A stretch of 64,000 nucleotides of DNA from Candidatus Saccharimonadota bacterium (lineage in GTDB: Bacteria > Patescibacteriota > Saccharimonadia > Saccharimonadales > Saccharimonadaceae), in contig JAPLYU010000001.1 of NCBI GenBank assembly GCA_026395405.1, positions 564,696 to 628,695 of the forward strand, read 5' to 3'. A model generated the notes under the pieces. The model was not told where the DNA came from. It did not search any database and saw nothing but the letters and a program-made list of their open reading frames with translations. The translations under genes and the position numbers were made by a program. Of this stretch, positions 1-64,000 are shown one piece after another; the first letter of the stretch is position 1; every line of letters begins with the position of its first letter.

Positions 1-2414
1 CTAACACAAATTCATTAACATGTGCAGACCCAACAACTCCCGCACAGTATGGTTATGTTGGAGGATTAACAACTTATACTCTGAAATACAAAGAGGAAGG
101 TGGTGGAGTTAAGGTTGCAGCTGTGGCACGACATACGGTGCCATCATCAAACTTTACTTTGGCAGTAAGGGTTGATCCTACAACTCCGTGGGGCAGCGTT
201 AGTGGCGGCGGTTCATTCGTATCCGGAGCAACGCCAACTATAACGGCGGCGCCTGGCTCATGGTATTCTTTCGATAAGTGGAACACGAGTGCAGATACAT
301 GGCCCTCAAGTGCAACAGATTGCTATTCACCCACAAATACGGCTAGTCACACCGTTACTATAGACACTCACAAGACTTGTGTTGCGAAATTCAAGGTTAC
401 ACCCGTAACAGCACCTTCGACACCTACGGTTTCACAAAATACCGTTGGTGCAACCACGACCTGGTCCTGGGGCGTTGCTAGCTGTAGTGGCGGTAACACG
501 CCTCAGTATAGATATGAATATACAATTCAACCATCAGGTTTTGATTCAGGTTGGGTAGGCACTGGAACACCTTCGGTAGCGTTAACTACTTCAACCGAAG
601 GTCAAACTTACGACATTGCGGTTCAGGCTCAATGTGCCAACCCGGTAACGACCAGTGCCTGGAGTGCATCAAGTGCATCGAGTCCTTATTATCGAGCGGT
701 GACAACACCGACAATCTCGGCTACAACGGCGTCCAGTACATCAATTGACGTATCTTGGCCAGCTAACTCATTTGCAATCAGTTACACGATGGACCGGTCA
801 CTTAGTTCATCGTTTACTAGCCCAACGACGATTACACAGGCGGGTACGACATATACGTCAACGGGATTAGCCCAAGGTACAACATATTATTTCCGAGTTA
901 AAACAAATGCCGGTAGTGGGTCCAGTGCTTATTCAACCACGGCAAATGCAACTACAACGATTGATCCTTGTACGGTGCCGGTAGACAATGCCAACACCGT
1001 AGGCGCTACCACAACCTGGACATGGAGCGCCCCAACTTGTCCTGGCGGAACATCTATCCGCTACCAATATCGTTATACAATTACGCCGTCCATGTTTGAC
1101 TCCGGTTGGACGGCAACAGCCGGAACATCAGTTGCATTTACGACATCATCCCAGGGACAAACATATAATGTGGCTTTGCAAGCCCAAGCCTACATCGGGG
1201 GAGTATCAAGTGCCTGGACTGCATCTGACAACGATAGTTATTACAGACCTAATACATATCTGTTAACTATAAATGCTGGTGCTAATGGTACGGTTAATGC
1301 AGGTGGTACGTATGATGAAGCAACAAACCAGACAATTACAGCCACACCAAATACATACTATTCATTCAGTAGCTGGACTGGAAGCACGGGGTGTAGTGGT
1401 ATAGCCAGCCATACCATACTCATGGATGCCGCCAAGACATGTACGGCCAACTTTACGCCTACCCCAATCTCTGCACCATCTGCTCCAACCGTTTCACAAA
1501 ATACCGTTGGTGCAACTACAACTTGGTCATGGGGCGCAGTATCTTGCCCGGGGAACTCTGTTAGGTATCAATACCGCAACACAAATGCTCCATCTGGATT
1601 CGACAGTGGTTGGGTTGGACCGCAAGCCGGAACCACTGTTGCACTTACTACCAGCACCGCTGGACAAACCTATACCGTGGCGGTCCAAGCCCAGTGTTAC
1701 AATACAGCTACTAGCAGCAGTTGGAGCGGATCTGGTTCGGCCGGATACTACAGCCCGTATTACACGCTAACCCTTGTTGCTGGAACATATGTCGGAATTA
1801 TCAGTGGCGGTGGTTCATCATATAGCTACAACGATACCGTCACAATGACTGCAGGCCCTGTCCAGACATATTACGAATGGGTAGGTTGGTCTGGCGATGT
1901 TGGGTGTAATGGTCTTATAAGCCATACAATAACTATGAACGCGAACAAAACATGCACAGCCTACGCTGATGCCGGGGTAGGCTGGTATCCTGGGCAGGGA
2001 GGTATGACAGGCAAATGGGTCTATCAAGCCGACATGGGGACAATGTATCAGTTCAAGACATCGGGCTCTAACGACGGTTCCCCACAAGCATTCACTGGAC
2101 TTGATACGACTAACCCTACATATGTGACCTTAATTAACCCTCAAATAAATACCAGTGAAACTTTTGCAGCCTATCCTGCGCAACAAGCTTGTATGACTCT
2201 TGGCGGTCGTCTGCCGACCGCAAGTGAATCGTTAGCGTTGTATAACTATAAAAACTCTTACGGCGGAGCATTTAATACCTCCCAAGGACTAAAAACAGCA
2301 GCCGAGGCGGCAACCAAAACTAGTAGTAGAACAAGAAATATGCTCACTGGGGCTGAAGCGACGAATGGCAAAACCTTAACCAATCCTGTCAGATGCGTTA
2401 AGGGTGCTTATTAA
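1..2414 (+). CDS. Giant type IV pilin-like surface protein, 5' end missing (InlB-B/Fn3 repeats)
   Basis: The reading frame is open to the left edge. Codons upstream of the GTG at 123 encode a stretch matching the post-pilin segment of the next gene (YGYVGG, KYKEEGGG, VAAVARHTVPSSN), so the real start and the pilin leader lie outside the window. Visible order: InlB-B-like repeat (an SFDKW then CVAKF pattern), Fn3-like modules beginning TPTVSQNTVGATTTWSW, a second InlB-B-like unit (TINAGANGTVNAGGTYD to CTANF), a further Fn3-like module, a third InlB-B-like unit, and a C-terminal domain with GGRLPTASE and NPVRCVKG resembling DUF1566/Lcl-type lectin-like domains. It is a tandem paralogue of the following gene with long near-identical DNA stretches. 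Likely a cell-surface or pilus-tip adhesin; the binding target is unknown. Confidence 0.85.
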   Translation, partial: NTNSLTCADPTTPAQYGYVGGLTTYTLKYKEEGGGVKVAAVARHTVPSSNFTLAVRVDPTTPWGSVSGGGSFVSGATPTITAAPGSWYSFDKWNTSADTWPSSATDCYSPTNTASHTVTIDTHKTCVAKFKVTPVTAPSTPTVSQNTVGATTTWSWGVASCSGGNTPQYRYEYTIQPSGFDSGWVGTGTPSVALTTSTEGQTYDIAVQAQCANPVTTSAWSASSASSPYYRAVTTPTISATTASSTSIDVSWPANSFAISYTMDRSLSSSFTSPTTITQAGTTYTSTGLAQGTTYYFRVKTNAGSGSSAYSTTANATTTIDPCTVPVDNANTVGATTTWTWSAPTCPGGTSIRYQYRYTITPSMFDSGWTATAGTSVAFTTSSQGQTYNVALQAQAYIGGVSSAWTASDNDSYYRPNTYLLTINAGANGTVNAGGTYDEATNQTITATPNTYYSFSSWTGSTGCSGIASHTILMDAAKTCTANFTPTPISAPSAPTVSQNTVGATTTWSWGAVSCPGNSVRYQYRNTNAPSGFDSGWVGPQAGTTVALTTSTAGQTYTVAVQAQCYNTATSSSWSGSGSAGYYSPYYTLTLVAGTYVGIISGGGSSYSYNDTVTMTAGPVQTYYEWVGWSGDVGCNGLISHTITMNANKTCTAYADAGVGWYPGQGGMTGKWVYQADMGTMYQFKTSGSNDGSPQAFTGLDTTNPTYVTLINPQINTSETFAAYPAQQACMTLGGRLPTASESLALYNYKNSYGGAFNTSQGLKTAAEAATKTSSRTRNMLTGAEATNGKTLTNPVRCVKGAY

Positions 2415-2485
2415 TTAATTCCGAGACATGGTACCATTTCGATATAAATATCTTTGATATACTTCCAATTTCATAGAATAAGCAC

Positions 2486-2491
2486 TATAAT
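2486..2491 (+). promoter_or_regulatory. -10 box TATAAT, leaderless promoter of the 961-aa pilin-like gene
   Basis: TATAAT ends 6 nt before the ATG at 2498. Initiation about 7 nt downstream of the hexamer would begin the mRNA at or next to the start codon. No Shine-Dalgarno is visible. Confidence 0.6.
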
Positions 2492-2497
2492 TGTCTC

Positions 2498-5383
2498 ATG
2501 AGAAGAAGGCTGTCTTTTGGGTATACCATAATCGAACTGGTAGTCGTAGTTGCTATTATTGGTGTACTGGCAGCGATAATAATTGTGGGATATTCTTCTG
2601 TTCAACAGGGGGCAAGAAATTCTCAGCGATCTACGGGATTAGTGGCAGTTTCAGAGGCACTTGAGAAATATTACAATCAAAATGGTGATTATCCGGCTTG
2701 TGCAGCAATTGTTTCGCCACAAACACCAACCCAAGTTGTAACTAACACTTTGGTTGGACTTGACCCAACTGATTTGACATCTCCAACTGATACGACCGGG
2801 ACTAATTCGTTTGCTTGCGGTGATCCAGCAACTCCTGCTAAATACGGCTATGTTGGTGGGTCGACCACTTTTTCGCTTAAATACAAAGAAGAGGGTGGTG
2901 GACTTAAGGTTGCGGCTGTGGCACGTCATACTGTGCCGTCTTCGAACTTTACTTTGGCTTTAAAACTAGACCCAGCAAATCCGAACGGTTCCGTCAGCGG
3001 ATCGGGTACATTCCCTTCGTATGTACCTGGAGCGACACCTACAATAACCGCAACCCCCAATGCTTGGTATTCATTCGATTTATGGACAGGTAGCGCATCG
3101 GACTGTTACACGCCAAATACAGCTAGCCACTCTGTAACCATGAGTGCTTATAAGACTTGTGTTGCGAAATTTAAGGTTACGCCCGTTACTGCACCTTCGA
3201 CACCTACGGTTTCACAAAATACAGTTGGCGCAACCACCACCTGGTCATGGGGTGCGGCTAGTTGTTCTGGTGGCAACACACCAGAATATAAGTATGATTA
3301 TACAATTACGCCAGCTGGTTTTGATTCTGGTTGGGTAGGCACTGGAACTCCTTCGGTAGCATTGACAACTTCAACCGAAGGTCAAACTTACGACATCGCA
3401 GTCCAAGCCAGGTGTGCCAACCCAGTAACGACTAGTGCCTGGAGCGCATCAAGCGTATCCAGTCCTTATTATAGAACTGTTACAACCCCGACAATATCAG
3501 CTACGCCTACATCAGGTACCTGTATAGATGTTTCCTGGCCAGTAAATTCGTTTGCCATCAGCTATACCATGGACCGATCACTAAGTTCGTCGTTTACCAG
3601 CCCTACGACGATTACCCAGGCTGGTACAACCTATTCGTCTTGCGGACTTGCACAGGGCACGACATATTATTTCCGAGTAAAGACCAGTGCTGGTGGGGGA
3701 TCAAGCGCTTATTCGACTACGGCAAATGCGACAACGCTAGTCGATACTCCAACACCAAACCCACCAACGATATCTAATAATGGCCCCGGAGATGGCACTT
3801 CTACTATTTGGACTTTTTCTGGTGAGACCTGCGGAAGCGGAGCAACACTACAATACCAATACCTTTACGATTATGGTCAAGCTAGCCCTGCCTGGGTCAC
3901 AACAGCAGCTACAACCGTGACCTTTACTACTTCTACCGAAGATGTAACATATAAAGTAACGGTCCAAGCTCGATGCTACGTCGGCGCTATATATAGTTCG
4001 TGGACATCCTCGAGCACAATAAGTACATATTATCGTCCAATTCCTATGTGTACGCTGACCGTAATTGGTGGAACTGGCGGTGGTTCATACGACTGCGGGG
4101 TTACACCTGCTACACCTACCATTACAGCTACTCCGAATGCCCATTATCACTTTACTAGTTGGACTGGAACTGCTGGATGTGTAGGTAGCGGCACAGCCAG
4201 CCACACCATAACAATGGCGTCACCAAGTATGACTTGTACGGCAAACTCTGCGCTTGATACCTACGTTCTAACCGTAAACTCTGCAGGTAACGGGTCGGCA
4301 AGTGGCGGCGGAACATATGATTGGAACACGCCCCATAACATTACGGCTACGCCAAATGCCAATTACCACTTTACTAGTTGGACTGGTTCTGGTTGTACGG
4401 GCGGAGGCACCCAAAATCCGTCAATAACGGTGACTGGAACCATAACTTGTACGGCTAATTTTGCAATTGATACTTATGTTCTAACCGTAAACTCTTCAGG
4501 CAATGGAACTGCAAGTGGTAGTGGAACATTTGATTATAATTCATCTCATACCATAACAGCTACCCCAAATACTTACTATCAGTTTAACAGTTGGTCTGGC
4601 ACTGGTTGTGCCGGCATACAAAGTCATAGTGTTACGATTACAGGCACAATGACGTGTACCGCGAATTTCTCAGTACAAGACACTACCCCAGTGCAACCGA
4701 CTGTATCGGTAGATTATACGTCCGGTCCTAATACGTATTTTATATGGAGCGCAACGTGTGCTAGCGGTTCAATTGTTGAATACCAGTGGTACCCGAATGC
4801 AGCTCCATGGGTTTATCTAGGTTCGGGCATAGTGGGTTTGGGATTGTCAACCCTCACGGTAAATACGTATTACGATGTATCCGTCCAGGCAAGATGCTAT
4901 AATGCGTCAATCCCTTACACTAGCGGCTGGAGTCAAAGTGGGGTAGCCGAATATTACCGAGATTACTGGTGGGCGGGAAATTATAGCGGAGCCCCTGCTT
5001 GGGTATACTATCAGTATGACGGAACGCTGCGCAGATATAAAACAGCTAATACCGCCAACGCCTCCCCGCAATCGGTCGGTGGTTCTCTAGTCAGCCCTCA
5101 AACAAACCCCGGTGTTGATTTTTCAGCATATCCGGCTCAGAACAATTGTAAGGCAATTGGCGGACGTACGCCAACACCAGGCGAACTATCGGCAATATAT
5201 AATTCGGTAAATGCAAACGGCAGTAATTTTTACCATGATGGGCTTGATACTTCCGCAGGAAATAGATCTAATCAAGAATATTCTACTGACAAAACCTATG
5301 CAGTTAACAGAAATATGTCTACCAACTCAGCAGCTGTTAGTTTAAAGGATAACAACAATCCAATAAGATGCGTAAAAGATTAA
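2498..5383 (+). CDS. Giant type IV pilin-like surface protein (961 aa)
   Basis: The N-terminus is a class III prepilin signal: a short basic leader, cleavage expected after Gly8, then YTIIELVVVVAIIGVLAA with Glu at mature position +5, followed by a pilin-like helix to about residue 65. The rest is a string of beta modules: an InlB-B-like repeat (about 150-230), Fn3-like modules (about 230-510), three InlB-B-like repeats (about 512-725; YVLTVNSAGNGSASGGG type), another Fn3-like module, and a C-terminal DUF1566-like domain (about 830-961; GGRTPTPGE, NPIRCVKD). Ordinary pilins are 120-200 aa, so this is a minor-pilin-anchored adhesin layout. No pilus assembly genes are in the window. A TATAAT box 6 nt before the ATG suggests leaderless translation. 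Confidence 0.88.
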   Translation: MRRRLSFGYTIIELVVVVAIIGVLAAIIIVGYSSVQQGARNSQRSTGLVAVSEALEKYYNQNGDYPACAAIVSPQTPTQVVTNTLVGLDPTDLTSPTDTTGTNSFACGDPATPAKYGYVGGSTTFSLKYKEEGGGLKVAAVARHTVPSSNFTLALKLDPANPNGSVSGSGTFPSYVPGATPTITATPNAWYSFDLWTGSASDCYTPNTASHSVTMSAYKTCVAKFKVTPVTAPSTPTVSQNTVGATTTWSWGAASCSGGNTPEYKYDYTITPAGFDSGWVGTGTPSVALTTSTEGQTYDIAVQARCANPVTTSAWSASSVSSPYYRTVTTPTISATPTSGTCIDVSWPVNSFAISYTMDRSLSSSFTSPTTITQAGTTYSSCGLAQGTTYYFRVKTSAGGGSSAYSTTANATTLVDTPTPNPPTISNNGPGDGTSTIWTFSGETCGSGATLQYQYLYDYGQASPAWVTTAATTVTFTTSTEDVTYKVTVQARCYVGAIYSSWTSSSTISTYYRPIPMCTLTVIGGTGGGSYDCGVTPATPTITATPNAHYHFTSWTGTAGCVGSGTASHTITMASPSMTCTANSALDTYVLTVNSAGNGSASGGGTYDWNTPHNITATPNANYHFTSWTGSGCTGGGTQNPSITVTGTITCTANFAIDTYVLTVNSSGNGTASGSGTFDYNSSHTITATPNTYYQFNSWSGTGCAGIQSHSVTITGTMTCTANFSVQDTTPVQPTVSVDYTSGPNTYFIWSATCASGSIVEYQWYPNAAPWVYLGSGIVGLGLSTLTVNTYYDVSVQARCYNASIPYTSGWSQSGVAEYYRDYWWAGNYSGAPAWVYYQYDGTLRRYKTANTANASPQSVGGSLVSPQTNPGVDFSAYPAQNNCKAIGGRTPTPGELSAIYNSVNANGSNFYHDGLDTSAGNRSNQEYSTDKTYAVNRNMSTNSAAVSLKDNNNPIRCVKD

Positions 5384-5398
5384 TATTTATTGAAAACA

Positions 5399-5887
5399 TT
5401 AGCTGGTTCGAATTCGCCGATAAGCAAATTTGGCCGCTACACGCCAATCAGATGTAGCGTCGCTGTCAAATTGATAAACAACGCCTTCTTTAACTTCAGA
5501 AATTAAAGCGAGCGCTGGGTTATAGGGCGCGAGTAATCGATAAAAATTGATATCTGAATCGACTATATTTTTCCTTCCCGGAAAGACTTCGTGGAACTTA
5601 TTTCTACCGATTTCGTTAAAATAATCCGGGTGTCCGTGAGGGGGGAAGTATAGTTCAGTTTTTAAACCCATACGCGAAACTAGTTTTTTAACATCACCCA
5701 ATAACAACTTTGATTGACCCGTAACATGAAGCAAAAGTTGTTTTTTAGTTGTTAAAAAAAGCGTAGCGAAAGCTGTGCGACTGACGGGTACTTTATAAAG
5801 AATTACGTGGCTAATATCAATATCAACTCCAAAATACTCTTTAATCGAGCGTTCCAGCGCCAATTCATCATACATCCTGTCTCTCAT
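5399..5887 (-). CDS. Conserved-looking hypothetical protein (162 aa)
   Basis: I do not recognise a family. The protein is soluble, without a signal peptide or membrane segment, and has a mixed alpha/beta look (LYKVPVSRTAFATLFLTT). The ATG is preceded on the minus strand by TTACAAT about 8 nt upstream, the same leaderless pattern as its neighbours, which supports this start over the internal Met at residue 5. It is divergent from the helicase gene, with about 70 nt between the starts. Codon use matches the housekeeping genes around it. Function unknown. Confidence 0.65.
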   Translation of the reverse strand: MRDRMYDELALERSIKEYFGVDIDISHVILYKVPVSRTAFATLFLTTKKQLLLHVTGQSKLLLGDVKKLVSRMGLKTELYFPPHGHPDYFNEIGRNKFHEVFPGRKNIVDSDINFYRLLAPYNPALALISEVKEGVVYQFDSDATSDWRVAAKFAYRRIRTS

Positions 5888-5945
5888 ATATTTCTATTGT
5901 AACACCATCACCGCTATAGACCTCGACTAGTGAATATAAGTCGAC

Positions 5946-5951
5946 TACAAT
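5946..5951 (+). promoter_or_regulatory. -10 box TACAAT, leaderless promoter of the helicase gene
   Basis: TACAAT ends 7 nt before the ATG at 5959. No Shine-Dalgarno is present, so the transcript probably starts at the start codon. Confidence 0.55.
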
Positions 5952-5958
5952 AGAACTA

Positions 5959-8900
5959 ATGGATTATGCAAAGAGGTATGCAAAACTAAACCCTGCACAA
6001 AAAAAGGCAGTTGATACTATTGATGGGCCCGTGATGGTTATCGCAGGACCAGGAACGGGTAAAACCGAACTTCTAAGTATGCGTTCCGCAAATATTCTGC
6101 AAAAGACCGATACGTTACCGGAAAATATCCTTTGTCTGACTTTCACGGAAAGCGGTGCAAATGCTATGCGCCAGCGTATGACTGAAATTATTGGTAAAGA
6201 CGCATACAAAGTTGCGGTTCATACGTTTCATAGTTTTGGTGTAGAGGTAATAAATCAAAATGGACAGTTTTTCTATCAAGGCGCTCATTTTTTACCAGCC
6301 GACGAACTTAGTAGTTACGAGATTATCAGCGAAATATTTAAACAACTAAAATATAATGACCCGCTTGCTAGTAAATTAAATGACGAATACACTCATTTAT
6401 CAGATAGCTTGACGGCCATTTCTGAACTTAAAAAAAGCGGCCTTACCAGTGACGAACTGCTGGCAATTTTAGACGAAAATAATGCCGTAATCGAAAAAGC
6501 AGAACAATTATTATCACCAATATTTGCAACTCGAATTTCCAAAGACACGTCGATGCAGATAAAAAAACATATCGAAACAATCCGTAAAAGTAACGGCCAG
6601 ACGGTTTTGCCAACAGTTACACCTCTATCGCAAGTGTTGTCTGACTCTTTGACGTTTGCAACTGATGAGGCGTCGATTGAAAATTCAACAAAACCAATAA
6701 CCGCCTGGCGAAACAAGTGGTTTAAAAAGAACGAAAAGGGTGATTATATCTTGAAAACACACGAACGTCAGACAAAACTTCGTGCCCTGAGCTTCGTTTA
6801 TGAAAAATATCTAACAAACATGCAAAAAGCGGCGCTTTATGATTATGATGATATGATTTTGCGGGTTGTTCATGCCATGGAGGTCTTTGACGATCTAAGG
6901 TTCAATCTGCAGGAAAAATACCAATATATCATGGTTGATGAATTTCAAGATACCAATATGGCACAGATGCGCATTTTGCAAAATCTAACAAATAACCCAG
7001 TTCAGGGTGATACTCCAAACATTCTGGTTGTTGGCGATGACGACCAAGCCATATACAGCTTCCAGGGCGCAGACGTTAGCAACATTATTAACTTCCGCAA
7101 CGGTTACCCAAAGTCGGTTCGCATCACCTTAACGGAAAACTATCGTTCGTCGTCAGATATATTATCAGGATCGAGAGAAATAATTATCCAAGGGGAAGAA
7201 CGACTAGAAAGCATATACGATGATATAGATAAAAAACTGATTTCTAATGTTAAAGACCAAAAAAGCAAAACGGTGTTGCTCGAAGCCGAAACGATAGCAG
7301 ACGAACGACACTATATCGTTAATGATATAAAAAAACGGATTGATGCCGGTGAAAAGCCGGGCGAAATTGCTGTACTGACTAGGCGACATAACGAAATTCA
7401 TGCGCTTTTGCCTTATTTTTTGCACGCTAAAATTCCAGTTAATTATGAAAGGCGAGACAATGTTTTGGACGTTGCACCAATCAGATTGTTGCAACAATTA
7501 TCTCAACTATTAATTGATATTGTAAATGGGAATCATGGTGAGGTAAATGCCAGCTTGCCGGAAAATCTGGCTCATAAATCTTGGGGGATTGAACCGATTG
7601 AAATTTGGAACCTCAGTAAAGATGCCTACGACAACCACAAAAGATGGCTGGATGTAATGGGTGAAAAGCCGAGGTTTTCACAAATTCATGATTGGTTAAT
7701 TTCAACTGCATCAATGATAAATGACACGCCTCTTGAATACATGTTGGACGTTATTATCGGCAAAAAAGATTCTTTAGCTTCAGACGAAGCAAGTGTATAC
7801 TCTAGCCCGATTTACGACTACTATTTTGCAAGCGATAAAATGGAAAATAATGCAAATGATTATTTATTATACCTAGAGTCGCTGCGAACCATTCGCGCAA
7901 AACTTCGTGAATACCGGCCGAACCAGACACCAACGTTGTATTCATTTATTGAATTTATCGCTTTGAATCGTAAAATAGGCAGCACGATAAGCGTTATTAG
8001 GCGCGCGGTTCAGTCTGACGAAACCGTAAATATAATGACGGCTCATAAATCAAAAGGTTTGGAGTTTAACACCGTCTACATTATGAACGCCGTCGATACG
8101 GTTTGGGGCCAGCGGGCGCGTAGTCGTAACCGTCTGATTAGCTACCCAGAAAATTTACAAATTTCACCTGCAGGTGAAACCGAAGACGAGAGACTCAGAC
8201 TGTTCTATGTTGCAATTACTAGGGCTAAAAAGAATCTTAATATTAGCTACAGCTTGAATGATAGTGGCGGCAAAGGCACCTTGAAGGCGGCGTTTTTGAT
8301 TAATTCAAATTGGCCGGTTAGACAAATACCTCCGCCAAAAAACTCTAGTCAGTTGGTTGAATCGACTGAGCTTGCTTGGTACCAACCGTTAATAGACCCA
8401 ACCACCAACAAAATGCACGACATACTTTTGCCCAGTTTAAAAAATTACAAACTAAGCGTTACGCATTTGCATAATTTCTTGGACGTAAGCCGTGGGGGAC
8501 CTGCAACATTTTTATTGCAAAACCTGCTACATTTCCCGTCCGCCAAAAGTCCAAATGCCGCGTTTGGCACAGCAATTCATGACACCCTTCAAAGTGTTCA
8601 TGGACATTTATCTTCGACCGGTAAAAAACAAGCTATCGAAGATATAATTTCGAATTTTGAAAAAAATCTAAAAAGCCAAAACATGAAACAGGTTGATTAT
8701 TCCGATTTCTTTCAAAAGGGGAGTGAAGCACTTCAAGTATTTTTTGAAAAATCTTATGATACATTCAAAACGACCCAACAAACAGAAATAAATTTTAATA
8801 ATCAACATTCAATAATTGATAGCGCGCATTTGACCGGAAAACTTGACCTTGCTGATATAGACCAGGCAAATAAACTAATGGCCGTAATTGACTATAAAAC

Positions 8901-9249
8901 CGGAAAACCCGCCAGAACATGGAACGGGAAAACTGAATATGAAAAAGTTAAATTGCATAAATATAAACAGCAGCTGCTTTTTTATAAATTAATGGTCGAA
9001 AATTCCAGAGATTATCATAATTACCGGGTTAACTCTGGAACGATTCGTTTTGTCGAGCCAACAATGTCTGGCGATATTGTATCAATTGATGTTGATTTTG
9101 ATAAAAAAGAACTAGATAGGTTTGCGAAGCTGATTAATGCCGTTTGGTCACATATAATTAATTTAGAACTACCCGAGATATACGATTACGAGCCAACATA
9201 TAAAGGCATTCTGGCATTCGAAGAAGACCTAATTGACGGTGCGATTTAA
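5959..9249 (+). CDS. UvrD/PcrA-family ATP-dependent helicase with C-terminal PD-(D/E)XK nuclease
   Basis: Superfamily 1A DNA helicase fused to a RecB/AddB-type nuclease (1096 aa). Visible motifs: Q motif LNPAQKKAV (10-18), Walker A GPGTGKT (30-36), Walker B IMVDEFQDTN, motif III VVGDDDQAIYSFQGA, motif IV LTENYRSS, motif V TAHKSKGLEF and motif VI FYVAITRAKK. The C-terminal 250 residues carry FGTAIHDTLQ and GKLDLAD...VIDYKTGK, the H..D..DYK signature of the PD-(D/E)XK nuclease family. The fusion suggests double-strand-break end processing like AddA or RecB, but no AddB/RecC partner is nearby, so it may act alone. Leaderless-type start. The helicase assignment is very secure; the end-resection role is inferred. 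Confidence 0.95.
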   Translation: MDYAKRYAKLNPAQKKAVDTIDGPVMVIAGPGTGKTELLSMRSANILQKTDTLPENILCLTFTESGANAMRQRMTEIIGKDAYKVAVHTFHSFGVEVINQNGQFFYQGAHFLPADELSSYEIISEIFKQLKYNDPLASKLNDEYTHLSDSLTAISELKKSGLTSDELLAILDENNAVIEKAEQLLSPIFATRISKDTSMQIKKHIETIRKSNGQTVLPTVTPLSQVLSDSLTFATDEASIENSTKPITAWRNKWFKKNEKGDYILKTHERQTKLRALSFVYEKYLTNMQKAALYDYDDMILRVVHAMEVFDDLRFNLQEKYQYIMVDEFQDTNMAQMRILQNLTNNPVQGDTPNILVVGDDDQAIYSFQGADVSNIINFRNGYPKSVRITLTENYRSSSDILSGSREIIIQGEERLESIYDDIDKKLISNVKDQKSKTVLLEAETIADERHYIVNDIKKRIDAGEKPGEIAVLTRRHNEIHALLPYFLHAKIPVNYERRDNVLDVAPIRLLQQLSQLLIDIVNGNHGEVNASLPENLAHKSWGIEPIEIWNLSKDAYDNHKRWLDVMGEKPRFSQIHDWLISTASMINDTPLEYMLDVIIGKKDSLASDEASVYSSPIYDYYFASDKMENNANDYLLYLESLRTIRAKLREYRPNQTPTLYSFIEFIALNRKIGSTISVIRRAVQSDETVNIMTAHKSKGLEFNTVYIMNAVDTVWGQRARSRNRLISYPENLQISPAGETEDERLRLFYVAITRAKKNLNISYSLNDSGGKGTLKAAFLINSNWPVRQIPPPKNSSQLVESTELAWYQPLIDPTTNKMHDILLPSLKNYKLSVTHLHNFLDVSRGGPATFLLQNLLHFPSAKSPNAAFGTAIHDTLQSVHGHLSSTGKKQAIEDIISNFEKNLKSQNMKQVDYSDFFQKGSEALQVFFEKSYDTFKTTQQTEINFNNQHSIIDSAHLTGKLDLADIDQANKLMAVIDYKTGKPARTWNGKTEYEKVKLHKYKQQLLFYKLMVENSRDYHNYRVNSGTIRFVEPTMSGDIVSIDVDFDKKELDRFAKLINAVWSHIINLELPEIYDYEPTYKGILAFEEDLIDGAI

Positions 9250-9278
9250 TTGACACCAATCTGTTATTTTGATATTCT
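9250..9278 (+). promoter_or_regulatory. Sigma-70 promoter, TTGACA - 17 nt - TATTCT
   Basis: A consensus -35 hexamer (9250-9255), a 17-nt spacer and a -10-like TATTCT (9273-9278) lie directly after the helicase stop. It would drive the GC-rich structured unit that follows, with a leader of about 120 nt before the GTG at 9403. Confidence 0.6.
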
Positions 9279-9394
9279 TACTCCTAATGTAGGTTGAGGA
9301 TCTCACACAGATTTTACCTCCCTATGTTGTTTTACAGAGAAGGCAAGGCAGATTTGTTTAAAGGAAATCAACGATAGTATCAACCAGTAAGGTG

Positions 9395-9499
9395 GTGCCC
9401 GCGTGACCGATAAACCGACTATGCAACCTCAACCGCCCAAGGATGATGCCGCACCTGAAAGGTGCGACCATCTGAGGGATGTCGTTCTGACGCGGGCAC
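9395..9499 (+). ncRNA. GC-rich folded RNA domain closed by a perfect 10-bp stem
   Basis: GTGCCCGCGT (9395-9404) is exactly complementary to ACGCGGGCAC (9490-9499). The enclosed RNA contains a second perfect hairpin, GCACCT-gaa-AGGTGC, and an imperfect CGACCATC/GATGTCG hairpin. The region is far more GC-rich than its surroundings. It overlaps a possible 50-codon ORF, so it may be a structured mRNA leader, a coding region with structure, or a small RNA. I recognise no Rfam family. Confidence 0.45.
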
Positions 9500-9555
9500 G
9501 CCAAGCTGCCAAAGTCGCTACGGACGATTCTCCTGATCAAGCGCCGGTGGATTAG
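9403..9555 (+). CDS. Possible small protein (50 aa), GC-rich unit
   Basis: GTG start with AAGGTGG about 7 nt upstream and a TAG stop. The product is hydrophilic, begins MTDKPTMQPQPPKDD and has a central HLRDVVLTRARQAAK helix. Codon choice (GCC, GTC, GAC, CTG) resembles the GC-rich genes at 19.7, 29.7 and 37.5 kb and differs from the AT-rich neighbours. Against it: the start codon lies inside a perfect 10-bp RNA stem, and the length is short enough to be chance. No function is suggested. Confidence 0.4.
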   Translation: MTDKPTMQPQPPKDDAAPERCDHLRDVVLTRARQAAKVATDDSPDQAPVD

Positions 9556-9685
9556 ATACCCACGCCAGCGCCCGTTCTGGGCAAGCATAGGTGGCAAACC
9601 CCCAATTGCCAAACCTGCCCGCCCAATGGTCGGCAAACAACCTTGAACCGCTCGAAACTGCCTCGAATCTCTGCCTATAACCAAC

Positions 9686-9731
9686 CCTCCTCGGCTGACA
9701 CTCGCGTGTGAGCTTGCGTCTACCGAGGAGG
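9686..9731 (+). promoter_or_regulatory. Hairpin that buries the dus Shine-Dalgarno
   Basis: CCTCCTCGG (9686-9694) is a perfect inverted repeat of CCGAGGAGG (9723-9731). The right arm contains GAGGAGG, the Shine-Dalgarno 8 nt before the dus ATG at 9740, so the closed hairpin would block initiation. CGTTTTAC after the stem makes a weak terminator for the preceding unit an alternative reading. Confidence 0.5.
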
Positions 9732-9739
9732 CGTTTTAC

Positions 9740-10711
9740 ATGATGATTAATTTTTGGAATGATTTAAATAAACCTTTTTTTATCCTCGCGCCCATGGAGG
9801 CGGTGACTGATATTGTATTCCGTCATGTCGTTGCAACCGCTGCCAAGCCTGATATATTTTTCACTGAATTTGCGAACGCAACCAGTTTTTGTAGCGAAAA
9901 GGGCAGACATAGCACAAAACGACGACTTTTATTCACAAGTGATGAACAGCCGATTGTCGCTCAAATTTGGGGGAACAATCCTGATAATTTTGCCAAAATG
10001 AGTGTCGAGCTCGCAAAAATGGGATTCAGTGGTATTGATATTAACATGGGATGCCCGGATAAGTCCGTATTAAAAACCGGGTCGGGTAGCGCACTTATAC
10101 GAACTCCTGAAGTTGCCGGGGAACTAATTCGCGCTGCAAAAACCAGTGGTTTACCCGTAAGTGTAAAAACCAGATTGGGTGATGTTTCAATCGAACAATG
10201 GAAAGATTGGATAGAATTTTTACTAAATCAAGATATTGCAAACCTGACTATACATTTAAGGACCAGAAAAGAGATGAGCAAAGTCGGTGCGCACTATGAA
10301 TTAATAACCGAAATCAAAAAACTTCGAGATAAGATTGCACCCAAAACATTACTTGCGATAAACGGTGATATCCGTGATAAACAACATGGGGTCGAGCTTG
10401 CAAATAAATATGAGATTGACGGGATAATGATTGGCCGCGGTATATTTACAAATCCATTTGCGTTCGACACCGAAAATAGGGGACATAGTCGCGTGGAATT
10501 ATTAGGACTTTTACAACTGCATCTGGATTTGTACGACAAATACTCAACCGAATCAGAACCTCTCAAGTTTGATCCATTAAAACGTTTTTTCAAGATGTAT
10601 GTTCATGATTTTCCAGGCGCCAGTGAACTTCGTGACAAATTAATGCACACAACAAACACAAAAGGAGTCCGTCAATTAATCAACGATTCTGACTTACTTC
10701 AGCCAAAGTGA
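9740..10711 (+). CDS. dus: tRNA-dihydrouridine synthase
   Basis: FMN-dependent reductase converting uridines in tRNA to dihydrouridine. Signatures in order: LAPMEAVTD at the N-terminus of the TIM barrel, [18 protein letters not shown] with the conserved catalytic Cys105, [20 protein letters not shown] with the FMN-proximal His/Arg, INGDIRD and [13 protein letters not shown] for phosphate binding. Length (323 aa) is normal; which Dus subfamily is unclear, with DusB-like features. Unlike most genes here it has a strong Shine-Dalgarno, held within a hairpin. A second ATG follows immediately. Its 3' end overlaps the convergent glycine-rich pilin gene by 18 nt. Confidence 0.93.
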
Positions 10712-13486
10712 TCCATATGCAAAGTACTCAGTAGTTCCAGTCCAATATGCCGCATCTTGAAAACTCCCACCACCAGCAAAGAAATTACCATTCCAACAAG
10801 CCGTATACCACCAAGGATGGTTGAGGTATGACTGTGCGCAGTTACTACCACCAACAGCGTCATGGTCACCATCAAATGTAGTGAAGGGGGAGTTGTTGTG
10901 GACTGTATAAAGTCCAGGGGCGGTGCTGCCGAGTAGTATATTTTGATTTGATAAATTTAATACATAAAAAGTAGCTGGGGATGATAACGAAACCGTGTAG
11001 GTTGCTTTATGGGATATAGACGAAGGCGTTGCCCCAACCTCGGCCCGAAGTGTTGTGCCTATATTATTCCAAAAACTTAGACCAACAAGCTGATCGAACG
11101 TAGTTAAATTAGAACCCGGTGTACCAGTAATTGTGTTTGACCCCGTTGCGTTGGCCCAATTTGGTGCTGGAGTCGTGACCGCGGCATTGTTTTGCAAAAC
11201 CAAAGTCCAACCACCTCCATCATCTGTCATATCACAATAAACATTTATACCCGTACTCCCACTTGGATAAATCCAATACATACCACTTCCAGTTGATTCT
11301 CCGGCATTTAGTATCGCCTGACAAGATGCACGTTGACCAGCTCCTACAACGAACCTACCACTACTTGTCATCGTGTGTATCGTATTTCCCCCAGAAGTGG
11401 TGATAACGCCACCAGAGGCTGTAATTGACCCGGTAAGGTAGGATACAATAACCACGCCCGAGCCACCAGCCCCGCCTACATATCCATAGTCAGAACCGCC
11501 GCCGCCGCCGCCAGTATTTGGAGTTCCGTCCACGCCATTAGTAAAGTTCCTGGTACCCTGACCACCGCCACCTGCACCTCCAGCTCCAATACTCCCAGCT
11601 CCACCATTATATGTGCCTCCACCACCGCCGCCTGAAAGATAATATGTTCCAGAAACATTTTGCCCAGTAGTTGAACCTGAGATAGGATTCGCGAAACCAG
11701 GTCCACCGTCACCTCCATTGTTCCCATTACCACCATATCCAGGGCTGCCGGCGCCACCACCGCCAGACCCGCCCCACCCAAAGGCAATTTGTGTACCACC
11801 GTCATTACCCTGATAATCTTGAAGGGCCTTGCCTCCTTTTTGTAATATCCCAGAATCAATAGGGCTAGCCCCGCCGCCACTCCCGCCATCACGACCAGAA
11901 CTTGCTCTGGTACCGCCGCCGCCGCCGCCAAAAGCTGTTATTTGAGAAAATGAGGAATCGCCACCATTTGACCCGGCTATTCCGTTATCGGGAGTTGTCG
12001 CACCTGCGCCGCCTAAACCAACCTTTACATTGTAAGTTTTCGTTGAAATTGGCAATGCTGGTTCGTAGACTAAACCGCCTGCGCCACCACCTCCTGCAAA
12101 AGCACCACCACCACCACCACCAGCTACAACTAAAACCTGTATCGTTGTTGCTGTATATTGTGTCGGTGTATCGACACTAGTTTGTTTATATTCGCGCCAA
12201 ATTGCTCCATTTGATGTTTTTAGTAATTGCGTTGAACCGACAGATTTTATTCTGCTTGCCTTATTATTGACAACCGTAGGGTATCCAACGGAAAAGGTCG
12301 AGATGGTAACACCACTATTAATGGAGGTTACATTTAATGAGCCGCTACCAGTAAAAGTTTGAATGGTGTTGCCAGACGAATAAGTTGTTGCTCCTCCTCC
12401 AGTAAAGGTAGGAGTTGCGGTAATAGAACCGGTAGGGTAAGAGATAATCACAATTCCCGAGCCACCTGCGGCACCCGAACCGCCACCGCCACCAGCGCCG
12501 CCACCACCGCCGCCACCAGTATTTACAACTCCTGCAGATCCATTCGGATAACCACCGTTACCCCCAACACTCGAGCCGCCAGTTCCATGCGTCCCATTAC
12601 TCCACGTGCTACCACCACCGCCACCGCCATAAAATAACGAGGTGCCGCTAATATTGTTTGATATACCCAAACCACCATTACCTGATATTGAAACTCCAGT
12701 AGGATTACCACCTATACCACCGGCGGCGCCGCCGCCAGCTGCCGGATATGGTGAACCAAAATAAGTCGAGGTAACTGTACCACCAGAATATCCCTGTCCA
12801 ACAGTGCCGGCACCGCCATTGGTTTGAACCGTACTGGTTGCGCCGCCGCCTCCTCCAGAACCGCCAGCAACAGCGGCATTGGCATTGTCATTAGGCCCTC
12901 CATGTCCACCACCGACTGCTGTTATTACTGTGCCAAATAACGAATTTCCACCATTGTTACTGCCAGCACCACCGTTAGCAGCACCGCCGCTACCGCTACC
13001 TCCTACGGTTACCGAGTATGTTTGAGGGATTAACGATAATGCAGAATTATAAACGACTCCGCCGCCGCCACCACCACCGCTAGTACCGCCGCCGCCGCCA
13101 GCAACCACTAATGCTTGTACCGTACCACCAGTGACAGTTACAGAGCAGCGCGCATCAGTCGAAGCTGTAGTGCAAACAAAACCAGGCAATTGATTCCCGG
13201 CACAATCAGTACCGGGTGTTAGCGGGTTGGCGTCGCTCCACATCGGTACTCCGCCATTAGCAGCCAGACACGCATTTGCGTATGCAATCCCGGCTTGACT
13301 AGCGTTTTCAGCTATTTGATTGTACGACTGAGATAATAATGAGGAACTGACCGCCGCCGTTGAAACTACCGAGACTAACAACACACCAAGCATTATTATC
13401 GAAGCTATCAAAACAGTAGGCAAGGCGAAGCCGTTTGAAGGGTTGGAGCTATTTGTTTTTTTGTCTGACGAACTGATAAGTCTCAC
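10694..13486 (-). CDS. Glycine-rich pilin-like surface protein with fibrinogen-like C-terminus (930 aa)
   Basis: The N-terminus has a cytoplasmic stretch of about 18 residues, then [19 protein letters not shown], a prepilin-like cleavage site and hydrophobic helix; position +5 is not Glu, as in PilX-like minor pilins. Two large Gly-rich blocks follow (about 120-350 and 445-690), each opening with VQ(A/V)LVVAGGGGG and closing with SG(I/V)VI(I/V)SY, the pattern of bacterial glycine-rich surface domains. The last 210 residues contain [24 protein letters not shown] and CWNGNF, matching the fibrinogen-related fold (often sugar- or glycan-binding). Likely an exposed adhesin on a pilus-type anchor. 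Gly codons are unusually CGCC-rich on the plus strand. Confidence 0.85.
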
Positions 13487-13548
13487 ACAATTACCCCATA
13501 TAATTAATGAGTTTAGTATACCATAAGCAAAAAGATAAAAAAACCAGC

Positions 13549-15189
13549 TTACCGACCAATTTGGAGTACATCGCCGCCCATTGCGCTACGGAAATATCCA
13601 TCATGACTGACATAAAGTATCGCCCCACAGTACTTTTTTAGCGCTGTTTCCAATTCTTCGATGCTTGGCAAATCCAAGTGGTTGGTTGGTTCATCTAGAA
13701 TCAAAAGTTGGGGATTATTAGATAACATAGCTATCAACTGAAAACGAGCCTTTTGTCCGCCCGATAATAGGCGTATTGGCGTTTTTATGTCGCTTTCAGT
13801 AAACAAATAGTCGCTCATTAACCCCCGAATTTTAGTATTTGAAATTGACAGACTTCGATCCAAATACATTCGTTCGATTGCGGTATCTAATGGTAAATCG
13901 AAATATTTCGGTGATATTTCTTGTTCATAGATGCCGACTCTTACGTGGGGGTCTAGAGATATTTCACCATCATATTGAACAATTTCGCCAGATTTGTTAC
14001 CCAAAAGTGCCTTGATTAGAGTTGTTTTACCCGCACCGTTGCGTCCGCGCAACTCCAACGCTTCACCTTCGCGTAAATCAATATTTATTCCTTTAAATAG
14101 GGGTTCCTTAAAGCCGAGCGATAAATCACGCGCAGAAACTAGCACGTGTTTACTACGAGATTCATCCCCACGCAAATTCATGCGAATATTTCTGGTTTTA
14201 AATTTGTCGTACTGTGCGGCAACTTTGTAGTTCAAGTTCTCGGCAGATTCCTTATCAATCCAAAAAGTTGGCTTATCGACGTTTTGCAAGTCGGCCAATT
14301 CTTTGCGTGAATTTTCCTCTAATCTTTTAAATCTTTGTATAGTAGATGGGTTACGTGATTTTTCTTTTAATCGTTGGTAATCGATGACTTTTTGTTTCAA
14401 ATTTACGATTCGTTTTTCAATCATCTCGAAGTCGTTCATTTTAGAGCCGGTACTAACGGCGTTTTGTTTTAGATACGCGCTATAGTTACCCTTGTAGCTG
14501 ACGCATTCTCCATCCTTAAGTTCGACGATTCTATCGACTTCGTTTAATACATCGCGGTCGTGAGTAATAACCAACATTGCTTCACGAGCTGTTTTCATCC
14601 AATCTATATATTGGTTTTTCGCTATATAGTCCATATGGTTCGTAGGTTCATCAACAAGTGCCAAATCAGCGTCGCTATGCATTATTTTTACCACTTCGAC
14701 CAAACGCTTCTCGCCGCCGGAAAGGGTATTAAACTGGCGATGCGCTATCATTGGTAATTGAAAATTATCAAGTTCACGCTCTATCTGCTCTTCGATTTGG
14801 TAAAAACCTTTGTCGCTGAACCTACTAAGCGCCTGGGTGTAATCGTGAATTAATTTCATATTTTCGCCCATGGTGTTCGGGTAGGTCTCGATAATATGGC
14901 TGAGTTTTGAATATTCCGGCAAACCAGCCAAAATATACTGCAACACAGTAGTGTCACTCATTTCGTGGTGTTCTTGGGCGGTTGAAACTACAACCGTTCC
15001 ACGCTTAAAAATTATTTCTCCCGTAAAGTCGAGATCGTTGCCGGTTAATATCCCGAAAAGTGTTGATTTTCCAACTCCATTGCGCCCAATAACACCGACC
15101 TTCTCGCTGTCATCAATACTAAACTTGATTCCACTCATCAGTACCTTGGAACCAAAACTTTTTTCGGTAACTTTTATATCGGCAATCAT
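13549..15189 (-). CDS. ABC-F family ATPase (ribosome-associated type)
   Basis: Two nucleotide-binding domains in one chain with no membrane segments: GRNGVGKSTL, LSGGEKR and DEPTNHMD in the first; GRNGAGKTTL, LSGGQKAR and DEPTNHLD in the second. Between them is a charged linker (about residues 245-330) as in Uup/EttA-type proteins, which act on the ribosomal E site or in antibiotic protection. I start at the ATG at 15189 (MIADIKVTEKSFG, 546 aa) because the fold begins there; an upstream in-frame Met would add 27 residues unlike the family that run through the divergent promoter region. Which ABC-F subfamily cannot be told by eye. Confidence 0.92.
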   Translation of the reverse strand: MIADIKVTEKSFGSKVLMSGIKFSIDDSEKVGVIGRNGVGKSTLFGILTGNDLDFTGEIIFKRGTVVVSTAQEHHEMSDTTVLQYILAGLPEYSKLSHIIETYPNTMGENMKLIHDYTQALSRFSDKGFYQIEEQIERELDNFQLPMIAHRQFNTLSGGEKRLVEVVKIMHSDADLALVDEPTNHMDYIAKNQYIDWMKTAREAMLVITHDRDVLNEVDRIVELKDGECVSYKGNYSAYLKQNAVSTGSKMNDFEMIEKRIVNLKQKVIDYQRLKEKSRNPSTIQRFKRLEENSRKELADLQNVDKPTFWIDKESAENLNYKVAAQYDKFKTRNIRMNLRGDESRSKHVLVSARDLSLGFKEPLFKGINIDLREGEALELRGRNGAGKTTLIKALLGNKSGEIVQYDGEISLDPHVRVGIYEQEISPKYFDLPLDTAIERMYLDRSLSISNTKIRGLMSDYLFTESDIKTPIRLLSGGQKARFQLIAMLSNNPQLLILDEPTNHLDLPSIEELETALKKYCGAILYVSHDGYFRSAMGGDVLQIGR

Positions 15190-15228
15190 CCGATATAGCA
15201 TAACATAACAGGGGTGGAAATAGTAGGG

Positions 15229-15234
15229 TATAAT
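15229..15234 (+). promoter_or_regulatory. -10 box TATAAT, leaderless promoter of the hydrolase gene
   Basis: TATAAT ends 7 nt before the ATG at 15242, with no Shine-Dalgarno. It shares a 50-nt divergent intergenic region with the ABC-F gene. Confidence 0.6.
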
Positions 15235-15241
15235 ATTCAAT

Positions 15242-16072
15242 ATGATTGAACACCTAAAAACAAACGACACCGACTATTGGGTTTATAATAACGATCCGAA
15301 ACTTCCAGTTATCGTAATGATTCATGGTTTACGCGGTACACATCATGGGCTTGATTTGATTGCAAAGCCTTTGACCGGATTCAGGGTCATCATTCCTGAT
15401 TTACCAGGATTTGGAATTTCCCAGGAACTAGCAGGCGAACATTCAGTTGAAAATTACGTGGTGTGGTTGGAAAAATTCATGTCTGATTTGAAATTACCAG
15501 AACCGCCAGTTTTATTGGGGCATTCCTTTGGCAGTATTATTGTCGGTTACTATGCTAAAAAATACCCTAAAACGATTTCAAAACTTATTATGGTCAACCC
15601 GATAGGAGTTTCAGCGCTTGAAGGTGCAAAAGCAATATTAACCCAAATCGCGGTATTTTATTACTGGCTTAGTCGAGTCTTGTCAGAATCTGCCGGAATG
15701 AAATTGCTTTCATCAAAATTTAGCGTAATGGCTATGAGCATCACGCTGGCAAAAACTCGTGATAAAAAAGTTCGTGCATTTATTCACGACCAACATTTGC
15801 AACACTTCAGCACATTCGCCAACAGGCGGGTTGCCAACGAGGCATTCGATGCTTCGATCCACGATAGTGTCCGCGATGTTGCCGCTGATATTAATGTTGA
15901 AACACTTTTAATAGCTGGTGCGTTGGATACTGTCACACCTCTTAAAAAACAAAGGGAATTGGTAAAACTATTCCCAAACGCTAAACTTGAAGTTATAAAT
16001 AAAACAGGGCACCTGACACACTACGAAACTCCGCAAAAAGTAGCTGAACTAATTCAAAAATTTATTTTTTAA
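15242..16072 (+). CDS. Alpha/beta-fold hydrolase
   Basis: Serine hydrolase fold of 276 aa: oxyanion region MIHGLRGTHHG, nucleophile elbow GHSFGS, acidic residue in LIAGALDTVTP and catalytic His in TGHLTHYE near the C-terminus. All four landmarks are in family order. The substrate is unknown; epoxide hydrolase, lipase and esterase relatives share this pattern. No signal peptide is seen, so cytoplasmic. It overlaps the convergent glycosyltransferase by 11 nt. Confidence 0.9.
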   Translation: MIEHLKTNDTDYWVYNNDPKLPVIVMIHGLRGTHHGLDLIAKPLTGFRVIIPDLPGFGISQELAGEHSVENYVVWLEKFMSDLKLPEPPVLLGHSFGSIIVGYYAKKYPKTISKLIMVNPIGVSALEGAKAILTQIAVFYYWLSRVLSESAGMKLLSSKFSVMAMSITLAKTRDKKVRAFIHDQHLQHFSTFANRRVANEAFDASIHDSVRDVAADINVETLLIAGALDTVTPLKKQRELVKLFPNAKLEVINKTGHLTHYETPQKVAELIQKFIF

Positions 16073-17231
16073 TCACTTGCGTGTAAATTTGTTCGTATCT
16101 TTCTAGGGTTTTTTGTACGTCATGTGTTGAGGCAATCTTGATACTTTCTTCTCCCATTTTTTTCGCCATAACGGGGTCGTTAAGTATCCGTAGTATTGCA
16201 TCAGCAATTTCTGTTACGTTATCTGTTTCGCAAAGAATTCCATTGCGGCCGTCTTGGCAAAGTTCTTTCAATGGACCGGCATCGACTGCTACGACTGGTT
16301 TGCCACTTGCCATTGCCTCAAGCATCACGATACTCTGCAGCTCAACCGGTGAAGCCATACAAAATACAGTTCCTAATTTGTGAAAATCAACAATTTCCTG
16401 TTCAGATACGCAACCTGGGAAAGTGATCTTATCAATAATGCTCAAATTCTTTGCCTGTTCTTCCAAGTTTTCTGTCTCGGTACCTTTTCCGACAATTATC
16501 ATATGGGCATCGTGTTTTTTTAAGACTAGTTTAAAAGCATCGATTAATATTGCGATGTGTTTTTCGGCATCAACTCGTCCAATATAGGAAACGATAGGCT
16601 TATCGGTCGGTATTTTGTATTTATTAAATATGCTTTGTGGAGGAGGGGTGGGGTTAAACCGACTAAGATCAATTCCGTTTGAAACGGCTTCGACGGGAAT
16701 TTTTAATTTTCTGGTTGATAGTTTAAAAATATCAAGTGCAGACTGTGTTGGCATTGTAAAATAGTCAGTCTTTTTATGAAACCTGACGATGTACTCTTTC
16801 ATCACATAATTTATTGGTCTAGATAGCGGCGCAAGTCTTTTTAGATTATCCATCAAATTTTCAGGCATAGCATGGTTAGTACTGACGGTTGGGATATCAT
16901 ATTTTTGGGCGTATTTCATAACTGCCTGGCTTATCATCAAAAACCCCATCATATGTACAACATCGGGATCAAAATCTTTGATTATTTTTTTAACTTCACG
17001 GTATGGATACAGACAAATCCTGAAATTTTGATAAAAAGGAAAGATTGTCGATGCTGTGCGGGCTACTGTATAATTGCCATCAATTTCCTTGTATTTTTTA
17101 CCAGTTTGACTAGGAGCAATGACTAAAACTTCATGCCCGCGCCCCGCTAAGCCCATTGCAAGTGTACGTGCGGCCGTCGACACGCCATTAACTGTTGGCC
17201 AGTATAAATCGGACGAAATTAAAATTTTCAT
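16062..17231 (-). CDS. Glycosyltransferase family 4 (GT-B fold)
   Basis: 389-aa retaining glycosyltransferase. The acceptor-binding N-terminal half opens with DLYWPTVNGVSTAARTLA; the donor-binding C-terminal half has SYIGRVDAEKHIAIL and LEAMASGKPVVAVDAGPL, the E-x7-E region that binds the nucleotide sugar. Closest to family 4 enzymes that glycosylate diacylglycerol or phosphatidylinositol, but the acceptor cannot be fixed from sequence. A TATAAT box (17240-17245) ends 8 nt before the ATG. Divergent from a family 2 glycosyltransferase, so the pair probably serves cell-surface glycan or glycolipid synthesis. Confidence 0.92.
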   Translation of the reverse strand: MKILISSDLYWPTVNGVSTAARTLAMGLAGRGHEVLVIAPSQTGKKYKEIDGNYTVARTASTIFPFYQNFRICLYPYREVKKIIKDFDPDVVHMMGFLMISQAVMKYAQKYDIPTVSTNHAMPENLMDNLKRLAPLSRPINYVMKEYIVRFHKKTDYFTMPTQSALDIFKLSTRKLKIPVEAVSNGIDLSRFNPTPPPQSIFNKYKIPTDKPIVSYIGRVDAEKHIAILIDAFKLVLKKHDAHMIIVGKGTETENLEEQAKNLSIIDKITFPGCVSEQEIVDFHKLGTVFCMASPVELQSIVMLEAMASGKPVVAVDAGPLKELCQDGRNGILCETDNVTEIADAILRILNDPVMAKKMGEESIKIASTHDVQKTLERYEQIYTQVIKK

Positions 17232-17284
17232 ATAACATGATTATACCATGTCAAATCGGTCGCAGTACAAGGGTCGAGGGGTAG

Positions 17285-17290
17285 TATAAT
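17285..17290 (+). promoter_or_regulatory. -10 box TATAAT, leaderless promoter of the GT2 gene
   Basis: TATAAT ends 7 nt before the ATG at 17298. It is back to back with the minus-strand TATAAT of the family 4 gene (17240-17245), so 66 nt hold two divergent leaderless promoters. Confidence 0.6.
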
Positions 17291-17297
17291 TATAATA

Positions 17298-18002
17298 ATG
17301 AATAAAAAGATTAGTGTCGTTATTGCGGCCTTGAACGAAGCCCCCAGAATTGCCGAGGTATTAAAGGTAGTCACAAAAAGTCCACTGATTAGTGAGGTTA
17401 TTGTTGTGAATGACGGCTCGACCGACAATACATCAGGAGTTGTGAAAAAATTTGACGTTATCTTAATCGAGAACCAAAAAAACATCGGTAAAACCTTATC
17501 CGTTAAAAAGGGAATCGAAAAATCCAGAAACGACATTATTATGCTACTTGATGCTGACCTAAGGGGACTAACCCAGGAATCTATCGATAATCTTGCCGAA
17601 CCAGTTATGGACGGTCGGGTTGATTGGACCCTAAGTTGGCGCGATAACGCATTCAAGATTATGCAGCTTTTAAAAATGGAGTTGGATAGCGGCGAGCGGG
17701 TCATACCCAAAAAACTTTTGGCAGACCCCTTGATTTGGAGTCGCCCCAACGTTAGTTATGGTCTTGAAACCCTAATGAACAAATCGTTGCTTGATAATAA
17801 TAAAACTTTTAGGTCTGTCCATCTTCGGGGAGTTATTAATATTAAGAAGGCAACAAAAATCGGTTTTATTGGCGGCTGGGTAGAAGATTTCAAAATGTTG
17901 GGTCAAATCTCAGAAGTTATTCCTTTGCATAAATTCGTCTGGCAGTTTCTAAAGATGGCATATTTAAATAAAAAATACAGCAATCCAGAACAGCATCCAT
18001 AA
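17298..18002 (+). CDS. Glycosyltransferase family 2 (GT-A fold)
   Basis: 234 aa. Begins SVVIAALNEAPRIAEVL, followed by VNDGSTDNT and a DAD metal-binding motif in MLLDADLRG, the hallmarks of family 2 enzymes such as dolichol- or polyprenol-phosphate sugar transferases. No C-terminal membrane helices are present, so it is a short soluble or peripheral version. The second half (SWRDNAFKIMQLLKM and on) is not typical. Donor and acceptor unknown. Ends 17 nt before smpB. Confidence 0.87.
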   Translation: MNKKISVVIAALNEAPRIAEVLKVVTKSPLISEVIVVNDGSTDNTSGVVKKFDVILIENQKNIGKTLSVKKGIEKSRNDIIMLLDADLRGLTQESIDNLAEPVMDGRVDWTLSWRDNAFKIMQLLKMELDSGERVIPKKLLADPLIWSRPNVSYGLETLMNKSLLDNNKTFRSVHLRGVINIKKATKIGFIGGWVEDFKMLGQISEVIPLHKFVWQFLKMAYLNKKYSNPEQHP

Positions 18003-18022
18003 TCTGTTACAATAGCTTTGTG

Positions 18023-18499
18023 ATGGCACAGAAAAAGAAGAAAAAACCAACCCCTAAATCCATCGTAAATCGACGGGCTTCTTTTGATTACTTTTTAGAT
18101 GACGAGCTGGTAGTCGGAATCGCCTTAACTGGTATAGAAACTCGAGCTGCCCGCGATGGACATATTCAGCTAAAGGGCTCTTTTGTAAATATACGCGATA
18201 ATGAATTATGGCTGAATAACGCCAGTTTTAGTTTGAAGCCAAATGAAAAGGGTGCGGTGGGGAACCGAACAATCGACACCTCACCACGCAAATTGTTGGC
18301 TAGCCGCAAACAAATTGACAATCTATCAGATAAGAAACTGGCCGGGATGACTATCGTCCCAATTAAACTGCTGACAGGTGGACGATATATCAAACTGGTT
18401 ATTGCGCTTGGAAAAGGCAAAAAAACCTACGACAAACGCGAAACCATGAAACGCCGCGACCAAGAACGCGAAATCAATCGTGCAATTAAAAATAACTGA
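18023..18499 (+). CDS. smpB: SsrA-binding protein SmpB
   Basis: Partner of tmRNA in trans-translation, rescuing stalled ribosomes. The OB-fold core and signatures are clear: IVNRRASFDYF, GIALTGIETRA, IRDNELWLNN, RKLLASRKQI, and a basic tail ending YDKRETMKRRDQEREINRA that enters the mRNA channel. Length 158 aa is normal. A GTG at 18020 precedes the ATG; a TACAAT box at 18008-18013 puts the transcript start near either codon, so this is a leaderless gene. No tmRNA gene was recognised in the window. Confidence 0.96.
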   Translation: MAQKKKKKPTPKSIVNRRASFDYFLDDELVVGIALTGIETRAARDGHIQLKGSFVNIRDNELWLNNASFSLKPNEKGAVGNRTIDTSPRKLLASRKQIDNLSDKKLAGMTIVPIKLLTGGRYIKLVIALGKGKKTYDKRETMKRRDQEREINRAIKNN

Positions 18500-18514
18500 A
18501 AACAGTTTGCTTTT

Positions 18515-18643
18515 CTACCGTCCACCACCACCGAGTTCACACGAAACGGCCACTCTACGTGTGACCCCTTTCGGGGTCAGCACGTGGCGTTCGGCTGCCT
18601 ACCGGCACATCCGTTTGTGTTGAACCAGGCGGTACTGAACGTA
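18515..18643 (-). repeat. Structured intergenic repeat, element Y, copy A
   Basis: Read on the minus strand, about 129 nt with only about 8 differences from copy B at 35020-35148. The fold is a long outer stem (TTCAACAC...GTGTGAA), a small TGCC-GGTA-GGCA hairpin, and a hairpin ACGTGCTGACCCC-GAAA-GGGGTCACACGT. It lies between smpB and xth. It may be a small RNA or a mobile palindromic element; no protein homology is expected. Confidence 0.7.
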
Positions 18644-18681
18644 TACGCACAATTTAAAGATACAGTATTAAAGTAAGTTAC

Positions 18682-18764
18682 GGGTGACGTTCGGTGGGGC
18701 CACCCCAATATTGTTTTGCCGTAATCGGTAAAAAATATTAGGGGTAAACCGGACGGCAGGACCC
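18682..18764 (-). repeat. Structured intergenic repeat, element X, copy A
   Basis: Read on the minus strand, 83 nt with stems GGGT/ACCC, CGGT/ACCG, CCCC/GGGG, AATATT/AATATT and apical CCG-ATTA-CGG. It is about 90% identical to the copy at 36581-36664, and the differences fall mainly in paired positions and preserve pairing. It precedes element Y on the same strand, as in copy C. Confidence 0.72.
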
Positions 18765-18795
18765 GCACGATATGAATATTGTATAATAATAAGTG

Positions 18796-19590
18796 ATGAA
18801 ACTTTATTCTTGGAACGTAAATGGGATTCGGGCAGTGTTAAACAAAGGCGCTTTTCAAAAATTTATCGCGCAACATCAACCTGATGTTTTGTGTATGCAG
18901 GAAATCAAAGCAAAAGAGGACCAGGTTGAAATTGATTTGCCAGGTTATTTTCAGTACTGGAACAGTGCTGAGCGTCCAGGATACAGCGGAACTGCAATCT
19001 TCACAAAAATCAAACCATTGACTATTATTAATGGTTTTACCGGTGATATTGCCGAAAAATACAAACTTGCTGGTGACGGTTACGGTGACCCGAACAGCGA
19101 GGGCAGGGTAATTTCAGCCGAGTTCGATAATTTTTGGGTTGTTTCGGTATATACCCCTAACTCAAAGGGTGATTTATCGCGGCTTGGTCTTCGTCACAAA
19201 CAATGGGATCCAGCATTTTTAGAACATATTAAAACTCTGGAAAAATCAAAACCTGTTTTGTTTTGTGGAGACCTAAACGTTGCGCATAACGAAATAGACC
19301 TGGCTAATCCCAAACAAAACGTCGGCAAACACGGATTTACGGATGAAGAACGTGAAGGATTTGATACATTTGAATCAGCTGGGTTTATCGATGTGTTCCG
19401 AACCAAATATCCCGAAAAAACCGATGCGTACACTTGGTGGACGCACTGGGCCAACGCCAGAGCCCGCAATATCGGTTGGCGTATTGATTACTGGATGGCC
19501 AGCAAATCGTTTTCAGACAAAGTCACAAACCCGCAACTCCACCCCGAAGTTATGGGCTCCGACCACTGTCCAATCAGTATTGAAATTTGA
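18796..19590 (+). CDS. xth: Exodeoxyribonuclease III / AP endonuclease
   Basis: Base-excision-repair nuclease of the exonuclease III/APE1 family (264 aa). All catalytic signatures are present: WNVNGIRAV (Asn), MQEIKA (metal-binding Glu), GDLNVAHNEIDL (Asp/Asn), and GSDHCPISIEI at the C-terminus (Asp-His). TATAAT at 18782-18787 ends 8 nt before this ATG; a GTG one codon earlier is the alternative start. The gene follows the X/Y repeat directly. Ends with TGA, supporting the standard code. Confidence 0.96.
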   Translation: MKLYSWNVNGIRAVLNKGAFQKFIAQHQPDVLCMQEIKAKEDQVEIDLPGYFQYWNSAERPGYSGTAIFTKIKPLTIINGFTGDIAEKYKLAGDGYGDPNSEGRVISAEFDNFWVVSVYTPNSKGDLSRLGLRHKQWDPAFLEHIKTLEKSKPVLFCGDLNVAHNEIDLANPKQNVGKHGFTDEEREGFDTFESAGFIDVFRTKYPEKTDAYTWWTHWANARARNIGWRIDYWMASKSFSDKVTNPQLHPEVMGSDHCPISIEI

Positions 19591-19638
19591 AACATCCCAT
19601 AACGACAACGACACTTCTGCATGTCTTATCGCTTATGA

Positions 19639-19667
19639 TTGACAAATAACAGAGATAGTAGTATTAT
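19639..19667 (+). promoter_or_regulatory. Sigma-70 promoter, TTGACA - 17 nt - TATTAT
   Basis: Consensus -35 (19639-19644), a 17-nt spacer and TATTAT (19662-19667). It gives a leader of about 35 nt carrying a Shine-Dalgarno, unlike the leaderless neighbours. Confidence 0.7.
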
Positions 19668-19709
19668 TTTTTTGACTTGTACAGTTCAGCGAAATTAGGG
19701 GGATCCATC

Positions 19710-20267
19710 GTGGCACGCCCGGAACAACAGCAGCAAGGCGATAACACCCACAAGTTCAACGGGCAAGGTCCGGCTTTCGACGGTTGCGTCATCCCAAATG
19801 ACCCAATCTCGAGCGAAGCGAAGATCGGTCAGAATGTCGTGATTGGCGATGACGTCCACATCGGAGTCGGAGTCAAGATCGGTGATGGCTGCGTCTTGTG
19901 CGACGAGGCTATCATCATGGACAACGTCGTCGTCGGCAATCAGACCCACATCGGTCGCGACACCTTCATCAAGAAGGGCGCCGTCATCGGGCATCACTGC
20001 ATCGTTGGCGAAGGCTGCACTATCGACAAGCACGTCATCGTCGGTAGCCTCGTCACAATCGGTGACATCGTTCACATCAAGAAGGCGGCCAGGATCGGTG
20101 GAGACGTCGAAATCTCCACCGGGGCACAGATCGGCAAGCGAGCGCTCGTCAACTATGGTGCGGAAGTCGAAGAAGGCATCCACATCCTCAAGGACGAAAT
20201 CGTCCCGATCAACCAACACGTTTGTATCCACGACGGAAGACGCTTCCCAGAACCACAGTTCGCCTGA
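19710..20267 (+). CDS. Left-handed beta-helix (hexapeptide repeat) protein
   Basis: 185 aa, with about 15 hexapeptide-type turns from residue 35 to 160 (IGQNVVIGDDVHIGVGVKIG and similar). This fold occurs in acyl/acetyltransferases such as LpxA, LpxD and GlmU and in gamma-carbonic anhydrases. No catalytic His motif can be assigned, and the family is unresolved. I choose GTG at 19710 because AGGGGG lies about 8 nt upstream; an in-frame TTG 11 codons earlier would precede that site. Codon use is strongly GTC/ATC/GGC-biased, unlike the neighbours. With its own full promoter and terminator it is a self-contained unit, possibly acquired. Confidence 0.82.
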   Translation: MARPEQQQQGDNTHKFNGQGPAFDGCVIPNDPISSEAKIGQNVVIGDDVHIGVGVKIGDGCVLCDEAIIMDNVVVGNQTHIGRDTFIKKGAVIGHHCIVGEGCTIDKHVIVGSLVTIGDIVHIKKAARIGGDVEISTGAQIGKRALVNYGAEVEEGIHILKDEIVPINQHVCIHDGRRFPEPQFA

Positions 20268-20312
20268 TACAAGTCAACGCGCCTCGCGTTCCGAGTTTTA
20301 CTGTCTATCCGG

Positions 20313-20350
20313 ATAGTGCCTCGTTGAACCGGGGCGCTATTCCTTTTCCT
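20313..20350 (+). terminator. Hairpin terminator of the beta-helix gene
   Basis: ATAGTGCC (20313-20320) pairs with GGCGCTAT (20333-20340), one G-U pair included, with further pairing inside, followed by TCCTTTTCC. Confidence 0.6.
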
Positions 20351-20366
20351 CTGTTATAGTAGATAT

Positions 20367-21155
20367 ATGGATTCACACCCTTACTGGCACAAACAAACTG
20401 TCGAAAAACCACTTTACTCTAGTATAGAATGGTCAAAACCCGAACAAAAAACTCAGAAGGGTAAGTTAGGCATTATCGGCGGCAATAAATTAGGATTTAT
20501 TAGCGTAGCCGAAAGTTACGAGATGTCACTAAAAGCCGGGGCGGGCGAGGTCCGCGTACTACTGCCAGATGTCCTACGAAAATCAATCCCTGCATCTATG
20601 ACAGATGTAATTTTTGGAGATACCAATCCGTCTGGCGGTTTAGCAAAAAATGCCTTGAACGAAATGAAGGCGCTTGGCGATTGGTCAACGGGCGTACTGC
20701 TGATTGGCGATTCCGGGAATAACAGCGAAACCGCGATACTATACGAAGGCTTTGTCAAAGAATATGCGGGGCCACTAACGATTACTCGCGACGCTGTTGA
20801 TTTATTGAAAAATACGAGCCAGGAACTAGTGGACCGTCCGGATACACTACTGGTCGTATCGCTGGCTCAACTTCAAAAGTTATTTAGAACCGTGTATTAT
20901 CCTAAAGTTTTGACTTTCAGTATGCAACTTACTAATTTAATCGAAGCTTTGCACAAATTCACCATTACATACCCGATAACAATCGCTGTTTTACATCAAA
21001 ATACGATGTTAGTTGCCAGCTGCGGAGAAGTAACAACGACTCCATTTGACGAACCGATGAAAATTTGGCGCGGGCAAACAGCCACAACTGCCGCCGTTTA
21101 TTGGCTTTGGACCCTATCAAAACCACTTGAAAGCGTCACCGCCAGTTTGATATGA
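20367..21155 (+). CDS. Divergent NnrD/ribokinase-like protein, probably non-catalytic
   Basis: 262 aa. The N-terminal half has GKLGIIGGNKLGFISVAE and LKAGAGEVRVLLPD, matching the opening of ADP-dependent NAD(P)H-hydrate dehydratase (repair of hydrated NADH) of the ribokinase-like fold. The family's catalytic GTGD-type motif near the C-terminus is missing: the corresponding stretch reads TTTPFDEPMKIWRGQTATTA. I infer a pseudoenzyme or a changed activity. TATAGT lies just upstream of the ATG. The family link is moderate; the loss of function is inferred. Confidence 0.65.
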   Translation: MDSHPYWHKQTVEKPLYSSIEWSKPEQKTQKGKLGIIGGNKLGFISVAESYEMSLKAGAGEVRVLLPDVLRKSIPASMTDVIFGDTNPSGGLAKNALNEMKALGDWSTGVLLIGDSGNNSETAILYEGFVKEYAGPLTITRDAVDLLKNTSQELVDRPDTLLVVSLAQLQKLFRTVYYPKVLTFSMQLTNLIEALHKFTITYPITIAVLHQNTMLVASCGEVTTTPFDEPMKIWRGQTATTAAVYWLWTLSKPLESVTASLI

Positions 21156-21169
21156 AAATTTTATTTATT

Positions 21170-21256
21170 TGGTGGGCAAGGGGGGACTTGAACCCCCACT
21201 CCCTTGCGAGAACCAGATTTTGAGTCTAGCGCGTCTACCAATTCCGCCACTCGCCC
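21170..21256 (-). tRNA. tRNA-Leu (anticodon CAA)
   Basis: On the minus strand the acceptor stem GGGCGAG pairs with CTTGCCC (one G-U), discriminator A, then an encoded CCA. Anticodon stem CTAGA/TCTGG with loop CTCAAAA gives anticodon CAA, reading UUG. A long variable arm (TCTCGCAAGGGAG region) and T-loop GTTCAAGTC are typical of class II tRNA-Leu. Confidence 0.95.
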
Positions 21257-21356
21257 AACAGATGAATAAAATTTTTTAATATTATAGCGGATTGCATTCC
21301 ACAAGCGGTAGCAACCTGTAATATAGTGTACAATAGAAATTAGTAGGAATCTATAG

Positions 21357-22607
21357 ATGAAGCCAGAAGAGCCCAAAAGCAATCAAGGTGGGATGTCGCT
21401 ATCGCAGCAGGGGCATCAAATTAATGCACCCACCGGGCATTCTGCCGGACCCCCAAAGGAAGCTGCCGCACAACTAATCAGATCGCAAATTGACAGTATT
21501 TACGACAGTCAGCCAACTCAGTCTGATACCGCACCCGAACCGATTACAGACCCAATCCCCCTGGAAGATATAGACCCTTATCAAAGAACTCATACGGAAA
21601 AACCCGAACTCCAAGTAAACGATTGGGGCCAATATCACAGTGCCTGGCAAAATTATTACCAAAAATACTACGAGGGTTATTATTTGCATCATCTGAACAA
21701 AAAACAGCCAATTAAGAATGAAAACCTACCGACGCCAACTTCGCCCAAACGATTAACATCAATCAGATCACGCTTGCGACCGGCAATTCATGACACCGAT
21801 CAGCAAAAAACCACAAACACCCTTACGTCCGATGAAGCTATTTTTGACATGCGCCAAGAATTAAAAACAAAAGTACATCGCTCAGCAACAAAAATTAAAA
21901 AAAGCCGGCACTTTTTGCCAATAATCTCCGGCTTGATTGTCGTAATGATATTCATTTTCTTGCAATACAATAGTTTTATAGTTTCGAACGTAATGGCATA
22001 TGTCAGCCCTGGGAATATTGACCCTCAAAATATCGTGATTGACCCGAACGCCGATACGACTGTCGGACCAGAACCAAAATTAATAATTCCGAAGATTAAC
22101 GTCGATGTGCCGGTTATATATGACATAGGCAATGACTATAATTCCCAGATGGCGGCCATGGCAAAAGGTGTAGCCCAATTTGCTATACCAGGAGCCAACA
22201 GCCACCCAGGACAAGTCGGTAATACGGTTATTGCCGGACACAGTAGCAATGATTTATTTGACGGTGGTGATTACAAGTTCATTTTTGCGCAACTTGATAA
22301 ATTAAACGTTGGTGATACGATTTATGCCAATTATAACTCGGTCCGTTACACATATATCGTAACCAAAAAACAGGTCGTAAGTCCAAATGATGTCAGCAGT
22401 TTAGTATATCCAACGACCAAACCTATATTAACCTTATTAACATGTACGCCCGTTGGTACAGCGTTAAATCGTCTGTTGATTACTGCCGAACAAGTAAGTC
22501 CTGACCCAGACAAATCAACGGCAGCGCCTGCTTCTTCAAATACTGCAACTAAATCTATTCCTGGCAATACACCGTCATTTATTGAAAAATTATTTGGCGC
22601 TAGATAG
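21357..22607 (+). CDS. Sortase (membrane transpeptidase) with long N-terminal cytoplasmic region
   Basis: 416 aa. Residues 1-180 are hydrophilic and Pro/Gln-rich. A single membrane segment follows (about 186-206, FLPIISGLIVVMIFIFLQ). The C-terminal sortase domain has IPKINVDVPVIYD, catalytic His in VIAGHSS, catalytic Cys in LLTCTPVG, and Arg in LNRLLIT. Sortases cut an LPxTG-like signal and join proteins to the wall or to each other; no clear LPxTG substrate is seen in the window, and the pilin-like proteins lack one. The class (D or E) is uncertain. TACAAT occurs about 25 nt upstream, with AGGAA as a weak Shine-Dalgarno. Confidence 0.9.
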   Translation: MKPEEPKSNQGGMSLSQQGHQINAPTGHSAGPPKEAAAQLIRSQIDSIYDSQPTQSDTAPEPITDPIPLEDIDPYQRTHTEKPELQVNDWGQYHSAWQNYYQKYYEGYYLHHLNKKQPIKNENLPTPTSPKRLTSIRSRLRPAIHDTDQQKTTNTLTSDEAIFDMRQELKTKVHRSATKIKKSRHFLPIISGLIVVMIFIFLQYNSFIVSNVMAYVSPGNIDPQNIVIDPNADTTVGPEPKLIIPKINVDVPVIYDIGNDYNSQMAAMAKGVAQFAIPGANSHPGQVGNTVIAGHSSNDLFDGGDYKFIFAQLDKLNVGDTIYANYNSVRYTYIVTKKQVVSPNDVSSLVYPTTKPILTLLTCTPVGTALNRLLITAEQVSPDPDKSTAAPASSNTATKSIPGNTPSFIEKLFGAR

Positions 22608-22612
22608 TCGTA

Positions 22613-24082
22613 CTAGGGAAGTATCATTCGAACTCTTTGAAGTTGGTAACCAGTGGCCGATTTGTTGACGCTATATAAAAATCGTCCGTTATTAGTCAAT
22701 GTTACTGCCTGACCCGTCAAGACTGGATTGATAGTATGGGCATTAGCGCCATCAAATTCCAAAACAGACAATATTCCACCGCTGTCTGACCAAACGTGAT
22801 ATTCATCCAGCCACTGTAGTGGGGGTACTTCTGCGGCTGAAGAAATGGTTGAGGAGGATAGTTTTTGATACTCTAAGTCATAACTTGAAAAACTTGCACC
22901 CGACTGCACAAAGACATATTGTCCTTTGGGACTAAAAGATAATTGCTGGACATCCGATAGACTGTCGAAACTTGATATTGCCTTCATACTGTTTGCGTTG
23001 TCACTGGTTGTATTTGGATAGCTACCACTTAGGATATCGACTTTTTTCCCTTCCGATATGGCTACGTAGTTCTCGTTAAAGTAGTGGGTTGTAGCAATCC
23101 GTAGTGGCACATCAGGACTTCCTTTGACAGTACGTAGTACAGCAGGTCTGCTGTCTCCCTCTCTGAATAGCCCAACAACTCTTTCGTCAGTCCCAATTTT
23201 GCCTTTACCAACATAAGTTATGACTTTTGAGTCAATATAAAAGTCAAAGTCCGTAACACTGGTTACTAATGGTTTTGATGAAGTCCCGCCGTTTAAATCA
23301 AGTTTATGGATATCACCGGCCGCTAGGACATATAGACTGTTACCACCATCGCTTGAAAAGACAGCTTTGTCGATAGCAAGATTGAATGATTTTGTAACAT
23401 TTTTGGTTTGATTGACATCTTGGGTGTCCAACACTATTAGTTCGGTTTTTTCGCCATAAGTATGTTTGATGATAGCGTATCGTTCGCCGTTATCCCATTT
23501 TTCAATGTTAAAGGTGTGTGTGACGCCCGATGCTACCGGTTCACTGTAGATACTTGCAGGTATGACAATGTCTTTTGTGCTGACATTATCGGAACTAATA
23601 TCGATTAGCTTGTACGATGGGATGTTTGGTTGTGGTTGAACAAGGATAAAATTTCCCTTTGGTGAGGCCAAAGAAGATTGCATTGTTTTATAGTTTGCAA
23701 TCGGTTCGACAGTCAATTTTTTTGGCACCAACAAGGTATAGTTTAACCAAGTTAATGTGCCGGGTTTAACCGTAACGGATTTTTGCCAAGTCTGATAGCC
23801 ATCTCGCCACATCACAACCGTATGTTTACCGGCTTGGACAGAACTTTTGGACGAGGTTTTTGCGCCGCTAACTATTCCGTCAATCGAAACTGTCGCGCCC
23901 GAAGGCGTTGAACTAAACTGCAAAAAAGCATTCTGTTCGAGATTGCCATTATTAGAATCGAATCGGAACCCTAGCATAAAGAATGTAACGAATGTTACTA
24001 AAACTATCACAGAGAACACCATGAATAAATTAACGAATATTCGTTTTATCAGTGTTTTTCGTTTCGGATTTTTGCTAGGCAT
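22613..24082 (-). CDS. PEGA-domain membrane-anchored protein with propeller-like ectodomain
   Basis: 489 aa. Basic N-terminus, one membrane segment (about 12-35, FVNLFMVFSVIVLVTFVTFF), then a PEGA domain at about 50-115 (FSSTPSGATVSIDG, GKHTVVMWRDGYQ), a surface-associated beta fold. The remainder has repeated short blade-like units (SPKGNFILVQ, SPKGQYVFVQ, NNGRFLYSV) suggesting a WD40/TolB-like propeller. Likely an exported scaffold or sensor; no enzyme motif. It converges on the sortase with a 5-nt gap. A minus-strand TATAAT sits 13 nt before the ATG. Confidence 0.82.
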   Translation of the reverse strand: MPSKNPKRKTLIKRIFVNLFMVFSVIVLVTFVTFFMLGFRFDSNNGNLEQNAFLQFSSTPSGATVSIDGIVSGAKTSSKSSVQAGKHTVVMWRDGYQTWQKSVTVKPGTLTWLNYTLLVPKKLTVEPIANYKTMQSSLASPKGNFILVQPQPNIPSYKLIDISSDNVSTKDIVIPASIYSEPVASGVTHTFNIEKWDNGERYAIIKHTYGEKTELIVLDTQDVNQTKNVTKSFNLAIDKAVFSSDGGNSLYVLAAGDIHKLDLNGGTSSKPLVTSVTDFDFYIDSKVITYVGKGKIGTDERVVGLFREGDSRPAVLRTVKGSPDVPLRIATTHYFNENYVAISEGKKVDILSGSYPNTTSDNANSMKAISSFDSLSDVQQLSFSPKGQYVFVQSGASFSSYDLEYQKLSSSTISSAAEVPPLQWLDEYHVWSDSGGILSVLEFDGANAHTINPVLTGQAVTLTNNGRFLYSVNKSATGYQLQRVRMILP

Positions 24083-24222
24083 GGTTCAAATACATATTAT
24101 ATCAAGTTGTATACATTTATTATCCAAAACCTTGTATATTTTTCTAAATCAACTAAGATATCTAATAGTATTGCTTATGCGAGTAAGAAAAGCGAACAGT
24201 TTAAAGATTGCGTGAGAAAATA

Positions 24223-25176
24223 ATGAAGAATGATAAAGTCGTTATAATTAACGGACGAAAATACGATAAAGACACCGGTCTACCGATGGAAGAACTGGCT
24301 CAAAAATCGAAAATTACCAATGATATGAAATCGAAAACAACCAAGGTTGCACGTATTATCATTGAAAAGCCAAAGGCACTATATTCACATGCGTCATTAA
24401 AAACCTTCAATGATATAAGGTCCCCCAGACGAAAAAATGGTCATAACATGGATATTTCAAAAAGTAAGCATGTAACGCATTTTACGCCAGACACTTCCAA
24501 ATCATCCCACCCTGAGGCCCAGACAAAAAAGGGGCAAGATATAAAACCGATTTCTCACCCCCTGGCGGCCAAGGTTAGTAAACAGCGCGCACTTCCCAAA
24601 TCTGTACCAGCGGTATCGGCTGAAAAATCATCTAAAGAAATCAAACAAGAGGTGATTGCAGCAGCATTAAAAAAATCTGAAGCTCCCAAAACAACGAAAA
24701 AAAGCATCCTCAAGCGCAATAAAAAATACCTCAACATCTTTACAATTTCCGCAGCCGTTTTGATTGTAGTTGGATCTATTATTTATCTGAACATGCCAAT
24801 TATTTCCGTCAAAGTCGCCAGCATGCAGGCTGGTATTGATGCGACTTTCCCAGAATATCACCCTGACGGATATAGCCTTAGTGGTCCGGTTTCATATTCG
24901 AACGGCGAAGTTACAATCAACTTCCATGCAAATTCAGGCAATAGCCAATTTGCCATAAAACAGTCAAAAAGCCCGCTGGATTCAAGTGCCCTAAAGATTC
25001 AAGTAGACAAAAGTTCAGACCATCAAACGTCCGAATCACAAGAGGGTGGACTAACAATTTATACATACAATGACAATAACAGGGCGGATTGGGTAAATGG
25101 TGGAATATTATATTCGATATCCGGTGATGCAAAATTATCCAGCGACCAAATCCGCCACATCGCAACCAGTCTATAA
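24223..25176 (+). CDS. Single-pass membrane protein with DUF4367-like ectodomain
   Basis: 317 aa. Residues 1-165 are basic and hydrophilic (many Lys, with SKSKH/KKSE stretches), then a membrane helix (about 172-195, IFTISAAVLIVVGSIIYL) and a C-terminal domain beginning ATFPEYHPDGYSLSGPVSY that resembles DUF4367 outer domains found on anti-sigma-like and sporulation proteins. An upstream TTG at 24208 is in frame, but the ATG at 24223 is the more natural start. The gene lies just before gltX, so it may be co-oriented by chance. Function unknown; the N-terminal basic region may contact nucleic acid or the membrane surface. Confidence 0.72.
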   Translation: MKNDKVVIINGRKYDKDTGLPMEELAQKSKITNDMKSKTTKVARIIIEKPKALYSHASLKTFNDIRSPRRKNGHNMDISKSKHVTHFTPDTSKSSHPEAQTKKGQDIKPISHPLAAKVSKQRALPKSVPAVSAEKSSKEIKQEVIAAALKKSEAPKTTKKSILKRNKKYLNIFTISAAVLIVVGSIIYLNMPIISVKVASMQAGIDATFPEYHPDGYSLSGPVSYSNGEVTINFHANSGNSQFAIKQSKSPLDSSALKIQVDKSSDHQTSESQEGGLTIYTYNDNNRADWVNGGILYSISGDAKLSSDQIRHIATSL

Positions 25177-25181
25177 GATGA

Positions 25182-25187
25182 TATAAT
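25182..25187 (+). promoter_or_regulatory. -10 box TATAAT, leaderless promoter of gltX
   Basis: TATAAT ends 6 nt before the gltX ATG at 25194, just after the stop of the previous gene. No Shine-Dalgarno. Confidence 0.6.
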
Positions 25188-25193
25188 GGCCTC

Positions 25194-26630
25194 ATGACAA
25201 TTCGTACTCGTTTTGCACCCAGCCCGACTGGTTTTGTCCATGTTGGCGCAATCCGCACGGCTTTGTTTTCGTGGCTTCTAGCCAAAAAAGACAAGGGTGT
25301 TTTTATCTTGCGCATCGAAGACACAGACAAAGTACGTGAAGTTGAAGGCAGTATCCAACAAATAGAAGACAGCCTGAGATGGCTGGGAATTGATTGGCAA
25401 GAGGGAATTGATGTCGGCGGCCCGAGTGAACCTTATTTACAGTCACACCGGCTGGATATATATAAAGAATGGGCGAATAAACTGATTGCTAGTGGTCGAG
25501 CATATGCTGACCCATATACCAAAGAGCAGCTTGAATCGTTTCGCAATCAGGCAAAAGCTAATAAATCTCCATTTATGTATCGAGATTATAGGCCCGAAAG
25601 TCCTCCAGTCTGGGATGGTAGCCAACCTTTGCGTTTTAAATCCGACCCTAAACCCTATAGATGGACGGACGCGGTTATGGGGGAATTGTCGACAGGATAC
25701 GAAGCAATCGATGATTTTGTTTTAGTCAAATCCGACGGATATCCAACCTATAATTTTTGTCATATTATCGATGACAAAATAATGGAAGTAACGCATGTCC
25801 TTCGCAGCCAAGAATTTATCGCATCGACTCCAAAATTCCTTAACCTATACGAGGCTCTTCAAATTGAACGACCCATATTGGCCACTTTGCCCTATGTGAT
25901 GTCGATAGATGGCCAAAAGAAACTAGGCAAACGCGATGGCGCCAAGGATATATTAGAGTATAAAAAAGAAGGCTATCTACCCGAAGCGATGGTTAATTTT
26001 CTGGCAACTTTGGGGTGGAATGACGGGACTGAACAAGAAATTTTTTCAGTTGCCGAGCTTGTCGAAAAGTTTTCACTTCAGCGAGTCCAAAAAAGCCCAG
26101 CCAGATTCGACGAAAAACGTCTACTTTGGCTGAATGGGCAATGGATTCGCAGATTATCAATTAACGATTTGTCAACCCGCGCCAACGATTTTTGGTCAGA
26201 ATCCGCCAAAAACTCATCTGAACAGTTGCGTCAACAGATTCTGGCACTGGTACAGGACCGTTTGAAAACTTTGTCCGATTTGCCAACCTTGACGTCATAT
26301 TTTTTCGACGAACCAACGCCGGATTGGCAGATGGTCGAAAACGACAAACAGCTTGGTAAATTACAACCAGCTGAAATTGTAGAATTATTAAAGCAGTCAC
26401 TGATAGCATTATCTGAAAGCGGTTTCTCGGCAGAAGACCTACAGCAAACCTTGAATTCATTACTTGATTCAACTAGTCAGAAACCTGCTGTATTATTTAG
26501 CATTATAAGAGTATCGGTTTCTTGGTCACCATTCAGTCCCGCCCTAAATGAAACTCTTGCCGTCCTTGGTCAAAACACCGTAAAAGCCAGACTTAACCTA
26601 GCAATTGAAACTGGTTCGCAAAAAGTATAA
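25194..26630 (+). CDS. gltX: Glutamyl-tRNA synthetase
   Basis: Class I aminoacyl-tRNA synthetase, 478 aa. Signatures: RFAPSPTGFVHVGAIRTAL with HVGA as the HIGH-type motif (residues 16-19), RIEDTD, and KKLGKRDGA as the KMSKS-type motif near residue 243. The C-terminal alpha-helical anticodon-binding domain is present. Whether it is discriminating (Glu only) or also charges tRNA-Gln for a GatCAB route cannot be decided here. Transcription appears leaderless. Confidence 0.97.
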   Translation: MTIRTRFAPSPTGFVHVGAIRTALFSWLLAKKDKGVFILRIEDTDKVREVEGSIQQIEDSLRWLGIDWQEGIDVGGPSEPYLQSHRLDIYKEWANKLIASGRAYADPYTKEQLESFRNQAKANKSPFMYRDYRPESPPVWDGSQPLRFKSDPKPYRWTDAVMGELSTGYEAIDDFVLVKSDGYPTYNFCHIIDDKIMEVTHVLRSQEFIASTPKFLNLYEALQIERPILATLPYVMSIDGQKKLGKRDGAKDILEYKKEGYLPEAMVNFLATLGWNDGTEQEIFSVAELVEKFSLQRVQKSPARFDEKRLLWLNGQWIRRLSINDLSTRANDFWSESAKNSSEQLRQQILALVQDRLKTLSDLPTLTSYFFDEPTPDWQMVENDKQLGKLQPAEIVELLKQSLIALSESGFSAEDLQQTLNSLLDSTSQKPAVLFSIIRVSVSWSPFSPALNETLAVLGQNTVKARLNLAIETGSQKV

Positions 26631-26666
26631 ATTTATCATCCAATCTGTTATAATATCGCTTAAGCT

Positions 26667-27752
26667 ATGAAGTTCAATCGAGTAGAACAATTATGGGCTA
26701 AGTTTCGCTTGTGGTACCAGCAGCACCCCAGGCTATTTTGGGTAATTTTCAGTATTACAATACTGGTTTTGGCCGCAGGTATAGCTACGATTTACGCTTT
26801 GCAAAAACCACCCAAGTCAACTGTGGTGGTAAAAAAAATCGAAAAAGCAAAGCCGGGTGTAGTATATTATTCTCCACTTAGCGGTAAGCCGGTTGATACC
26901 GAAGCCGCCACGAAACAAGCTGTTACTGGCGTAATGATTGAAAACAGCCCCGACGCTCGTCCTCAATCGGGTATAAAAAATAGTGGAGTTGTGTTTGAGG
27001 CGATTGCTGAAGGTGGTATTACCAGGTTTTTGGTACTTTATCAGCAGGAAAAACCACAAGTTATCGGACCGGTTCGCAGCCTTAGATTATATGATGTTGA
27101 CTGGTTAGCTGCTTTTGACGCAGGTATTGCCCATGTTGGTGGCAGCGCACAGGCATTGGCCGAAATTCGTAACGGCAGCCATAGAGATTTGGACCAATTC
27201 TTTAATTCGGGAAGTTATTGGCGAGCAAACGACAGAAGCTCACCACACAACGTTTATACAAGTTTCGACAAACTAGATGCGCTTAATAACGAAAAGGGGT
27301 ACACGACATCAACATTTACGGGCTTTAGTCGAACCAATGGCAAACCAGTGGCAAAACCCGATGCCACGAACATCAACATTACCATCAGTAGCGCTTTGTA
27401 TAACAGTTCTTATGTATATGACGCCAAAACCAATAACTATGCGCGTAGTCAGGCTGGTGCACCACACAATGACCGCGAAGACGGACAAATCACACCAAGT
27501 GTTGTGATAGCTATACGTGTTGATGAAACATCCGAGCTTCAAGATGGATATCGAGAAGTTATTACAACCACAGGAAGCGGCGAAGCAACGATTTTCCAAA
27601 ACGGAACAGCCATAGCTGCAACGTGGCACAAAGATAGTCCAACTAGCCAGGTCAATTTTACAGATGCGGCTGGCAATGACGTTCCTCTAGTACGTGGTCA
27701 AACCTGGATTTCGGCGGTTCCAAACGGTGCCGGAGACGTAACATGGAAGTAA
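26667..27752 (+). CDS. DUF3048 (YerB-like) membrane-anchored protein
   Basis: 361 aa. One N-terminal membrane helix (about 25-46, LFWVIFSITILVLAAGIATIYAL), then the DUF3048 domain: SPLSGKPV, TGVMIENSPDARPQSGI, EGGITRFLVLY, GPVRSLRLYDVDW and, later, DGQITPSVVIAIR. The C-terminal part (about 265-361) resembles the DUF3048 C-terminal domain. YerB-type proteins are extracytoplasmic and of unknown activity. The stop overlaps the start of the histidine kinase by 10 nt, so the two are translated together, which points to a role in sensing. TATAAT lies 12 nt upstream of the ATG. Confidence 0.88.
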   Translation: MKFNRVEQLWAKFRLWYQQHPRLFWVIFSITILVLAAGIATIYALQKPPKSTVVVKKIEKAKPGVVYYSPLSGKPVDTEAATKQAVTGVMIENSPDARPQSGIKNSGVVFEAIAEGGITRFLVLYQQEKPQVIGPVRSLRLYDVDWLAAFDAGIAHVGGSAQALAEIRNGSHRDLDQFFNSGSYWRANDRSSPHNVYTSFDKLDALNNEKGYTTSTFTGFSRTNGKPVAKPDATNINITISSALYNSSYVYDAKTNNYARSQAGAPHNDREDGQITPSVVIAIRVDETSELQDGYREVITTTGSGEATIFQNGTAIAATWHKDSPTSQVNFTDAAGNDVPLVRGQTWISAVPNGAGDVTWK

Positions 27753-29272
27753 AAAAGGTCCCTCGACTAGCTAGCCAATTTTGGCCTGAATTTATAAGAA
27801 TAAAAATACGATTGATAGTACTAACACAAATCGCCATTGCTTTCGTATTTGGAATAATCTTGATCTTTACCGCTTCAATTACCGATAGTCTTGTGTTAAT
27901 TTGGTTTATTTCATTTTTACTTTTGCCCGTAGAGCTGATTGTTGGAATTTTATTTATTATTTCTGCAACACGACCAACAAAGGATTTGTTAGCTGCCATT
28001 ATCAAGGTGACGGGGGAACAACCAACACTTCCATTACCAAACCCAAACTCTACAAAAAACGAACAGACTGGTTTTCGAGACGCCCTGCAGACAATCTATG
28101 AACTTTCTGCCAGCCGAGACCAAGAAAAAACCGAAACAAGCCAAACTGATTCCATCGTCTCGAACGCCCTAGACATGACGAACTGTGGGTTTATTGCTTT
28201 GGACAAAAATCGTAAAATTATTTACTCAAACAAAACCGCCCCAACTCGCGATAGTACTGACGGAGGAAAAGAGATTGATTTAATTTTTAACGGTAATGAC
28301 ACCCTAAACGCATGGTTGGATGCGTGCGCAGAAGATTCTGTGCAAGATGAACATGTTTGGACTCGAATACCTGACCATTTGCCGAACGAAGAAGGTAGGC
28401 GGTTTTTTGACGTGATTGCTTCGTATCATAAAGACTCGGCGTCTGAAACTGTTTTGACTTTAATTGATAGGACCGGAGCTTATGAGGTTGACGAGGAAAA
28501 CCTTGATTTTATTTCTTTTGCTGCGCATGAACTTCGTGGTCCAATTACGGTCATTAAAGGATACTTGGATGTTCTCGAGGATGAGCTTGCCGACAAACTG
28601 ACAGATGATCAGCCCGAGCTTTTCCACCGCTTGGTCGTGTCTTCAAACCGTTTGTCGGGTTATATAGATAACATTTTGAATACGTCGCGCTACGACAGAC
28701 GACACCTGAAAATGAACTTATCAGAGGACACCGTGGTGGCAATATACGACACGATTAGCGACGATATGAAACTGCGGGCTGGCGCCCAAAACCGCTTGCT
28801 TACAGTTGCTCTTCCTGATGATTTACCGACAATTGCGGCCGACAGGGCCAGTATTGGTGAAGTTCTTGGTAATTTAATTGATAATGCTATTAAATATAGC
28901 AATGAAGGCGGAGTTATTAGGGTCACCGCCAAGGTAAATGGTGATTTCGTTGACATTTCAATTGCCGATAATGGCATCGGAATGCCCGAAAATGTTGTCA
29001 GTCAATTGTTCCAGAAGTTCTACCGTTCACACAGGTCGCGCGAAACTGTTGCGGGGTCGGGTATAGGACTTTATATCAGCAAGGCAATTGTTGAATCGCA
29101 TGGTGGTAAAATCAGCGTCCGCAGCGAAGATGGTCATGGGTCTACATTCACGGTTTCGCTTCCAATTTATGCAACAGTTGCGGATAAGCTAAAGGCGGGG
29201 GATAATAGTAACGAAGGTCTTATTAATGAAGGCAATGGTTGGATAAAAAACCATTCAATGTATAGGAGTTAA
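27743..29272 (+). CDS. Membrane sensor histidine kinase
   Basis: 509 aa. Two membrane helices (about 22-48 and 52-75) with almost no outside loop, then a PAS-like region (about 130-240), HisKA with FAAHELRGPITVIKGY (phospho-His), and HATPase_c with NLIDNAIKYSNEGG, ADNGIGMP and GSGIGLYI. A kinase that autophosphorylates and passes phosphate to a receiver, presumably the one 5 nt downstream. With such short outer loops the signal may come from the membrane or from the DUF3048 protein encoded upstream with overlapping reading frames. Confidence 0.93.
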   Translation: MEVKKVPRLASQFWPEFIRIKIRLIVLTQIAIAFVFGIILIFTASITDSLVLIWFISFLLLPVELIVGILFIISATRPTKDLLAAIIKVTGEQPTLPLPNPNSTKNEQTGFRDALQTIYELSASRDQEKTETSQTDSIVSNALDMTNCGFIALDKNRKIIYSNKTAPTRDSTDGGKEIDLIFNGNDTLNAWLDACAEDSVQDEHVWTRIPDHLPNEEGRRFFDVIASYHKDSASETVLTLIDRTGAYEVDEENLDFISFAAHELRGPITVIKGYLDVLEDELADKLTDDQPELFHRLVVSSNRLSGYIDNILNTSRYDRRHLKMNLSEDTVVAIYDTISDDMKLRAGAQNRLLTVALPDDLPTIAADRASIGEVLGNLIDNAIKYSNEGGVIRVTAKVNGDFVDISIADNGIGMPENVVSQLFQKFYRSHRSRETVAGSGIGLYISKAIVESHGGKISVRSEDGHGSTFTVSLPIYATVADKLKAGDNSNEGLINEGNGWIKNHSMYRS

Positions 29273-29277
29273 TCAGC

Positions 29278-29658
29278 ATGCCAATCAAAACAATTCTGTG
29301 TATCGAAGATGATCGCTTTATCGGCGAGATGTACGTTCGTAGCCTTAAAAAGGCCGGTTATGAAGTTGATTGGGTAGTTGACGGCAACGACGGGCTAATA
29401 ACGGCACGTAATAAACAATACGACGCTATCTTGCTGGATGTGATGCTTCCGGAACGACGGGGAACGGAAATTTTGGATGCACTTCGCGGTGGCAAAGAAG
29501 ATTTGATTCCCAAAACGCACGTAATCGTACTGACAAATTTCCAACAAGACGACGAATCACGTATCGCTATGCAAAAACATGCCGATGCGTATCTGATTAA
29601 AGCCGAAATTACACCTAAAAAACTGATCTCTGTCATAGAAAAACTCGAAGATAAATAA
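29278..29658 (+). CDS. Stand-alone response-regulator receiver (CheY-like)
   Basis: 126 aa, receiver domain only. Acidic pair IEDD, phospho-acceptor Asp in LLDVMLPERRG, Thr in VLTNF and Lys in YLIKAE. No output domain follows, so it does not bind DNA itself; it must act by protein contact or as a phosphorelay step. Starts 5 nt after the kinase gene and ends in a shared hairpin terminator. Confidence 0.93.
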   Translation: MPIKTILCIEDDRFIGEMYVRSLKKAGYEVDWVVDGNDGLITARNKQYDAILLDVMLPERRGTEILDALRGGKEDLIPKTHVIVLTNFQQDDESRIAMQKHADAYLIKAEITPKKLISVIEKLEDK

Positions 29659-29668
29659 AGAAAGTGAA

Positions 29669-29691
29669 AAGACCCCGCACCGCGGGGTCTT
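29669..29691. terminator. Bidirectional hairpin terminator
   Basis: AAGACCCCGC (29669-29678) pairs perfectly with GCGGGGTCTT (29682-29691) around an ACC loop. It lies between convergent genes; the T-run is better on the minus strand (TCTTTTC). Confidence 0.75.
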
Positions 29692-29714
29692 CGCACCTAT
29701 CATCCTTTCTTGTC

Positions 29715-30515
29715 CTAACAAACGTAGGGCATGATTATTTCGAACAGTCCTTCCCACTCATACGGGACTTCGTGGAATCCTGCGTGCTGTGAAAACGCTT
29801 CGGCCAGATACATACCGTAACCGGACGCTTTTATCCAGGAGTCGATTGACCGGTACGATACGAACTTGTCGTAGATGGATTTGACGAAGACTACGGTACA
29901 GTCCTGAAGGGAAAGTCCCTTCAGAGGCTGGTGATTACTCAGGTAGTGGATTTGGTCGGCCCAGTATGTCAAGCTGAATCCGTTGATCTTGATCCAGCAA
30001 AGAGGGAATGTGAAGGGTCTCATAAACCCTACCACCCGACTTAGCGTTCCCATCGGCTTCAGCAGATCATTTCTGCCCACTGGGCAGTCTATGATCACAA
30101 AGCTAAACCGACCCCGACACCTCCACCAGCGCGAAAGCTTGATATAGGTGTCGTTTGCCAAGAGCCCACCCAGGGAAGAGCCGACAAACACGACTTCGAA
30201 GTTGTGCGGACGATGACGCTTGTGGTATCTTTTCAGCCACTTTTTGGTGACTTTGACGATTTGCTTTTTCCGAAATCGTGCGCCGATAGGACTGACCTGC
30301 AGAACACAGCCTTTCTCTTGCATCGTATTGAAGAAGACGTCGCTGTTTTCCTCGCCGCCAGCCACCAATCCAGGCAGGAAGACAAACAACCGACCCATGT
30401 CCATACCTTGCGTGTACTGGAACTTGACCTCGCTCTTCAACTCGAATCGGCAAAAGAAGCCGACTTCGACGAGGGCGAAAGCGATGATTCCTATGATGGG
30501 AATCAGATCGTACAT
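29715..30515 (-). CDS. Membrane-anchored alpha/beta-hydrolase-like protein (GC-rich unit)
   Basis: 266 aa. An N-terminal hydrophobic helix (about 3-20, LIPIIGIIAFALVEVGFF) is followed by a hydrolase-like fold with FLPGLVAGGEE and the nucleophile elbow VGSSLGGLL. The catalytic acid and His are less clear; candidates are in FVKSIYDKFV and FSQHAGFHEVP. I take the ATG at 30515 because GGGGGTGG lies 5 nt upstream; an in-frame GTG three codons earlier overlaps that site. Codon bias (GTC, ATC, TTC) and GC content differ from the flanking kinase genes. With its own promoter and terminator it looks like an inserted transcription unit. Confidence 0.8.
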   Translation of the reverse strand: MYDLIPIIGIIAFALVEVGFFCRFELKSEVKFQYTQGMDMGRLFVFLPGLVAGGEENSDVFFNTMQEKGCVLQVSPIGARFRKKQIVKVTKKWLKRYHKRHRPHNFEVVFVGSSLGGLLANDTYIKLSRWWRCRGRFSFVIIDCPVGRNDLLKPMGTLSRVVGFMRPFTFPLCWIKINGFSLTYWADQIHYLSNHQPLKGLSLQDCTVVFVKSIYDKFVSYRSIDSWIKASGYGMYLAEAFSQHAGFHEVPYEWEGLFEIIMPYVC

Positions 30516-30563
30516 TGATACCACCCCCGGTTCGAAAATGGATTGTATAGGTGCGTTGCCTAT

Positions 30564-30592
30564 ATTATACCATATTTATAAAGTTATTTCAA
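30564..30592 (-). promoter_or_regulatory. Sigma-70 promoter, TTGAAA - 17 nt - TATAAT
   Basis: Minus strand: -35 TTGAAA (30587-30592), 17-nt spacer, -10 TATAAT (30564-30569). The leader is about 40 nt and contains the Shine-Dalgarno of the hydrolase-like gene. Confidence 0.72.
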
Positions 30593-30637
30593 TTACCTAG
30601 ACACCTACGGTGTAATTTGCTAAGGTAATGGGGTCAC

Positions 30638-30712
30638 GGTCTCATCGTCTAACGGTTAGGACACCAGGTTCTCATCCTGGAAATCCGGGTTCGATTCCCG
30701 GTGAGATCACCA
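30638..30712 (+). tRNA. tRNA-Glu (anticodon CTC)
   Basis: Acceptor GGTCTCA pairs with TGAGATC (one G-U), discriminator A, encoded CCA. Anticodon arm CCAGG-TTCTCAT-CCTGG gives anticodon CTC. T-arm CCGGG-TTCGATT-CCCGG. Confidence 0.97.
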
Positions 30713-30716
30713 AAGT

Positions 30717-30745
30717 TTGACATTTAACCACAAGCGCATTAATCT
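30717..30745 (+). promoter_or_regulatory. Sigma-70 promoter, TTGACA - 17 nt - TAATCT
   Basis: Lies just after tRNA-Glu, with -35 TTGACA (30717-30722) and -10 TAATCT (30740-30745). It would drive the small membrane protein gene, whose AAAAGGAAAAAT leader is a Shine-Dalgarno. Confidence 0.5.
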
Positions 30746-30775
30746 AGAGTTATTAACTCATCAAAAAGGAAAAAT

Positions 30776-31012
30776 ATGAATAGCTTGTTAAAAAGATTCA
30801 AAAAGAAAAAAGTTGAACAACTACGAATAGAATTGGCTCATGCTCATCTAATTGTCGCACTACTGTCAATCGCTATTATTGCACTGTTGTCACTCGGCTC
30901 AACGCAACCAGTTGCGTTCGATGGTACGCTATCGGCAATTTGCGTTGCACTTCTTAGTGTCGTCACAATTGTTTCGCTTTCCATATCAATCACGCTTTAC
31001 CAAAAAAAATAA
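30776..31012 (+). CDS. Small two-helix membrane protein (78 aa)
   Basis: A basic amphipathic N-terminus (LLKRFKKKKVEQ) precedes two hydrophobic segments (about 26-44 and 52-74) separated by a short TQPVAFDG loop. AAGGA lies about 6 nt before the ATG and a -35/-10 pair upstream, so the start is well supported. No family recognised. The adjacent downstream histidine kinase gene makes an accessory role in signalling possible but unproven. Confidence 0.7.
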   Translation: MNSLLKRFKKKKVEQLRIELAHAHLIVALLSIAIIALLSLGSTQPVAFDGTLSAICVALLSVVTIVSLSISITLYQKK

Positions 31013-31161
31013 AACATATCTCTTATAACTACTTGTAAAAAATAACCATAATCGTCATAATATCCAGCAGGTTATTATTAGAAGTAGGGGGCAACATTAA
31101 ACCAGTTACGATAACCCGCTTTTGGAACCGTCGTATTAGCGAGGTCGCCATTCTTGTCGCA

Positions 31162-33051
31162 ATGGTTATTATTGCGTTGTTTTCGTGGAAGTTTTTTTCA
31201 ATCAAACCCGATATCAGTAGTCTGATTGATATTAATATAGCGGCTGCCGTACTGGCGGGATTGACACTGATTTTTGCCACAGTTTCATTTTTTTGGAACC
31301 CTAAAAAATATTTGTTTTATTTTTCACTTACAATTTATTTGTTGCTGTCCGCTACCGCTGCAACGATTGTGTTCAGCACCGGTTTTGCGTCATCTTTATC
31401 GATTTCGTTGTGGATATTAGTCTGTTTCTTTGCTGGGATATTCAGCATCTGGGGAATACTGCCGATAATTTTGACGGCTTGTATCTATATAGCAGTCCAA
31501 TATCTAAATAACGGCTTGTCTTCGTCGGTTATTATTGATACCGCCTTTACCACCCTGATACCATTAATTTCCGGCTTTATTATTTGGCGCGGCAAGTCGG
31601 CCACAGACGAATCAGATAACGACAACAAAGCCTACCGTAACCTAGCCAACGAACTTAGTGCCGTGGCCAGTAAATCCGAAGTTGTGATTAATGCAATTGG
31701 TGATGGTGTGGTTGCTATTGATAACCAAGGGATAATACAACTTATCAACCCAGCCGCTCAAAATATAATAGGGTGGGGGAAACAAGATGCTATCGCCCTT
31801 AGTTACAAATCTGTTTTAAAATTAATAAACCAAAAAGACGAAGCTCTTGACCCGACCATAGACCCAATCCAACAAGCCCTAAATTCTAACCAAGAAATCA
31901 GAACGAACAACCTGAGTCTGATGACTAACAGTGGTAAAAAAATAATGATTTCATTGGTCGCATCACCAGTAGGCGAGATTGGTTCGGGTGTTATTACCGT
32001 ATTTCACGATATAACCAAAGAAAAGGCCGAGGAACGCGAACAGGCCGAATTTATCAGCACCGCCAGCCACGAAATGCGCACTCCTGTTGCATCAATCGAA
32101 GGATATATTGGTCTGGCACTTAATCCTCAGACAGCTCAAATTGACAGTAGGGCCCGTGATTTTATCCTTAAGGCACATGCTTCGGCCGAACATTTGGGAT
32201 TACTATTCCAGGATTTGCTTGATGTCTCAAAATCTGATGATGGCAGGATATCTAACAAGCCCCGGGTTGTAAATCTGGTTACTTTTGTAAAAGAGGTTGT
32301 CCAGGGCTTAAAACAAAAAGCTACGGACAAAGGACTGCAGTTAGTTTTTAAACCGATGCCGGACAATTCAACCGAAAGGCATATTGCTCCGTCATATTCT
32401 GTCAACCTGGATAACGATCACATCCGCGAGGTTGTAAATAATTTGGTCGAGAATGCTATAAAATATACGCCTACGGGTGAAGTTATAGTCGATGTAACCG
32501 GCGATGAGGAACATGTCACTATCAGTGTCAAGGATAGTGGGGTAGGGATTCCAGCCGAAGATATGCAACATTTATTCCAGAAATTCTACCGGGTGGACGA
32601 CAAAAATACACGAAACATCGGCGGAACCGGGTTGGGACTGTATCTTTGCCGTCGCTTGACTGAAATTATGGGTGGTCGTATTTGGGCAGAAAGTACTTAT
32701 TCCAAGGGCAGCACATTTTATGTCGAACTTCCTAGAATAAGTAACTCAGATGCAACTACTTTATTAGAAGCGCAAAATAGAAACGACAAGATAGCCGAGA
32801 TAAGAAACGCCGCAATAGCCAAGCCCGCTACTCCAATAATGGACGTCGTAAATCCTAACCCCCAACCAAAACCAGTAATCAATACAGGGGCGACAGTGAC
32901 TCCTATACATTCCGTACCTCGCGGCCAAGCACTTACGCCGGAACAAATCGCCGCTTATGTGTCCAAACAACGCGCCCTGGCCCAACAACAAGCAAAACCT
33001 CAGCTCAGTCGGCCACAGTCAGTCACAGTCCCAAACAGAGTAATCCAATAA
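31162..33051 (+). CDS. Multi-pass membrane sensor histidine kinase with PAS domain
   Basis: At least 629 aa. Several membrane helices occupy residues 1-145, followed by a PAS domain (about 165-285, VINAIGDGVVAIDNQGIIQLIN), HisKA with STASHEMRTPVASIEGY (phospho-His), HATPase_c with NLVENAIKYTPTGE, DSGVGIP and GGTGLGLYLC, and a Pro/Gln-rich tail of about 90 residues. The frame is open upstream of the ATG through RFWNRRISEVAILVA, which looks like part of the protein; the only start-like codon there is ATT at 31096, 4 nt after AGGGGGC. The true start may therefore be non-canonical. It pairs with the receiver gene 63 nt downstream. Confidence 0.92.
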   Translation: MVIIALFSWKFFSIKPDISSLIDINIAAAVLAGLTLIFATVSFFWNPKKYLFYFSLTIYLLLSATAATIVFSTGFASSLSISLWILVCFFAGIFSIWGILPIILTACIYIAVQYLNNGLSSSVIIDTAFTTLIPLISGFIIWRGKSATDESDNDNKAYRNLANELSAVASKSEVVINAIGDGVVAIDNQGIIQLINPAAQNIIGWGKQDAIALSYKSVLKLINQKDEALDPTIDPIQQALNSNQEIRTNNLSLMTNSGKKIMISLVASPVGEIGSGVITVFHDITKEKAEEREQAEFISTASHEMRTPVASIEGYIGLALNPQTAQIDSRARDFILKAHASAEHLGLLFQDLLDVSKSDDGRISNKPRVVNLVTFVKEVVQGLKQKATDKGLQLVFKPMPDNSTERHIAPSYSVNLDNDHIREVVNNLVENAIKYTPTGEVIVDVTGDEEHVTISVKDSGVGIPAEDMQHLFQKFYRVDDKNTRNIGGTGLGLYLCRRLTEIMGGRIWAESTYSKGSTFYVELPRISNSDATTLLEAQNRNDKIAEIRNAAIAKPATPIMDVVNPNPQPKPVINTGATVTPIHSVPRGQALTPEQIAAYVSKQRALAQQQAKPQLSRPQSVTVPNRVIQ

Positions 33052-33114
33052 TGTTTAAAATAAACATTAGAACTATGGTATTTTTAACTTTATTTGGTTA
33101 CAATGGAGATAAAT

Positions 33115-34074
33115 ATGACTAAGATAATGTTAGTTGAAGATGACAAAAGTCTACGTGAGATTTATGGCGTGCGGCTTTTGGCCGAAGGATACGAAATTAT
33201 TTCGGCAGGTGACGGCGAAGAAGCCTTGGCGATGGCCGTCAAAGAAAAACCTGATTTGATTTTAAGTGATGTAATGATGCCTAAAATTAGCGGCTTTGAT
33301 ATGCTGGATATTTTGCGTTCTACCCCGGAAACCAAAGACGTCAAAGTAATTATGATGACCGCGCTCAGCAGTGAAGACCAGCGTGCTCGCGGAGAGACAC
33401 TTGGCGCCAACCGTTACTTAGTCAAATCACAAGTAGGCATAGAAGACGTTGTTCGAACGGTACATGATGTCTTGGCGGATGTTCCTGTTTCGGCCGCACC
33501 AAAAATCGAAAGGTTTGGCGTACCAGCCCAAACAGCTGCAATTAGTCAGCCGGTTTCTGTTTCGCCACGACCAATCGCTCAACCAACGACACCAGCAATG
33601 GCTCCAGAGCCCATAGCTCAACCTAATCAGCCTGTTGCACCAGAAACACAATCAGTAGCCCCATCAACACCCGTAGCGCCTACGGCAGCCCCAGCGGAAC
33701 CAGTGGCACCAGTTCCCGAACCAACCCCAGAACCGGTTGTTCCTACCGAAACATTAAGTACTATTGCGCCAATCCCCGAACCAGCCGTAGAACCTGTCGT
33801 AGCACCGACACCCGTGCCGGCACCTCCTGTTGCAGCCCCAACTCCGCCCCCAGTACAACCAGTTGCAACTCCAGCACCTGCTCCGGTTCCAACTCCTCCG
33901 CCCACTGAACTACCACAGCCAACCGCTCCATTTTCATCACCAGCACCAGCATCCTTGGGTGATAGGGTAATCAACCCGATTACACCAACTACACCAACGC
34001 CTGACATAGCCTCGATGATGAACCAAGAACTTCACGACGGTTCGGATACAACGCCTTTCAACCCTCAACCATAA
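33115..34074 (+). CDS. Response-regulator receiver with long Pro/Ala-rich tail
   Basis: 319 aa. Residues 1-120 form a receiver domain: VEDD, phospho-Asp in LILSDVMMPKISGF, MMTALSS and YLVKSQ. Residues 135-300 are low-complexity Pro/Ala/Val/Thr/Glu repeats (APVPEPTPEP type), ending in a short tail. No DNA-binding domain. The tail could be an extended spacer or protein-binding surface. I start at 33115 because GGAG lies 6 nt before that ATG; an upstream in-frame GTG would place the start before the TACAAT box. The stop codon overlaps the next ATG (TAATG), coupling it to the pseudouridine synthase gene. Confidence 0.9.
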   Translation: MTKIMLVEDDKSLREIYGVRLLAEGYEIISAGDGEEALAMAVKEKPDLILSDVMMPKISGFDMLDILRSTPETKDVKVIMMTALSSEDQRARGETLGANRYLVKSQVGIEDVVRTVHDVLADVPVSAAPKIERFGVPAQTAAISQPVSVSPRPIAQPTTPAMAPEPIAQPNQPVAPETQSVAPSTPVAPTAAPAEPVAPVPEPTPEPVVPTETLSTIAPIPEPAVEPVVAPTPVPAPPVAAPTPPPVQPVATPAPAPVPTPPPTELPQPTAPFSSPAPASLGDRVINPITPTTPTPDIASMMNQELHDGSDTTPFNPQP

Positions 34075-34772
34075 TGGAACCAAAATCAACTGACCTAATC
34101 AGGCTAAATAAACATTTAGCCCTTATTTTGGGGATTTCCAGACGGGAAGCAGATAACTTAATTGACAAACAAAAGGTTATGATTAATGGTGAAACAGCTA
34201 GATTGGGGGCGCGCTTTGCCGAAGGTGACAAGATAACCGTTAATGGAAAAGTTCTGGACGATACGGTTGAATACCTATATATCGCACTAAATAAACCGGT
34301 TGGTTATGTTTGTTCACGTCGTCAACAAGGCGAAAACCCAACAATTTATGACCTGTTACCAGATGAATATCATAATCTTAAACCCGTCGGCCGTTTGGAT
34401 CGTCACAGCAGCGGGATAGTACTGCTAACTAATAATGGTGATTTTGCGTATCAGATGACGCACCCCAGTTTTAAAAAGACAAAAGTATATAACGTACGCC
34501 TGGAAAACGACCTTCAACCACTTCACCAACAGATGATAAGTGACCACGGCATCAACCTAGAGGACGGTCCCAGTAAATTAATACTCGAAAGAATGAATGA
34601 CACCGACAGAAAAAGTTGGATTGTTACCATGCACGAGGGGCGAAACCGCCAAATCCGACGAACATTCGGCGCCCTAGGCTACACTGTTAATAAGTTGCAT
34701 CGAACAAACTTTGGAAATTATGCACTGGGTGATATAAAGCCCGGCGAGTTTGAAATCATCGATATCCACTAG
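34074..34772 (+). CDS. RsuA/RluB/RluE/RluF-family rRNA pseudouridine synthase
   Basis: 232 aa. An S4 RNA-binding domain at the N-terminus (RLNKHLALILGISRREADNLI) and a catalytic domain with PVGRLDRHSSGIVLLTNNGD (catalytic Asp in GRLD) and HEGRNRQIRR. It isomerises uridine in 16S or 23S rRNA; whether it acts as RsuA, RluB or RluF is not decided. Start overlaps the receiver's stop by one base. Confidence 0.93.
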   Translation: MEPKSTDLIRLNKHLALILGISRREADNLIDKQKVMINGETARLGARFAEGDKITVNGKVLDDTVEYLYIALNKPVGYVCSRRQQGENPTIYDLLPDEYHNLKPVGRLDRHSSGIVLLTNNGDFAYQMTHPSFKKTKVYNVRLENDLQPLHQQMISDHGINLEDGPSKLILERMNDTDRKSWIVTMHEGRNRQIRRTFGALGYTVNKLHRTNFGNYALGDIKPGEFEIIDIH

Positions 34773-35216
34773 GTGATATAGTTCATGTTTTATATCGTAC
34801 GGTTTGACCTTTGCTACACCGTATCCATCCCGTCATAGTAATAAACAACAGCCCCTTTCGTTTCGCGCTAAAACGCCAGCCAATTATCCTTTGTATCCTG
34901 CGTAACTCGTTATCACTCAAACATACTCGGACAGCAATGAAGAATCGACTGGCATTTTACGGCAACTCAATAGGTTGTCTTATTGTCACAATGACGCGAA
35001 GTCTACTAGTTATGCCTGTCACGTTCAGTACCACCCGGTTCAACACAAACAGATGTGCCGATAGGCAGCCGAACGCCACGTGCTGACCCCGAAAGGGGTA
35101 ACACGTAGAGTGGCCGTTTCGTGTGAACTTGGTGGTGGTGAACGATAGGAAAGCACAGCTATCCATCCTTCTTATGCTCGCTAACTGGGGTTTTCTCTGT
35201 TATAATTACAATAATT
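34773..35216. other. 444-nt intergenic region before der
   Basis: The last third is repeat element Y copy B and the der promoter (TATAAT about 35201). In 34773-35019 I see no gene, only a short ATATA/TATAT inverted repeat near 34775-34795, and no copy of element X. Confidence 0.5.
35020..35148 (+). repeat. Structured intergenic repeat, element Y, copy B
   Basis: Plus-strand copy nearly identical to 18515-18643: TTCAACAC...GTGTGAA outer stem, TGCC-GATA-GGCA hairpin (loop differs by one base), and TGACCCC-GAAA-GGGGTAA. Element X is absent here, so Y can exist alone. Confidence 0.7.
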
Positions 35217-36569
35217 ATGACATCAAAACTTCCTACAGTTGCGATTATTGGTCAGGCGAACGTTGGAAAAAGTTCGCTTTTTAATCGTTTTATGCGTAAT
35301 CAACAGGCAATTGTGGCCAGGGAAGCCGGAACGACCCGCGACAACGTCCTGGGGCGCGTAGACTACCATGACCATAGCTTTTGGTTGGTTGACACTGCCG
35401 GATTAAAAGACCCTGACGACGAGTTCGAAGAATCAATCCAAGACCAGATTTCTGACGCCACAGAAGCCGCCGATGTTATTTTAGTAGTAATCGATAGCAA
35501 CCAATATACCAGTGACCAAGACAGACAAATTGCCAAAAAAGCCCTTAAAAGCAAAAAACCGGTCATATTACTAGCAAATAAAGCCGATCTAAAGGGAAGT
35601 TTGCCAGTCGACGAGTTCAAACGCCTGGGTATTAAACAAATTATCCTGACCAGCGCTGAACACAACCAGGGCATTACGGATGTTCTGGACGAAATCAGCA
35701 ACCTCATCCCTGCAACCAGTGAATATGTACCTGACGAAATTCTGCGTATCGCCCTGATCGGCCGCCCAAATGTCGGCAAAAGCCATCTGTTTAACACCTT
35801 AGCGGGTAAACAACAAGCCATCGTTGCCAATATCGCCGGTACAACCCGCGACGTTAACCGCATATCTGTTAAATACGGCGGTCGCGATATTGAACTGCTG
35901 GACACCGCTGGCATCCGTAAACAAGGTAAACAGGAGGTAGGAATTGAAAAATTCAGTGTTTTGCGCAGCCTGGCGGCCATCGAAAAGGCAGACATCTGTT
36001 TGCTATTGATGGACGTTAACGAATTGAACACGCAACTTGATCAGCGCATCGCCGGAATAATCGACGAAGCCGGCAGGGGGATGGTAATCGTAGTTACTAA
36101 ATGGGACAGTGTTGAAGGCAAAGACGCTTACACGCGCGACGAGATTGCACCCAAAATATCCAGGACCTTTGATTTTACACCGTGGGCACCGTTGATTTTC
36201 ACCAGCAGTGTCACAGGTCAAAATGTAACGAAGTTATTCGATTTAGCACTAGATATCGACGTTAGGCGACAGCAACAGACTAAAACTCGGGTATTAAATG
36301 ATTTGCTGCAAAAAAGCACCCAGGCTCATCCGCCAGCCGGGCTGAAAAACACCCATCCGAAACTAAGGTACATGGTGCAAACGGATACGAACCCGCCCTG
36401 GTTTGTTATTTTTGGTTCGAATTTGAAATTTTTGCACTGGAGTTATAAACGTTATTTGGAACGCCAACTGCGTGAAACATATAATTATACAGGCACACCA
36501 ATCAAATTCAGTTTCCGAGACGAGAAACAAATCAAAGCGAACAGGGAAAAAGAAAAGGATAAACAATAG
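35217..36569 (+). CDS. der: Ribosome-assembly GTPase Der (EngA)
   Basis: Two tandem GTPase domains: GQANVGKSSLFNRF with DTAG and NKAD in the first, GRPNVGKSHLFNTL with DTAG and TKWD in the second, then the KH-like C-terminal domain (about 350-450). Essential for 50S subunit maturation. 450 aa is the usual length. A TATAAT box lies about 10 nt before the ATG. Confidence 0.97.
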   Translation: MTSKLPTVAIIGQANVGKSSLFNRFMRNQQAIVAREAGTTRDNVLGRVDYHDHSFWLVDTAGLKDPDDEFEESIQDQISDATEAADVILVVIDSNQYTSDQDRQIAKKALKSKKPVILLANKADLKGSLPVDEFKRLGIKQIILTSAEHNQGITDVLDEISNLIPATSEYVPDEILRIALIGRPNVGKSHLFNTLAGKQQAIVANIAGTTRDVNRISVKYGGRDIELLDTAGIRKQGKQEVGIEKFSVLRSLAAIEKADICLLLMDVNELNTQLDQRIAGIIDEAGRGMVIVVTKWDSVEGKDAYTRDEIAPKISRTFDFTPWAPLIFTSSVTGQNVTKLFDLALDIDVRRQQQTKTRVLNDLLQKSTQAHPPAGLKNTHPKLRYMVQTDTNPPWFVIFGSNLKFLHWSYKRYLERQLRETYNYTGTPIKFSFRDEKQIKANREKEKDKQ

Positions 36570-36580
36570 GTTGGTAGAGC

Positions 36581-36664
36581 GGGTCCTGCCGTCCGGTTTA
36601 CCCCTATAATTTTTTACGGATTACCGATAAAACAATTATGGGGTGGCCCCACCGAACGTCACCC
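36581..36664 (+). repeat. Structured intergenic repeat, element X, copy C
   Basis: 84 nt, starting 11 nt after the der stop. The stem ATAATT/AATTAT and apical CGG-ATTA-CCG replace AATATT/AATATT and CCG-ATTA-CGG of copy A, so pairs change but pairing is kept. Confidence 0.72.
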
Positions 36665-36674
36665 ACGTCGCGCA

Positions 36675-36793
36675 ACGAAGGTGTTGCCATATTCAACCCA
36701 GAAGACTGTGCCGGTAGGCAGCGCAGCGCTCACGTGCTGGCCGAAGGCCACACGTAAAGAGTGCTGATGGGTTGAATGTGGCGACAACTTCGT
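36675..36793 (+). repeat. Structured intergenic repeat, element Y, copy C (divergent)
   Basis: The conserved core (TGTGCCGGTAGGCAG, CACGTGCTG, CACACGTA) is retained, but the outer stem is different and longer: ACGAAG...TTGCCATATTCAACCCA pairs with TGGGTTGAATGTGGCGA...CTTCGT. It lies directly before the pth promoter. Confidence 0.68.
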
Positions 36794-36810
36794 CTAGTAT
36801 AAGAGATTAG

Positions 36811-37380
36811 ATGAAACTAATATTTGCTCAGGGCAATCCCGAACCGCAATACTCTGGGATACGACACAACGTCGGGTTTATAGTGCTTAATTCAATAGCT
36901 GATGAACACGACGTAAAATGGTCTGAAAAATTAAAATTTCACGCTATTATTACAGAGTTGAATATTGATAGCGAAAAAGTTTTACTAGTAAAGCCAACGA
37001 CTTTTTATAACGAAACCGGCCCGGCACTTCGAAAAATCGTCGACTTTTACAAAATTGACGTCGAAAATGATTTACTTGTAATTCATGACGATTTGGCGCT
37101 GCCATTTGGGACCATCCGCATTCGAAAACAGGGGAGTGATGCGGGAAATAATGGTATTAAATCAATCAACGCCCACATCGACCAAAACTATACCCGTATT
37201 AAAATCGGTATATATAATGAGCTGCGCGAGCGTATGGATGATGCCGACTTTGTACTGGCAAAATTCAATATTGACGAATCACAGCAACTTGAAAAGACAA
37301 TTATCCCGCATGCGGTCAAATTAATTATTCAGTTTTGCAATAATTCGCTTGAACACACAAGTTATAAAAATCTGGAATAA
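36811..37380 (+). CDS. pth: Peptidyl-tRNA hydrolase
   Basis: Cleaves peptidyl-tRNA released by stalled ribosomes. 189 aa with the family motifs: GNPEPQYSGIRHNVGF (Asn9, catalytic His19), VKPTTFYNETG, and VIHDDLALPFGTIRIRKQG (Asp). TATAAG precedes the ATG by about 9 nt, right after repeat copy C. Confidence 0.96.
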   Translation: MKLIFAQGNPEPQYSGIRHNVGFIVLNSIADEHDVKWSEKLKFHAIITELNIDSEKVLLVKPTTFYNETGPALRKIVDFYKIDVENDLLVIHDDLALPFGTIRIRKQGSDAGNNGIKSINAHIDQNYTRIKIGIYNELRERMDDADFVLAKFNIDESQQLEKTIIPHAVKLIIQFCNNSLEHTSYKNLE

Positions 37381-37383
37381 AAA

Positions 37384-37404
37384 AACACCCAAGACTTAGG
37401 TGTT
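37384..37404 (-). terminator. Hairpin terminator for the minus-strand small membrane gene
   Basis: AACACC/GGTGTT hairpin followed, on the minus strand, by TTTTTT. It is preceded by a stable GGCGAC...GAGC-TTCG-GCTC...GTCGCC structure in the 3' UTR (about 37405-37450). Confidence 0.65.
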
Positions 37405-37493
37405 GTCGGCGAGGCGACAGAGAGAGCCGAAGCTCTGCATCCGTCGCCCCGCCTAGGGGTAGGGACTGGTGTGGAAGACCGGACCGGAGTTCA

Positions 37494-37853
37494 TCAGCAC
37501 TCCGCGTGTTGCGCAGACCGATCCTCCTTGGCGTCTTTGACGTTAACGGGCTCCTTGGCAAAGATATTGCCAATTGATCCGATAACGAACACTAGGATTC
37601 CGATCCCGAACAGCATCTGCAGCGGCAACGATGCAAACTTCGATGCCGGATTCAGCAGATTGTGCGGGTTGGCGTAGTCCACGGCGATGGCCGCGAAGAC
37701 ACCAACCAGACTCAGCTGGGCCAAAGCCCGCGAGCTGAACCTCTGGTCATCGATCATGTTCGAGCACGCCAAGATGAAGCATCGTACTGCCACGAGGATC
37801 AAGAAGATCAGCACGCCAGTACTCCAGTTGACACGAGACATGAATTCGAACAC
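37494..37853 (-). CDS. Small multi-helix membrane protein (119 aa, GC-rich unit)
   Basis: Three hydrophobic segments (about 13-30, 46-60, 78-98) and a charged C-terminal tail (KEPVNVKDAKEDRS). No family recognised. The GTG at 37853 and an ATG four codons later are both possible starts; AAGGA lies about 10 nt before the GTG. Codons favour ATC, GTC, CTG and TTC, in contrast to pth and dprA on either side. It has a perfect consensus promoter and a hairpin terminator of its own, and a structured 3' UTR of about 90 nt with a UUCG tetraloop. Likely an acquired, well-transcribed unit. Confidence 0.75.
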   Translation of the reverse strand: MFEFMSRVNWSTGVLIFLILVAVRCFILACSNMIDDQRFSSRALAQLSLVGVFAAIAVDYANPHNLLNPASKFASLPLQMLFGIGILVFVIGSIGNIFAKEPVNVKDAKEDRSAQHAEC

Positions 37854-37911
37854 GTCACACCATTCCTTTTTTCAGGTTCAGTCGGTGCGGTTGCACACGA
37901 CAGTGCTAATG

Positions 37912-37940
37912 ATTATAGCATAAGTGCAATGTTTTGTCAA
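37912..37940 (-). promoter_or_regulatory. Consensus sigma-70 promoter, TTGACA - 17 nt - TATAAT
   Basis: Minus strand: -35 TTGACA (37935-37940) and -10 TATAAT (37912-37917), both perfect with the ideal 17-nt spacing. Drives the small membrane protein gene with a leader of about 50 nt. Confidence 0.85.
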
Positions 37941-37943
37941 TAC

Positions 37944-37984
37944 AAAAAAGCGCCCTCAGCAAGGGTGGGCTTCGCTGGGGGCGC
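37944..37984 (-). terminator. Strong hairpin terminator of the minus-strand ncRNA
   Basis: On the minus strand GCGCCCCCAGC pairs with GCTGAGGGCGC (11 bp, one U-G), followed by TTTTTTG. No protein gene lies upstream of it on this strand, so it must end a non-coding transcript. Confidence 0.8.
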
Positions 37985-38208
37985 AATTTTACCCTTTAAC
38001 CCACCCGTGGGGCAAGCTAGGTCATCTCGTTAAAACGCAGACACCTGCTGGTTAAAGGGGTTAGTATACATGCAACGCTGTACAATAAATTGTACTGTCT
38101 TTAAGGGTGGAGGGTAATCTACCTTAAAAACACATTGCATGTAATCTAACATAAGTTAGAATAGGGGGTATAAGGTGCGTTTGGTTAATCTCGCAATGTA
38201 ACCAATCG
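37944..38208 (-). ncRNA. Candidate structured ncRNA (about 265 nt)
   Basis: Bounded by a minus-strand promoter (38215-38243) and a strong terminator. Helices read on the minus strand: TTGGTTA/TAACCAA; TCTAAC-ttat-GTTAGA; a junction closed by ACATGCAA/TTGCATGT enclosing TTAAGG.../CCTTAA-type and GTACAAT-tt-ATTGTAC hairpins; CCCTTTAACC/GGTTAAAGGG enclosing GCAG/CTGC. Nearly all the sequence is in perfect stems and no ORF of note exists. I checked it by eye against RNase P, tmRNA, SRP and 6S hallmarks and found none. The class is unknown. Confidence 0.65.
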
Positions 38209-38214
38209 ACACTG

Positions 38215-38243
38215 ATATTAGCACGTATTTGACAATAAGTCAA
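38215..38243 (-). promoter_or_regulatory. Sigma-70 promoter, TTGACT - 17 nt - TAATAT, for the ncRNA
   Basis: Minus strand: -35 TTGACT (38238-38243), 17-nt spacer, -10 TAATAT (38215-38220). It overlaps the plus-strand TTGACA (38229-38234) of the dprA promoter, so the two promoters may interfere. Confidence 0.65.
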
Positions 38244-38263
38244 CACTTTTCGACATAAATCTT

Positions 38264-39121
38264 ATGAATATCAACAAAGTTTCTCCCCATAAGTATAAAT
38301 ATCTTCAGATAATAGATACTATTGATAAAAGTCCGGAAAAGTTATATTTTATTGGAAAGTTGCCGGCGGGTCGTCAACCAACCGTAGCGATTGTTGGTTC
38401 GCGCCGGCCTACCGCATACGGCAAAGAAGTAACGTATCGCATCGCAAATGATCTGGCCAGCAGGGGAATTATTATCGTCAGTGGCATGGCACTGGGGGTT
38501 GATGCGATTGCTCATAGAGCAGCGATGGACGCAGGGGGTATTACCTTGGCAGTACTGGCTAATAGTGTCGACATTGTTTATCCGGCGAACCACAAACAGT
38601 TGGCAACGGATATCGTTAAAAATGGCGGAGCAATTATAAGCGAATACGAACCCGTCACACAGGCTCGCGATTTTCAATTTCTGGAACGCAACCGAATCGT
38701 GTCGGGTTTGTCCGATGCAGTTATCGTAACCGAGGCTGCTGCCCGTAGTGGAACTTTATCGACTGTCATGCACGCCCTAGGCCAGGGACGCGAAGTATTT
38801 GTCGTACCTGGCAATATTACCAGCCCTCTGTCCGTGGGATGTAACAATTTAATAAAACAGGGCGCGCATCCAATAACCTGTGCCGAAGATGTAATCGAAA
38901 TTATCGCACCGGATATGCTGCGACCACAAGCTTCACTTGCGCTGGGTTCAAATCCATCTGAGTCAAAAATAATCGAGTTACTGCTATCCGGCATCAGGGA
39001 CGGTGACGAATTGCAAACTCTGGCGGAAATTAACGCATCTGAATTTTCGACCGCACTTACGATGCTGGAAATTTCAGGTACTATTCGACCCCTGGGCGGC
39101 AATCAGTGGACTTTGCGGTAG
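38264..39121 (+). CDS. dprA: DNA-processing protein DprA (Smf)
   Basis: Loads RecA on incoming single-stranded DNA during natural transformation. 285 aa: Rossmann-like core with VAIVGSRRPTAYGKE, VSGMALGVDAIAHRAA, SEYEP, RNRIVSGLSDAVIVTEA, SGTLSTV and VPGNITSPLSVGCNNLI, plus a C-terminal winged-helix (about 225-285). It is shorter than proteobacterial DprA because the N-terminal SAM-like domain is reduced. DprA together with pilin-like proteins fits DNA uptake, expected in epibionts that cannot make nucleotides. Confidence 0.95.
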   Translation: MNINKVSPHKYKYLQIIDTIDKSPEKLYFIGKLPAGRQPTVAIVGSRRPTAYGKEVTYRIANDLASRGIIIVSGMALGVDAIAHRAAMDAGGITLAVLANSVDIVYPANHKQLATDIVKNGGAIISEYEPVTQARDFQFLERNRIVSGLSDAVIVTEAAARSGTLSTVMHALGQGREVFVVPGNITSPLSVGCNNLIKQGAHPITCAEDVIEIIAPDMLRPQASLALGSNPSESKIIELLLSGIRDGDELQTLAEINASEFSTALTMLEISGTIRPLGGNQWTLR

Positions 39122-39178
39122 TATATATATTATATGGTTTACAAAACAAAACAAGTTGCGTAGTATAAGGCATTGTCT

Positions 39179-41515
39179 ATGAAAAAAAACCTAGTCATCG
39201 TTGAGTCGCCAGCCAAAGGAAAAACTATCGAAAAATATTTGGGTAGTGATTTTACGGTACTTTCAAGCGTCGGTCACATCCGAAGTATCGTCAAAAAAAC
39301 GACGACAGGAAAGCCGCCGATTGATATAAAAAATGGATACGAAACAACCTATGAAATCGACCCTGACAAAAGAAAAATAATTGCGCAGTTAAAAAAAGCA
39401 GTCAAAGCCGCTGATACAATCTGGCTAGCTACCGATGAAGACAGGGAGGGTGAAGCAATCGCCTGGCATCTGGCCGAAGTGTTAAAACTGGATTCAAAAA
39501 CAAATCGTATTGTTTTTCATGAAATTACAAAAAATGCCATCGAAGAAGCAGTGAAAAATCCGCGAACGATTGATATGGACTTGGTACGGGCACAACAGGC
39601 TAGGCAAATCCTTGACCGAATAGTCGGTTTTGAACTATCGCCAGTTGTTTGGCGAAAGGTCCCTGGTGGAAAATCTGCGGGGCGTGTTCAATCACCAGCA
39701 GTACGACTATTAGTAGAACGCGAACGTGAAATCGAGTCTTTCAATGGTTCATCGGTGTTCAAAGTCGTTGCCGAATTCAGTCATGAAGGTGATGTTATCC
39801 GGGCAGAACTACCTAACAGGTTTGATACCGAAGATGGCGCCAGAAAATTCCTAGAAAGCTTGAAGGGCGCAACGTTTAGCGTATCAGATATAACCACCAG
39901 CCCATCAACCCGCAATCCGGCAGCGCCATTCACAACCAGCACACTACAACAGGATGCTAACAGCCGGCTGGGATTTAGCGCAAAATCAACTATGGCAAGC
40001 GCTCAAAAATTATACCAAGACGGTAAAATCACATATATGCGAACCGACTCTGTTACATTAAGTGGTCAGGCTATTGCTAGTGCAGCAAATTATATAAAAA
40101 AGCAGTTTGGTGACAAGTACAGCCAAGTCCGAGCATTTAAAACTAAAAGTGCGGGCGCACAAGAGGCCCATGAGGCCATCCGCCCAACCGATATCTCGCG
40201 CGAATCTGCCAGTTCTAACGCCTACGACCAAAAATTATACGATTTAATTCGACGCCGTACCTTGGCTAGCCAGATGGCATCGGCAAAACTAGAAAAGACG
40301 GTGGTTACTATTAAAATAACACCCGGTGACCAGGTATTCGAAGCCAAGGGCGAGGTCATCTTGTTCGATGGTTTCTTGAAAGTTTACGGTGGCAGCAAAA
40401 AAGATGCCGAAATCCTCCCAAAAGTTAAAACCGACGACATTTTAGTATTAAACACGGCTACAGCCCGCCAGGTTTTTGACAGGCCACCGGCTAGGTACAG
40501 CGAAGGCAGCCTAGTTAAAAAACTAGAGGATTTAGGTATTGGGAGACCCTCAACCTATGCAACGATTATCAATACCGTCCAAGTCCGCGGTTATGCTGTA
40601 AAAGGTGAGAACGAAGGAAACCCGCGAGATGTTATTTGCCTGCAACTACAAAGCGACAAAATAACTCGCGACATTGAAACCGAAAAAACTGGTTCTGACA
40701 GGGGTAAATTAGTTCCAACGCCTTCTGGCGAAGTCCTTAGCGATTTTTTGATTAATCATTTTGAACCCGTTGTCGATTATGATTTTACAGCTAAGGTAGA
40801 AACTGAATTCGATAAAATCGCAGCCGGTGCTTTAGCACGAAATACGATGTTGGACCATTTTTATACACCATTTCATAAGCTAATTGAAAACTCTGACGAT
40901 ATTGAGCGCAGCACGGTTGCCAAGGCCCGCGAGGTCGGGATTGATCCGAAATCTGGCAAGCCGATTTTGGCTCGATTTGGAAGATTCGGACCTATGCTCC
41001 AACTAGGGTCTAGCGATGACAAAGATAATAAACCACAATTTGCACCAATGCCTGCTGGCAAAAAAATAGAGACAGTCACCCTGGATGAAGCCCTGCATGC
41101 ATTTAAATTACCTCGGCTGGTCGGGAAAACTGCTGATGGGGTGGACATAAAGGCAAACATAGGTCGGTTCGGACCATATATCCAGATTGACAAGTTATTT
41201 GTCAGCATCAAACCTCTTGATCCGCACACTATTACACACGATGAGGCGTTGCATTTATACGGTGCTAAACTAAAAGCCGAAGCCGAAAAGAATATTGCAG
41301 ATTTTGGAGGTGGAATAAAGGTTTTAAGGGGTCGATTCGGTCCATACATTACTGATGGTAGCAAGAATGCCAAAGTTCCAAAAGACAAAAAACCGGAGGA
41401 AATAACACTTGAACAAGCGTTAGAATTATTAAAATCCGCTCCGGCCAGCAAAAAAAGGCGTGCACCACTTAAAAAGCTTACAAAAAACCCCAGAAAACGA
41501 TCTAAAAAAGCTTAG
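39179..41515 (+). CDS. topA: DNA topoisomerase I
   Basis: Type IA topoisomerase relaxing negative supercoils (778 aa). TOPRIM domain with VIVESPAKGKTIEKYLG and DEDREGEAIAWHL; catalytic Tyr in ITYMRTDS. In place of Cys4 zinc ribbons the C-terminus has GRFGP-containing repeats (ARFGRFGPMLQLG, NIGRFGPYIQI, LRGRFGPYITDG) and ends in a Lys/Arg-rich tail. An in-frame TTG two codons upstream is less likely than the ATG. TATAAG lies about 10 nt upstream. The dprA-topA order is common. Confidence 0.96.
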   Translation: MKKNLVIVESPAKGKTIEKYLGSDFTVLSSVGHIRSIVKKTTTGKPPIDIKNGYETTYEIDPDKRKIIAQLKKAVKAADTIWLATDEDREGEAIAWHLAEVLKLDSKTNRIVFHEITKNAIEEAVKNPRTIDMDLVRAQQARQILDRIVGFELSPVVWRKVPGGKSAGRVQSPAVRLLVEREREIESFNGSSVFKVVAEFSHEGDVIRAELPNRFDTEDGARKFLESLKGATFSVSDITTSPSTRNPAAPFTTSTLQQDANSRLGFSAKSTMASAQKLYQDGKITYMRTDSVTLSGQAIASAANYIKKQFGDKYSQVRAFKTKSAGAQEAHEAIRPTDISRESASSNAYDQKLYDLIRRRTLASQMASAKLEKTVVTIKITPGDQVFEAKGEVILFDGFLKVYGGSKKDAEILPKVKTDDILVLNTATARQVFDRPPARYSEGSLVKKLEDLGIGRPSTYATIINTVQVRGYAVKGENEGNPRDVICLQLQSDKITRDIETEKTGSDRGKLVPTPSGEVLSDFLINHFEPVVDYDFTAKVETEFDKIAAGALARNTMLDHFYTPFHKLIENSDDIERSTVAKAREVGIDPKSGKPILARFGRFGPMLQLGSSDDKDNKPQFAPMPAGKKIETVTLDEALHAFKLPRLVGKTADGVDIKANIGRFGPYIQIDKLFVSIKPLDPHTITHDEALHLYGAKLKAEAEKNIADFGGGIKVLRGRFGPYITDGSKNAKVPKDKKPEEITLEQALELLKSAPASKKRRAPLKKLTKNPRKRSKKA

Positions 41516-41584
41516 TTTTTTTCCACACCACTATTTACATATAGTGTCTATTTCATGATATAATTAGTGCAGTATACATAATGT

Positions 41585-41613
41585 TTGACATTATAAAAAA
41601 ATTGTTTTATAAT
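41585..41613 (+). promoter_or_regulatory. Consensus sigma-70 promoter, TTGACA - 17 nt - TATAAT
   Basis: Perfect -35 (41585-41590) and -10 (41608-41613) at 17-nt spacing, with a leader of about 50 nt and a purine-rich GAAAGAGA Shine-Dalgarno-like tract before the ATG at 41671. Confidence 0.85.
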
Positions 41614-41670
41614 GCAAAGTAGATTTATATAATAAACAGTTTCTAAAGTGGGCGGAAAGAAAGAGATAGC

Positions 41671-42726
41671 ATGAGTAATACGTCAGAAAAAGACCAGAAA
41701 ATCAATCTAGAGGCTAATATAGATGACATATTGAGCGTTATTGATCAAGAGCGTGAACGTGAAATTATCACTAGGCGTTTTGGTCTTTATGATCGTCGTG
41801 AGACCCTAGAACAAATCGGCGAACTTTTGGGTATTACACGCGAACGCGTCCGTCAACTTGAAAAAGCTATCCTTGCTAAACTTAAAACTGCCGTCGAGAA
41901 CGGAAAAGTTACCTCAATTGGAAATATCGAAAAAACATTGGTTCGTGAATTAACAGAAATGGGACGTGTCGCAAGGGTCCAGGACTTAACCGACAGACTT
42001 TTTGACAGTTCCAGCAATCAACGTGACCGCTCAAGGGTCGCATTTATTGCCGAACTTTCACCGGGACTTACAGTTGTTGACCAAAATGACAATTACTTCC
42101 TGAGTGTTGGAATCCGTGAATATGGTGATTCTAAAAAAATTCGTTCTGAAGTCGACAAGATTGTATCAGCTATCAAGAAACACGGCGAACCACTTTCGAT
42201 TGAACAACTTCACCAACAATTGACCTATGAACACCCTAGTTATGTCAGGGCATACGCCAGCGTATCAAAATGCCTGGCTCATCTGGGAAACAATTGGGGA
42301 TTAGTAAAATGGCCGACAGTTAACCCAAAGAATATCCGTGATAAAATTTTTGTCATTTTAACAGAGGCGAACAAGCCAATGCATTTTTCAGAAATTGCTG
42401 ATTCAATCAAAGACAGCAGTTTTAAGCGTAAAGACGTTACAACCCAAGCTATCCATAACGAATTAATCAAAGATGGTCGATTTGTTCTAATCGGCCGCGG
42501 CATTTACGCCCTAGACAGCTGGGGGTTCAGCCGAGGAACTGTTGCTGATATTATTGCCGATGTTCTAAAGGAGTCGAAAGAACCTTTGCATCGAGATGAA
42601 ATCGTAAAACGAGTCCTAAAAAGCCGTCAGGTCAAAGAAACGACAATTTTGCTAAATCTTCAAAGTAAAACCCAATTCAAGCGAGTCGCCAAAGCCACCT
42701 ACGTATTTGAACCTTCCTCAAACTAA
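41671..42726 (+). CDS. Sigma-70 region-4-like / HARE-HTH transcription factor
   Basis: 351 aa. Residues 20-80 match sigma region 4 (ITRRFGLYDRRETLEQIG, GITRERVRQLEKAIL), the -35-recognising helix-turn-helix. No sigma region 2 is present, so it cannot open promoters alone. The rest holds three winged-helix-like units of HARE-HTH/RpoE-delta type (about 160-215, 225-280, 290-345; PLSIEQLHQQL, PMHFSEIADSI, PLHRDEIVKRV). It is probably an RNA-polymerase-associated regulator. One of the strongest promoters of the window precedes it, indicating high expression. Confidence 0.88.
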   Translation: MSNTSEKDQKINLEANIDDILSVIDQEREREIITRRFGLYDRRETLEQIGELLGITRERVRQLEKAILAKLKTAVENGKVTSIGNIEKTLVRELTEMGRVARVQDLTDRLFDSSSNQRDRSRVAFIAELSPGLTVVDQNDNYFLSVGIREYGDSKKIRSEVDKIVSAIKKHGEPLSIEQLHQQLTYEHPSYVRAYASVSKCLAHLGNNWGLVKWPTVNPKNIRDKIFVILTEANKPMHFSEIADSIKDSSFKRKDVTTQAIHNELIKDGRFVLIGRGIYALDSWGFSRGTVADIIADVLKESKEPLHRDEIVKRVLKSRQVKETTILLNLQSKTQFKRVAKATYVFEPSSN

Positions 42727-42769
42727 CATTGCTAATCAGACCTGTTAATGAGACAATAATAGAGTAAAT

Positions 42770-45427
42770 ATGGGCATAATCTTATCTATTTTTAATTTTT
42801 TATTGCAATGGTATGTTTGGGTCCCGATTGTAATCGTTCTGCTTTATTTGACTTGGCGAAATTATCGAAAGGTTGATGAAGAGGTCATCGACAGCGAAAG
42901 CGACCTATTGGTACTGGAAATTCCGAAAGCTAATGACAAGTCAGAGCTGGCAGCTGAACAGTTGTTCGCAAGTTTACATGGTATTTTGCGAGACCGCGAA
43001 GAGCTAAAGATTAACAGGGGCAAACAAGAGCACCTTGCTTTTGAAGTTGCGTCGATTGACGGGCAGATTCGTTTTTATGCCTGGGTTCCCAGGACACTCC
43101 GAAGTTTTGTTGAAGGTCAAATCTATTCGCAATATCCTAGCGTTCAAATCCGGGTCGCGGATGAGGATTACGTCAAACATGAAAGTAAACATAGCGTAAT
43201 TTATTCTTCTGAGGTTACATTGATTGACAGCGAAGTCTTGCCGATCAAAACTTTTCAAAACTTCGAGGTTGACCCCTTGGCGGGAATTACCGGCGCACTT
43301 GCAAAACTGGAGTCAACCGGTGAAGAAGTCTGGATACAGATACTCGTCAGACCCATCGAAGACGATTGGCATAAAACATCAGACAGATGGATAAAAAGTA
43401 TCAAAAAAGGCGGGTCTGCCTCTATCTTTGGAGACGGGGGTGGTTTAGCTTGGTTTACCGGACTATTAGAGGCTCTTTGGAAACCGCCTGAAGCAGGGCA
43501 GGGTAGTACGGCTGTAAAAGAGTTGTCAGAACGTGACAAAACACGCATATCAGAAGCCGAAAAGAAGGCAACAAAACTTGGTTACCAAGTAAAAATTCGA
43601 TTGGTCTACCTGGGGGAGAGTACCGCCAATGCACACCTTCGCATGCAGGCGATAGTCGGTACGTTCAAACAATTCAACAGCACCAACCTGAATGGATTCA
43701 AGATGTCCGATGCTAGTTTTAGTACGGAATCAATTACTAAATATAATAGTCGTGAATTCAAAGACGTCGGTTTTATTTTGAATATTGAAGAGTTAGCAAG
43801 CGTTTTTCACCTGCCACATACCAACGTAGAAACACCAAACGTCGTCTGGGCCAGCAGTAAAACCGCCGAGCCTCCATCAAAGTTGCCGATTATCACAGGA
43901 AACACCGAGTTTGACGAAAATATCAGCGCTTTCGGACTGACTAATTTTCGTGGGGTTAATCATCAGTTTGGCATGCTACGATCTGATAGGTCGCGTCACG
44001 TATATATTATCGGTCAAACCGGTTCGGGTAAAACCGGAACGTTGGCGCTGTTAGCACTAAGTGATATTTTCCACGGACACGGATACGCAATTATTGATCC
44101 ACACGGCGATTTCGCTGTAGATAATATGCGGTTTATTCCCGGTAGCCGATTAGAAGATGTCGTTTACTTTAACCCGGCTGATACGGCCTTTCCACTGGGA
44201 TTTAACCCCCTGGAAGTAACTGACCCCAACCAAAAGACCAATATTAGCTCTGAAGTTATCGGCGTGCTAAAACGCATGTTCGGTGAATCTTGGGGGCCAC
44301 GACTTGAATATATCCTACGCTATACGATTCTGGCACTTCTGGACCGCCCCGAAACGACAATGCTAGATATAACTAGGATGTTAACAGATAAAAAATTCCG
44401 TGAAAACACCCTTAGTTATTGCACAGATGCCGTCGTCGCAAACTTCTGGAAGGTTGAATTTGCCAGCTGGAATGACAAATTCGTTGCCGAAGCCATTTCG
44501 CCGGTATTAAACAAAGTTGGCGCTTTTACGGCAAATCCTATTATCCGAAATATTATCGGCCAACCCAAATCAACCTTTGATGTTCGAAAAATAATGGATG
44601 AAGGAAAAATATTAATTGTTAATTTATCTAAGGGTCTAATAGGGGAGGATAACGCCTCTATCCTGGGCGCGTTTATCGTAACTAAAATCCAGCTGGCCTC
44701 CATGAGCCGAAGCGATATCGAACGAATTGAAGATCGCCGCCCATTTTATCTTTACGTGGATGAATTTCAAAACTTTGCAACCGATTCTTTTGCGACTATT
44801 TTGTCCGAAGCTCGTAAATACGGTCTTAATTTAACCGTCGCCAACCAATACATCAGCCAAATGGGCGAAACCGTACGCGATGCAGTTTTTGGTAATGTCG
44901 GCACAATGATTTCATTTAGGGTCTCGGCCGATGATGCACCAATCCTAGCTAAACAATTCGAACCACAATTTGAACCGACCGATTTGTTGCAAATGCATAA
45001 TCGAAACTTTGTAATCAATATGGTAATTGACGGCGAAAAGGCACCGGCCTTCAACGCCAGAACCTTAACCCTTCCAATTCCTCAGACTGATAACACCGGT
45101 AGAATTGTTGAAAACACCCGTCGACATTACAGCCGAAGCCGGGCAGAAGTTGAAAATGAGATATCAGACGCCATTAAGCCCGTTAGTAGCTCTAATAACC
45201 CGCAAAAGGGGCCCACAACCCCCCGTGCGCACGATATTAAGTGGCCAATAGGAATTAAACCGATTTTTGATGACAGCAACAAGTCAGCAGGGCAGGAAGC
45301 AGCCGCCTCCCCCAATACAACAGATACTGAGTCAAAGCCAAAACGAAAACGCGTAAGAACACGCAAAAGAAAAAATCCGGACACAGCAGCCAACAAAACC
45401 GAGAGTGATTTGAAAATAAGGCACTAG
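42770..45427 (+). CDS. Membrane-anchored HerA/TraG/VirD4-type ATPase
   Basis: 885 aa. An N-terminal membrane helix (about 5-30, LQWYVWVPIVIVLLYL), a domain of about 350 residues of unclear fold, then a RecA-like motor: Walker A IIGQTGSGKTGTLAL, IIDPHGDF, FNPLE, Walker B FYLYVDEFQNFAT, and ANQYISQM (sensor/arginine region). The tail (about 800-885) is basic with a KRKRVRTRKRK cluster. Relatives are conjugation coupling proteins and DNA-pumping ATPases. No relaxase or other secretion genes are in the window, so it may be a chromosomal DNA- or protein-translocating motor, perhaps tied to pili. Confidence 0.9.
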   Translation: MGIILSIFNFLLQWYVWVPIVIVLLYLTWRNYRKVDEEVIDSESDLLVLEIPKANDKSELAAEQLFASLHGILRDREELKINRGKQEHLAFEVASIDGQIRFYAWVPRTLRSFVEGQIYSQYPSVQIRVADEDYVKHESKHSVIYSSEVTLIDSEVLPIKTFQNFEVDPLAGITGALAKLESTGEEVWIQILVRPIEDDWHKTSDRWIKSIKKGGSASIFGDGGGLAWFTGLLEALWKPPEAGQGSTAVKELSERDKTRISEAEKKATKLGYQVKIRLVYLGESTANAHLRMQAIVGTFKQFNSTNLNGFKMSDASFSTESITKYNSREFKDVGFILNIEELASVFHLPHTNVETPNVVWASSKTAEPPSKLPIITGNTEFDENISAFGLTNFRGVNHQFGMLRSDRSRHVYIIGQTGSGKTGTLALLALSDIFHGHGYAIIDPHGDFAVDNMRFIPGSRLEDVVYFNPADTAFPLGFNPLEVTDPNQKTNISSEVIGVLKRMFGESWGPRLEYILRYTILALLDRPETTMLDITRMLTDKKFRENTLSYCTDAVVANFWKVEFASWNDKFVAEAISPVLNKVGAFTANPIIRNIIGQPKSTFDVRKIMDEGKILIVNLSKGLIGEDNASILGAFIVTKIQLASMSRSDIERIEDRRPFYLYVDEFQNFATDSFATILSEARKYGLNLTVANQYISQMGETVRDAVFGNVGTMISFRVSADDAPILAKQFEPQFEPTDLLQMHNRNFVINMVIDGEKAPAFNARTLTLPIPQTDNTGRIVENTRRHYSRSRAEVENEISDAIKPVSSSNNPQKGPTTPRAHDIKWPIGIKPIFDDSNKSAGQEAAASPNTTDTESKPKRKRVRTRKRKNPDTAANKTESDLKIRH

Positions 45428-45463
45428 TTCTGTTCTTGGAATATGTTAACGAAAGATTAAAAT

Positions 45464-45484
45464 ATATAGAACATAATTAGAACA
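45464..45484 (+). repeat. Direct repeat, left copy (tandem AGAACA, 11-bp period)
   Basis: ATATAGAACA-taa-TTAGAACA. It matches the copy at 46086-46106 at 19 of 21 positions. TTAAC-containing flanks also resemble each other. Confidence 0.6.
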
Positions 45485-45940
45485 TTTAATATATGGCAAA
45501 AAATTTAATTTAGTTATATAGGTAGGTTGTTATAGTACGTATTAAAATATGCGAATAGATAGTTTGGCATAGCAAGCAATAAAATGAGGTGCGTGATAAA
45601 AAAAGCAAATGAAAATAGTGGAGTAGGAAGTAGCAGGAAATTATTGGAAATATTACATAGAACAGGACACATGTTGATTCATGTTTTTGATATATGCTTA
45701 ACGTCGCACAATATACCTTTTACGACATAGTATATATAGACGTGTCGCGACTTAAGATGTGTCTATATTGTTGTTAATAAGTGGTATATACCCCCAAAAG
45801 TGGAGTGGTGCCACCTCGCACCAATACATTGCTGCAAAGTTTTGTTAATGTATTATTCTTTTTATATATGTGCTACTTATATTCAACATGCATCTATGCA
45901 AACCTGGATGCGTTAGTGCCAACCCCACATACGACTGTCC

Positions 45941-45970
45941 TGTGGATAATCACTTATTTGCTTTTCCACA
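45941..45970. promoter_or_regulatory. Pair of inverted DnaA-box-like 9-mers
   Basis: TGTGGATAA (45941-45949) and TTTTCCACA (45962-45970) match the TTWTNCACA consensus on opposite strands. The pair also forms a CTGTGGA/TCCACAG inverted repeat, so a hairpin is the alternative. Confidence 0.45.
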
Positions 45971-46085
45971 GACATATTTCAGTATATATAAACCACTACA
46001 CTATCCTCGCCTAATGTTGATTATTTGCTTTTTTGTAATTTTGATATTAATATATGTTTTTCTACGTTTTCTTAACATATACTTA

Positions 46086-46106
46086 ATATAGAACAAATTT
46101 AGAACA
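46086..46106 (+). repeat. Direct repeat, right copy (tandem AGAACA, 11-bp period)
   Basis: ATATAGAACA-aat-TTAGAACA. Preceded by TTAACATATACTTA, whose reverse complement contains TATGTTAA like the XerD arm of dif sites. Confidence 0.6.
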
Positions 46107-46137
46107 CTACTGAAGGGTGGAGTAATGGTCCCTGTTA

Positions 46138-47070
46138 TTACTTATAAAATGCTTTGCCGCTAACACGTACATCAACATACCCGGGCACCTGTCCGTGTGA
46201 GGTAAAATACCTGATAGCTGTTACCATATCCTCTACCTGCTCCCCTGCTGGACGATCTATCGATAATTTTACATAATAGCTCGTCTCTTTTAGTCTGACC
46301 TCTAGCTCGCGTGTTGTATTTGGCGGTAATATGGCCTGCGTAACGGTGTAGCCACTCGCCTTTGTCAAAGATACTATTCTGCCTACGAAACTCAGGAATC
46401 TATTACTTGCAATCGCCGTTGTCGTGCCTGGCTTATAAGTTATACCGCTGTTATCTACAATTTGAACCGATGGGGCTGGGAAATAATTTAAATCATACGC
46501 TATACCGCTGGAATCAACATAATACTGTTTGTTATTAATCTGCCATCCAGCAACCGGTGAGCGCAAAGTAATAGCGAAACTAGTGGCGCCAAGGCCAACC
46601 ATCCTGCCTTGGGTCACTTTTGATACCTCTGGCAGTTTTGCTGAAACGAAATCAGATAAATTCGATTGGTTAAGAAAAAAAGTGAGTCTGCTGATAGGGT
46701 TTTGATCCAGGTAGTTTTGCACAACATCTTGATATTTCCTGGTGTCTACGGTTTTTGACAACCCAATATTCGATATGCTTATATTAGCCGTTGCCGTAAA
46801 GTTATTGATTAATAACCAGACAGGGATTGCCGAGATAAATATAATAACCAAAATTGTAGTCACTTTGCGTCTTTGCATTGACAGGTCGTGGACGTGCGTC
46901 CTCGGTGATTTCAAATCTGCATTTGCGTTTGCGCTATCGAAACGATTCGATGTTGTTCCCGTTAGGGTCCTGTTTCTTTTAAAAACATGCGGATTAGTCG
47001 GTGTGGCTTCAACCTTCTGTGTGGACCTACGTCTGGGGATGTTAGACTTTTTTTTCGAAAACATTTTCAT
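46138..47070 (-). CDS. ftsQ: FtsQ/DivIB-like division protein
   Basis: 310 aa bitopic protein: basic cytoplasmic N-terminus of about 75 residues, a membrane helix (about 77-98, VTTILVIIFISAIPVWLLI), then an outer region with a POTRA-like start (ISISNIGLSKTVDTRKYQDVV) and a beta domain containing GWQINNKQYYVDSSGIAY, typical of FtsQ. FtsQ links early and late divisome parts with FtsL. Last gene of the dcw cluster here; the start is 9 nt after murG. The sequence is diverged, so the call rests on topology, motif order and position. Confidence 0.8.
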   Translation of the reverse strand: MKMFSKKKSNIPRRRSTQKVEATPTNPHVFKRNRTLTGTTSNRFDSANANADLKSPRTHVHDLSMQRRKVTTILVIIFISAIPVWLLINNFTATANISISNIGLSKTVDTRKYQDVVQNYLDQNPISRLTFFLNQSNLSDFVSAKLPEVSKVTQGRMVGLGATSFAITLRSPVAGWQINNKQYYVDSSGIAYDLNYFPAPSVQIVDNSGITYKPGTTTAIASNRFLSFVGRIVSLTKASGYTVTQAILPPNTTRELEVRLKETSYYVKLSIDRPAGEQVEDMVTAIRYFTSHGQVPGYVDVRVSGKAFYK

Positions 47071-47078
47071 AACTCATA

Positions 47079-48230
47079 TTATTTAGCGCTTTTTAATATC
47101 ATTTCAGCAACATCCTTAGCGGCATTCGGACGAGCAAACGAAGAGAAGGTTCGAGCCATCTTTTCTGTGTTATTTTTGTCTGCAAGTAATTTCTCAACAA
47201 CTGAAACGATTTCGTCAGGGTTTTTTACCATATCGTCTTCATCAACAACGATTGCGGCATTGCTCTTTTGGTACACTTCTGCATTTTTCAGTTGATGACC
47301 CCCTGTTAACTTCGCATTTGGAACCAAGATTGTTGGTTTTACAAGAGACGCCAGTTCAAGTATCGTTGTTGCCCCAGCCCTGGCAATAACCACGTCGGAC
47401 GCCCCCAAAAGCGATGCAAAATTGTCAGAAATAAAGGGATACAGCTGAAAATTTTCGTTATTTTTAGGTGTTTTTGACGCAATGTCGTCATACTGCCCTG
47501 CCCCGCAAATTAATACGACTGATGTAAATTTTAGTAATTTTTCTAAAGTTAAAACAATCGCATCATTTATTCGACTGGCACCAAGACCACCGCCAGTAAC
47601 AACAACCAGAGGTTTATTTGATGGAATCCCCCACTTTGCTTTGGCGGCGGTTTGTTCATTTTTTGAAAATTCATGATATTCCGCTGCAATCGGAATACCT
47701 ACATAGCGAGATTTTTCGATAGGATAATTATAGTGTTCAAGCGGTGCGCCAGTTGCTATTGCGGTTGCCCATTTACTCAAAATACGGTTTGTAAGACCCG
47801 GATGAGCATCTGAATCATGTACAACCAAAGGAATCCGGAGTAGATAGGCTGCAACCCCGACCGGTAGACAAACATACCCGCCCTTCGTAAAGACGACATT
47901 GGGTCGCCAGACAATTAACTTGAAAAGGCTTTGAAAAAAGCCGGCAACAACCAAAAACATGTCTAGAATATTTCGCAGCACAAGAGATGGCCATAGTAGT
48001 TGACGCATAACCGTAAGATGGTAATAACGCCGAAGTTTACCCGCCATGATGGTTTGAACTGGTATTTTGTTATCAAAGTGACCAATTAGTTCTGATGCTT
48101 GTTTGGCAAATTTTTTATCGCACCAAAATCGTATTTCCGCCTGGGGGTGCTGTTTTCTAATTTCGCGTAAAACCGCTACGACTGGAGTAACGTGTCCGCC
48201 CGAGCCTCCGCCGACCGCTAAAATTCTCAT
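47079..48230 (-). CDS. murG: UDP-GlcNAc : lipid I N-acetylglucosaminyltransferase MurG
   Basis: Makes lipid II at the cytoplasmic membrane face. 383 aa GT-B enzyme: GGGSGGHVTPVVAVL near the start, FTKGGYVCLPVG, VTGGGLGASRIND and ARAGATTILELASL. AAAGGAGG (48237-48244) is 6 nt before the ATG at 48230, so I prefer that to the adjacent ATG at 48233. The start lies about 74 nt inside the ftsW gene, an unusually long same-strand overlap. Confidence 0.96.
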   Translation of the reverse strand: MRILAVGGGSGGHVTPVVAVLREIRKQHPQAEIRFWCDKKFAKQASELIGHFDNKIPVQTIMAGKLRRYYHLTVMRQLLWPSLVLRNILDMFLVVAGFFQSLFKLIVWRPNVVFTKGGYVCLPVGVAAYLLRIPLVVHDSDAHPGLTNRILSKWATAIATGAPLEHYNYPIEKSRYVGIPIAAEYHEFSKNEQTAAKAKWGIPSNKPLVVVTGGGLGASRINDAIVLTLEKLLKFTSVVLICGAGQYDDIASKTPKNNENFQLYPFISDNFASLLGASDVVIARAGATTILELASLVKPTILVPNAKLTGGHQLKNAEVYQKSNAAIVVDEDDMVKNPDEIVSVVEKLLADKNNTEKMARTFSSFARPNAAKDVAEMILKSAK

Positions 48231-49470
48231 CATTAGCCTCCTTTAATTTTGACGAATGTACAGTATATCGCGATAACTGGAACACCAAACCAAGCGCTGC
48301 TGCGATGAATAGCATACTGGTGCCCCCAAAACTAAGTAGTGGTAACGTAATTCCAGTTAAAGGGAAAATCCCAATCATCGACGCTACATTTAGAATAACA
48401 TGGGCTGCCAACCACCCAAAGACACCTGCAGCAATTAATTTTAATCTGATATCAATCAAGTGATCCATTACTTTTAGAATTCGTGAGAGCAATGCCGTAA
48501 ACAACGCCAATATCACAAAAAGCCCTACGAAACCAAAGGTTTCACCCATAATTGCAAAGACGGAATCGTTAATTGCTTCTGGCAAATATCCGGTTGCTTG
48601 GACACTGTTGCCTATCCCTACCCCAAACAAACCACCCGTTCCAATCGCAATCTTAGCATGCTCGATGTGGTAGCTGTTGGGGTCACTAAGTGATGTATTA
48701 TCACCATGAAAATATGTTAATATCCTGTCCATGCGATGTGGTGCGCTGACTATAAGTATTAGTCCGGCAACAGCAATAGTTAATAAAACAATCCCTCCAA
48801 TCCGTTTATTAATGCCACCGATATATAACATCGAAGCTATGATACAAACCAGAGATATGCCCGTACCTAAATCTTTTTGGATAACGATAATGAATAGCAT
48901 CGATATTGCAGTGATAATAGCTAGGGGGATAAGGGTTTCCTGAACATTATTTACCTTCCCCTGACGAACTTTATTGCCTAAAAAACCGGCAATAAATACA
49001 AGAATGCCAAATTTTAAAAGTTCCGATGGCTGAAGACTGCCAAGTGGACCCAAGTTAAACCATCGGGTTGCCCCTAAAGATTGCTGTGCAATCCCCAAAT
49101 GTGCCCAACCAGCGATGGCCAACAGTACGCACACTCCCAGCGCAACTACCAATATTTTACTGGCGTTTTTTGTAACTGATTTGTATGGCAAAAAGGCCAT
49201 GGCGCCGAATGCCACCAATGCAATAACCAGACTTACGGCTTGTTTTAAAAAGAAATAAGCGTCGCCGTAATGACCCCCATAGGCATTGTTCAGCACATTA
49301 GCGCGTTGCGGCCCGATAGCATACATAATAATCAGGCCCAACAACATCAATAAGCCCATATATAAAACAATCAAATAGTCCGGCCTATGACGTCGCACCG
49401 AATTGATATCATTATACTGAGCCTCTTTCGAAAGAGAGTTTAGATAACCTTGACGTCGATTGGCTGACAC
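48157..49470 (-). CDS. ftsW: SEDS peptidoglycan glycosyltransferase FtsW
   Basis: Polymerises lipid II at the septum. 437 aa, about ten membrane helices, with PQRANVLNNAYGGHYGDAYFF, KQAVSLVIALVA, GATRWFNLGPLGSLQPSELLKFG, IQKDLGTG, GNSVQATGYLPEAINDSVFA and FPLTGITLPLLSFGGTSM. I set the start at GTG 49470: GGGAGGT, located in the end of mraY, lies about 9 nt upstream. A longer frame would overlap mraY by 50 nt. The C-terminal basic tail (GRRRLGRTRYSSRS) is encoded in the murG overlap. Confidence 0.95.
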   Translation of the reverse strand: MSANRRQGYLNSLSKEAQYNDINSVRRHRPDYLIVLYMGLLMLLGLIIMYAIGPQRANVLNNAYGGHYGDAYFFLKQAVSLVIALVAFGAMAFLPYKSVTKNASKILVVALGVCVLLAIAGWAHLGIAQQSLGATRWFNLGPLGSLQPSELLKFGILVFIAGFLGNKVRQGKVNNVQETLIPLAIITAISMLFIIVIQKDLGTGISLVCIIASMLYIGGINKRIGGIVLLTIAVAGLILIVSAPHRMDRILTYFHGDNTSLSDPNSYHIEHAKIAIGTGGLFGVGIGNSVQATGYLPEAINDSVFAIMGETFGFVGLFVILALFTALLSRILKVMDHLIDIRLKLIAAGVFGWLAAHVILNVASMIGIFPLTGITLPLLSFGGTSMLFIAAALGLVFQLSRYTVHSSKLKEANDENFSGRRRLGRTRYSSRSGFTRN

Positions 49471-49471
49471 C

Positions 49472-50509
49472 TTAGATACTACCTCCCGCCATTGCCAAAA
49501 GAACCCCGATAAAAGCTGCAACTATTGCAATTATCCAGAAACGCATGGTGACTTTGGTCTCTGCCCAACCGGATGCTTCGAGGTGCTGATGTATGGGCGC
49601 TGATACAAATATCTTTTTATGGAATATCCTTTTACTGGCGATTTGAATTAGGCTTGAGCCGGCCTCGGCTACAAAAACTATTCCTATTATTGGCAACAAA
49701 AACAATGTATTCGTTAGCATGGCCACTACACCTAGGGATGTTCCCAGGGCAAAACTACCGACATCCCCCATGAAAAATCGTGCCGGGTAAATATTAAACC
49801 ACAAATAACTTAGTAGTGCGCCAACTACAGTAAAGCAAAAACCCGCCAAGAACAGTTGTGATTGCAAAATTGCAATAATACCAAAAGCAACGTAACTTAT
49901 AGCAACCAAACCGCCAGCCAGTCCGTCTAGTCCGTCGCTTATATTAACAGCATTACTGGTCGCAACTACGGCAAATGCAAACAGTGGCACAATTAACCAC
50001 CCCAGAGATAGGTCGCCAACGAAAGGTATATTTATTGAAACGAAACCAAGTTTTGCATAGAAAAACCAGCCTAACGCCAACCCAATAGCAATTATCATCA
50101 AGAATTTTATACCAGAACGCAAGCCCGCAACACCGCTGCCTGAACCTCGAACATTAATAATGTCATCCAAAAGTCCAACGAACGCACCACCGACAAGTGC
50201 TGCAATTGGCAGCCAGGTTTGCCCCCTATTCAAATTAAAAATTAGAGTTATAAGAACAATTGCCAGCACGAATACTATCCCAGCCATTGTTGGAATGTTC
50301 CGTTTAAATTTATTTGCGTGAAGCTTATTGAAAACCTCAAGTTTTTCACCGGTTGTGCTGTTGGTGCGTTGCTTTTTCCAGAATTTATACCTATAAGCCA
50401 TTAGCGTATAAATTGGCGTAAATAACATTGCCACGATAAACGCCCCGACGCTTAATGAAAAAGTGCCGGTTAGTTCATGAGTTAATTGTACTAGTGTATA
50501 GCTGTGCAT
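49472..50509 (-). CDS. mraY: Phospho-MurNAc-pentapeptide transferase MraY
   Basis: Transfers phospho-MurNAc-pentapeptide to undecaprenyl phosphate, giving lipid I. 345 aa, about ten membrane helices. Conserved acidic LLDDIIN, NAVNISDGLDGLAGG, FMGDVGSFALG and PIHQHLEASGWAETKV (HxHxE motif) are present. Starts 3 nt after the PBP gene. Confidence 0.96.
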   Translation of the reverse strand: MHSYTLVQLTHELTGTFSLSVGAFIVAMLFTPIYTLMAYRYKFWKKQRTNSTTGEKLEVFNKLHANKFKRNIPTMAGIVFVLAIVLITLIFNLNRGQTWLPIAALVGGAFVGLLDDIINVRGSGSGVAGLRSGIKFLMIIAIGLALGWFFYAKLGFVSINIPFVGDLSLGWLIVPLFAFAVVATSNAVNISDGLDGLAGGLVAISYVAFGIIAILQSQLFLAGFCFTVVGALLSYLWFNIYPARFFMGDVGSFALGTSLGVVAMLTNTLFLLPIIGIVFVAEAGSSLIQIASKRIFHKKIFVSAPIHQHLEASGWAETKVTMRFWIIAIVAAFIGVLLAMAGGSI

Positions 50510-50512
50510 ATG

Positions 50513-52255
50513 TTACCCTTTCGGTTGTATGTTTAAATATCCTAGCATCCAGTTTGATATATCTGTAAAAATCGGCATTGCGTCATAATTTCCTGCCAAC
50601 ATTTTGTGGTCACCTGATACCTGTACCATTATGACATACCTTGAGGTACTTTCGGTACCGCCATAACCCAAATACGTTCCAACGGTTTCGTCACTAGAAT
50701 AAACGCCTTTACTATTAATCACCTGTGATGTGCCGGTTTTACCGCCGACATAGTAACCGGGTTTATCAACACCGGGGAAATTTGTTGTCCTGGCGATGTG
50801 AGTCATCTCCCTTACTTGATAAGCGGTTGCCAGTTTAATCGGATGGGTTGGGGTCTTAATCGGGTTTGGTACATAGTTACCATTATTATCTACTTTGCCA
50901 GCTAGTACCGTGGGTTTGTAATAATTTCCACCATTTACTATTGAACAAAAAGCTGATGCAACTTGAACCATAGTCACATCCATGCCCTGTCCGAAGGCCA
51001 TATTTGAATACCGAACCGCATTACCTTGTTCCTCCGTGGGAGGAATTATTACCCCCGCCCTTTCGCCCGACACCTCAACGCCAGTTAATTTACCTAGGTG
51101 AAATTTATTATGAAAATAATCGTACATCGTATCTCGAGCTTGTCTGGTTATAGCCGTCCCATTACCCAATCTCATCGCAACAGTTACAAAACCAGTGTTA
51201 AGCGACCAATTCATAGCGTGCTGCAAAGTAATCGTACCCGTCTGCCCCAACGATGCGTTTGAAATAGTTACATCGTCAACTTGAATATGATCAGTGTTAA
51301 CATATGTCGAATTTGCGTCAACCACCCCCTTATCGATGCCGGTTGCCATTGTCATGGTCTTCATATCCGAACCGGGTTCATAAGGCTGTGAAACAACGCC
51401 ATTATTAAAGGCTGCGTTATTTTGCACCTCGTTTATTTTCGATGGGTCGTATGTTGGCAAATTTGCCATAGCTAGTATTTTGCCGGTTTGCGGATCTAGG
51501 ATTATGGCACTGCCCCGGGTGGCCCCCGTCCGCTTTAGCCCGCTTTGCAGAGCCTGTTCAGTATATGACTGCACGCTTGGGTCTATACTTAAAACCTCGT
51601 TAACTCCGTCCTTAGCGGGTTTATTAATATTGTGATTTCCAATCGTTAACGGAATATCATTTACGTCAGTAACTGATTGCAGCAAGCCATTTTCGCCAGT
51701 AAGTTGTGTGTTCAATTTTCCCTCAACACCGTATTGGCCGATGCCCTCGTCGTTAACAAAACCCAGGATCTGAGCCGCCAGAGACCCCTCTGGGTAGACC
51801 CGCTGTGTTCCAGCTTGAAAGCCGATACCACTAAAATGTTTACTTTTTATCATATTCGCCTGAGCTAGCGAAATTTTTGTTGCCAAGATTTGATAGCGCG
51901 TATCTTTTCTGTTTAATAGGCCTTGGATATTTGACCGAGCACTACCACCCGCAACTTTTTCAATCGTTGAAATAATTTCGTTATCGTTTGTTGTTTCCGT
52001 GGGGTCAGCAAAAACGGTGTAAACATCCTGGTTCATTACTAGAGGAACCGGGGTTTGCCCGGAAATTGCATAAATACGTCCTCTTTTTGCCGGGATTGTC
52101 AGCCTTTTTACCTGTTCTTTGTTTGCAAGGTCGATATAATACCCATGCTGGATTACTTGCAAATAAAACAACCTTACGACGAATATGGTCATAAGGCCGA
52201 ATAATATTGCCGCTAAAACTTTTGACCGGCTACCTTTTTGCAATTCAAGTTTCAT
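50513..52255 (-). CDS. ftsI: Class B penicillin-binding protein (FtsI/PBP2-like transpeptidase)
   Basis: Crosslinks septal peptidoglycan. 580 aa: short cytoplasmic part, membrane helix (about 12-32), a pedestal domain with KRGRIYAISGQ, and the transpeptidase with S-x-x-K in EPGSDMKTM, S-x-N in NWSLNTG and KTG in VGGKTGTSQ. All active-site motifs are intact. Located between ftsL and mraY as in classic dcw clusters; FtsI rather than an elongation PBP2 is inferred from that. Confidence 0.94.
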   Translation of the reverse strand: MKLELQKGSRSKVLAAILFGLMTIFVVRLFYLQVIQHGYYIDLANKEQVKRLTIPAKRGRIYAISGQTPVPLVMNQDVYTVFADPTETTNDNEIISTIEKVAGGSARSNIQGLLNRKDTRYQILATKISLAQANMIKSKHFSGIGFQAGTQRVYPEGSLAAQILGFVNDEGIGQYGVEGKLNTQLTGENGLLQSVTDVNDIPLTIGNHNINKPAKDGVNEVLSIDPSVQSYTEQALQSGLKRTGATRGSAIILDPQTGKILAMANLPTYDPSKINEVQNNAAFNNGVVSQPYEPGSDMKTMTMATGIDKGVVDANSTYVNTDHIQVDDVTISNASLGQTGTITLQHAMNWSLNTGFVTVAMRLGNGTAITRQARDTMYDYFHNKFHLGKLTGVEVSGERAGVIIPPTEEQGNAVRYSNMAFGQGMDVTMVQVASAFCSIVNGGNYYKPTVLAGKVDNNGNYVPNPIKTPTHPIKLATAYQVREMTHIARTTNFPGVDKPGYYVGGKTGTSQVINSKGVYSSDETVGTYLGYGGTESTSRYVIMVQVSGDHKMLAGNYDAMPIFTDISNWMLGYLNIQPKG

Positions 52256-52258
52256 GGT

Positions 52259-52612
52259 TTATTGTTGATTTGCGTATTGAGTAGAGGCTGGTGTTGTCAT
52301 AGTTGAAGCAACACTACTATTCTTGACTGTTTCAAGCGCGGTTAGTCTTGCATTTTCAACTTGTAGGTCATTCTTTTGAGTATTTAGGGCAGCAATCTGG
52401 CTGTCTATTTGTTGAGTTTTATAATCATAGCTAGTGGCACGAGTGGCCTGAGTTAAATATACTAAACCAAGTACTGTAATCATCAGCGCAACAATCACTG
52501 TATGTGCGACAGGGCCAAGTTTAATATTTGAAACGTAAGCAACGGTATTTTGGTTCCGTGACCAATTTTGTTGACGACGATTGTTAAATGTTTGTGTATA
52601 TTGATATGACAT
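52259..52612 (-). CDS. ftsL: FtsL-like division protein
   Basis: 117 aa: cytoplasmic N-terminus, a membrane helix (about 34-55, HTVIVALMITVLGLVYLT), then a coiled coil (about 60-95; QIDSQIAALNTQKNDLQVEN), the topology of FtsL/DivIC. Sequence similarity is always low in this family, so position directly upstream of the PBP gene is the main support. The stop is 3 nt from the PBP start. Confidence 0.8.
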   Translation of the reverse strand: MSYQYTQTFNNRRQQNWSRNQNTVAYVSNIKLGPVAHTVIVALMITVLGLVYLTQATRATSYDYKTQQIDSQIAALNTQKNDLQVENARLTALETVKNSSVASTMTTPASTQYANQQ

Positions 52613-52650
52613 TGTGGTGGATGTTTCTTTTTATTTTTATTTTGTTGGAC

Positions 52651-52682
52651 GCCCCGTCCGTAGACGGGGCTAATGCATTAGC
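52651..52682. other. Hairpin GCCCCGTC/GACGGGGC plus palindrome GCTAATGCATTAGC
   Basis: In the 164-nt gap between rsmH and ftsL. An 8-bp perfect stem and an overlapping perfect 14-bp palindrome; on the minus strand a GGACA/TGTCC stem and TACAAT (internal promoter candidate) lie just upstream. No U-tract follows, so this is more likely an mRNA processing or attenuation structure than a terminator. Confidence 0.45.
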
Positions 52683-52776
52683 TACTTTACGTGGACAGTA
52701 ACTACTTGAGCTATGTCCGAATATTGTACCGGGATGTGAACTGGCATGGTGTTTTGCCCTTTCTTTTTGTTTTTGT

Positions 52777-53676
52777 TTATTTTTTCACTGCGACTCGCAG
52801 TTTACTGCTGCGTGCGCGCGGGTTGTGAACATCGTTTTGACTCCCCAGGACTGGCCTTTTGGTTAATGGGAAAAGTTCGGCCTCGTAACCTGCGTCAAAT
52901 TGCTCTTTGAAAAAGTTTTTGACTAACCTGTCCTCTAGGCTGTGAAAGCTGATGATGCCGACTCGCCCGCCTGGTTTTAACAGATCGGGCAAGTGTGGCA
53001 ACAGGTCTTCGATTTGCCGTAGCTCTTCGTTAACCGCAATCCGGAGTGCTTGAAAGGTGCGAGTGGCTGGATGGATTTTTTTCCATTTTCCACGATACGT
53101 TTTCTTGATCAGTTCGGCGAGTTCATTCGTTTTCGACAGTGGTCTGTTCGCGACAATCGCCGTAGCAATCGTCCTCGAGAATCCGGCCGGCTCTTCACCA
53201 TACTCGGATATGATACGCGCCAGTTCCGCCGCCGAGGCAGTGTTGACTAGCATTTCTGCCGTCCTTACCTGACGCCGGTCCATCCGCATATCTAGCGGGC
53301 CACTATTTGTAAACGAAAACCCTCGGTCTGTCTGATCGAGCTGTGGTGACGACACCCCCAGGTCAACCAGTATCATGTCAAATTTCCGACCTTCATCTGT
53401 TAGTTGCCTCGCGGCAGAAACAAAATCTTTGTGCAGAAGCCTAGTCCCCCTGTTCGATAATGGCTCTAGGCATTTTATTGCGCTATCGTCACGATCAACC
53501 AAGACGGACTCGGCAAAATTCCCGGTAATATCCAGAATTCGATTAGCATGCCCACCGTATCCGGCCGTCAGGTCAAGATAACTCTCGCCCTTCTTAGGAT
53601 CCAGCAGTTCAAGCGTCGATTCTAGCAAAACCGGAACATGTAGCAAGTTTTGTGGTGGATGTTCTTTTATACTCAT
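52777..53676 (-). CDS. rsmH: 16S rRNA m4C1402 methyltransferase RsmH (MraW)
   Basis: SAM-dependent methylation of 16S rRNA C1402. 299 aa: HVPVLLESTLELL, YLDLTAGYGGHA (SAM motif I), VDRDDSAIKCL, DMILVDLGVSSPQLD, RGFSF, DMRMDRRQ and ISFHSLEDRLVKNFF. Start overlaps a possible 64-aa upstream ORF by ATGA. Second gene of the dcw cluster, as in most bacteria. Confidence 0.96.
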   Translation of the reverse strand: MSIKEHPPQNLLHVPVLLESTLELLDPKKGESYLDLTAGYGGHANRILDITGNFAESVLVDRDDSAIKCLEPLSNRGTRLLHKDFVSAARQLTDEGRKFDMILVDLGVSSPQLDQTDRGFSFTNSGPLDMRMDRRQVRTAEMLVNTASAAELARIISEYGEEPAGFSRTIATAIVANRPLSKTNELAELIKKTYRGKWKKIHPATRTFQALRIAVNEELRQIEDLLPHLPDLLKPGGRVGIISFHSLEDRLVKNFFKEQFDAGYEAELFPLTKRPVLGSQNDVHNPRARSSKLRVAVKK

Positions 53677-53867
53677 TCGTCCTTTATTTTAACATAGAGG
53701 GCGTCGAGATCACCTAACTGGTAGCTATGGCTGTTTGTTTTTGTATCTGTTTGTTTTTGTATAAGTAACCGAACAATGTATGGTTGCAAAAGCAAATCAT
53801 AATCTATTATTCGGTTGAGAGACTTATGTGTGAGGTGGAGTTTTTTGGGAGGTGTGTTTTTTTGCAC
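53673..53867 (-). CDS. Possible small protein (64 aa) upstream of rsmH
   Basis: GTG-started ORF whose stop overlaps the rsmH start (ATGA), which would couple their translation. The peptide is Lys/Thr/Gln-rich with an internal repeat from duplicated TGTTTGTTTTTGTAT DNA. There is no Shine-Dalgarno and no recognised family, so it may be a chance frame. Confidence 0.3.
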   Translation of the reverse strand: MQKNTPPKKLHLTHKSLNRIIDYDLLLQPYIVRLLIQKQTDTKTNSHSYQLGDLDALYVKIKDE

Positions 53868-53985
53868 AAAGAGCGCGGAGTTTTTAATGTGGTTCCGAAG
53901 TCCACTGCCTAACTACCAGATAGTTGATCTCGAGAGTTTTCTTGTTTTACTTAAATCAAATTGTTAAGGGGCTATTACTGATAAC

Positions 53986-54357
53986 CTAAATGTCCGCATC
54001 GGGGGTCATAAGGCGCCAATAGGCTCCAACCCTGATTGCAACCAGCTCTCTGTCAATCCCGGCATAATCCAGCAAATGCTGCTCGATTGTCACCCGACCC
54101 TGTTTCTGGTCGAGTTCTGCCTCGGTCTTGCCACGCCTGAACCGTACTGTCAGGTCAGCTATTCTCTCATCGAAAATGCTGCCCCCTAGGGACGGCTCGA
54201 CCTCTTTATCCCAAACTTGTTTAGGATACAGATGCAAGTACTGGCCAAAGCCGCGTGATAGCACCACACCGCTGGCAAATTCATTTCGAAGTTCTGTCGG
54301 TATGGTTAACCGTCGCTTGTCATCAAGCTTTCTTTCGAAATAATCTATGCCTGCCAT
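53986..54357 (-). CDS. mraZ: Transcriptional regulator MraZ
   Basis: AbrB/SpoVT-fold DNA-binding protein, usually the first gene and a repressor or activator of dcw. 123 aa with two swapped-hairpin repeats: DDKRRLTIPTELR...GVVLSRGFGQYLHLYP and KQGRVTIEQHLLDYAGI. The standard 140-aa family length is nearly reached. Its promoter has pairs of 10-bp-spaced GTGG boxes, the known MraZ operator type, so autoregulation is likely. Confidence 0.95.
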   Translation of the reverse strand: MAGIDYFERKLDDKRRLTIPTELRNEFASGVVLSRGFGQYLHLYPKQVWDKEVEPSLGGSIFDERIADLTVRFRRGKTEAELDQKQGRVTIEQHLLDYAGIDRELVAIRVGAYWRLMTPDADI

Positions 54358-54432
54358 GTTTTTGCTCTTCTTCGGCTCCGCTTAGGTTATTTTTTAATGT
54401 TTAGTGGTGTTTGTTTGTTTTGATGGGTCTTA

Positions 54433-54483
54433 CCCACTTATTTCCACTAAATTAACTATACTACCCACCATTATTCACTACAA
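54433..54483 (-). promoter_or_regulatory. mraZ promoter with four MraZ-box-like half-sites
   Basis: Minus strand: -35 TTGTAG (54478-54483), 17-nt spacer, -10 TATAGT (54455-54460). The trinucleotide GTG (CAC on plus) recurs at 54435, 54445, 54466 and 54476, i.e. two pairs of 10-bp-spaced half-sites (GTGGG, GTGGA, GTGGG, GTGAA) on either side of the -10. MraZ is known to bind such repeats. Confidence 0.6.
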
Positions 54484-54519
54484 CCCCTATTTATAGGTAT
54501 TTTTTATGAGAGCGAAAAG

Positions 54520-54541
54520 TTATTCACAGTTTTGTGGATAA
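54520..54541. promoter_or_regulatory. Inverted pair of consensus DnaA boxes upstream of mraZ
   Basis: TTATTCACA (54520-54528) and TGTGGATAA (54533-54541) both fit TTATNCACA exactly, on opposite strands, 4 nt apart and about 40 bp upstream of the mraZ -35. Confidence 0.6.
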
Positions 54542-54584
54542 ATGCTTATGTTAACAGATACGAGACAAAAATAGCCTTCGGAAT

Positions 54585-55280
54585 CTATCGTTCAGATTCG
54601 TATGTAATTATTTCATCAATATGCACAACTTGTTTTACGCCCATCGGCAACGGGTCTGGTTGTTTAGGCCCATATCCTGAAGACGAGACTGATACGTAAT
54701 ATCCCCTCGCCTCTTTGGGTAAGTTTTTGAATGCAGATATTTTGTCGTCAATTAGTACAACTTCATTCGATGTTTTTGCTACATTATCAGCGAAAAACTT
54801 CTTCGGAATTTGAAATTTACCACTGATAGGGCTTAGCCATTCTTGGATATATTCACTTTTTTTAGTACTCCTGACTATTGCGGTTGGAACGTTTCCAATA
54901 CCAGAACTGCTGATTTTGATAGTTTGCCACCGCTTGTCGCCAAAACTCATTATGCAAAAATTTCGGTTAGTTTTTCTTAAAAAATTTATAAAATTTATCG
55001 CACCTGGTTCTAATAGATTATCGGGTTCAAGCCTGGCGCGTTCATAGTACAGTTTTTCGATGTCATCTAGATTAACAGATGGATAATGGTTAGTAATTTG
55101 TTCGAGAGCGCTGAACGTTAATCCATTTGACTCAACCTCCTCGCGCATTGATTTAAAAATTTGTCGATCGACAATCCCTAAATCGTGTACTACCTCTTTT
55201 AAAATATCAAAACTGCCTTCTATATTACCAAGGCATCTATCGAAATCAACTACAAAAAAGGTGTCGATCTGTTTTGTCAT
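54585..55280 (-). CDS. HAD-superfamily hydrolase-like protein
   Basis: 231 aa. The nucleophile motif is VVDFDRCLGN (D-x-D), the second motif is IMSFGD and the acidic motif is VLIDDK, the order of HAD phosphatases. A helical cap sits between about residues 15 and 95. Substrate unknown. Its start overlaps the yvcK stop by 4 nt, so the two are probably translated together. Confidence 0.8.
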   Translation of the reverse strand: MTKQIDTFFVVDFDRCLGNIEGSFDILKEVVHDLGIVDRQIFKSMREEVESNGLTFSALEQITNHYPSVNLDDIEKLYYERARLEPDNLLEPGAINFINFLRKTNRNFCIMSFGDKRWQTIKISSSGIGNVPTAIVRSTKKSEYIQEWLSPISGKFQIPKKFFADNVAKTSNEVVLIDDKISAFKNLPKEARGYYVSVSSSGYGPKQPDPLPMGVKQVVHIDEIITYESER

Positions 55281-56308
55281 GAATTATTATCAGTCTTTTT
55301 TAGTTCGAATAAGTTTATTAGCGCATTAGCTACAGCGCTGGCATCATGACGAATTAACGATCTTTCGGTTGTAAGTGTGTCATTTTTGTTTTTTGAAGCC
55401 ATATCCCCCAGGAAGTTTCCAGGAATTGCTTTGTATTTAGCCTTTTTTAACGCTTTTTTATCAATTTTTACTAAATAAGCGCTTTCAGCTTCATACCTTT
55501 TGGCAACCTCTTTAACCGGCTTTTGTTCATTATACAAAACAAAGTCCAAGAAGGGTTCCCCGACAAACCTTTCTATCTCGCCGGCATGGTCGCTGACGGT
55601 AAACCCTTCGGTCTGACCTTGTTTAGTCACCAAATTTGAAACATATATGCACATCGCTTTGGTTTTTTTCAAAGCCTCGGCAATACCATCAATCACTAAT
55701 AGCGGCCCGAGCGAAGAATACAAATCACCAGGGGCAATTACTACCATATCAGCTTGTTCAATAGCAGTCAGCGCAATCGGATTTGCAGTTGCCGTAGGTA
55801 TTAATGACAAGACAGCCTTTCTGGGGTCGTATTTGAAATAATCGGCATCAATTACGCGTTCTCCGTGCATAATGACGCTCGCCTGCGGCCATTCCATCTT
55901 AAGCCGAACATCGTCAAGGGTCGCCGGTATTACCACCCCGTTAACGCGAAGTATTTCAGAGGCAGTTTTGATGGCTTCGCTAAAACTGCCGGTCATTTTT
56001 TCAAGAGCAGTTAGAAAAATATTCCCGAACGGATGGCCACAAAAAGTGCCTTCTTCAAAGCGATAATTAAAAAGTCCCCGTATTTTCGGAGAATCACTTA
56101 GTGCTACTAAACATTGTCGTATATCACCAGATGGTAGCGTTCCAAGTTCGTCTCGCAGGATGCCGGTACTTCCGCCGTCGTCCACCATATTTACAATGGC
56201 AGCGAGTTGTTTTGTGTGGGTTTTTAAAGCTGAAAGTAAAGTAAAGCTCCCCGTTCCCCCACCGACAACAGCAATTTTTATATCATTTTTTTCAAATGGC
56301 TCGTTCAT
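55277..56308 (-). CDS. yvcK: YvcK/CofD-like UDP-sugar-binding factor
   Basis: 343 aa, CofD-like Rossmann fold: IAVVGGGTGSFTLLSAL, NMVDDGGSTGILRDELG, PSGDIRQCLVALS, FGNIFLTALEKMTG and VVIAPGDLYSSLGPLL. In Firmicutes YvcK binds UDP-GlcNAc and regulates wall synthesis and cell shape, which fits its place beside the dcw cluster. The -10 box TATAAT overlaps the last codons of the upstream helicase gene and ends 8 nt before the ATG. Confidence 0.92.
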   Translation of the reverse strand: MNEPFEKNDIKIAVVGGGTGSFTLLSALKTHTKQLAAIVNMVDDGGSTGILRDELGTLPSGDIRQCLVALSDSPKIRGLFNYRFEEGTFCGHPFGNIFLTALEKMTGSFSEAIKTASEILRVNGVVIPATLDDVRLKMEWPQASVIMHGERVIDADYFKYDPRKAVLSLIPTATANPIALTAIEQADMVVIAPGDLYSSLGPLLVIDGIAEALKKTKAMCIYVSNLVTKQGQTEGFTVSDHAGEIERFVGEPFLDFVLYNEQKPVKEVAKRYEAESAYLVKIDKKALKKAKYKAIPGNFLGDMASKNKNDTLTTERSLIRHDASAVANALINLFELKKTDNNS

Positions 56309-56309
56309 A

Positions 56310-57836
56310 TCAGTTTATTATAGCAACATCTTCTCCAAATTGTTTCTGAAGTCGCATCGTAATCGAACCTTCATGCCGCCCCAGTAATTTACTGAGTTCT
56401 TTTATCGTTGCTCCGTTCTGAAACTTTTCTGCCAGTAGTGCGTCTTGTTTTTTCTCCCAGGGTTTATAGGCGTTAGGATATGTTTCGCGCATTTTTGCTA
56501 TTTTTGCGGTCCAACCGGTCGACTTTTTGGCCGGTTTTAGGAGCGCTTTTTCTTTACGTTTTTTAGCAACCCCCTCTAAATGAGCGAACTTTTTTTGATC
56601 GTTTGCCGCTTTTGCCCTTAAGGTCTCGTCGATATTTTGAGCATCCTGACTAACCCGGAGTGCCATTTGATTTATACCCGTTAAATACAAACTGCGCAAA
56701 TTTTTTACTCGACTGAGAGCGACGTACCCCATTCCTTCTACAAAAGCCTTTCGTAAATCAATTATTGCTGCATCCAGCGTCATTCCCTGGGATTTATGAA
56801 CAGTAATCGCCCATGCCAGTCGAAGAGGTATTTGTGAAATACTCGCCCTCTTCTTTTCACCGTCGCGCTGCTCCCATGTGTCAGGCATCATAGTAACAAC
56901 CTTGCCGCTTTTAAATTCTACAATCGGATATTCTGTTCCTCTTTCAAAATCGATTACCACACCCAAACTACCGTTCACATACTTTTTATTGGGGCTATTT
57001 TTAACTGCCATGACCAAAGCACCCTTTTTTAAACGCAGCGTAACAGGGGCTAATACGGAACGCTGTAGAGATTCTACATAATTCTTACTGCCGGTTGTGG
57101 CTTGAGTATAAAAAAGTTCGTCACCTTCTAGTGTATCCAATCTAGCCTCGTTCAATCGGTCAACATCAACATTTACGGTATGCAGTTCGGTAATCAATTC
57201 AAAGTCTTCGGGATGTTCTTCGGTCCTAGCCAACAATTTTTCTGCATGATGCCTGACGAGAGTGCCCGCTCGCATTGAATTTAGAATATCTAAAAGTTCT
57301 TCGTCGTCTTGACGATACTGTTCTTCGATATAACAGATGACAGGGTCTAATTCATGCCAGACCCTGCTATTAACGACAAATCCTCCTGCACGAGAATCGC
57401 CCCTGTTAATTGGTGGCAGTTGGAAAAAATCACCACTCATTATAAGTTGGATTCCACCAAATGGCTTGTCGATTTTGCGGACAACTCGACATATTTCATC
57501 AACCATATCTAATCGGTAATCATGGAGCATGCTGATTTCGTCAATTATGAGTACGTCCGTTTTTTCAATAATTTCACGTCTAGTTTTTGACATTTTGTCA
57601 TTAAACCCATGGCGTAATTCGTCAGAAATTCCAATACCACTCCATGAATGTATAGTCGTACCGCCCAAATGCGTCGCCGCCAGACCGGTTGTAGCCGTAA
57701 CTGACACGTGCTTTCCTTCGTTTTTTGCAATCTTAATAAATTGATTCAATACAAAAGTCTTGCCAGCACCGGCCGAACCGGTCAGCAAAACACTCTCTCC
57801 CGAAAGCATGATTTCGAGTGCAATCCCCTGTTTCAT
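56310..57836 (-). CDS. PIF1-like superfamily 1B DNA helicase
   Basis: 508 aa. Walker A TGSAGAGKTFVLNQF, Walker B VLIIDEISML, GDFFQLPP, Q-x-x-R in EEQYRQDD, and the C-terminal VHKSQGMTLD and YVALSRVKNL motifs of PIF1/RecD-type 5'-3' helicases. Residues about 440-508 are a separate module ending in an HTH-like segment (FQNGATIKELSKLLGRHEGS) that could target DNA. PIF1 helicases unwind G-quadruplexes and replication barriers. A minus-strand TATAAT lies 8 nt before the ATG. Confidence 0.93.
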   Translation of the reverse strand: MKQGIALEIMLSGESVLLTGSAGAGKTFVLNQFIKIAKNEGKHVSVTATTGLAATHLGGTTIHSWSGIGISDELRHGFNDKMSKTRREIIEKTDVLIIDEISMLHDYRLDMVDEICRVVRKIDKPFGGIQLIMSGDFFQLPPINRGDSRAGGFVVNSRVWHELDPVICYIEEQYRQDDEELLDILNSMRAGTLVRHHAEKLLARTEEHPEDFELITELHTVNVDVDRLNEARLDTLEGDELFYTQATTGSKNYVESLQRSVLAPVTLRLKKGALVMAVKNSPNKKYVNGSLGVVIDFERGTEYPIVEFKSGKVVTMMPDTWEQRDGEKKRASISQIPLRLAWAITVHKSQGMTLDAAIIDLRKAFVEGMGYVALSRVKNLRSLYLTGINQMALRVSQDAQNIDETLRAKAANDQKKFAHLEGVAKKRKEKALLKPAKKSTGWTAKIAKMRETYPNAYKPWEKKQDALLAEKFQNGATIKELSKLLGRHEGSITMRLQKQFGEDVAIIN

Positions 57837-57849
57837 CTATACCTATTAT

Positions 57850-57876
57850 AGCTTAGTTTGCATCTCTAACTAAGCT
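57850..57876. other. Perfect 9-bp hairpin between the riboswitch gene and PIF1 gene
   Basis: AGCTTAGTT (57850-57858) and AACTAAGCT (57868-57876) with a 9-nt loop. It spans the stop codon of the upstream gene and abuts the TATAAT of the helicase gene. It lacks a T-run, so it is a weak terminator or an mRNA-stability structure. Confidence 0.45.
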
Positions 57877-59513
57877 GCTTTCTTTCCAGCCTCTTCAAGT
57901 TGTTGGAAAAAGCTTTTTGGGTTGGTTTTTTCGCTCGCTTGGGTCTCAAGTACCAATTTTCGTTTTTTTCTGTCAGTTTTTCTTTTTTCCCACTCTACCC
58001 TTTCGCGTTCTAATCGATCCCTCTCTTCTTCGTCTTGTTTTTGTTTTTGCTGTTCAAGTTTTACTTTCTCGGCATAGATTTTTTCCGGCGATTTTCCTTT
58101 TTCAAAAATATGATGGCAATGCACGCAAACATCACACCCCCCAACCAAAGTCTTGCTGTGTACATATTTTGATTCTCCTCTGGTAGGGCAGTTTTTAATT
58201 CGGCATACTCCTATTTTTGGTTTACCGAAATTCCCCAATTTATCATGAACTCCATATGCCTGTAAAATAGCGCTATTTTCAAATCCTGGTTGGCTCGCCG
58301 ACTGCTCGGTGGTTATACCGAATGTTGGGCATATGGTGTCATAAGTATCGCCGTTTGCAATTGCTTGGTTACTGCTGTGTACGGCGGTGTCATAACTTGC
58401 GTCATATCCAACATCTGAATTTTCAAGTTGGTTCAAGATTTTTTTATCAACCGTTGCAAATGAATGGATTACTCCTAATGAAACAGCTTCGAGTATCTCT
58501 CGAGCTTTGCTTGATGAAATCTTCTGTCCTTCATAAAGCCCACTTATTTCAAAGTCGATACAAACACGTGATATCTCTGGCGTAACCCTTCCCTCACTCA
58601 CCGCTAGCATCTCAACGGTTTTCGTGAAGACTGTCAGCAAATTCTTTTGAGACTTCACCATTTCAAAGCTATTTATATTTTTTATTCCCTCAGGAGTTTC
58701 GTTTCCAAAGCTATAATTTTTTTGGTTTTGTTTTGAAAGCAACCCATCATAAATACCTACATAATAGTCAATCAAATCACTAGTCGTTGCCAATTGAGGA
58801 TTACTAATTTCATAGGGGCTACCAAGAACTTCGAGGGCTGAATGGTAATTAGTCTCAACACCAAATTTTTTACGTAGCTCGTTAAACTGAGCTATGCTTG
58901 GGTTATTCAAAGAAAAATAACTACCTTCCAACAAATCCCCAACACGTTGATATATTCTTGTAACAGCAAAATCTTCACCCTCCATTAGTGGTAACGATTC
59001 AAAAATCAAAAACTCGCCTTCTTCAGCACCTTTAAACCATTCGCTGATAACACCGATTTCACGATTTTCTAATTTTGCCCTCTCGTATTCATCTTTTAGT
59101 TTTGGAGTTCTTGCAGATTCCTCTTTTACCCGTGGTAAATTTTTTTCCGTCATTTCAGTCAACGAAACTTTATCTCTAATCGATACAAAATCGCCTCCTA
59201 CGGGCTCAAAAAATACATGATTTTCGAAATGGTTAATGTCTTTTAGCTTTTCGGCGATTTCTGCTTCAAAATCAGGCATATAGTCAACATCGCCACACAC
59301 GACTCGACGATATAAATAAGTCAATGTATCATTATAACCAAGCTCTTCCGCTGAAATTTTAATTGCCTCACGCCCAACACGACGTTTACGATATTCTTCA
59401 ATATCAAAAACTCGTGCTTCGACTTGGTGCGATTCTTCAGTCCCTGACATCGGAGTTAGCAATTCTTGCGCCGATGTTTGTATGGTTTTTTCTAATACCC
59501 CTTGTTCCAACAA
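57870..59513 (-). CDS. Unknown protein with Cys-rich zinc-finger-like region, under a cobalamin-type riboswitch
   Basis: 547 aa, no recognised family. Residues 1-400 are soluble and acidic, with an unusual EGEFLIFESLPLMEG and EGSYFSLNNPS. Around 430-475, CRIKNCPTR...GGCDVCVHCHHIFEKG gives a C-x4-C...C-x2-C-x2-C-H-H pattern that could bind zinc. A highly charged coiled coil follows (about 475-530, KLEQQKQKQDEEERDRLERE). The start is TTG (59513; a second TTG follows), 4-7 nt after AGGAG. The Shine-Dalgarno is part of a switching hairpin downstream of a cobalamin-aptamer-like sequence. No B12 enzyme motif (such as DxHxxG) is visible. Confidence 0.75.
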   Translation of the reverse strand: MLEQGVLEKTIQTSAQELLTPMSGTEESHQVEARVFDIEEYRKRRVGREAIKISAEELGYNDTLTYLYRRVVCGDVDYMPDFEAEIAEKLKDINHFENHVFFEPVGGDFVSIRDKVSLTEMTEKNLPRVKEESARTPKLKDEYERAKLENREIGVISEWFKGAEEGEFLIFESLPLMEGEDFAVTRIYQRVGDLLEGSYFSLNNPSIAQFNELRKKFGVETNYHSALEVLGSPYEISNPQLATTSDLIDYYVGIYDGLLSKQNQKNYSFGNETPEGIKNINSFEMVKSQKNLLTVFTKTVEMLAVSEGRVTPEISRVCIDFEISGLYEGQKISSSKAREILEAVSLGVIHSFATVDKKILNQLENSDVGYDASYDTAVHSSNQAIANGDTYDTICPTFGITTEQSASQPGFENSAILQAYGVHDKLGNFGKPKIGVCRIKNCPTRGESKYVHSKTLVGGCDVCVHCHHIFEKGKSPEKIYAEKVKLEQQKQKQDEEERDRLERERVEWEKRKTDRKKRKLVLETQASEKTNPKSFFQQLEEAGKKAA

Positions 59514-59514
59514 A

Positions 59515-59690
59515 AAACTCCTGCTACTTGCGTGCAGGAATTAAATACTTATATTCATTACTCCTGCTCGGAAGATTTAAAACTGTATCGGACTTAGTAT
59601 TACTACATCACCGTTGCGGCACAGTCCCGGATTCACACCGGGTTCCAGTTGACTATTTGTTAATCACTTAATTATACGTCATAAAACAAG
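59515..59690 (-). promoter_or_regulatory. Cobalamin riboswitch-like aptamer with SD-sequestering switch
   Basis: Minus strand, the core at 59608-59646 reads GGAACCCGGTGTGAATCCGG then GACTGTGCCGCAACGGTGA, matching the conserved B12 aptamer core (GGTGnnAATCCGG, CTGnnCCGCAACGGT). A partial B12-box-like AGTCCGATAC lies at 59585-59594. Downstream, TCCTGC (59534-59539) can pair either with the upstream GCAGGAG (59561-59567) or with GCAGGAG (59518-59524), the Shine-Dalgarno of the TTG start, which is followed by TTTTTTG. Two mutually exclusive hairpins are therefore visible. Aptamer outer stems were not fully traced. Confidence 0.78.
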
Positions 59691-59694
59691 TTTG

Positions 59695-60132
59695 TTAAAG
59701 CATAAACTTGCCAGTTATTCGTTCTTCGCGGGCTTTGTTGGCCCACTTGTCAGCCAGTTCGTTGCTGATATTGCCTTCATGACCACGTACCCAAATTACT
59801 TTAGCATCGGCCTGTTTGTATAAACGACAAACTTCTTTGACGATATCCAAATTTTTTATTTCACCATTCTTTTTGACCCAACCGTTTGCTTCCCAACCCT
59901 TACCCCACTTCATAATCACATTAACCCAAAATTCGCTGTCGCTATAAATTTGGCATTGATCCTTGCCAGCATCGATTAGGGCTGTCATCATGGCTCGGCC
60001 CTCCATTCGAATGTTAGTCGACATTGGTTCATGCCCAACAATTGCCAGTTCGGTGTCTTTGATTACAGCAAAACCACCTGGGCCGGGGTTTGGACTGCAA
60101 CTGCCATCAGTATAATAAATTATCATCATCAC
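59695..60132 (-). CDS. rnhA: Ribonuclease HI
   Basis: Degrades RNA in RNA-DNA hybrids, including Okazaki primers and R-loops. 145 aa: YYTDGSCSPNPGPGGFAVI (first Asp), MEGRAMMTALIDA (Glu), IYSDSEFWVNVI (Asp) and WVRGHEGNISNELADKWAN (His and last Asp). Three Met codons open the frame; the third directly precedes the fold. AGGTG lies just upstream. Confidence 0.96.
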   Translation of the reverse strand: MMMIIYYTDGSCSPNPGPGGFAVIKDTELAIVGHEPMSTNIRMEGRAMMTALIDAGKDQCQIYSDSEFWVNVIMKWGKGWEANGWVKKNGEIKNLDIVKEVCRLYKQADAKVIWVRGHEGNISNELADKWANKAREERITGKFML

Positions 60133-60246
60133 CTATTCTACTATAGATTCTGCGCATCTTGAAATCTGATATATTGTACTTGAATTTGTAAAGCGTAAGC
60201 GCATAATGGAAGCACGAGGACAAAATGTCCGGTGGAAAGGACCCAT

Positions 60247-60312
60247 ATGGCCAAAGGCGCTAATAAACCAAAGAAAAATCTGAAGAAACCAAAAAAGACA
60301 AAAATTGAATAA
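60247..60312 (+). CDS. Tiny basic protein (21 aa), KG-N-KK-KKPKK type
   Basis: MAKGANKPKKNLKKPKKTKIE: ATG with GGAAAGGA about 5 nt upstream, TAA stop, and a strong terminator 19 nt later. The peptide is half lysine. It recalls the N-terminal part of short proteobacterial proteins of the MAKGxxxxNKExKKPKK kind, whose function is unknown; this likeness is from memory and not tested. The leader has GGAC-aaaat-GTCC and AGCG/CGC mini-hairpins. A role with RNA or the ribosome would suit the charge but is speculation. Confidence 0.6.
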   Translation: MAKGANKPKKNLKKPKKTKIE

Positions 60313-60330
60313 AATATCTTTATACTAAAA

Positions 60331-60354
60331 AGACACCTACGCGGGTGTCTTTTT
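60331..60354. terminator. Bidirectional hairpin terminator
   Basis: AGACACC/GGTGTCT stem with TACGCG loop, TTTTT on the plus side and AAAAA on the other. It separates the tiny basic gene from the convergent glyS. Confidence 0.85.
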
Positions 60355-61651
60355 AAAGTTCGTTTATTGCAACCCGTTTTTGTTCAGTCGTATCACGATC
60401 GCGAACCGTGACTGTGTCGTTTTCCAGTGTGTCAAAGTCAATTACTACGCAATGTGGCGTACCGATTTCATCTTGACGGCGGTATCGTTTGCCGATATTG
60501 CCATTGTCGTCCCACATTACAGCACCATATTTTTCCTTGAGTTGAACGTATACTTCACGAGCTTTTTTGACAAGTTCCTCCTTGTTCTTCAACAGAGGCG
60601 AAACTGCATATTTAACTGGTGCCAGATGTTCTGGTAATTTCAAAAATACGCGTTTCTCACCATTAACTTCATCCTCAGTATAAGCCGCAGACAGAACCGC
60701 CATCAGGGTACGTTCGACTCCAAAACTTGGTTCGATAACATGTGGGACAAATTTTTCATTCGTGCCTTTGACGTTGTATTCCATATTCTTACCAGCAACT
60801 CGCTGAATGTTCCCCAAATCAAAATCTGTCCGATACGCCAAACCCAGTAGTTCTTCGCGTCCAATCGGATAATCGAATTCAAAATCAATTGTGCGCTTGC
60901 TGTAGTGCGCCCTATCGTCTTCGGGTACTTCTAGTTCATGGACTAATTCGGTCGGTAGGCCGATTGCCCCACACCACTCCCAGACTAGTTTGCGCCACAT
61001 TTCAAAGGATTCTTCCCATTTTTCAGGATTTACAAAATACTCGATTTCCATTTGTTCAAATTCGCGAGTTCGAAAAATAAAATCGCGTGGTGAAATTTCG
61101 TTTCGAAATGCCTTGCCTTGTTGGCCAATACCGAATGGCATATCGGGATGGAAACTATCAATTACGTTTTTATAATTCGTAAAAATCCCCTGTGCTGTTT
61201 CAGGACGCAGATAACTGATACTGGATTCGTCGTCAACGGGTCCCACATGGGTCTTGAACATCATATTAAATTGGACCGGTTCACCGAAAGTATTTTCCTT
61301 GCCACATGTTGGACACTTAGTGGCATCGACTGTATCGGCACGAAAACGACCGTGGCAATTGTTACATTCTATCATGGGATCACTGAATGTGTTGGTGTGA
61401 CCACTTGCAACCCAGACTTTTTGATTCATCAAAATTGCCGCATCAACTCCGTACATATCATCGCGTTCCTGCACAAACATTTTCCACCACAGGTTCATAA
61501 TATTTCGTTTTAGTGTTACGCCAAGCGGACCGTAATCCCAAGTTCCGCTTAGACCACCATATATCTCACTGCCTTGATAAATAAAACCGCGGCGTTTTGC
61601 CAGGCTAACGATTGATTCCATCTTTTCGTTTCGTATATTTTTGTCGCTCAT
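60353..61651 (-). CDS. glyS: Glycyl-tRNA synthetase (single-chain, alpha2 type)
   Basis: Class II aminoacyl-tRNA synthetase, 432 aa. SLAKRRGFIYQGSEIYGGLSG at the start, GPLGVTLKRN, a Cys-rich insert CNNCHGRF...CPTCGKE, motif 2 GKAFRNEISPRDFIFRTREF, motif 3 near FGVERTLMAVL, and an anticodon-binding domain at the C-terminus. The eukaryote/Gram-positive-like homodimer form, not the GlyQ/GlyS pair. TATAAT lies about 11 nt before the ATG. Confidence 0.97.
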   Translation of the reverse strand: MSDKNIRNEKMESIVSLAKRRGFIYQGSEIYGGLSGTWDYGPLGVTLKRNIMNLWWKMFVQERDDMYGVDAAILMNQKVWVASGHTNTFSDPMIECNNCHGRFRADTVDATKCPTCGKENTFGEPVQFNMMFKTHVGPVDDESSISYLRPETAQGIFTNYKNVIDSFHPDMPFGIGQQGKAFRNEISPRDFIFRTREFEQMEIEYFVNPEKWEESFEMWRKLVWEWCGAIGLPTELVHELEVPEDDRAHYSKRTIDFEFDYPIGREELLGLAYRTDFDLGNIQRVAGKNMEYNVKGTNEKFVPHVIEPSFGVERTLMAVLSAAYTEDEVNGEKRVFLKLPEHLAPVKYAVSPLLKNKEELVKKAREVYVQLKEKYGAVMWDDNGNIGKRYRRQDEIGTPHCVVIDFDTLENDTVTVRDRDTTEQKRVAINEL

Positions 61652-61671
61652 ATCTGTCGATAATTATACCA

Positions 61672-62346
61672 TTATATTGCAGCATGTTCGCGTGCAACCA
61701 AAAAACAATCGGACATTATTTTTTCAGTTCCGCCAATTTTTGCAAGAACCCTTAATGGCCTAGTTGCGATTAACCGTAATAGTTTAATGTGGTCGGCTGT
61801 AATTTCGCCACCCTCAACTACTATTAATCCCCGTTCTGAGACATCGTAACGATATGAAAGTTCCGGTGATAATTCCTTGCCATTTTCATCGTGCCACAAA
61901 CTAAGTTCGTAACCCATAACTGCCGCATGGTGTAAATAGAACCAAGTTTGAACCAGTTCAAATGATACCGACTTTGAATCCAGGCCTGCCAATGTTTCAG
62001 CTAAAACATCATACCACTCTGGACCCTGAACCATTTCACTTGATTTTGAAACCAGTTTAATCGCGGTGTAAGCAAACTGCATCCTGTCATAGTCGTCCAT
62101 AATATGTCTGAAAAAATGTACTAATTTCGACGAAGTTAAAATTCCAATTTCACCTTTTCCCTCACCTATTACAACTTCGCAAATTGCAAATAATTCTATT
62201 CCGCCAGCCAGACGACTTTTTTCGCGGCGCACACCACGAGCCATCACGCTTTGTTTACCATCCGGAGTTAGTAATTGCAGAATTCTATCGGCCTCACCAT
62301 AATTTGTGCGCCTCAGTACAATTGCCGGCGTCCTAACCGACCTCAA
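61672..62346 (-). CDS. recO: DNA repair protein RecO
   Basis: Helps RecA load on SSB-coated DNA with RecR. 224 aa: OB-fold N-terminus (RTPAIVLRRTNYGEADRIL, GVRREKSRLAGG) and a helical C-terminal domain. The Cys4 zinc site of many RecO proteins is absent. Start is TTG, overlapping the receiver's TGA (TTGA), so the repair gene is translationally coupled to a two-component pair. Confidence 0.9.
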   Translation of the reverse strand: MRSVRTPAIVLRRTNYGEADRILQLLTPDGKQSVMARGVRREKSRLAGGIELFAICEVVIGEGKGEIGILTSSKLVHFFRHIMDDYDRMQFAYTAIKLVSKSSEMVQGPEWYDVLAETLAGLDSKSVSFELVQTWFYLHHAAVMGYELSLWHDENGKELSPELSYRYDVSERGLIVVEGGEITADHIKLLRLIATRPLRVLAKIGGTEKIMSDCFLVAREHAAI

Positions 62347-62714
62347 GGTAATACGCTCCGAACGGAAACCGTCAAATCATTCGGTATCATTGTTGTTTTA
62401 TCTAAGATTCTTTTTACGCCATAAGGTTTTAAGTCTTCCAGTTTCAGCTCATTTGCAAGATTGGTACACATTATGATTGGTATACCGCCCGTATCACCAT
62501 ACGACTGTAGCTCGTGAAGCAACGCAAATGCCGTACTGCCCGTTAAAAGAACGTCCAGAATAATTGCATCGGGGTTTATGTCGTCGATTTCTTCGATTGC
62601 AGACAGTGCGTTCGAAGCCCGGTGCACTAAATACCCAGCATTAGATAAAACCCGTGAATATTGTTCGGATAGCCAGTTGTCATCTTCTACCACTAAAATA
62701 GATGCGGGTTTCAT
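62343..62714 (-). CDS. Stand-alone response-regulator receiver
   Basis: 123 aa receiver domain: VVEDDNW, phospho-Asp in AIILDVLLTGS, MCTNLA and RILDKTT (Lys). No output domain. Coupled by ATGA to the kinase upstream and by TTGA to recO downstream. Confidence 0.9.
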   Translation of the reverse strand: MKPASILVVEDDNWLSEQYSRVLSNAGYLVHRASNALSAIEEIDDINPDAIILDVLLTGSTAFALLHELQSYGDTGGIPIIMCTNLANELKLEDLKPYGVKRILDKTTMIPNDLTVSVRSVLP

Positions 62715-63451
62715 AACAAACTCAATTGATTAGATGCCTGCAAATCTACATAGAACGTAGATCCATTTCGGTGTCTTTCCACTCCAATATTTCCATTCAT
62801 TGCATCTGCAAACTGCCCAGCAATGTAAAGTCCCAACCCGCTACTTTGGGGCCTGGCATGAACCGTAGTAGAAGCATCGAGAAGTTTACCTTTTAGGGAG
62901 CCAAGAACGTTGTTTGATAGTGCCGGACCGTAATCTCTGACCCCCAAACGAACCACCCTGCCCTTGTCGCGTGATTTGATTTGGATTTCAACCGTAGTGT
63001 TTTCTTCGGTGTAATGTAAGGCGTTATCGCTGAAATTCATAATTATTCTTCGTAATAAATCACGGTTTGCAATTAAAAGAAGTGGGTGTTTTCGTGATTT
63101 CAGTTTTACTTTACAGTCGTGGGCAATGAAAAACGGTGCAAGTTCGTGGACTATGTCTTCGCATAATTGTTGCGGATTGATTGGCTCAAGCGTAAATAGC
63201 GCCTCTGACAACCTGACAGAACGTGTTAAATCACTCGTCAAACGAAGTGCGCACTCACTGGTTAAGCTAATCTGCCTCAGCATTCGTTGTTGCTCTTCGA
63301 TATTAAATATCCCATCTTCCAACGACAAAGATAGCTGCCTAATTAAAGCAAGTGGTGACTTAAGTTCGTGTGCAGCGGCGACAAGCGACGGAATACCATC
63401 CCTAAGTGGTCCCTCTAAATATCGTTCGTGCTCACCTTGCGTTGCACCCAT
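62711..63451 (-). CDS. Soluble histidine kinase without sensor domain
   Basis: 246 aa. HisKA opens at once (AAAHELKSPLALIRQL, phospho-His), then HATPase_c with NFSDNALHYTEENT, VRDYGPAL (G1 box slightly altered) and SGLGLYIAGQ. No membrane helix or PAS domain, so the signal must come from a partner, perhaps the lipoprotein-like gene or another kinase. TACAAT lies 9 nt before the ATG. Confidence 0.9.
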   Translation of the reverse strand: MGATQGEHERYLEGPLRDGIPSLVAAAHELKSPLALIRQLSLSLEDGIFNIEEQQRMLRQISLTSECALRLTSDLTRSVRLSEALFTLEPINPQQLCEDIVHELAPFFIAHDCKVKLKSRKHPLLLIANRDLLRRIIMNFSDNALHYTEENTTVEIQIKSRDKGRVVRLGVRDYGPALSNNVLGSLKGKLLDASTTVHARPQSSGLGLYIAGQFADAMNGNIGVERHRNGSTFYVDLQASNQLSLL

Positions 63452-63490
63452 ATACTAACAATTGTACCATGTTGGCAGAAAGTAGTTTGG

Positions 63491-64000
63491 TTATTGATTA
63501 AATTTTATCGTAGCGATTAAATTATTGAAGTCGGTTGCAAAAGTAGTTGCATCGGATCGTATTGTTAATGTTTTGTCGCGAATCTTAAATATCACCGCTG
63601 ACCCCCGGATATCCTTTGTAAAACTACCGTCAAGTCGTGTACCGTTATTACCATCTGCTACTACACTACTAGCTTTTAAGTCACCCTTTTTAACCAATGA
63701 GCTGTACGTTGCAATTTCTTTGTCATAATCATTTTGATTAATAACGACCCTAAGGGCATATTGCTGTGAAGTGCTAACTGGCGGAATTGACAACGGGTTA
63801 AGGTACGCTTCGAATGTGCCGCCGTTTGTGGCGTCTTTGGATACATAAACGCTCCACGTTTTTGGATACTCAAACGTAACCCGACCAAGATCATCCGGAC
63901 CAACGAATTGACGAGTCGGTAATTTTTCACTTTCAGTAAACTTCTTATTGTCTATGTCTACTTGTTTTTTTACTGCCACTGAAACCTTGCTATTACTAAT
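63491..64000 (-). CDS. Secreted or membrane-anchored protein, 5' end missing
   Basis: The frame is open through the right edge (codons ISNSKVS precede the GTG at 63979), so the N-terminus lies outside. The visible 169 residues read like an extracytoplasmic PsbP/lipoprotein-type beta domain: VTFEYPKTWSVYVSKD, ALRVVINQNDYDKEI, LDGSFTKDIRGSAVIFKI and ATDFNNLIATIKFN. Such domains in CPR bacteria usually follow a membrane helix. Function unknown. Confidence 0.7.
   Translation of the reverse strand: MSNSKVSVAVKKQVDIDNKKFTESEKLPTRQFVGPDDLGRVTFEYPKTWSVYVSKDATNGGTFEAYLNPLSIPPVSTSQQYALRVVINQNDYDKEIATYSSLVKKGDLKASSVVADGNNGTRLDGSFTKDIRGSAVIFKIRDKTLTIRSDATTFATDFNNLIATIKFNQ

Follow-up and report, generated by a model that had tools for sequence, protein, structure and literature searches.

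A cobalamin-class riboswitch before an apparently undescribed gene family in Saccharibacteria

A B12 riboswitch is a dependable sign of B12 biology. Repressing corrinoid riboswitches operate by an antiterminator/terminator logic (PMC10653944), the same as that considered below for a Saccharibacteria element. Of the proteins that come into the comparison, DUF4430 is known from vertebrates, where it forms the C-terminal domain of transcobalamins (PMC4350170), and in Lactobacillus a DUF4430 gene neighbours rtpR (PMC9963975). In the open-access literature searched, no paper joining cobalamin riboswitches with Saccharibacteria or Patescibacteria was found, nor any description of the protein family whose gene follows the element treated here; both the family and the B12 setting of its genes appear to be new. 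The preferred reading of the locus, held with a probability of roughly 0.6, is that a B12 OFF-switch governs a new B12-starvation protein which serves class II ribonucleotide reduction and likely replaces or helps a pair of proteins with the domains DUF4430 and DUF6580.

The riboswitch and its leader

A cmscan of the window (the whole stretch of DNA analysed, 64,000 nucleotides) gave RF00174 (Rfam Cobalamin) as the sole riboswitch match, at 59563-59686 on the minus strand, scoring 34.8 bits where the gathering score is 31.5, with a window E of 3.8e-5. A rescan of the narrow region 59450-59720, which the sequence-only reading had put forward as a check, was significant at E 1.6e-7; no Rfam family besides Cobalamin was significant in that region, and the other matches there were dismissed as chance. 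Only one such element occurs in the whole 855-kb genome (E 1.2e-7). The core strings on which the sequence-only reading was founded, GGTGTGAATCCGG, CTGTGCCGCAACGGTGA and AGTCCGATAC, were all found on the minus strand. Judged by its sequence, the element is a new member of the cobalamin riboswitch class RF00174, and its ligand is almost certainly a corrinoid. The loops L5 (UGCCG) and L13 (CG(A)GCA) could form five base pairs with one bulged A, both being near-invariant, so that the pairing is unproven by invariance; the bulged A is the sole variable position of L5/L13 in the alignment, whose elements were partly chosen by regex on these motifs. The features of the locus are collected in Table 1.

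Table 1. Positions of the riboswitch, leader and gene features in the window
Feature	Position	Strand	Basis or remark
Cobalamin aptamer proper	59581-59651	-	Core motifs, RF00174, two-sided changes in helices over 63 relatives
Aptamer base stem	59646-59650/59581-59585	-	Two-sided changes over 63 relatives
Aptamer P4	59638-59642/59626-59630	-	Two-sided changes over 63 relatives
Aptamer P6	59611-59613/59589-59591	-	Two-sided changes over 63 relatives
L5 loop UGCCG	59617-59621	-	Sequence; complementary to L13 CG(A)GCA
P13 hairpin CUUC-CGAGCA-GGAG	59561-59574	-	Two-sided change somewhere in each of the 4 stem pairs; cells paired, 96%
First GCAGGAG copy	59561-59567	-	Inside P13
TCCTGC switching strand	59534-59539	-	Would pair with P13 3' half (ON) or Shine-Dalgarno copy (OFF); alternative folds, arrangement kept in relatives
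Second GCAGGAG copy, holding Shine-Dalgarno	59518-59524	-	3' arm of sequestering hairpin; ends just before TTG start
Sigma-70-like promoter TTAACA-16-TATAAT	59671-59698	-	11/12 consensus matches; overlaps end of upstream RNase H gene
547-aa gene of undescribed family	57870-59513	-	Start TTG 59511-59513 or 59508-59510
Zinc-ribbon-like C-terminal cysteines C437, C442, C460, C463, C466	58116-58205	-	Invariant in 18 aligned relatives of same ribbon subtype

The potential of TCCTGC to pair with either of two GCAGGAG copies, claimed from the letters, was confirmed, with TCCTGC at the exact position given, and forced folding of 59500-59660 gave two near-isoenergetic and mutually exclusive structures, of -38.2 kcal/mol with the gene open and -37.8 kcal/mol with it closed. 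Each of the two alternative hairpins is far more stable than its dinucleotide-shuffled counterparts, at z -3.95 and -4.10. Six T (59512-59517, minus strand) directly follow the second GCAGGAG copy; a terminator search called no consensus terminator at 59518, the hairpin loop being 9 bases when read without a bulge, one above the limit. Control of the gene may thus be by termination, translation or both. The element first placed at 59515-59690 is real, with its bounds redrawn: the aptamer proper is shorter, the switching region extends beyond it to 59511, and the putative promoter reaches past the other end. A TTG-started gene with a Shine-Dalgarno copy had likewise been proposed correctly, the next in-frame TTG having the better Shine-Dalgarno spacing of the two. 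The leader is probably transcribed separately, despite an RNase H gene closely preceding, since the promoter-like sequence lies just upstream; about 0.8 sigma-70-like sites of this quality would arise by chance in a region of that size (mean of shuffles).

Conservation, controlled genes and class II reductase

RF00174 is present in 92 of 296 related genomes, with many relatives' elements scoring below the Rfam threshold, and a covariance model built from 63 aligned relative elements located the element in 124 of the 296. On the 63-sequence alignment RNAalifold gave 22 pairs, 15 of them with two-sided changes; the covariation score was 0.566 versus 0.164 in shuffles, and an independent count found 95% of cells paired versus 29-43% with the partner slid. 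The switch is kept along with the core upstream of orthologues, where the sequence-only reading had proposed to look for it: over 97 elements, all preceding family genes, the start-proximal hairpin is complementary, in its 5' arm and loop, to the loop and 3' arm of P13 to a greater degree than dinucleotide shuffles are (Wilcoxon p 1.4e-12), with the proviso that the automatic choice of hairpin mispicked for the window sequence, whose hairpin comes from separate folding. The chosen hairpin ends at most 14 nt from an in-frame start in 77 of the 97 relatives.

The first gene after the element was read for 129 elements, and 109 of these lead to one BLAST-linked family that contains the window gene. 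Three further elements (G213, G242, G047) precede genes alike in layout and without a BLAST link to the family. DUF4430-DUF6580 follows 12 of the 129, directly as DUF4430 in 11 and in G276 as well, where DUF6580 was first read and the DUF4430 gene sits between. B12-independent ribonucleotide reductases stand under three elements (class III NrdD twice, class I NrdA once), and in G238 (L062:7449-8893) the ORF after the element, of 428 aa, shows no more than a weak match to the alpha domain of class I reductase; for one element, in G137, the downstream gene is unassigned. In G085 NrdA and a family member are each under a switch. G022 has its family gene (L045, 4630-6145) split into two overlapping frames of 271 and 234 aa, by frameshift or assembly error. 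As a separate observation, the NrdD/NrdA elements (L121:3283-3390, L097:4414-4503, L098:11961-12065) have a fuller aptamer, a CTGCCT-type B12 box and a longer upstream stem, and the compact form precedes family genes, so that two riboswitch subtypes coexist in the clade, in G085 on one contig.

The window's genome encodes a class II NrdJ (TIGR02504, 625 bits versus a cut-off of 400), the reductase detected there, and its nrdJ adjoins a gene for a CobO-type corrinoid adenosyltransferase. The PF02310 B12-binding domain is absent from this genome; a class II reductase needs no such domain. A tie to B12-dependent ribonucleotide reduction, ventured in the sequence-only reading, gains comparative support from this neighbourhood and from the element's tracking of NrdJ: the element occurs in 113 of 139 NrdJ genomes versus 11 of 157 others (296 genomes, Fisher 2e-42, shared descent uncorrected), NrdJ presence being judged from profile scores with fragmentary matches excluded. 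Outside the window's genus and within its family the counts are 14 of 18 NrdJ genomes versus 0 of 132 others. Three fairly complete genomes (G055, G239 and G247, at L215, L112 and L194) have the riboswitch and a family gene with NrdJ undetected, and may hold another B12 enzyme or reductase, or a missed NrdJ.

The protein family and its exchange with DUF4430-DUF6580

That the gene resembles no known B12 family had been noted from its translation, and searches agree: the window gene matches no Pfam, NCBIfam or PHROG family, and none is matched consistently among 60 relatives. A TraV match in the Pfam search was dismissed as chance, and a sub-threshold CobA match of a PIF1 helicase as P-loop similarity. 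The family profile recovered 19 of 20 family genes left out of its making, with E-values no higher than 5e-14. Subfamilies share very little identity, and over the members the mean column identity is 13%; the conserved residues are E88, R145, E149, S173, P175 and C395 together with a C-terminal cysteine cluster. The window protein carries the conserved cysteine pairs expected of a zinc ribbon, and a ribbon is accordingly predicted for it. From hydropathy the family product is predicted to be soluble. Neither membrane segment nor signal peptide was detected in the family, 3 of 109 members (probably with over-called starts) exceeding a hydropathy of 1.6 versus 11 of 11 for DUF4430, and a direct role in uptake is therefore not obvious. 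Membership in DUF4430 finds no basis, with no PF14478 in the window gene or genome and no hydrophobic anchor in the family.

An AlphaFold model made with six sequences had a pLDDT of 61 (core about 80; domain alone 74.6). Foldseek of this predicted model against PDB and viral models gave no match at E <= 0.001, a profile search of PDB sequences none at E < 0.04, and the fold and sequence comparisons no match in support of corrinoid binding. Residues 95-250 are weakly PAS-like, with a Z of 5.5 (84 residues at 3.5 A), or 4.9 when the domain is taken by itself, values that fall short of what unrelated folds usually give; with these weak Z scores and no Foldseek match, a PAS fold was not accepted. 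A sub-alignment search of GTDB contigs found five relatives only, all Saccharibacteria or bacterial/Patescibacteria records, and a viral origin is without support since the same search found no relatives in viral contigs. In another class of Patescibacteria, one locus (L236) has the order nrdJ, PduO-type adenosyltransferase, element and a 443-aa putative distant family member, which aligns over the family profile at E 1.4e-6 in a six-sequence search; its kinship is a lead, because in 187 genomes sampled across the phylum the family profile gave no match beyond the order. Elsewhere in the window, at 123-5383 and 10694-13486, there are candidate surface or adhesin proteins: two large repeat-rich neighbours, of which the second has an N terminus like that of type IV pilins, and, on the opposite strand, a protein very rich in glycine.

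Neither DUF4430 nor DUF6580 is found in the window's genome. In the genomes that have them, DUF4430 (PF14478) and DUF6580 (PF20221) co-occur in 33 of 34, often under a B12 riboswitch or beside nrdJ-cobO, and elsewhere in Patescibacteria RF00174 elements precede DUF4430-DUF6580 beside nrdJ and cobO (L239, L240; L243 and L244 similar). Further example loci are L130:7081-8049 and L145:4629-5560. The pair is a probable system of B12 capture and membrane uptake, in which DUF6580 is probably the B12-specific membrane uptake component; this tie of DUF6580 to B12 uptake is a by-product of the work.

Family and pair nearly exclude one another. DUF4430 occurs in 4 of 103 NrdJ genomes with the family versus 20 of 36 without (p 6e-11, shared descent uncorrected), or in 6 of 107 versus 18 of 32 after the addition of four family genes found only by protein profile, away from a detected switch; the riboswitch served to count family presence everywhere but in the window's genus and in 65 chosen genomes, the latter covered by the protein search. 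A protein search of 29 DUF4430-positive genomes found family genes in two. Both systems occur in seven genomes, and neither was detected in 14 NrdJ genomes, some of them fairly complete. Among NrdJ genomes of the window's genus, DUF4430 is present in 0 of 6 with the family versus 10 of 11 without. The p-values overstate independence, because the genomes counted share ancestry; better evidence comes from the interleaved tree and a shared genomic slot. Exchange has recurred: placed on an NrdJ tree of 14 congeners, the family and pair labels require four changes, of which two or more are forced, and the sister genomes G025 and G019 differ in state. NrdJ species of this genus have either nrdJ-DUF4430-DUF6580-cobO, or nrdJ-cobO with a riboswitch-family cassette elsewhere, the cassette lying at no fewer than four different locations with the riboswitch alone constant. 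Elsewhere in the order the usual site of the element is flanked by lexA or uppP on one side and nadD on the other, a slot that holds the family gene in most genomes and DUF4430-DUF6580 in G258, G269 and G276, as well as in G148, G255, G257 and G279 (partial context). One operon combines both in two genomes, as family-DUF4430-DUF6580 in G223 and as DUF4430-DUF6580-family in G283.

Interpretation and comparison with known systems

The proposed mechanism starts from a corrinoid-bound aptamer, in which L5 would kiss L13 and P13 would be stabilised. This would release TCCTGC to pair with the GCAGGAG copy that holds the Shine-Dalgarno and so hide the ribosome site, in a hairpin that with its six U would also be terminator-like; without B12, TCCTGC would instead bind the 3' half of P13, and the gene would be expressed. 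From this arrangement it is very likely that the ligand represses the gene. The product would serve organisms obliged to obtain B12 for their class II ribonucleotide reductase, most likely by taking over, or helping, the job of the DUF4430-DUF6580 pair. A B12-related role for the protein is very probable, and for acquisition or handling of B12 in particular the chances appear about even. Getting or handling B12 is favoured because the gene trades places with, and twice shares an operon with, the likely capture and uptake pair. The fuller proposal, that the family is the core of an undescribed Patescibacteria system for cobalamin acquisition or handling, in which a soluble zinc-ribbon protein repeatedly replaces DUF4430-DUF6580 under the same riboswitch and sustains the class II reductase, is put forward tentatively and falls somewhat short of an even chance. 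The sequence-only reading is otherwise supported, the ligand, the OFF direction and the protein's job remaining inference within it.

The protein might instead belong to a B12-independent or B12-sparing deoxynucleotide route, a backup for NrdJ when B12 is short and not a means of acquiring it. B12-independent isozymes are a classic riboswitch target (PMC10653944), the same kind of switch stands over NrdD in two genomes and NrdA in one, the protein looks cytosolic, and near-exclusion with DUF4430 would fit two alternative answers to B12 shortage. However, a reductase or nucleotide-metabolism domain was found in none of 60 family members, the G283 and G223 operons speak for a partner of DUF4430-DUF6580 and not an alternative to it, and G085 has its switch-controlled NrdA and family member together; a route of this kind is accordingly considered unlikely. 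Lower still is the standing of a protein exported by a non-classical path, which would free or capture B12 through an action on the host bacterium or on the cell surface. Saccharibacteria do rely on other bacteria for vitamins, as in the case of thiamine (PMC10409787), and the strong divergence (the 13% identity given above) and changing C-terminal ribbons are as for host-specific factors, but a signal peptide or export motif was not seen and divergence alone has other causes, which makes export improbable. That the RNA keeps the cobalamin aptamer fold but responds to a different signal, or no longer binds a ligand, is very improbable. The window element does exceed the Rfam threshold by just 3.3 bits, and the scores of many relatives lie under it, but the covariation is strong, the core is invariant, and the position before NrdD, NrdA and DUF4430-DUF6580, near nrdJ and adenosyltransferase genes, is consistent.

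If the preferred reading of a B12-repressed starvation gene holds, DNA synthesis in these bacteria would depend on B12 from others, and the gene is a testable candidate for meeting a shortage. In more than 100 species of host-dependent bacteria the B12 riboswitch points to a family without recognised relatives. A natural ligand-controlled switch is also on offer for bench work with Saccharibacteria; a 2024 review sees promise in riboswitches for the inducible expression of genes in Patescibacteria (PMC11665869).

Compared with known systems, the element is like RF00174 (clan CL00101) in its core sequences, helices P3-P6, P13 hairpin and possible L5-L13 pairing, and like the P. megaterium metE switch in that the P13 3' side alternatively pairs with the 5' arm of the terminator/ribosome-site hairpin (PMC10653944). 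It differs from RF00174 in being compact, with a short base stem and L5 UGCCG versus the consensus UCCCG (PMC10653944), and in governing an undescribed gene family, in Saccharibacteria/Patescibacteria. The DUF4430-DUF6580 pair resembles the window family in having the same switch, the same lexA-nadD slot and NrdJ genomes, and adjoins nrdJ-cobO in other species; it consists of a small membrane-anchored protein and a membrane protein, without sequence similarity to the soluble-looking window family. Riboswitch-controlled, B12-independent reductases are represented by NrdD and NrdA below related elements in three relatives, whereas the window gene is without a reductase domain and the reductase detected in its genome is of the B12-dependent class II.
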